DNA of 64,000 nucleotides from assembly GCF_037975245.1 (NCBI RefSeq), contig NC_092580.1, positions 11,375,501 to 11,439,500 on the forward strand. The letters are read 5' to 3'. A program made the translations under genes and the position numbers. Positions 1-64,000 of the stretch are shown piece by piece. The first letter of the stretch is position 1; every line of letters starts with the position of its first letter. Under the pieces are notes generated by a model. The model was not told the origin of the DNA. It was given only the letters and a program-made list of their open reading frames with translations, and ran no database searches. This stretch comes from Apostichopus japonicus (lineage: Eukaryota; Echinodermata; Holothuroidea; Aspidochirotida; Stichopodidae).

Positions 1-1461
1 TTCTTATTGCAACTTTGCCTGCTGCCGAGATCCTTATACACAGGATTGCCTCCTAATGTCCACTGTACGTAGGATCACAATTACCTCCCGAAATCTTGCT
101 CCCTGCGACAAGTGTCTGCTGCAACTGAATCCCTTGTACACAAGGATCAGGGAAATATGACCTTCATATTTAGATCCCGAGCTCCAAAGGTCAAACAGAC
201 AGGTCAATTGTATAACAACTGATCTATTCCAGTGAGGGGATCAAATTGTCCAAACAGATGGGATGAATTGTAGACAGATTCAGCAGATCACAACGATTTG
301 TCCCTGATGGATCACTACTGATGGATCACTACCGATCCATTCCAGAGAGAGAGGATCAAATTGCCCAAACAAACAGATCAATAGTATAACAACTGATCCA
401 TTCCAGTGAGGGGATCAAATTGTCCAAACAGATGGGATGAATTGTAGACAGATTCAGCAGATCACAACAATTTGCCACTGATGGATCACTATTGATGGAT
501 CACTACTGATCCATTCCAGAGAGAGAGAGGATCAAATTTACCCTCACAGATGATCAGACCAAACGTGGGGAAAGACAACAGATCTCTTAAACCTGAACCT
601 TTCTACACTAGAGCACTTTCTCTTTTCAGATTCAATCTGTTATATCAACGTTGACAGATAAAAAATATTTGCAGTTGTTCTCAAAATACAAAAACCCAAC
701 TTTGATCAAGGAATAAAAAAAAAAAAAAAAAAAAAACGATATTAGAATCAAAATTTGATTAGATTATTGGACACAGATAAAAATACAGAACAAGTTACTG
801 TTTACTTTTTCCTTCCAAAATTTTTTTTCATACAGTTTATATACAATTTGACAAAACTACGGGAAGAAAAACAAAAAATAAATACACACCACTTGTTAAT
901 GACAAGTCAACAGAAATTGCTACCATTTGAAAAATGATAATTCAGGCCAGTCAAATGTATTATCTTTAATACACGTTTTATTAAGATCAACAGAAAACTG
1001 AGGACAACGTAGCTCGACTCAAAGTTAACACAATGTTGATAATATAAATATGTCTTCAATAAACTGACAATGTCTGTAAATATAGGCCTAAAAATCGACC
1101 ATACCATAACACATCCAAATATTAAAAAACCACTTCTTATTCATCCCTTCATAAGAAAGGGTAGCACTGTATCAGAATACTCACATGGAATCATAAAAAC
1201 AAGGCAAGCCAGGTGCCACAACTCTCCCCATCGACCCCCCCCCCCCCGCCCGCCCCACACCTCCACTGAGTGAATGATGCTACAAGCTTGACTGACGTTC
1301 GGGATATTATCTCAAAAAAATATTTTGCAAACTTATCTCTGATATAGTTTTGGAAGCCTATGAAATACTATTTACAAATTCTCCTCCTTATTGGTACTAC
1401 AGGGCAGCACATAATCTTGCTTTTGTAATATTTAAAACTACTATTCCACTTTTTAAAGTTA
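1..1461. other. Intergenic sequence with no gene seen
   Basis: Apart from the 174-bp duplication, an A-run near 717-736 and a C-run near 1236-1249, I see no coding, splice or RNA signals here. Open frames are short and lack recognisable content. Confidence 0.6.
198..546. repeat. 174-bp tandem duplication
   Basis: Two adjacent copies share the order: GTATAACAACTGATC, TTCCAGTGAGGGGATCAAATT, GATGGGATGAATTGTAGACAG and GATGGATCACTA repeats. The TATAACAACT anchor is at 211 and 385, a period of 174. Copies differ by a few bases. Short sub-repeats (GATGGATCACTA, GATCAAATT) are nested inside. Confidence 0.85.
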
Positions 1462-2616
1462 TTTATTGTCATTAGATTTTTGCATTATAAACAATGACTC
1501 CTTTCGGTCGTCGATCCGTTACTCTCTCGGACTAATTATCCAGAGACAAAAGGGCGATGGAGAGAATCTAACGACATAAACAATGAATAGAAAAAAAGGT
1601 GATTGTTTGAGATGGTCACCAAATTGATCGATCCAGCACACGGTAGGTTACGGGGTGGTTGTGAATTTTGAAAATTTGGCCACTTTTGAAAAAATAAAAA
1701 AATAAATAGAGAATGAAATCACGCTGAAAACAGAGTCATCCAATCAGAGGGGACCGCAGCTATTCCACCTCATACAAACCGGGGTCAATCAATCGTAATC
1801 ACAAAAAAGGGAGTTTTTGTTGATCCCAAAGTAGTTCTTGTAATTTGGAAACTGTTTTGATGAAGGACAGATTACACTTTCAAAAGGAAACATGCACAAC
1901 TACTAAGTGTGATGCACAGGCTGTGTATGTGATATTTGTCTGTTTGAAGTGTGTGAACTCTGTGTGAAGTTTGATCTAAGGCATTTGCCACAGATGGAAT
2001 CATCATGAATGGCAACTTTTGTAAATGAAGTGAAGATGGCATGCAAGTTTCAAATAATGCTGCCAGAGTCCCCATTAATCGGGTCATCGAGGGTGGAGGT
2101 GGAAGACACACCAAAGGAACCACTGTAACAGGAAACAGACTTGCTCAAACCATTGTTGATGAGATTCTCAAACTTTTATTCTCGTTCTACTTTAGATGTC
2201 GTCTCGTACAAAATTTCGATAATTTAGGGTTTCTGTGGGCAGCGTCTCACTGAATACATAATAGAGAAACTCAACAGTGAAAATGTAACAATACAGTAGG
2301 CACTTAGGAACGACTTGAAGATTTCTAGTACAGGTGTCAAAGAGAATGCTTAAAAACAAACCTTTGGACGAGTGGAGCTCGCTACAGATTTTAATTTAAC
2401 AAAGAAAAATAAAGAGAGAAAAAAACAAAGAGAGAGACCAAAAAGGCATCCTCTTTACTATAAAACACGACAGGATGGGACCTCTTTTCCCTTTTTTGCA
2501 TCATTTTCTAAAATTTGCATCCTACAGTAATCCAGCTACAAGACCTATGAAGTTTCACACTAGCCAGTCCAGTTCCTGACAATTCCTGGACTGTATTCCT
2601 GAAATTCCTGAACTGA

Positions 2617-2660
<44 letters not shown>

Positions 2661-3449
2661 TATATAAAGAAAAGCCCATTCAGCCGTTTTACAATTTTGA
2701 TGGAGGAATCTCAGAGTTGGTTACCCGTCATTTGCGGAGAAATCTGCTTATAGAAACATTACACGGTCCATTTAATCTACTGTTCCCAAGTAAACTACAA
2801 GTGAACTGTATTAAGAAAGACGGGGGAAAAAAAGCAATATTATGAGTTTGCTCTGATGTTTGGGGTATTCATATTTGCCTATAAACTAGTGACGAGAATT
2901 GTTTCTTCATCAGCCAGACAATTACATTTCTGCCTTGAGGCAAAAGCCAACGCCCCTCTGGGACTCATTAGTTGCATGGCTAAGGCAGAATCGATTCTGT
3001 GATGCAACCGTACGGTTTTTTGTTTAAACCATTGTATATGTAACAGTAGCCTGTGTGTCTCTACTCCCAAAATTTCTGTTCAAATTCGGATTCCTTTGTT
3101 TGCAGTATTTAGAAAACGTGATCAATGCTACATTGTTTTGTGCTTTGTTTCACAAATATCCTGTTGTTTTATGAGCAAAGAATGACGTTACATTTTGACT
3201 TGTTTGTCAGATGCGTTTTGCTTTTGACGTCAATTACCGAGTTTGTGAAAAACCTAACCTTCAATGCTACATTTTTTAATCTGCTTTATATCCTTTTGCA
3301 CGACACCAAATGAAGGCGTTGCAAACACTTCCTGGTCGGAATCTGTTTTGCTTTTGACATCGACAACCAAACGTGGCCGGGAAACTAAGACTGGATATGT
3401 GAATCCCATGTTATCATTGGGGCAAGTGATGCAGCTGGGTTGTCATGTC
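1462..3449 (-). other. Probable 3' UTR and 3' flank of BRPF
   Basis: No coding region is seen below the BRPF stop. Minus-strand AATAAA signals occur at 2175-2180 and 1462-1467; either could end the transcript, and the true end is not determined. A long A-run on the plus strand (2619-2656) followed by TA repeats lies inside this stretch. Confidence 0.35.
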
Positions 3450-30333
<26,884 letters not shown>

Positions 30334-30432
30334 CTTGATGGCATATGCAATGCTGTGCACGGTAGCCCAGCAGGTGAAGGGGTTATCCTCTCAATGGAAA
30401 GTTGGGAGTTAAAAGTCTCCCCACCTAACAAC

Positions 30433-33400
30433 CTAAAATAAAAAGGAGAAAACGATAAAGATATGAATGAAAAGATATATCACGTAGATTGGACAACATT
30501 AAATATCTTGCGCATGACTGCATTATCAGATCGAAATGACAGGTCTGTATAGGTGGATTCTTAAAATTGCAATGATTTTTACACAAAATGTGCATTTTCC
30601 TTTCAATACTGTCTACTCGTTCATCTTGTCCGAAACTGCTCGGATCTGAAAGTAATAATATTTAATAATAATAATCAGCAGTTACATTTTTACGACGCTT
30701 AAGCGACCACAAATGTGGGAGAAACCCGCAAGGGCTTATGGAATACAACTAATACATGTTGGGTGGCTTCCAATTCAACATTTTAACTCCAATTTGGAAT
30801 CTTTTCTATTTAGAAAGTCATTTCAGATCGGAAAACCTCACGATTGCTCTTCGATGAAAAACCCACCTTACTGTACTTTGACCCGGCCGGGAATCTAACC
30901 TGAAACCTCCCCATTGCTAAGCCTCATTCATGCTTCAAATGCCACTAGTTGCCTTTATCCACTGAGCCGGTTATATGAAAGTCATTCAGTTGTCACTGGT
31001 TGGCACTAGTGCTGTGCTATAAATCTATTACGAACATTGCAGATACAGTAAGCCCTGGCTAATATCGGCTGGATTTTAGAGCCAACCAGTTAGAAATTGG
31101 ATTGGATTTGAAGACCCTATGTACAGTAAATTTCTATAGACCTGCAAATACTTTGCTATGCTAATACTGTAAGTACTCTAGTTGTAAATTTCATCTAAAG
31201 TCAACATGGTCCAATCCTACTGTCAAGTTGCTTCATGTCCATGTAAACTATACAAGATGCGCACAGGGAATAGTTTTCCTGTTCAAATTTTGTCTACCAG
31301 TTTTGAATGCTCTTAACTTTGTCTCATAAATACTACTGTACAGTAGTCCTATGAAAGATTAAACAACAACTGCTATGCATCTTGGCACTTGCACACACCT
31401 ATCTGCCAATTTTACGACGCATTTTGCGATGCAATATACTGGATGAATTATTCCCTGTGCTGCATGTACCATGAACTGGTGACAGCAGCACTTAATCTGC
31501 TATATGATTTACCAATGGATGTACAGTACGGTACACAGAAGGATGCCCATGGTTAAACCGCTGAGCATTCAACTGCATTGATCTACTAGTATCCAATTAC
31601 AAAGTTTATGTAGACAGCATAGTACATGAGTTACACTAAGTATATGCAGAGATGTATCTAGCTTCTGTTGTGCAGAGAACCACACTGTAGTTTCATCATA
31701 AACCTCATAACTGAGCTAAGTTAATACAAAATCAGCTTAACACATTACATGCTCACTGTATGCTGAACAGTTGTGTCATTTATTACCCGCACTGTATGAA
31801 AACATTGAAATTACATTGAAAGTATTAACGACAGGCTGTGAAAGGGGAGATTTTGCCAGGTTGTTTGCCAGACGCCATTACGGAGACCAACTGCCAAGTG
31901 ATCGAGGGAAGTGGAAATGTTTACATCTGTTTGACATCGCAGTACGCTCTCAGAAGTGATATGGGTTAACCCCTTCCACAAATTTACCTTAAAAAGCCTT
32001 GCCCGACAATGGATGAGCTTGTAACATGCACCTACCCAAATTTAGGAGTAGAAAAGAGAATGCCTCCAACAATTTTGCACAGACTTCTTTCCTTTTAATG
32101 GTAACCCCCAATAGACTTGGTTACATTTGAATGATATAGAGTCAATGACGTTAACGCTACTTCATTTTTAATAAAGTTTTATACTGTCTGTACATGTGAT
32201 GCATACTGCAAACTGTGTTACAAATCAAATTCATTATCGCTGCAATAGCTCTATTAAATGAAGGTAACAATGAGTTACATTTTTGGTACTGTCAGGAGTT
32301 TATGACATATATTAATCACTGGTGTACAGTGAGCGTACTTCTAGCGTGTCGTAAATCATCAAACGGAAACTGAGTCGCTTTTGCCTTTTTGATTTTGAGC
32401 AGATACTACACTGTACTTGGATCTCGGACATACTGTAAGTACTTTCTACTGTGGTTACTTGTCCTGTAGTTGCACAGAATTGATAAACAAGCTTATACAG
32501 TGTAGTACTGTAGGCCTGCAGCAAATAGTGTGTAGTGAATTTGTGTGTAGTGAATTTGTACCAATCTTTTCCAAGCCCTCTTCGTGAACAGGGAGTGTTG
32601 AGTACAGTGCGTATGTATGGTGCAGGTAAACAACACCTTACTGTATAACGTAGAGCATCATGAAGCCGATAGGACTGTACATATTGTGGAACGTACAAAT
32701 ATCATGCAATAAAAAATGCTTGATACTTATCCTGTTATTTGAAGGAGAGTTTATAAAGTGACAGTTCTATAGCGGTCGCTGTTACTTGCCAACAAAGACT
32801 TATTAACCATACAGTTACATGTAGAGTACATGAGTCAAAGAACAGGCAGTGTACAGTAAGACATTTGTATACTAAACATCACAAGTACATTTTTTTTCAC
32901 GGTTAAGTTCAATCGATACAACAAACATGAAGATCGGATGTAACATGTATCATTAATAACAGGGATCCTACTGTGTGTACTGTACACCCCCTATCACGAC
33001 AGACGTACTGATCAAATAAATCGGTTCCAAGACAGCTAACTTAATGTTTAAATACTACAGCGTCAGATAAACTGTATCCAGCCTTGTAGGTCTAGGAGAT
33101 TTGATAGTTACGTCAGTCAGAGCCAAACTGAGGGGACATAAATAGTACTGTGCGATTGGCGTTACTTATTGTGACCTAAATTTACCTCAGGTGTCTTACG
33201 GTAGAATGTAGTTTACCTAGATACACAAAGCTTGCAAAATTTGAGAAGGTTCCATTCATGTACACTTTAATTTGATTGTAAAAGTCCTGTATATTTTGCA
33301 TTTAAATTTGCTACAACTTTGCAATGTAGCATTCATCCAATAATGCAGATATTTTTTTTCTGGAAATCTTGAGGTAATTTTGTGATCCTTCCCCCCCCCC

Positions 33401-34919
33401 ACTTCCTCCTCCCCTCTCCCTTGTCCCAATAACCTTAAAGGTAGTGCCCCTCTGGAAGTTGCAAATTAATATATTTAAGTATTAATCATACAGGCTGAAT
33501 GTTGAATATTGTAGGCCTGTATCTAGTAATTACATACAGGTTTGGCCATTGCAAATACTGTAGTACTTATATAATTTCTGTTTGGACAACCAAACTCAGC
33601 TTTGGAGGTCATCCAGTGCAAGACTAATTGTTTACATCAAATTCTGATGGCATTATAAAAAATATCCCCAAAAGCGTGAAAAATTGGTGTCACAATTTTT
33701 ATCACTTTGGACATACGGAAGTAAAAAAAAAAAAAATCCTTGATGCAACCAAAAAGGAAAATTTTACTGGCTGAAAGCAGGACTGTGTTCTATTCACTTA
33801 CCCTACACATCACACATTGCTATAGTGTACATATTGGTCATTCTTTGTTGTTTATCTAAATATTTTGAGACAACCTTTATTTGTTGTTGGGACAACCGAC
33901 TGGTAAGACCTGGTAATCCGAGGGACAGCCAGAAAAATCCTGAATAATTTCCTGAGCTGTGTCACTGCTTTTTACAGGTGTACTAAACCCTGAAGCAGTT
34001 TCAGTACATTTATGTGAACCAGAATTCATAAGCCTATAAAAATCTCTACCAAGAGTGCAATCACTAAATTAGTTTTTATTTCTGTTAGGCTACTGTACTT
34101 CATCTTCAGTCCTACTGAACTGTGAGCCATCAAAGAATTGGTAATTATTCAAATAATGACAAATCACACATCTTGCCACTACACAGTATTTAAACTGCAG
34201 AAGCATATAAATTTGACTGTTCTCTATGCTATTGCCAAATGTTATACTGCATACACTTACATGAATACTTGCAGTGTTGTGCTTCATTCACATCGTCCAT
34301 CATTTTCGAACACTGAAATTACAAGCAGTACATTCATTGCACGGAGCCCTGTTCACATCATATGAGGAACTGTGTGCATCAAAAACAGACGCATTTACAT
34401 GTATAACTCAAGCTTTACACACATGGTCATTGGAAAAGGAAACCCAAGGCAGACTCCATTAACACACAAGGGGGTTGTGAAAACGAACGCACTTTGGACA
34501 AGCATGAAAATAATATCAGCTCGATTTTAAGACAATACTTGTCAAATAGTACGACCTAGGGAAAATGGTTCAACCAACCCATGGCTAAATGAACAGACGA
34601 AGTAGCTGATCTTATCACTAACTAAATTGTATTACCTTATAGTTAAATGTTGTTCAAAAGACCTTAATAACATGGCTTTCATTTGCAATATTATGAGTGA
34701 CTTATCCCTGGCGCTTCTGGTAAACCTATTGATAATGGTATGGCAAGCCAAGTTGCAGACTGTACGTTTAGCGAGGCAACTTTGCAATTATTAAAATAAC
34801 AAGCAAAATAGCTATCTACACGGTCAGTATTATGACACATTCGCAAATTCGCATCCGTCATTTACAAACTTGGCGAATAGGTAACCGAGGATAAGAACCT
34901 GCACAGTATCGTTACTTAC
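30433..34919 (-). other. Probable first intron of BRPF (5' UTR intron)
   Basis: No coding sequence is seen. The stretch contains a tRNA-like element (30881-30972), a C-run near 33390 and many TACTGTA or TACAGTA words. Its upstream limit depends on the candidate exon at 34920. Confidence 0.4.
30881..30972 (-). mobile_element. tRNA-like element, probable diverged SINE head
   Basis: Read on the minus strand it has an A-box-like CCGGCTCAGTGGATAAAGG near the start and a B-box-like GGTTAGATTCCCGG at the end. The complementary ends ACCGG and CCGGGT are visible. The distance between boxes is longer than in a functional tRNA and no clear anticodon arm is seen, so a tRNA-derived SINE remnant is more likely than a tRNA gene. 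Confidence 0.45.
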
Positions 34920-35190
34920 CACAGTGTTCGCATATGTTCGGCTCTAAATTGCATGCACAGTGTACGCCAGTACTTGGGCAAATTCGAATGAACAAAGCAC
35001 CACCGATATAGACTTCCTTCAAATGCGTCCTCCAACCTACACCATTTAAACCAAAACGACACTCTAGGATTAAAATACACATTACTAAATATCCAAAGAA
35101 TACAACAGTTTGTGACACATTAACAAACCTCACAAAAGAGAAGCATTTTCCAACAGTTTCTTCTGGAGCGCCAGCATCGATTGCAGCCAT
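34920..35190 (-). other. Candidate 5' non-coding exon of the BRPF gene with a 92-codon upstream ORF
   Basis: A strong donor (GTG followed by GTAAGTAAC) at 34920 lies upstream of the BRPF start exon, whose acceptor is at 30432. An ATG at 35190 opens a frame through the donor. Joined to 30432 it reads two more codons and stops at TAG, so it would be an upstream ORF and not part of BRPF. The peptide has a hydrophobic stretch (VVFFGYLVMCILIL) and several Cys near its end. I do not recognise it. The exon assignment rests only on splice-site quality, position and strand. Confidence 0.35.
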
Positions 35191-37850
35191 GAAATGAACG
35201 ACCCGTTCCGTTAGAAATTCTAGAGTCCGCTCGTCAGCTATAGGTGAAAGGTCAAATGAAGAACTACTAGCTAGCTGAGAAGAAAATAGTAATAATAATA
35301 AGTGATGTCACGTCGGCAGTGGTCAACAGTGGGTATGGCAGGCCAACTGTTCATCTTACTTTCAGTGCCAAATAGTGTGTTTGTCCGTTTTCCAACTTGG
35401 GAGGTGTAAACTTGAGAGTGGGATGGAAAGAGGCAAATATCTTTTAGTAAGCGTCTCATTAACTTGGTTATGAGTGTGTTGCACATCGTTGCATCAAAAA
35501 GCCTTTCATCAAACTAAGTTGTTTAATCGAACTAAAGGAAAGAAGAGAATGGAATCATATTTCTTTTCTCTCGTGCGTAGCGAGCGATATTCTGGCGCAA
35601 AAAATACGTGTCAGAAAGAGGCAATACTCTGCAGTGTCTTATCATTGTTTTTCTTGTTGTTGCAGCAAATCATTGGGAACAGCTTATACTTTCCCCCTCC
35701 CTAGTCGGTTCCATTTGATTTTAGAAGTTAGGTTCAAATAAGTGTGCAAGTTGTAATAATGTGGCTAACCTACTGATCTCTACGAGTCTACGCAGTGTGT
35801 CACAAAAATCAACAGTACGAAACCATCTAGCTGATTAAAAAAAGAGATAAGAATAGTTATCACATGACATAACATCAACGTTGGTAGTTATCATCAAAAA
35901 TCAGTAGGCCTACAACCTGAACCGTACCTATAACAACAGTGTCTCTTTTGAAGCCATGCCACTTCTAATTCTAAAGTACTAATGCGTGCGAGTCTGACGG
36001 GGTTCACTTTCTTATCCTTAGACAGAGCCGTAAACTACTACACAAAGAAGGTCAGACCTTAGTGTAACCATGTAATTGTACTGAATTCTAACTTGCGATA
36101 CTTTAGTATTACGTTGGTGTTTGTGTTAAAACCTAATGACGTTATGTGTGTACATGTGTTCCGACTAATTTAATTAGTCTAACAGTTACTAGTTAGCTAT
36201 CAGTATATTCTTACCGTTAACCAACTTTAATTACGGTATCACCAAATTTTGTCAAAGCCAGTGCAAATGTAGGTGGGTCAGTGACAAAGGGCAATGATTC
36301 GTGTGAAATTTTACCGAGTGACATTAATTGGTAAATTTGGTAGAATATTGTGTTCGGAAGCTTCATTATTGCCATATTATTTTGGTCGAAGTCTTTAATT
36401 GTATGCTAAGTTGATAGCAAATGCCTATTGCTTTAAATGGTTAACAGGGATCAGACACAATGACTTAAGTGTGTATTTGCGCTTTATAAGAACTGTGTAT
36501 TATTATTATTATGATTATTATTCTCTGAATGGCAAACTGCTTTGCTCCCAGGCAGTAGACAGGTTTACGCTTTCTCACTGTCATATGGTAGAATTTTATA
36601 GCCCATATACTAAAATGCTAATTAGCAATCACAGGATCATTAAATAGAGGTGTTAGCTCTTTTTGAACAAGACTTATCTATGATAGGTAAAGCCATCATA
36701 GCTCCATGTTCAAAATGGAATACTATATAGGGCTATGAACAGATCTATGACTTCTTCAGGGCACATGTATGTTAATCCAAATATTAACATTTCTTCGCCC
36801 CTCTCCAAGTTGACTTCTTCCGTGAAAGCTCTCTGAATTAAAAAATTACCTTGGAAGAGTTTATCCATCCATGCGGTTAACATACAGTAACAACATTGGC
36901 TTATAATGCAGTTAATTTATAACACTAACAAGTCACTTATTACAGATGGGGGAGGCTGAATGACTTGCACAGTGATTTCATGACAGATGGCTATCCAATT
37001 TACAGTTTCAGCTCATATTTGGATTTTTAAATCATTCGGAAGACCATATCAGATGGTTAAACCGTGGATTTCTCCTCTCTTTAGATATGAAAATGCCAAC
37101 CAACTTTTGACAGTTACCTGTATATGTTGCTTCTTTTGTATTTAACTTATGCATTAATTTGACCATTGTTCATAGGTGAATGTTACTCATGAAAAATGTA
37201 TGCCAGCTCAATTTTTTTGTCTGGATGATGTTAATCCTTTTATCATTATCGAATTCATGGCTGCAATGTTACATAAATAATTAGTAATAAAAGGTTTAAT
37301 GTTTGTTACGTACTGTAACAACTAATCTGGGTTCTTTCTTTCAAGTTTGCTGTGAACCGTTCATTATTTATCAGAATTTGTTAACTAAGTTGTATCGTTA
37401 TATGAAATGTAATGTCACATTTGTGTAATGTCACATAATAATTACGTAAGGTTACGTAATATTTATACACGTAATATATAATGTTATGTAATAAGAGCAA
37501 TGCAAATGTCAGGTATTGAAATTCATTAATTTTCTCGTCACTGTAGGTTAACAGTTACAGCAGGATCGCGTATTGTGCCGACCAGTCTATCGAAGCAATG
37601 CAAGGTCCATTCCTTTAATGTATTATGCATCCAGCCCTGTACCTGCGCTGACATCCGTCTGGGAATCGAGCTCGTTTCAATGATGCCGGACAGGCAAGGA
37701 AAACATTTAACCATATCATTCCATAGAAAATGCAGAAAGTGCTCCCTTTCACAGACTATATAGACAAGAGCAAAAAGACAGGCTTCAAAATTAAGAACAG
37801 ATTCGTCGCTACAAGAATAGCAGTAGCAAACTTAGTGCAATATTTCCAGC
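35191..37850. other. Divergent intergenic region between BRPF (minus) and TMEM243 (plus)
   Basis: The two genes are transcribed away from each other from this region, so both promoters probably lie here. I see no clear TATA box or initiator that decides either start site. Short ATT microsatellite sequence occurs near 36490-36525. Several small open frames lack recognisable content. Confidence 0.5.
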
Positions 37851-37916
37851 ATGGAGTCGAGACTGTATGATGGTGCGGATGTTCAGACACCATTATTTGG
37901 AGAGCAGCAACCGAGG
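37851..37916 (+). CDS. TMEM243: TMEM243 exon 1
   Basis: 22 codons starting ATGGAGTCGAGA in the context CCAGCATGG, a good Kozak match (G at +4). Donor GTAAGA. It encodes the cytosolic-type N-terminus ending QQPR. Confidence 0.92.
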
Positions 37917-40540
37917 GTAAGATATATCTATCCCATCAGGATTTTCTTCTTCTTTTTAAAATTCTTTCTTTTTTTGTGAAGCGTAAAGTAAAGGCAGGGG
38001 CAGGGGAGGATCAGAAAAGGCGTAGTAATCCCTCTACCGTGCCGTTTCTTAATTCAAGTTGTCAGATATTTTATAAGTTAGATCTCGAATTCAAAGCACG
38101 TATCTAGAATTGTTCTCTTGTTATCATCGTTTATCATGATCATTGGGATTAAATGTCAATATCGAGGTGTGATAGGGCCTGCAAGAGGTCCTGGGCGAAC
38201 CCCTTTAACAACCCACGTTTCGTGACTGGGAATGTTGGTCCTCGGCAATGCAGTATGTATCTCGGGGTTGGGGGGAGGGGGGTGGGGTCAACCCTCGTTC
38301 TGGTAGAGACTCTGCTGATTGGTCACAATGAGAGTTAGGATGGATAGGATGGGAGTCTTATGCTGTCGGTATTACAATTAGCAGGCTTCTTACTGCAGAT
38401 AGCTAAGCACTGTAACTAATGATGGAAGGGGAGATGGTCAAGTCATCTACAAAGTGAGGTCACTGTGGCATACAGTATCTATGAATAATGTTTTTAAACT
38501 CTCAGACAATGGAGAAAAAATTATTTCAGAAACCAGTGTTTTCCCTACAGTCTCAGATAATGTATTTGGAAAATGTTCACTGTTACAGTAGAAAGTCCAA
38601 GTTACCTACAATATGTAGCTAGTGTTAGTTATTTCACCTGCAGGCACAAACATTACAAAATTGTCAAATATATGTGGATGGAGTGAACTTTATATACAGT
38701 AACCATGATTTATACATTATAAGTAGAGGTGCAGAATAATTTTAAATTATGCTGCAGGACTAAATTATCATGCTGTGTTAAACAAAATTTTGTTTGGATT
38801 CTGCCAAGCATTGCCTAATTGCTGTCCAGATTCAATACTAAAACAGCTTCAAAATTTTCATATTAACCAATTTCATCTTTTATTTGATTTGATTAGGACA
38901 GAGTAATCAATGGAGTCATTTCAGTACTGGCTATCCTAATTGTTACGGTGAGTCGTGGTCTCTCTGCAGATCAGAGATTTTGTTCTTGAAAGACAAACTG
39001 TACTATATATATAAAGAGATTTCATTGCAAAATGGTATTCACATCACGTCAAGATTCTGAAAGTTTTTGTCAGCCCTTCAAGCAAACTCTTCTAACTGAA
39101 TATTTATGTTAACTGAGAGTAGCACCAAGGAACTACTGACAGATTACAATATGATATCTCGCATTGATGAATACAATCTCGCAAGAGTATAGTTAATATC
39201 ATATCATCATAGAAATTGAGTTGAAAATGTCTGTTTCTCTTTATTTATGACTGTAATTAATAGAATAGCTTGTTTGACCCGGGGGAAAATAACTTCTCTG
39301 TATTAAGTAACAAGTATTAAGCTGTCTGCCTTCTGTATGCCTATTTCGATAGTGCAGCCAGCCTTCCCGATATTGCAGTAAAGTGTTTTGAGATATTCTT
39401 TCATGTCAATTGTTATATCAATGCATATATTATTATGATTTTTTTCTAATTATTATTCTTATTTTAATAATAATAATTATTATTATCATTATAATTATTA
39501 TTACCATTATTATTATTATTATTATTGATATTGATGTCCTTGTTTATGTTGTTGTTGTGTAGTTGAGTAAGTCAATTAACCTGAATTATTTTTCACCCTT
39601 TCCCTCCTTCTGTAGTCAACACTCTTGAGTGCAATCTTTACTAGGTCGCCATCCATCGTTTTGAACATAGCTCTAGCAGCTGTTGTTTTAATGGTCTGTG
39701 CAGGAAATATCACACTGGTAAGTATACTGTAGTTTTAATGACATGTAACAGGTCACTAGCAAGCTATCACCTTTTTTTTCTCTGACGATTTCCGAAGCAT
39801 AAATAGCCATTTCTTATTGCATTCGTGTGTGCTCAGCCTGGGTAAAGGCTTGTTGCGTTTGCAACCAATGATGGTGGCCTGGCACAATTATGTCACTGGC
39901 CCTCCAGTTTGAACATTGTTTTCTTCAAAGTATATTTATAGAATATGAGAATATACTATACTTGATCCCATATTTTCCTGGCCTCCTAATTGACCCTGGA
40001 GCTGTATCCCCCTGACCCCTCCCCACCAGGCTTGCCAGTGAATCAATACACTGGTCGCAATTGGTAACTGATTATGCATCAACCTTAACATTTTAATCCT
40101 CCTCTGAGTGAATTGTTAATATATTTTATACTGGTCTTGTATAATTTAAATGGAAAGTGTAACTGTGTCAAAATTGGTCAATATGGTAAGATGCTGTGTG
40201 GATGTATTGCTGGTATTGAAAATGATGTGGAACAATGTGTTGATGAAAAAATGTGATCTCCTTTGGTTGGTTTCATGTAAAGCCCAGCTGACCTAAAAAA
40301 TTGTATGAATCCTTTTTTCAGTAGTTAAAACGTCTATATTTCCTTTGCTTTTCGCAGAAATTAGCGTTGCCCCTGGTTACCTTTTCATGTTTCTTCTGTA
40401 TCTTTCAGGTCTACTGGTATCGGCAAGGCGACATCGACCCTAAATTCCGAAGACTGATCTATTTTAATGCTTTGACCATCATTTTACTTAGCATATGTGC
40501 CAATTTTTATATTTTCAAGGATAATTGTCAAGGGAAATGA
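37851..40540 (+). CDS. TMEM243: TMEM243 homologue, complete, 4 exons, 116 residues
   Basis: Joined exons: 37851-37916, 38897-38947, 39616-39717, 40409-40540. All four are phase 0 with GT-AG introns, giving 116 residues plus TGA; human TMEM243 is 118. The N-terminus has TPLFGE followed by DRVINGV, the family signature (PLFGE, DRIINLV). There are about four hydrophobic segments: residues 28-45, 52-64, 57-74 as one broader block, and 96-110. The C-terminal half has VYWYRQGDIDPKFRRLIYF and LSICANFYIF, nearly identical to the vertebrate IYWYRQGDLEPKFRKLIYY. The family is a small multi-pass membrane protein of unknown mechanism, first noted as an MDR1-linked transcript. There is no cleavable signal peptide. 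Identification is firm; function is not known. Confidence 0.95.
38897..38947 (+). CDS. TMEM243: TMEM243 exon 2
   Basis: 17 codons, acceptor GATTAG, donor GTGAGT. It encodes DRVINGVISVLAILIVT, the first membrane segment. Confidence 0.92.
39616..39717 (+). CDS. TMEM243: TMEM243 exon 3
   Basis: 34 codons, acceptor TTCTGTAG, donor GTAAGT. It encodes the central hydrophobic region, including LNIALAAVVLMVCAGNITL. Confidence 0.93.
40409..40540 (+). CDS. TMEM243: TMEM243 exon 4 with stop
   Basis: 43 codons plus TGA, acceptor TCTTTCAG. It contains YWYRQGDIDPKFRRLIYF, the most conserved part of the family. Confidence 0.95.
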   Translation, partial: VYWYRQGDIDPKFRRLIYFNALTIILLSICANFYIFKDNCQGK

Positions 40541-40658
40541 TCTAGCTCAATTTACTTTGCAGAAGTTTTGATTTCTAGGTTGCGATCAATTTGTAGTACT
40601 ACATGAAATTGATAATTAAATTAAATGATGTTTAAAAAGAACAACAGCTGATTGATAT

Positions 40659-40664
40659 AATAAA
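40659..40664 (+). terminator. Candidate polyadenylation signal of TMEM243
   Basis: AATAAA lies 119 bases after the TGA of TMEM243. A second AATAAA is at 42202-42207, so a longer 3' UTR is possible. Confidence 0.5.
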
Positions 40665-41550
40665 TTGATCAGAAAATGCAACAACTAGCAGAATAGTTTA
40701 AAAACCCAGAGCTCAAATACGAGAGACCTGTTTAGAGCAAGTTTTAGTAGATGTTGTCTTGATTTTTTCATTGCAATGACAGGGCAGAATACAGCAACTT
40801 TTCAGTTTTCAAAAGGGCACCTAAAAAATTCTTTCAAGAAATTGGAAAGACACCTTTTATTTTTTGGTGTCTAAAAAAGTAAGAAGAAACACATAGAGAA
40901 ATGACATGCAAAAAAGGAACAGCTCATGAGATGGTTTCGTACAATGGTACGTCCAGATCTTTACGTTTCCCTTTAATGGTTGCTAAATAATTTCCCTTTT
41001 GTTTTGTGGTGCAAAATGTCGCTGGAGTTTCAGACTGTTATTTGGTCTATCTCTCTTCATGGTAATTATAAGAGCACATATGGCAATTTCATTAATGAGT
41101 GGGTTTTTCGACAGTACACTGCAGTGAACGGTAATAGCATAGTTAGTTTAGTCCCGCGGGTTAACCGTTTGACGTAGATGGATGAAAAGGGAATGCCGGA
41201 AAGGTACTGGCAGTACATGATTGCTTTGAAGCATAATATTAGGGTAGTACAGTATCGAGTGGTTCTCGACTGGGTGAGTATCGAGAAACTTCTGATACAC
41301 CTCTTCACAAATCAAATGGAAAAATGCTATTAAGGATCGATGCCTAGCATAGCAGGAAAGCCAAAATGTCTGGTTTATTTTTCTATCAGTTATGTCTTTC
41401 CGCTAAACCATTTTGATCAGGAGCAATGCCTGTAGTTTAAACGATTTATTTAAACTGTAAGTTTATCAAGAAACAAATTGTACCCGTTTAAAAATGGGTT
41501 AAGACTTCTGTAGCCAAGTTTTCAACGACATGCACTTCTCCGCATATTTA

Positions 41551-41790
41551 TGTATGTATTGTATTTTAGGTCCTCCTGCAAGCAGGAACTCGCAATGAAG
41601 CCTCATTGGCCTATCAAAGCCGCAAGCTGACCGAAGTCAGTCTCTTACATTCATATTTAACGTCCATGATTATGAAATGTCAGTTGTCAACAACCCTGTA
41701 ACTGGACGACATACATTAATCTTGGAGTGACTCAAACCGGGGACCTTATGATTGGAAAGCACTGGTGTTAACCACTGAGCTAACACTCCA
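41551..41790 (-). mobile_element. tRNA-derived SINE, copy 1 of 3
   Basis: On the minus strand the element starts GGAGTGTTAGCTCAGTGGTT (A box) and has a B box GGTTTGAGTC at about 41728. Between them is an anticodon-arm-like segment with CTTTCCAAT; the other copies have CCTTCCAAT, as in tRNA-Gly(TCC). The tRNA-like head (41724-41789) is followed by a conserved body of about 170 bp and a tail ending in short ATACAT repeats. It is not a functional tRNA, because the acceptor 3' side runs into the body. Confidence 0.85.
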
Positions 41791-42426
41791 CAATATTTAT
41801 TGTTGTAGTTTGTTTTGTTTTTACGGCTGAATGTAATCATGAAAGCTTCATGTTAAATGTAATCAAGCAACGTTTAATATACACAATGTATGCCAAAGGT
41901 GGTTCAATCAAATTGAACGATAAATGTCATACAGTAAATGTCAATGGCTTTGTCTTTGAAGAAATCAAATGGTGTGCTCGTAATTTAAACCTCACCCATC
42001 TGATTGCACAGCCCCCATCCTCTTCTGCCACCCATGTTATGGTACAAACTATAAAAAAAAATAAAAAGTTCTAAACTGTCAATATAAATTCGAATTATAT
42101 TTCATTTCTAGAGTGTAAAATTTTAAGATCTGAAATCTCAGTAAATTTCTATTGTAAGGAATGTAAATATCATTGTTTTTGAAAAGACAATTATCATTGA
42201 CAATAAAAGATGACTTTATAACTCAGAAATGATTGAGTCTGTCTTTTTTTGTTTCTGTTTGTAGAACCGTGTTATCTACTTTACTTACAATCTGACTGAG
42301 AAATATGAAACACAGAACTGGTTTCCACTTTGGAAATTTTATGTATGCGAAGGGATGGGGTAGGGAGGAGGAAAGGTGGTGGGGGACTCTGAAATGATCC
42401 AGTCACATATAATGGATTAACACAAC

Positions 42427-42663
42427 GTATGTATGTATTTTAGATCCTCCTGCAAGCAGGAACTCGCGAAGAAGCCTCATTGGCTTATCAAAGCCGCAAG
42501 CTGACTGAAGTCAGTCTCTTACATTCATATTTAAACGTCCATGATTATGAATTGTCAATTGTCAACAACTCTAACTGGATGACATACATTAATCTTGGAG
42601 TGACTCGAACCGGGGACCTTATGATTGGAAGGCACCGGCGTTAACCACTGAGCTGACACTCCA
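42427..42663 (-). mobile_element. tRNA-derived SINE, copy 2 of 3
   Basis: Same family and orientation as the copy at 41551. The head is GGAGTGTCAGCTCAGTGGTT and the B box is a consensus GGTTCGAGTC. The anticodon loop is CCTTCCAAT. The tail carries ATACATACATAC. It is the best preserved of the three. Confidence 0.88.
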
Positions 42664-43089
42664 CTGTAATACTACTCTAACGTAATACTTTTCAACAATT
42701 CATTTAATCAAAGCATCAACCCTTAAATTTTTGCATCACTTCAACAACCGATATTGCCAGAAAACTTGAGAAACAATAGCGTGGCATGTCGTTGTCATAG
42801 TCGGGGAAATGGGTCGGATGGTTTCATTGAAATGGAATTTTTTCTACAACCTTCCCTGGAGGTATTTATTATTTTGTTTCATTTTTTTTGCAAGAAATAC
42901 AGTTGCTGTATAGGTGTGAACTTTCTTTCATGGGAGCTGGGTTTTCATCTGTGGATGCGGGTAGTTTTGGTGTCAGAGAAAAATTGATGTGGGGCTTTTA
43001 GATTAAGTTGGATTTTTGTCAACTGTTTTCTGCGAACAATGGTGGTGGCTGATGGGTATTAGTAGACCTGCAGGCAGACCAGTTTGTTT

Positions 43090-43293
43090 GTATGTATGTA
43101 ATTTTAGATCCTCCTGCTTATCAAAGCTGCAAGCTGACCAAAGTCAGTCTCTAAGATTCATATTTAACGTCCATGATTATGAATTGTCGACAACTCTGTA
43201 ACTGGACGACATACATTAATCTTGGAGTGACTCGAACCGGGGACCTTATGATTGAAAGGCACCGGCCGGCGTTAACCACTGAGCTAACACTCC
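43090..43293 (-). mobile_element. tRNA-derived SINE, copy 3 of 3, internally deleted
   Basis: Same family and orientation. About 33 bp present in the other copies (the part with GCAAGCAGGAACTCGC and GAAGCCTCATTGG) is missing near the tail, and the head carries a GGCC-type 4-bp duplication (CCGGCCGGC). The B box GGTTCGAGTC is intact. Confidence 0.85.
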
Positions 43294-43487
43294 TCTGTTA
43301 GTAGAATCTGTTAGCATGTGGGAATGGAGCTATGTGTTGTTGGTGTGGTTTTGTCTTCAATGGAGATCTGTCTTTAGTTTGCAATGGTCTCTTGCTAGTG
43401 ATGTTGTGGTTCTGCTGGGTGGATCCGCCTATTACGTACAAAAAACACTGAAAAGAGGAGAATAGATGTATTAGATAAATAACATGT

Positions 43488-46400
43488 TTATTTCTCTCAA
43501 TTTTTGAAACACTGAAGAAATATTAAATATAATTATTAAAAATGATTAAAAATGATTAAAAATCAAATTAAAGGCAAGCTTGTTTGAGCACCTTTTTTTT
43601 TAAGAAGAGAAGAAAAAGTTGCAGCATTTCATCCAGTATTAAGGCACATAATATTACTAGTTGCCTATTGAATCCTAAATTAAGGAATTGAAATGATGCT
43701 TATTAAAATGCAATAGATACATTTAGAGAATCTAGGGTACGATTCCTTAAACGACAAAATCGGTATTTAGAAAATCATGCTAGCTTAAAATATCATACAC
43801 TCCTAAAAAAAAAGGTCCTGAGTTTTAAACAAGGCACACAACCCCTTAAAATTTAGAAATAATAGCTGACTTCAGTCACATTTCACCTCGGCAAATCCGC
43901 TAGCTTCACTATTAAATCAGAAAGAAACATGATTTTATAATTCATACTGTCAAATAGAAACTAAATATATATCCCTCGCAAGGAAGCAGTTATTTTTTTT
44001 TTTTTTTAAATATCAAGACATTCTGCATCCAAGCACCCTTCATCATACAAAAAAAAAGAGATCCCCACCCCCAGGAAAGTTCAATTAAAAAGGTCCACGT
44101 ATTCAGTAGTAACACACCAGCCTATAGAAAATCCTCTGAGCAGGCATGCATTACCAGGGGAGAGTAGCTTGTGATAGGTCATGACAGAGCAGCTGTATTC
44201 GATGCTAATCTGCAAAGGTTATTACTTAGTCATTACCTTCGAACAAAAACTTAAAACATATTAAACAGAAAAGAAAAAATATTGAAGAAAGAAAGAAAGA
44301 ATGAAAAAGACATGTACAAAGCATATACAAATATATGCCATACAAAAATAGTTATTTAAGGAACACTTTACAATGATCTCAATATTCTACTTTTCCCAAA
44401 AAATTCTACCTTTCAATACTACGATCGATCTCATAATATCTGAAGTGGGTTTGTCAGGAAACTCCAAACTACGGTATCGAGATTTCAAGAAAAAAGCTTC
44501 TGTCGTAATTGACTAAAATAACCTGCTCCTATCACTTTTTGTTTGTTTGTAGTTTATTATGACTTACAAATGCCTTACAAATGACTTACAAATGCCAGCT
44601 AGCATTGTAGATGTATTAGGTTGCAGTCAAATTTTAGGACCTAAAATTTGCTATTATATTAAAATTTTCTTTAATGGATATACATACATATATCTATCTG
44701 TCTACATATCTATATATATGTATATATATTTGAAATGACAATGGAGTTTGAAAGTCCAGAACAGTGACAAAACTTCCAGCCTCCACCCGGATTTGAACCC
44801 GGGCCTCACGATTAATATGCTGACACCCTAACTACTAGGCTATGGACGCTGATTGTATGTCCAGAGGTTTGAACCCAGTAAGGAAGGTTGTAAATTCCAC
44901 TGTATACTTTGCCCCTGTGTTGAACAATGATAAACCTGTTTTGGTGACATATTTGCCTTACTCTAGAGATCAACCATGATGCTACTGTAACCAACTCGAA
45001 ATCCCTAAAGCCGGACCCTAAAGCCAGATCTCAAGGAGATAATTTGAACAGAACTCTGTTAAATGAAACGGAAGTTAACGACTTAGGCAATGGAATATAC
45101 ATATACATATATATATATTTGAAGTGGCAGTGATATATGATATGATATATATGTATAGATATTATAAATGTATATATTCATTTATATCCTTTGTTTCACT
45201 GCATGATTAACTATCACAAGGACAGTCCAAGATACATTATTTACATTCCCATTCAGGTGTCTGTGACTTATGAAAGTTGTAGCCATGCTAGATAAAAAAA
45301 AAAACAGGTGGCCACTTCATCCCCTCCCCAGCCCTCTTGTGCTCCCCACTTGTTTTTCTTCCCCGCCCGCCCGCTCTTCCTGAGCAGAAGTAACTACAAA
45401 CTACACCTTATGACATTCTTGTTTCTTGCCCCCTGCTATACACCAAAAAAAAAGAAGTATAATTGAAGCTGCTTTTCACCATATTTCTCTCCTTTTTTTT
45501 TTTTCACAATTTTTTCAGACACACACATTGTGACTGCATAACGACACAATGTAAAGTATATCTTAGGTTTGGCACTATGGGAGCTTGAAATGAGTAAAAG
45601 AGCTAAAAAATAAACCACAATACGAACAAACAAGACTTACATCCAAAATAATGGCATTCACAAAGGATACGATATGAATTATTAATCACAACATATATAG
45701 AACTTTATATGACTCAACTCTGATTTTAAAGGATGCATAGCAGTTCTTGCACATGTCACAGAAAGCATGCACTATACATTTATATTTGACAGAGCTACAG
45801 TAAGAAGTTGCATAACATATATTCGTAGAGAATAATAATAAATAATATTCAGTTAAATGTCAGGGTATATGAACGTATACAACAGTTTCAATGGATCAGC
45901 TTTGAGGCAAGTTAATGGAAAACATGATTTCCCCCCCCCCCCCCCGTAAATCACATTTTACATTTTTACATTTTTTGGGAGGGAGGGGGGTGTTATTCGG
46001 GTCTGATGCTTGTCACAAGATATTTTTTTTTACAAAAGAACACATTGAAATATCACCAAGCAGTGATTGTATTGAATATTATATTAAATTTGATTAAATG
46101 TGACATAAGGTACATTAATGGCAGCTCTTTTTATATTGAGAGTCAAATGCTACAAAAGGAGCAAATTAAGGACCCTCAAAATTTAGTTCTTCACACAAAC
46201 AAATTTCAATTGGATCAGGCAGAGATCCAGGAGGTACAGAACCTCTGGACCTCATCATTTTTCTCTGGACCTAGTATAATGATCTAAGATCATTTTCCTC
46301 CTCATGAGGTCACATGCACATTGACCTACTTTTCATGGAAAGAAACCTTCTGTACAGAATTAATTTTACATATTAAAAAAGGAAATCAGAACCCACAAAA

Positions 46401-46852
46401 AACTCCTGTATCTAATTTTGGAAATGAAATGAAATGTCTTCATCAATTGCCCTCTGACAGAACTACAGAATGATTCCGAGGGATTTCACCCCTTCCTTTA
46501 GGGTTTTCAACCCCGCAACTATCCGTTGACCATTTGATGAATATTAATGATGTAGCTGCATAGTCCATCCTCATTGGTCGATAGCCCCTACCCGCAGAAG
46601 CTTACTGCACTCGATCAAAGAGAGACATTGGGATGAATGATCCGGGATATGTGACAGAGACTATATATAACGAACACAAGTAGCTGCATTACCCTCACTC
46701 AAGATACCTCGCCAAACTGAATCTGGCCACTTCTGGTTGTGTTCCGTTGAGAGGAATAGTCGTTTGACGCTTGAACCGCCTGTAAGATGTTAATTTACTC
46801 GCCGCTGCAACGTTTCATACGGTACTCGTCCCTGCCATGCAGCGTTAGTCTC
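43488..46852 (-). other. Probable 3' UTR and flank of the mucin-Kazal gene
   Basis: No coding sequence is seen below the stop at 46853. Minus-strand AATAAA signals occur at 44553-44558 and 43488-43493; which one is used cannot be told. The stretch has AT microsatellites (near 44690-44730 and 45098-45180), a C-run (about 45929-45944) and the tRNA-like element at 44779. Confidence 0.35.
44779..44849 (-). mobile_element. tRNA-like head of a second SINE family
   Basis: 71 bp on the minus strand with tRNA proportions. The acceptor-like ends GCGTCCA and TGGAGGC pair at six of seven positions. There is an A-box-like TAGCCTAGTAGTTAGG and a B box GGTTCAAATCC flanked by CCCGG and CCGGG. It continues into AT-rich sequence beyond both ends. 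It differs in sequence from the three SINEs at 41551-43293. A functional tRNA is less likely because the anticodon stem does not pair cleanly. Confidence 0.5.
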
Positions 46853-47016
46853 TTATCGTAAGCAGATCCCATGATGAAGAACGGAAATGTTCTTCTTTAG
46901 AGTGCACAAGGTCTTCTTCTGGAGCTCGCAGCTGTTGTAGTAGGTGACGTCGTCCGTGCCGCATACGGGGTTGTAGACCAACGGACAGGTGAAAGTCAGA
47001 CAGAGGCTACGATCAG
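46853..47016 (-). CDS. Canonical Kazal-domain terminal exon with stop
   Basis: 164 nt, phase 1 start, acceptor GACTTCAG, stop TAA at 46853-46855. It encodes LCLTFTCPLVYNPVCGTDD, then VTYYNSCELQKKTLC and VLHHGIC: six Cys in the classical spacing. The second Cys is followed by Pro-Leu-Val-Tyr, so by the Kazal rule (P1 is two residues after the second Cys) the P1 residue is Leu, as in avian ovomucoid third domains that inhibit chymotrypsin- and elastase-like enzymes. Two residues (LR) follow the last Cys. Confidence 0.92.
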
Positions 47017-50000
47017 CTGAAGTCACAAAGGAAAAAGAAAAAGAAAATGTTGAATGATTCAGAAGTAAGAAACAAAGAAACATAGCATATGTCACATCAC
47101 CAAGCATGTAAACCTACTTTTAAGTCCACCTCGGAATATCCTGCCCGATGCCGACGAAAAGTCGTCGACGAGAACATTTTCCTGTCCATTTTGCTTGAGA
47201 GAGGGGAATATCTCATTGCAATTCATATTTCCCATTCGCAAACAAACCATAGCCCATATGCCATATCCCAACTCTTCCACCCCCATCCCCCAACCCCCAC
47301 CCCCACTCCTATCCCAGTTTGTCCTTTGTTTATGCCACTATTTCCACTCTAGCCTATAGAGCACATTGATTGGTGGTAGCAAACAGCTCACCGATAAGAT
47401 CATCCAATCCAGTGAGACACTCTCCCTTGTACAGGCTGACCAGTGTTGTGTCTCGTCTGAAACAAGCTCTTCTTCTGAGATTGCATTCCGACTGGTAGGT
47501 GTTGCCATCGCTTCCACAGACGGGACAGATATCACTCGAGCAGTGTCCGCAACCGTTGTGCACAACTGTCGATTCAGAAAAGAAGAAAAAAAAAAAGTCA
47601 ATGACCGACATTTCTCCATCAGAGGAATTTAGGCAGTTTTTCCTCTACAAAATGTGGAGAGCGATATTTTACATAACAATACAAATCATCAATATTACAA
47701 GAGCCGTGGAAACAATTAACAATACGTTGGCTCTCGCCGCAGTGCAAAAAGTGAAAAATTTCATTTCAAAGTATACGTTTTGGCCGGGTAAACAAAATTT
47801 CAAACCCAATGATGAGCCATTCTTTGCTTATTTGTGTTTTCAAGATTTCAAAACAAAATTATCTGCATAAAATTTCACAGAAAGAAAAAAGGCCCTTGGC
47901 AGGTCTGGGAATTAAAATTGGACAACAGGAGTCAAATTAAGCTAAAGGTTTCATGCAATTTAATTGCAATCATAGTAATGTGTGATATTACTCATTTCAA
48001 ATTGTCTTTGAGGAGAACTCATTTAGGAGCATATTACCACAATTTGCATGAAACAAAGTGCATAGATAACATTTGCAGGATTTTCAGCAGGCTTCTAAAT
48101 TAACTTTTCACTCTTTGCTCCAAATCATATCTTCAAAATCAAATCATTTGTATCTTACCTGGAGGAAATGTTCTTATGCGTACAGAAACAGAATCTGTTG
48201 TTTTTGTCGTCCAGTAATCTGCTGGAGTATTGAAGAAAAAAAATCAATGAATCAATGAAGAAATATAACAACTTTTTTCCCTTTTCATTTCATCCTTTGT
48301 GAATATCTTTTAAAACACTGCAGACAAACAATCCTGAGATGAAACAAGAAATTTGAGATCAACATCGGTGATTGTCTTGTACATTATTAAAGAAGCTAGT
48401 TACTACAGTTTTTGAGCAGCTCGTTGCATTGGTTTTTGGTTAATTTTCTGATAGATTAACCAAAGTAACAAAATCCTTGCACTTTGGCTTGACTTGTAAA
48501 ATTCCATTTAAATATAATGAAGAAAAAAGTGGAAAACAAGTTGAAAGTTTTTCCAATGTGCTCTTCTTTTCTTGCATGTTATTCCATCAAAATATGACAT
48601 TGCGACAATTATTTAATAGAACGGCTAGATATGGATTCTCTACATTACTAATATTCATCTGGTTAAAACAAATATTTAGTACAGTGGTGGTTGATGAATG
48701 GTTACAGAAGGTTTGGCAAACTGATTCAGCATGTAAGCATCATCGTCTTCAAAGTTGATCTCTTATTAAAGTTTGGTGGGATTAAAATGAGGAGACCTGA
48801 TAAGATATGATGAGTTATGGTATCTTACGAATGAGTTATCTGGACGTTTTGGTCAGTTGATCAAGCTAGTACTAAGCCACTCAGAAGGTTTCATATCTAC
48901 AAGGTGCGACTTCTTAATAAGTGGGTAGGCTCGTGATTAGAATAGGAGATGTTGTCTTTACATTTTGGTGAGAAATACAAGTTAACCTTCTTGGGCTTGA
49001 AAACCATTTCAAAATTTCTACTGCATGGACAAGCACAAAAAAGTGAATTCTGGGTTATACTGAGAAAGAAAAATAAGGATTGGTGATATCTTTCTCATTA
49101 CAGCAATATCTTTGACTAAAATCGGCTGGAAACTTGAATCTAATATTTATGCAACTTTAGGAAAATAAAATGCAACCAGTTTTATATGTGATCTGTCACC
49201 TAATAGCAGACAATCGACTGTATCCCTGACCTATCTATCCATCTATGTATCTATCTACTCACCTGTAGGCTCAGATGACTTGCTGAAGGCTTGTAATGTT
49301 GTCATAACCTTGTCCAGGATCTGAGTGCTACTTTTTGTGGGTGAAAGAGTCGTCGGTTTCTTCTGTCCAGAACCTTCCACGGAGGTATTGGTTTTTTCTG
49401 TTTGTTCTAGAGGAGGTCGGTCGGTGTTTGATCCCTCGATGGGTTTCGGCAACGGTGCCGGGGTACTAGTAGCTGCACTACCACCAGTATCTAATGTACT
49501 TAAAGATCTGAACAATCGTGAAGTAGCGCTGGGTGAGGACGGTGTGATGTCAGCCGTAGATAAAGACGACACAATGCCCAGAGATGACACTTCATCTGCG
49601 GTTGAGACTTGGACTGAGCCCTCCGTCGATAAACCATCTGAAACGTCTGCTCTTGCCGAAGATAGCAATTCAGCTGTGGATGCTTCCTTGGTGCTCACTA
49701 CGTTGGTAACGATAGCGGTGATTATGGGAGTCGTCGTGTCTGATGTTGTGGCGACTTCGGTTGTCGTCTCTGCCTGTGTCGGTGCCGAATGTGTCGAGTG
49801 AAGAGTGTTGCTGGTTCTTTCTGAGGTGTCGACAGAAGTCCTCTGTAGCACATCAGTGCTAGTTGACGGTTCTGCTCCTTTGGTAGCTTGGACATCAGAT
49901 GTTGTAGCATTTGCAACAATATTTTGGGTAAGAGGCACTGTTGACTCTGATGATGAGGCTTTCATTGTTGAAGTAATGTTGCGTTCTGGAGTACTGCTTA

Positions 50001-53000
50001 CGTAAGTGTGTATTTCAGATGAGGATTCTGCACTTGTTCCAAGGGAAGTCTCTCTCGTGGTAGATGAAATTGTAAACGATTCATCTGTAAGTATCACTTC
50101 TGGCACACTTGAAATTATTTCTTCAGACACTAAAGAGGTCGTTACTTTGGGTGGGGTCTCAAATACAGTTGAAGAATAGCTTGTTTTCACAGTTGTAGGT
50201 ACAATAATTGTTCTTAAAGTACTCGCAAATGTAGCTTGTGTAATATCTTCCCGAGTACTTCCTTCCTCAGTGATTGGAGCTACTGTGGATGTTGCTTCAG
50301 GCCTTTCTGGAGAACTCCTTACGGGAAATATTCTCTCTGAGGTGGTAAGCACTTGCCTTGTGGTTTCTGTTGATGAATAGGTTGTTTCTTCAGTAGTAGG
50401 TGACACTGGTGTACTAAAAGTACTCTCCAGTGTTGTTTCTTTTTCCTCTGTAGATCTCACTTCTGCTGCAGTTGAAGGTCTTTTAGTTGAAACGCCTGGA
50501 GTTTCTATCCTAGTACTTTTTTCTTCAGTAGTTGGAGCTACTGTGGATGTCGCTGCAGAGTGTTTCAAAGTACTGCTGACAGGGTTTGTTGTCTCTAATG
50601 TTGTTAGCAATTGGGTTGTGATTGCTTCTTTAGTTGATCTCAAAATTGTTTCTTCAGTAGTAGGTGACACTGATGTACTAAAAGTACTCTCCAGTGTTGT
50701 TTCTTCTTCCTCTGTAGATCTCACTTCTGCTTCAGTAGAAGGTCTTATAGTTGTAACTCCTGAGGTTTCTACTCTTGTGCTTTTTTCTTCAGTAGATGGA
50801 GCTACTGTGGATGTCACTGCAGAGCTTTTCAAAGTACTACTGACAGGGTTAATTGTCTCTAATGTGGTTAGCAATTTGGTTGTAATTGCTTCTTTAGTTG
50901 ATCTCAACACTTTTTCTTCAGTAGTAGGTGACACTGATGTACTAAATGTACTCTCCAGTGTTGTTTCTTCTTCCTCTGTAGATCTCACTTCTGCTGCAGT
51001 TGAAGGTCCTTGAGTAGTAACCTCTGAAGTTTCGACCCTAGTACTTTCTTCTTCAGTAGTTGGAGCTACTGTGGATGTCGCTGCAGAGCTTTTCAAAGTA
51101 CTACTGACAGGGTTTGTTGTCTCTAATGTTGTTAGAAATTTGGTTGTAATTGCTTCTTTAGTTGATCTCAAAATTGTTTCTTCAGTAGTAGGTGACACTG
51201 ATGTACTAAAAGTACTCTCCAGTGTTGTTTCTTCTTCCTTTGTAGATCTCACATCTGCTTCAGTAGAAGGTTGTTTAGTTGTAACTCCTGAAGTTTCTAC
51301 CCTAGTACGTTCTTCTTCAGTAGTTGGAGCTACTGTGGATGTCGCTGCAGAGCTTTTCAAAGTACTACTGACAGGGTTTGTTGTCTCTAATGTTGTTAGC
51401 AATTTGGTTGTAATTACTTCTTTAGTTGATCTCAACATTGTTTCTTCAGTAGTAGGTGACACTGATGTACTAAAAGTACTCTCCAGTGTTGTTTCTTCTT
51501 CCTCTGTAGATCCCACTTCTGCTTCAGTTGAAGGTCTTTTAGTTGTAACTCCAGAAGTTTCTACTCTTGTGCTTTCTTCTTCAGTAGTTGGAGCTACTGT
51601 GGATGTCACTGCAGAGCTTTTCAAAGTACTACGTACAGGGTTTGTTGCCTCTAATGTGGTTAGCAATTTGGTTGTAATTGCTTCTTTAGTTGATCTCAAA
51701 ATTGTTTCTTCAGTAGTAGGTGACACTGATGTACTAAATGTACTCTCCAGTGTTGTTTCTTCTTCCTCTGTAGATCTCACTTCTGCTGCAGTTGAAGGTC
51801 CTTGAGTAGTAACCTCTGAAGTTTCTACCCTAGTACTTTCTTCTTCAGTAGTTGGAGCTACTGTGGATGTCGCTGCAGAGCTTTTCAAAGTACTACTGAC
51901 TGGGTTTGTTGTCTCTAATGTTGTTAGCAATTTGGTTGTAATTGCTTCTTTAGTTGATCTCAACATTGTTTCTTCAGTAGTAGGTGACACTGATGTACTA
52001 AAAGTACTCTCCAGTGTTGTTTCTTCTTCCTCTGTAGATCTCACTTCTGCTGCAGTAGAAGGTCTTTTAGTTGTAACTCCTAAAGTTTCTATCCTAGTAC
52101 TTTCTTCTTCAGTAGTTGGAGCTACTGTGGATGTCGCTATAGAGCTTTTCAAAGTACTACTGACAGGGTTTGTTGTCTCTGATGCTGTTAGCAATTTGGT
52201 TGTTATTGCTTCTTTAGTTGATCTCAACATTGTTTCTTCAGTAGTAGGTGACACTGATGTACTAAAAGTACTCTCCAGTGTTGTTTCTTCTTCCTCTGTA
52301 GATCTCACTTCTGCTTCAGTAGAAGGTCTTTTAGTTGTAACTCCTGAAGTTTCTACTCTTGTGCTTTCTTCTTCAGTAGTTGGAGCTACTGTGGATGTCG
52401 CTGCAGAGCTTTTCAAAGTACTACTGACAGGGTTTGTTGTCTCTAATGTTGTTAGCAATTTGGTTGTAATTGCTTCTTTAGTTGATCTCAATATTTTTTC
52501 TTCAGTAGTAGGTGACACTGATGTACTGAAAGTACTCTCCAGTGTTGTTTCTTCTTCCTCTGTAGATATCACTTCTGCTGCAGTTGAAGGTTGTTTAGTT
52601 GAAACTCCAGAAGTTTCTACTCTTGTGCTTTCTTCTTCAGTAGTTGGACCAACTGTGGATGTCGCTGCAGAGCTTTTCATAGTACTACTGACAGGGTTTG
52701 TTGTCTCTAATGTTGTTAGCAATTTGGTTGTGATTACTTCTTTAGTTGATCTCAACATTTTTTCTTCAGTAGTAGGTGACACTGATGTACTAAAAGTACT
52801 CTCCAGTGTTGTTTCTTCTTCCTCTGTAGATTTCATTTCTGCTGCAGTTGAAGGTTGTTTAGTTGAAACTCCAGAAGTTTCTATCCTAGTACTTTCTTCT
52901 TCAGTAGTTGGAGCTACTGTGGATGTCGCTGCAGAGCTTTTCAAAGTACTACTGACAGGGTTTGTTGTCTCTAATGTTGTTAGCAATTTGGGTGTAATTG

Positions 53001-56000
53001 CTTCTTTAGTTGATCTCAACATATTTTCTTCAGTAGTAGGTGACACTGATGTACTAAAAGTACTCTCCAGTGTTGTTTCTTCTTCCTCTGTAGATCTCAC
53101 TTCTGCTGCAGTTGAAGGTCCTTGAGTAGTAACCTCTGAAGTTTCTACCCTAGTACTTTCTTCTTCAGTAGTTGGAGCTACTGTGGATGTCGCTGCAGAG
53201 CTTTTCAAAGTACTACTGACAGGGTTTGTTGTCTCTAATGTTGTTAGCAATTTGGTTGTAATTGCTTCTTTAGTTGATCTCAACATTGTTTCTTCAGTAG
53301 TAGGTGACACTGATGTACTAAAAGTACTCTCCAGTGTTGTTTCTTCTTCCTCTGTAGATCTCAGTTCTGCTTCAGTTGAAGGTCTTTTAGTTGTAACTCC
53401 TAAAGTTTCTATCCTAGTACTTTCTTCTTCAGTAGTTGGAGCTACTGTGGATGTCGCTATAGAGCTTTTCAAAGTACTACTGACAGGGTTTGTTGTCTCT
53501 GATGCTGTTAGCAATTTGGTTGTTATTGCTTCTTTAGTTGATCTCAACAATGTTTCTTCAGTAGTAGGTGACACTGATGTACTAAAAGTACTCTCCAGTG
53601 TTGTTTCTTCTTCCTCTGTAGATCTCACTTCTGCTTCAGTAGAAGGTCTTTTAGTTGTAACTCCTGAAGTTTCTACTCTTGTGCTTTCTTCTTCAGTAGT
53701 TGGAGCTACTGTGGATGTCGCTGCAGAGCTTTTCAAAGTACTACTGACAGGGTTTGTTGTCTCTAATGTTGTTAGCAATTTGGTTGTAATTGCTTCTTTA
53801 GTTGATCTCAATATTTTTTCTTCAGTAGTAGGTGACACTGATGTACTGAAAGTACTCTCCAGTGTTGTTTCTTCTTCCTCTGTAGATATCACTTCTGCTG
53901 CAGTTGAAGGTTGTTTAGTTGAAACTCCAGAAGTTTCTACTCTTGTGCTTTCTTCTTCAGTAGTTGGACCAACTGTGGATGTCGCTGCAGAGCTTTTCAT
54001 AGTACTACTGACAGGGTTTGTTGTCTCTAATGTTGTTAGCAATTTGGTTGTGATTACTTCTTTAGTTGATCTCAACATTTTTTCTTCAGTAGTAGGTGAC
54101 ACTGATGTACTAAAAGTACTCTCCAGTGTTGTTTCTTCTTCCTCTGTAGATCTCATTTCTGCTGCAGTAGAAGGTTGTTTAGTTGAAACTCCAGAAGTTT
54201 CTATCCTAGTACTTTCTTCTTCAGTAGTTGGAGCTACTGTGGATGTCGCTGCAGAGCTTTTCAAAGTACTACTGACAGGGTTTGTTGTCTCTAATGTTGT
54301 TAGCAATTTGGGTGTAATTGCTTCTTTAGTTGATCTCAACACATTTTCTTCAGTAGTAGGTGACACTGATGTACTAAAAGTACTCTCCAGTGTTGTTTCT
54401 TCTTCCTCTGTAGATCTCACTTCTGCTGCAGTTGAAGGTTGTTTAGTTGAAACTCCAGAAGTTTCTACTCTTGTGCTTTCTTCTTCAGTAGTTGGACCAA
54501 CTGTGGATGTCGCTGCAGAGCTTTTCATAGTACTGCTGACAGGGTTTGTTGTCTCTAATGTTGTTAGCAATTTGGTTGTGATTACTTCTTTAGTTGATCT
54601 CAAAATTTTTTCTTCAGTAGTAGGTGACACTGATGTACTGAAAGTACTCTCCAGTGTTGTTTCTTCTTCCTCTGTAGATCTCACTTCTGCTTCAGTAGAA
54701 GGTCTTTCAGTTGTAACTCCTAAAGTTTCTATCCTAGTACTTTCTTCTTCAGTAGTTGGAGCTACTGTGGATGTCGCTGCAGAGCTTTTCAAAGTACTAC
54801 TTACAGGGTTTGTTGTCTCTAATGTTGTTAGCAATTTGGTTGTTATTGCTTCTTTAGTTGATCTCAACATTTTTTCTTCAGTAGTAGGTGACACTGATGT
54901 ACTAAAGGTACTCTCCAGTGTTGTTTCTTCTTCCTCTGTAGATCTCACTTCTGCTGCAGTTGAAGGTTGTTTAGTTGAAACTCCAGAAGTTTCTACTCTT
55001 GTGCTTTCTTCTTCAGTAGTTGGACCAACTGTGGATGTCGCTGCAGAGCTTTTCATAGTACTGCTGAAAGGGTTTGTTGTCTCTAATGTTGTTAGCAATT
55101 TGGTTGTGATTACTTTAGTTGATCTCAAAATTGTTTCTTCAGTAGTAGGTGACACTGATGTACTAAAAGTACTCTCCAGTGTTGTTTCTTCTTCCTCTGT
55201 AGATCTCACTTCTGCTTCAGTAGAAGGTCTTTTAGTTGTAACTCCTAAAGTTTCTATCCTAGTACTTTCTTCTTCAGTAGTTGGAGCTACTGTGGATGTC
55301 GCTGCAGAGCTTTTCAAAGTACTACTGACAGGGTTTGTTGTCTCTAATGTTGTTAGCAATTTGGTTGTAATTGCTTCTTTAGTTGATCTCAACATTGTTT
55401 CTTCAGTAGTAGGTGACACTGATGTACTAAAAGTACTCTCCAGTGTTGTTTCTTCTTCCTCTGTAGATCTCACTTCTGCTGCAGTTGAAGGTTGTTTAGT
55501 TGAAACTCCTGAAGTTTCTACTCTTGTGCTTTCTTCTTCAGTAGTTGGACCAACTGTGGATGTCGCTGCAGAGCTTTTCATAGTACTACTGACAGGGTTT
55601 GTTGTCTCTAATGTTGTTAGCAATTTGGTTGTAATTGCTTCTTTAGTTGATCTCAAAATTGTTTCTTCAGTAGTAGGTGACACTGATGTACTAAAAGTAC
55701 TCTCCAGTGTTGTTTCTTCTTCCTCTGTAGATCTCACTTCTGCTTCAGTAGAAGGTCTTTTAGTTGTAACTCCTGAAGTTTCTATCCTAGTACGTTCTTC
55801 TTCAGTACTTGGAGCTACTGTGGATGTCGCTGCAGAGCGTTTCAAAGTACTACTGACAGGGTTTGTTGTCTCTAATGTTGTTAGCATTTGGGTTGTGATG
55901 GCTTCTTTTGTTGATCTCAAAATTGATTCTTCAGTAGTAGGTGACACTGATGTACTAAAAGTACTCTCCAGTGTTGTTTCTTCTTCCTCTGTAGATCTCA

Positions 56001-59000
56001 CTTCTGTCTCTTGTTTTGTTGATTCCAAAGTCGTTTCTTTAGTAGTGGGTAATACGGATGTATGAACAGAACTCTCCAATGTAGTCTCTTCCTTTGTTGA
56101 AACCACCATTGATGTAGTTGAAGGTCTGAGAGTTGTAATTTCTGGAGTTTCTCCCATGGTACTTTTGTCCTTGGTGGTTCGAGTAACTGAGGATATTTTT
56201 CCAGAATCGGTCCTTTCTACAGTGCTGCTTTCATACAGTGTTGTCTTTAAGGTGTTGAACACTTTGATTGTGGTCTCTTCCTCTGTTGATAACACTGGTA
56301 TTTCTTCAGTGGTAGGTGATACTGTAGTATCTTTGTAACTCACAGTTTGGCTGCTACCTGTTTCTGTTGTTTCAAGCAAGAAAACTGGAAATATTTCACT
56401 TGGTGTTTGGTCAAAGACTTCCTTGATATCCTCTTTGTCGGTAACATTAACTATTTTTATATGACGAGTTGTTCCTTCACCTGTTGGAACAATACTTCTG
56501 CCTTCACCTTGAGTTGTTAATCTGATAGATGTTGCCAGCTTAGATGTTTCTCCTGTTGTCTCTTCTTCCTCAGTAGTTAAGTCTAATATGGATGTTGCCT
56601 TAGAACTTTCCAAAGTACTCCTAAAGGGAGTTGTTATACCAAAAGTTGTGACCACTTCGATTGTTGTCTCTTCTTCAGTGGGTTTCGAAGTTGAATCTTC
56701 TCTAGCAGGTAACACTACTGTACTAACAGTAATCTCTGATGTTGTTTCTTCTTTCTTTGTAGATCTCACTTCAGCTGAAAATGAAGGTCCTTGAGTGGTA
56801 ACCTCTGAAGTTTCTACTCTAGTACTTTCTCTTTCAGAAGTTGGAGCTACTGTGGATGTTGCTTCATAGCTTTCAAGAGTGCTACTTAAAGGAGTTATCT
56901 TCTGTAATGTTGTCAAAACTTGGGCTGTTGTCTCTTCTGTTGTTTCCAAAGTTCTCTCTTTAGTAGTGGGAAACATTGATGTACTGACAGTACTCTTAAA
57001 TGTAGTTTCTTCTTCTGTGGAACTTATTTCAGCTGTAGTTGAAGGTTCGAAAGTCGTAATCTTTGAGGTTTCTACCCTACTAATTTCTTCTTCAGTAATT
57101 GGAGCTAATGTGAAAGTTGCTGCAGAGCTTTCAAGAGTACTACTCACAAGAAGGGTTGTCTCTAATGTAATCAAAACTTGGGCTGTTGTCTCTTCTTCTG
57201 TTGATTCCAAAGTTGTTTCTTCAGTAGTGGGTAACATTGATGAACTAACAGTTTCAATCCTAGTACTTTCTTCTTCAGTAGTTGGAGCTACTGTGGATGT
57301 GCCTATAGAGCTTTCAATAGTACTACCTACAGGAGTTGTTGCACTTTCAACTGAATTAGTTGGAGATACAGTGGAAGTTGCTGCGGAGCTTTCAATAGTA
57401 CTGCTTACAGGTGTTGCTGTTTCTAATGTTGTCAAGACTTTGGCTGTTGTCTCTTCTTCTGTTGATTTCAAAGTTGTTTCTTCAGTAGTGGGTAACATTG
57501 ATGTACTGAAAGTACTCTCCAATGTAGCCAATTCTTCTGTAGAACTCTTCTCAGCTGTTGTTGAAGGTTGTCGAGTTGTAATGTCTGAAGTTTCTACCCT
57601 TGTACTTTCAACTGCAGTAGTTGGAGCATCAGTGGAAGTTGCTGCAGTCTTTTCAATAGTACTACTTACGGGACTTGATGTCTCCAATGTTGTCAAGACT
57701 TTGGCTGTTGTGTCTTCTTCTGTTGATTCCAATGTTGTTTCTTCAGTTGTAGGTACCAGTGATGTACTTACAGTACTCTCAAATGAAGTATCTTCCTCTG
57801 TAGTAATCACCTCCTCTGATGGTGAGGGACTGAGAGTTGTAATAACTGAAGTTTCTACCCTACTACTTTCTTCTTCAGTAGTTGGAGATACAGTGGAAGT
57901 TGCTGCAGAGCTGTCAATAGTACTAATTACAGGTGTTGTTGTTTCTAATGTTGTCAAGACTTTGGCTGTTGTCTCTTCTTCTGTTGATTTCAAAGTTGTT
58001 TCTTCAGTAGTGGGTAACATTGATGTACGGAAAGTACTCTCAAATGTAGTTTCTTCTTCTGTAGAACTCTTCTCAGCTGTAGTTGAAGGTTGTCGAGTTA
58101 TAATGTCTGAAGTTTCTACCCTTGTGCTTTCAACTGTAGTAGTTGGAGATACATTGGTAGTTGCTGCGGAGCTTTCAATAGTACTAATTACAGGTGTTGT
58201 TGTTTCTAATGTTGTCAAGACTTTGGCTGTTGTCTCTTCTTCTGTTGATTTCAAAGTTGTTTCTTCAGTAGTGGGTAACATTGATGTACCGAAAGTACTC
58301 TCAAATGTAGTTTCTTCTTCTGTAGAACTCTTCTCAGCTGTAGTTGAAGGTTGTTGAGTTATAATGTCTGAAGTTTCTACCATAGTACTTTCTTCTACAG
58401 TAGTTGGAGCTACTGTGGATGTGCCTATAGAGCTTTCAATAGTATTACCTACAGGAGTTGTTGTAGTTTCAACTGCAGTAGTTGAAGATACAGTGGAAGT
58501 TGCTGTGGAGCCTTCAATAGTACTACTTACAGGTGTTGCTGTTTCTAATGTTGTCAAGACTTTGGCTGTTGTCTCCTCTTCTGCCAAAGTTGTTTCTTCA
58601 GTAGTTGGTAACATTGATGTACCAAAGGTACTCTCAAATGTAGTTTCTTCTTCTGTAGAACTCTTCTCAGCTGTAGTTGAAGGTTGTCGAGTTATAATGT
58701 CTGAAGTTTCTACCCTTGTACTTTCAACTGCAGTAGTTGGAGCTACAGTGGAAGTTGCTGCAGAGCCTTCAATAGTACTACTTACAGGTGTTGCTGTTTC
58801 TAATGTTGTCAAGACTTTGGCTGTTGTGTCTTCTGTTGATTCCAATGTTGTTTCTTCAGTTGTAGGTTCCAGTGATGTACTTACAGTGCTCTCAAATGTA
58901 GCTTCTTCTTCTGTAGAACTCTTCTCAGCTGTAGTTGAAGATTGTCGAGTTGTAATGTCTGTCATTTCTACCCTTGTACTTTCAACTGCAGTAGTTGGAG

Positions 59001-62000
59001 CTACAGTGGAAGTTGCTGCAGTCCTTTCAATAGTACTACTTACAGGACTTGATGTCTGTAAAGTTGTCAAGACTTTGGCTGTTGTGTCTTCTTCGGTTGA
59101 TTCCAATGTTGTTTCTTCAGTTGTAGGTACCAGTGATGTACTAACAGTACTTTCAATTGTAGTTTCTTCCTCTGTAGTACTCACCTCCTCTGATGGTGAG
59201 GGACTAAGAGTTGTAATAACTGAAGTTTCTACCCTACTACTTTCTTCTTCAGTAGTTGGAGATATAGTGGTAGTTGCTGCAAAGCCTTCAATAGTACTAC
59301 TTACAGGTGTTGCTGTTTCTAATGTTGTCAAGAATTTGGCTGTTGTCTCTTCTTCTGTTGATTTCAAAGTTGTTTCTTCAGTAGTGGGTAACATTGATGT
59401 ACCGAAAGTACTCTCATATGTAGTTTCTTCTTCTGTAGAACTCTTCTCAGCTGTAGTTGAAGGTTGTTGAGTTATAATGTCTGAAGTTTCTACCCTTGTT
59501 CTTTCAACTGCAGTAGTTGGAGATACAGTGGAAGTTGCTGCAGAGCCTTCAATAGTACTACTTACAGGTGTTGCTGTTTCTAATGTTGTCAAGACTTTGG
59601 CTGTTGTCTCTTCTTCTGTTGATTTCAAAGTTGTTTCTTCAGTAGTGGGTAACATTGATGTACCGAAAGTACTCTCAAATGTAGGTTCTTCTTCTGTAGA
59701 ACTCTTCTCAGCTGTAGTTGAAGGTTGTGGAGTTATAATGTCTGAAGTTTCTACCCTTGTGCTTTCAACTGCAGTAGTTGGAGATACAGTGGAAGTTGCT
59801 GCAGAGCCTTCAATAGTACTACTTACAGGTGTTGCTGTTTCTAATGTTGTCAAGAATTTGGCTGTTGTCTCTGCTTCTGTTGATTCCAATGCTGTTTCTT
59901 CAGTTGTAGGTACCAGTGATGTACTAACAGTACTTCCAATTGTAGATTCTTCCTCTGTAGTACTCACCTCCTTTGATGGTGAGGGACTGAGAGTTGTAAT
60001 AACTGAAGTTTCTACCATAGTACTTTCTTCTACAGTAGTTGGAGCTACTGTGGATGTGCCTATAGAGCTTTCAATAGTATTACCTACAGGAGTTGTTGTA
60101 GTTTCAACTGCAGTAGTTGAAGATACAGTGGAAGTTGCTGTGGAGCCTTCAATAGTACTACTTACAGGTGTTGCTGTTTCTAATGTTGTGAAGACTTTGG
60201 CTGTTGTCTCCTCTTCTGCCAAAGTTGTTTCTTCAGTAGTTGGTAACATTGATGTACCAAAGGTACTCTCAAATGTAGTTTCTTCTTCTGTAGAACTCTT
60301 CTCAGCTGTAGTTGAAGGTTGTCGAGTTATAATGTCTGAAGTTTCTACCCTTGTACTTTCAACTGCAGTAGTTGGAGCATCAGTGGAAGTTGCTGCAGTC
60401 ATTTCAATAGTACTACTTACGGGACTTGATGTCTCTAATGTTGTCAAGACTTTGGTTGTTGTGTCTTCTATTGTTGATTCCAATGTCGTTTCTTCAGTTG
60501 TAGGTTCCAGTGATGTACTTACAGTGCTCTCAAATGTAGCCAATTCTTCTGTAGAACTCTTCTCAGCTGTAGTTGAAGATTGTCGAGTTGTAATGTCTGT
60601 CGTTTCTACCCTTGTACTTTCAACTGCAGTAGTTGGAGATACAGTGGAAGTTGCTGCAGTCCTTTCAATAGTACTACTTACAGGACTTGATGTCTGTAAA
60701 GTTGTCAAGACTTTGGCTGTTGTGTCTTCTTCGGTTGATTCCAATGTTGTTTCTTCAGTTGTAGGTACCAGTGATGTACTAACAGTACTTTCAATTGTAG
60801 TTTCTTCCTCTGTAGTACTCACCTCCTCTGATGGTGAGGGACTAAGAGTTGTAATAACTGAAGTTTCTACCCTACTACTTTCTTCTTCAGTAGTTGGAGA
60901 TACAGTGGAAGTTGCTGCAAAGCCTTCAATAGTACTACTTACAGGTGTTGCTGTTTCTAATGTTGTCAAGAATTTGGCTGTTGTCTCTTCTTCTGTTGAT
61001 TTCAAAGTTGTTTCTTCAGTAGTGGGTAACATTGATGTACCGAAAGTACTCTCAAATGTAGTTTCTTCTTCTGTAGAACTCTTCTCAGCTGTAGTTGAAG
61101 GTTGTTGAGTTATAATGTCTGAAGTTTCTACCCTTGTTCTTTCAACTGCAGTAGTTGGAGATACAGTGGAAGTTGCTGCAGAGCCTTCAATAGTACTACT
61201 TACAGGTGTTGCTGTTTCTAATGTTGTCAAGACTTTGGCTGTTGTCTCTTCTTCTGTTGATTTCAAAGTTGTTTCTTCAGTAGTGGGTAACATTGATGTA
61301 CCGAAAGTACTCTCAAATGTAGTTTCTTCTTCTGTAGAACTCTTCTCAGCTGTAGTTGAAGGTTGTGGAGTTATAATGTCTGAAGTTTCTACCCTTGTAC
61401 TTTCAACTGCAGTAGTTGGAGATACAGTGGAAGTTGCTGCAGAGCTTTCAATAGTACTACTTACAGGTGTTGCTGTTTCTAATGTTGTCAAGAATTTGGC
61501 TGTTGTCTCTGCTTCTGTTGATTCCAATGTTGTTTCTTCAGTTGTAGGTACCAGTGATGTACTAACAGTACTTCCAATTGTAGATTCTTCCTCTGTAGTA
61601 CTCACCTCCTTTGATGGTGAGGGACTGAGAGTTGTAATAACTGAAGTTTCTACCATAGTACTTTCTTCTACAGTAGTTGGAGCTACTGTGGATGTGCCTA
61701 TAGAGCTTTCAATAGTATTACCTACAGGAGTTGTTGTAGTTTCAACTGCAGTAGTTGAAGATACAGTGGAAGTTGCTGTGGAGCCTTCAATAGTACTACT
61801 TACAGGTGTTGCTGTTTCTAATGTTGTGAAGACTTTGGCTGTTGTCTCCTCTTCTGCCAAAGTTGTTTCTTCAGTAGTTGGTAACATTGATGTACCAAAG
61901 GTACTCTCAAATGTAGTTTCTTCTTCTGTAGAACTCTTCTCAGCTGTAGTTGAAGGTTGTCGAGTTATAATGTCTGAAGTTTCTACCCTTGTACTTTCAA

Positions 62001-64000
62001 CTGCAGTAGTTGGAGCATCAGTGGAAGTTGCTGCAGTCATTTCAATAGTACTACTTACGGGACTTGATGTCTCTAATGTTGTCAAGACTTTGGTTGTTGT
62101 GTCTTCTATTGTTGATTCCAATGTCGTTTCTTCAGTTGTAGGTTCCAGTGATGTACTTACAGTGCTCTCAAATGTAGCTTCTTCTTCTGTAGAACTCTTC
62201 TCAGCTGTAGTTGAAGATTGTCGAGTTGTAATGTCTGTCGTTTCTACCCTTGTACTTTCAACTGCAGTAGTTGGAGATACAGTGGAAGTTGCTGCAGTCC
62301 TTTCAATAGTACTACTTACGGGACTTGATGTCTCTAATGTTGTCAAGACTTTGGCTGTTGTGTCTTCTTCGGTTGATTCCAATGTTGTTTCTTCAGTTGA
62401 AGGTACCAGTGATGTACTAACAGTACTTTCAATTGTAGTTTCTTCCTCTGTAGTACTCACCTCCTCTGATGGTGAGGGACTGAGAGTTGTAATAACTGAA
62501 GTTTCTACCCTACTACTTTCTTCTTCAGTAGTTGGAGTTACAGTGGAAGTTGCTGCGGAGCTTTCAATAGTACTAATTACAGGTGTTGTTGTTTCTAATG
62601 TTGTCAAGACTTTGGCTGTTGTCTCTTCTTCTGTTGATCCCAGTGTCGTTTCTTCAGTAGTGGGTAACATTGATGTACCGAAAGTACTCTCAAATGTAGT
62701 TTCTTCTTCTGTAGAACTCTTCTCAGCTGTAGTTGAAGGTTGTGGAGTTATAATGTCTGAAGTTTCTACCCTTGTACTTTCAACTGCAGTAGTTGGAGAT
62801 ACAGTGGAAGTTGCTGCAGAGCCTTCAATAGTACTACTTACAGGTGTTGCTGTTTCTAATGTTGTCAAGACTTTGGCTGTTGTCTCTTCTTCTGTTGATT
62901 TCAAAGTTGTTTCTTCAGTAGTGGGTAACATTGATGTACCGAAAGTACTCTCAAATGTAGTTTCTTCTTCTGTAGAACTCTTCTCAGCTGTAGTTGAAGG
63001 TTGTTGAGTTATAATGTCTGAAGTTTCTACCCTTGTACTTTCAACTGCAGTAGTTGGAGATACAGTGGAAGTTGCTGCAGAGCCTTCAATAGTACTACTT
63101 ACAGGTGTTGCTGTTTCTAATGTTGTCAAGAATTTGGCTGTTGTCTCTGCTTCTGTTGATTCCAATGTTGTTTCTTCAGTTGTAGGTACCAGTGATGTAT
63201 TAACAGTACTTTCAATTGTAGTTTCTTCCTCTGTAGTACTCACCTCCTCTGAAGGTGAGGGACTGAGAGTTGTAATAACTGAAGTTTCTACCATAGTACT
63301 TTCTTCTACAGTAGTTGGAGCTACTGTGGATGTGCCTATAGAGCTTTCAATAGTATTACCTACAGGAGTTGTTATAGTTTCAACTGCAGTAGTTGAAGAT
63401 ACAGTGGAAGTTGCTGTGGAGCCTTCAATAGTACTACTTACAGGTGTTGCTGTTTCTAATGTTGTGAAGACTTTGGCTGTTGTCTCCTCTTCTGCCAAAG
63501 TTGTTTCTTCAGTAGTTGGTAACATTGATGTACCAAAGGTACTCTCAAATGTAGTTTCTTCTTCTGTAGAACTCTTCTCAGCTGTAGTTGAAGGTTGTCG
63601 AGTTATAATATCTGAAGTTTCTATGCTTGTACTTTCAACTGCAGTAGTTGGAGATACAGTGGAAGTTGCTGCGGAGCTTTCAATAGTACTACTTACAGGT
63701 GTTGTTGTTTCTAATGTTGTCAAGACTTTGGCTGTTGTGTCTTCTTCTGTTGCTTCCAATGTTGTTTCTTCAGTTGTAGGTACCAGTGATGTACTTAATG
63801 TGCTCTCAAATGTAGCTTCTTCTTCTGTAGAACTCTTCTCAGCTGTTGTTGAAGGTTGTCGAGTTGTAATGTCTGAAGTTTCTACCCTAGTACTTTCAAC
63901 TGCAGTTGTTGGAGATACAGTGGAAGTTGTTGCGGAGCTTTCATAAGTACTACTTAGAGGTGTTGTTGTTTCTAATGTTGTCAAGACTTTGGCTGTTGTC
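46853..64000 (-). CDS. Giant mucin-like Thr/Ser/Glu-rich repeat protein with two C-terminal Kazal domains, 5' end outside window
   Basis: Exons 5' to 3': beyond 64000 to 49263, 48221-48159, 47565-47392, 47016-46853. All junctions are GT-AG and every intron is phase 1. The big exon alone gives more than 4900 residues, dominated by Thr, Ser and Glu with regular Pro: a PTS-type domain of the kind that is heavily O-glycosylated in mucins, here also strongly acidic. It has almost no Cys. After a short linker exon come two Kazal-type domains, then the stop. Kazal domains are serine-protease inhibitor or extracellular modules, so the product is very probably secreted or cell-surface, but signal peptide and N-terminal domains lie outside the window. 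I know no named gene with this arrangement. Roles such as a protease-resistant mucus or matrix component are inference. Confidence 0.85.
47392..47565 (-). CDS. Atypical Kazal-domain exon
   Basis: 174 nt, phase 1 to phase 1, acceptor TCGACAG, donor GTGAGC. It encodes NGCGHCSSDICPVCGSDG, then NTYQSECNLRRRAC and SLYKGEC. The PVCGSDGxTY core and the C-x-L spacing are Kazal or follistatin-like. There are seven Cys, and only two residues separate the Cys before PVC from its Cys, where inhibitors usually have about six or seven. The normal reactive-site loop is therefore missing. It may be structural. Confidence 0.85.
48159..48221 (-). CDS. Linker exon of the mucin-Kazal gene
   Basis: 63 nt, phase 1 at both ends, acceptor ATACTCCAG, donor GTAAGATA. 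It encodes ADYWTTKTTDSVSVRIRTFPP. A second AG three bases in gives an alternative acceptor that would drop one residue. It is too short to be found by frame length; support is splice sites, phase and the continued Thr/Ser composition. Confidence 0.75.
49263..64000 (-). CDS. Giant mucin-like repeat exon (over 14.7 kb), open at the window edge
   Basis: One uninterrupted frame from the window edge to the donor GTGAGTAG at 49262. From N- to C-terminal side it has array A (64000 to about 57200), a transitional diverged part (57200-56010), array B (about 56010-50388) and a non-repetitive Ser/Thr-rich tail (50388-49263) ending KSSEPTG. It has no recognisable globular domain and very few Cys. An open frame over this length in a repeat shows selection against stops or very recent expansion. 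Confidence 0.9.
50388..56010 (-). repeat. Array B: 264-bp (88-residue) coding repeats, about 21 copies
   Basis: The protein unit contains TTEEESTRVETSGV, EVRSTEEEETTLEST, FSTSVSPTTEE, LRSTKEAITTKLLTT and NPVSSTLKSSAATSTVAP. The DNA marker TGGAGCTACTGTGGATGTCG recurs at 51061, 51325, 51589 and 51853, exactly 264 bp apart. Subtypes (TLKSS or TMKSS; STVAP or STVGP; TTKRP or STKQP) alternate. One three-base deletion is seen in a copy at about 55110. Confidence 0.95.
57205..64000 (-). repeat. Array A: about 261-bp (87-residue) coding repeats in a 1638-bp higher-order unit
   Basis: The protein unit contains TTLETATPVSSTIE, SPTTAVESTRVETSD, QPSTTAEKSSTEEE and TFGTSMLPTTEETT. Variants of the unit are arranged in a fixed order. 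The marker GAAGTTTCTACCATAG occurs at 58370, 60005, 61643 and 63281, spacings of 1635, 1638 and 1638 bp. A short variant unit lacks the KSTE segment and is followed by a spliced-in TTPVGNTIESSIGTSTVAP segment; this marks each higher-order copy. The array continues beyond the window. Confidence 0.93.

Follow-up and report, generated by a model that had tools for sequence, protein, structure and literature searches.

Large repeat exons are usual in mucins. The largest human exon is reported to lie in MUC12, whose longest predicted protein has 23,080 residues (PMC13345508), while the central exon of MUC5B, with a 29-residue unit (PMC10983947), has been described as a super-repeat (Desseyn 1997, title cited in PMC10983947). 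Higher-order repeats are also found within protein-coding genes in the NBPF/Olduvai 3mer (PMC11675761). The largest spidroin coding sequence in a 2019 paper, that of spider AgSp1, comprises 42,270 bp with one intron (PMC6553539). In the higher-order repeats of alpha-satellite DNA, blocks are more alike than the units inside them and the array edges are diverged. Human titin is close in length to the protein predicted here, and longer proteins are known outside animals, namely PKZILLA in an alga and those of Omnitrophota in bacteria; PMC12300183 gives no lengths for them.

The locus described here, from the sea cucumber Apostichopus japonicus, resembles MUC12 and other mucin central exons in that a single, very large coding exon holds tandem repeats rich in Ser and Thr. 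However, it carries 33,871 codons in that one exon, has Kazal domains on both sides, and is Glu-rich and Pro-poor. It shares with MUC5B the presence of subdomains in a larger repeat inside a mucin central exon, but the 10.7-kb exon of MUC5B is about a tenth of the giant exon, and the unit and the domains differ. The NBPF units are about 1.6 kb long, whereas here 261-bp units are nested in blocks within one uninterrupted exon. As in AgSp1, the predicted product would be extremely long, repetitive, Thr-rich, secreted and likely O-glycosylated; AgSp1, in contrast, is Gly/Pro-rich, ends in spidroin termini and has the much shorter, once-interrupted coding sequence given above. Unlike centromeric alpha-satellite, the giant exon is coding, lies inside a gene and has its frame under selection, and unlike titin, the predicted protein is nearly all in one exon. 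Given the mucin exons and the MUC5B super-repeat, nested coding repeats are not new in kind. What is exceptional is the size combined with an intact frame, the giant exon being longer than the coding sequences of both MUC12 and AgSp1. Neither a larger animal coding exon nor this gene was found in the open-access literature searched, most subscription papers being outside its scope.

The window, that is, the whole stretch of 64,000 bp that was analysed, ends inside the repeat. On the minus strand, the window holds 4,914 open codons, and the frame crosses its edge without a stop. Read on through the next 90 kb of the chromosome, it extends stop-free from 150936 to 49258 in extended coordinates (the window numbering carried on upstream past 64000), which gives 33,893 codons. 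A search of the genome returned the same open-frame length independently of the concatenated reading. The giant exon measures 101,616 bp, is divisible by three, holds 33,871 whole codons and has GT-AG borders in phase 1-1 (acceptor TTGCTTTCTGTTTCAG/AC, donor CTACAG/GTGAGT, the slash marking the border). No N bases occur in the window or in the pieces holding the giant exon. The preliminary description, made from the sequence alone, had placed the feature at 57205-64000; this is one end of it only, as a further 87 kb or so of the frame lies outside the window. The coordinates of the features are listed in the table.

Table. Coordinates of the giant exon, its repeat blocks and the predicted neighbouring exons, in window numbering unless stated otherwise.
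Feature	Position	Strand	Remarks
Predicted last exon, Kazal domain 6 and TAA stop	46853..47016	-	Pfam Kazal_2 42.1 bits
Predicted exon, Kazal domain 5	47392..47565	-	Pfam Kazal_2 36.7 bits, cut-off 22.8
Predicted 63-bp exon	48159..48221	-	phase 1-1
Giant exon, in-window part (3' end)	49263..64000	-	continues to extended coordinate 150878 (C20:11526378); acceptor TTTCAG/AC
Giant exon 3' end, non-array, Ser/Thr-rich	49263..50381	-	best self-match 41-64% in last two bins
Array B	50382..56006	-	264-bp units, 21.3 copies, 93% matches; weaker 1320-bp (5-unit) block at 96-100%
Decayed fourth block, array A edge	56968..58605	-	partial match; 126-bp bins 43-99% to block 1 or 2
Higher-order block 3	58606..60240	-	1635 bp, one 3-bp deletion
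Higher-order block 2	60241..61878	-	1638 bp; 98.2% to block 1, 98.5% to block 3
Higher-order block 1	61879..63516	-	1638 bp: 333-bp hybrid unit and five 261-bp units
Candidate signal-peptide exon	162984-163074 (extended coordinates)		hydrophobicity screen and phase-1 donor; no signal-peptide program

The first 337 residues of the exon matched only themselves in the genome (30/30 candidates scored). In the genome search with the 87-residue unit, the best 150 of 401 candidates all lay inside the giant exon; paralogues of the unit are not excluded, because the other 251 candidates were unscored. The opposite (plus) strand of the arrays is also open, at window positions 51014-56065 and in other stretches, with up to 1,466 codons in the exon. 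This openness follows from the repetition of a unit of 3n length and shows that, in repeats, little can be concluded from the length of a frame by itself.

Within the window, the preliminary description had claimed that array A is built of 87-residue subtypes in a fixed order, that the whole block recurs every 1638 bp at four markers, and that corresponding parts of the blocks are more alike than neighbouring units. The recurrence and the marker positions held exactly: a 40-base marker has exact copies at 58370, 60005, 61643 and 63281, although one spacing is 1635 (1635, 1638 and 1638). The best shifts of the region 57200-64000 against itself were 4911 (79.3% identity, equal to three blocks), 1638 (78.4%) and 261 (71.5%). 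At a shift of 1638, all 15 of the 200-bp bins between 59.0 and 62.0 kb were 96-100% identical, with 87% and 90% in the flanking bins, while a shift of 261 gave 32-98% in the same bins. A uniform identity of all 261-bp units with no 1638-bp periodicity, which would have refuted the block structure, is not what these self-shifts show.

The block consists of five 261-bp units and one 333-bp hybrid unit, a normal unit with 24 codons duplicated inside it. The composition of 87-residue subtypes was therefore only partly confirmed, as the block is not a whole number of 261-bp units. The recurrence of the whole block at four markers was likewise confirmed in part, since three blocks are complete and the fourth is partial only. 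The fixed order of the subtypes holds locally, with other block lengths elsewhere in the same exon. The three full blocks show pairwise identities of 98.2, 97.1 and 98.5%, with a single 3-bp gap. Self-comparison and pairwise identities of the units, the check proposed for the claim about corresponding parts, placed between-block identity clearly above within-block identity, and this claim held. Units at the same position in different blocks had a median identity of 98.5% (range 94.3-100%, 21 pairs), compared with 87.7% (range 74.0-97.7%) for units at different positions in the same block, where 60 of 63 pairs were comparable and three were left out for too little shared sequence. The overlap of the two ranges comes from a pair of neighbouring units in the block with 96-98% identity. 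No inverted repeats of at least 20 bp were present in 57000-64000.

The unit profile search of the whole exon yielded 399 related units of about 87 codons, 383 of which covered more than 70% of the profile. The median identity of a unit to its nearest relative was 99.6% (397 units), whereas to its adjacent neighbour it was 87.8% (390 pairs); unit pairs sharing fewer than 120 bases were left out of this comparison. Several block regimes were observed along the exon, e.g., 1554, 1566, 1638, 3132 and 6666 bp. When the exon was divided into 194 bins of 522 bp, 146 had a copy at 98% or more elsewhere in it, and for these 146 the best copy never lay at a distance of one unit. The most frequent best offsets were 1566 and 3132 bp (10 bins each), 6666 bp (nine bins), and 1554 and 1638 bp (seven bins each). 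Collinear unit pairs at 98% or more numbered 664, as against 74.7 ± 13.2 (maximum 128) in 500 permutations of the unit order, and collinear triples 321, as against 2.2 ± 1.6 (maximum 8) in 500 permutations, which excludes a chance recurrence of the unit order. By its organisation, the exon is thus a higher-order repeat, as both criteria, an excess of same-position identity and a unit order beyond chance, are met.

Near-identical pairs accounted for 9.7% at distances of 1.5-3 kb, 6.1% below 1.5 kb and 1.3% above 48 kb, and their median distance was 14.1 kb compared with 27.2 kb in 300 permutations (units 8-366 of 399). The mean identity scarcely fell with distance (0.868 to 0.863), and the locality is present in the near-identical pairs only. 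The poorest self-matches are at the exon ends, as unequal exchange predicts, and some interior bins are poor too. Block-wise exchange is the best account of the nested repeat, because identity is higher between blocks than within them and near-identical pairs are commonest 1.5-3 kb apart and not between adjacent units. The block-wise unequal exchange or gene conversion proposed earlier is supported to this extent; crossing-over and gene conversion cannot be separated from one haplotype. A four-unit cassette (MKLN) was also found in six dispersed copies at exon-sense offsets of about 13.5, 25.0, 44.8, 50.5, 58.7 and 62.2 kb, together with two partial copies. The six copies lie up to 49 kb apart and have a median identity of 100% (lowest 98.1%, 60 comparisons). 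This cassette suggests conversion or dispersed block copying besides tandem growth.

The coding constraint was analysed on clusters of similar units, with only single-base codon differences counted. In the clusters at 4% distance, 381 distinct single-base variants comprised 144 synonymous and 237 nonsynonymous changes and no stops. The same 381 changes placed at random (300 runs) gave 101.6 synonymous changes, 263.7 nonsynonymous changes and 15.7 stops, the fewest stops being 6. Coarser clusters (t=0.10 and 0.25) gave 0/469 and 0/355 stops, as against 21.3 and 15.4 expected. The 169 singleton variants comprised 64 synonymous changes, 105 nonsynonymous changes and no stops (47, 116 and 6.0 expected). 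Clusters were required to have at least two members at t=0.04, at least three at t=0.10 and 0.25, and at least four in the singleton analysis. For the two shifted frames, analysed on 10% clusters with 100 runs, 45 and 29 stops were counted, compared with 37.0 ± 4.6 and 31.3 ± 5.6 simulated, and 102 and 67 synonymous changes, compared with 105.1 and 80.1. Purifying selection therefore acts in one frame only, and the shifted frames behave as neutral. The constraint on amino acids is mild (ratio 0.63-0.84). All 2078 of the 2078 offsets at 90% identity or more, among the listed top matches of each bin, were multiples of three. The earlier statement that the repeat is coding held, both by the open frame and by this frame-specific constraint.

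The predicted gene consists of a signal-peptide candidate, four Kazal exons, the giant exon, a small exon of 63 bp and two further Kazal exons, the second of which ends in a TAA stop. The joined model is in one frame and has eight introns, all GT-AG and all in phase 1; the flanking splice sites were picked by eye to fit one frame, and the model is without transcript or peptide evidence. The protein predicted by the model has 34,262 residues, 3.64 MDa, a pI of 4.05 and 36 cysteines, none of them in the giant exon, and would seem to rank among the longest known from animals. All six predicted Kazal exons scored above the Pfam cut-off, Kazal 3 with an atypical Cys pattern and a score barely over it (24.9 vs 22.8). 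Dozens of Kazal matches at a spacing of about 961 bp were also observed on the plus strand of another contig (C10:6.67-6.93 Mb), which is another large tandem array of Kazal-coding exons.

The product of the giant exon contains 31% Thr, 17.5% Glu, 14.8% Ser and 4.4% Pro, with Ser and Thr together at 46%; some of these percentages come from a version of the exon 201 bp shorter at the 5' end, begun at an internal copy of the exon start. The usual thresholds for a mucin-type PTS domain are at least 40% Ser+Thr and at least 5% Pro over 100 residues. The first was met in 95.9% of 33,772 windows of 100 residues, the second in 42%, and both in 39%. A proline content of 4.4% is probably low for a classical mucin. 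The domains of gel-forming mucins (von Willebrand D, CysD and C-terminal cystine-knot) were not found; Pfam matches of the six flanking products were to Kazal families, apart from a single one below the cut-off. The Pfam scan of the giant exon covered three stretches only, but the absence of cysteine excludes CysD and von Willebrand domains inside it. No SEA domain was detected in the scanned products (the three exon stretches and the flanking products), and no transmembrane predictor was used; the gene model ends right after a Kazal domain. Pfam matches in the array to TetR_C_40 and ID were rejected as compositional noise, since no stretch passes on its own. The term 'mucin' in the preliminary description thus applies loosely, with 46% Ser+Thr set against the low proline and the Kazal flanking domains, and a Kazal-capped, mucin-like giant protein is likely the best name.

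We consider it likely (probability about 0.8, in the absence of transcript, peptide or raw-read data) that the feature forms the central exon for a giant, mucin-like secreted protein with Kazal caps, and that its array grows by in-frame blocks. Under this reading, it is inferred that one transcript carries the whole 101,616-bp exon. The product (about 34,262 residues, pI about 4, the repeat part cysteine-free with 46% Ser+Thr) would, as inferred from composition, be secreted and O-glycosylated, and it may form an acidic filament of the bottle-brush type in mucus or extracellular matrix, the Kazal (inhibitor-type) ends resisting proteases or anchoring the filament. Unequal crossing-over and/or gene conversion would enlarge and homogenise the array in in-frame blocks of about 1-7 kb. 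Selection would remove frame-breaking copies, so that only length changes in multiples of three would remain. Block turnover would alter the length of the filament and not its chemistry, so its length may drift while the frame is held.

The alternative that survives best, though it is unlikely, is that internal splicing in the array removes much of the 101.6 kb and leaves a much shorter protein. Donor-like strings are present in the sense strand (110 GTRAGT and 32 AGGTRAG), AGGTRAG is commoner there than after synonymous shuffling (32 vs 5.7), and no RNA evidence is at hand to exclude this alternative. However, the crude acceptor (a run of at least nine pyrimidines with CAG no more than four bases downstream) occurs 0 times in the sense strand versus 447 times in the antisense strand, and the variants along the entire array are without stops. 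With only 4.3 ± 3.7 of them expected from synonymous shuffles, the missing sense-strand acceptors reflect composition and are not proof of avoidance. Nor did the comparison of the exon with synonymous shuffles show that cryptic splice or poly(A) signals are avoided (AATAAA 0 vs 0.9, ATTAAA 11 vs 10.5, GTAAGT 74 vs 83.2 expected).

An error in the assembled length or order of a genuine coding array, through collapse, expansion or mis-joining of near-identical blocks, is very unlikely. Arrays are hard to assemble in general, and a single assembly was available, without raw reads. Against this, the frame is intact across every join and the exon contains no N. Exact repetition inside the exon reaches 2,988 bp at most, and near-identity (about 98.5% or more) extends over up to 4,744 bp (scanned at offsets divisible by three only). 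Both lengths are well below the mean length of the HiFi reads of the matching A. japonicus assembly (14,729 bp, 64x; PMC10344927), so single reads should span the repeats of the exon, although the copy number stands without a read check.

A non-coding satellite whose unit is open by chance, amplified so recently that stops have not yet arisen, is all but excluded. In its favour, the copies differ little (median 99.6% to the nearest relative), and an open frame is passed on by tandem amplification. However, the lack of frame-specific constraint expected of such a satellite was not observed: there were 0/381 stops vs 15.7 expected, and synonymous changes were in excess in this frame alone, with neutral shifted frames. 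Unit pairs are often only 80-92% identical, so that there was time enough for stops, and Kazal exons with in-phase splice sites lie on both sides.

The Kazal-capped coding exon thus remains the preferred reading. A bolder version, to which we give slightly more credence than to its opposite, is that this is the longest uninterrupted animal coding exon known, encoding a Kazal-capped, titin-sized secreted glycoprotein, held open by selection while in-frame blocks of 1-7 kb are turned over by recombination, and thus a coding satellite for which many-kb differences between individuals are expected. The record for an animal coding exon in that version rests on the literature searched. If transcripts confirm the model, one animal exon would have about 1.5 times as many codons as the longest MUC12 protein has residues (33,871 vs 23,080). 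Two questions would become testable: how a coding sequence of about 103 kb, nearly all of it a single exon, can be recognised by the splicing machinery and translated with no loss, and how exchange among blocks preserves the frame. At this locus, purifying selection can be measured in the same DNA as satellite-type turnover. A UniProt survey found two echinoderms to have the most proteins longer than 5000 residues (PMC11573180), and such genes may therefore be commoner than annotation shows.

Some further features were noted outside the gene. A 24-bp minisatellite of 37.8 copies occupies window positions 7781-8687, and its minus strand is open with a repeat of the RYYTPGAF type. On the minus strand at window positions 28810-30390 there is a large exon with EPL1, PHD and extended-PHD domains, which we take to be that of a BRPF-type chromatin protein. 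The 16-kb mitochondrial contig (C35) bears COX1 followed by frames read as ND4L and COX2, and it translates sensibly if AAA is taken as Asn, a gene order and code that mark an echinoderm. COX1-like pieces, partly rearranged or repeated, also occur on a second, small contig (C29:14745-31219).
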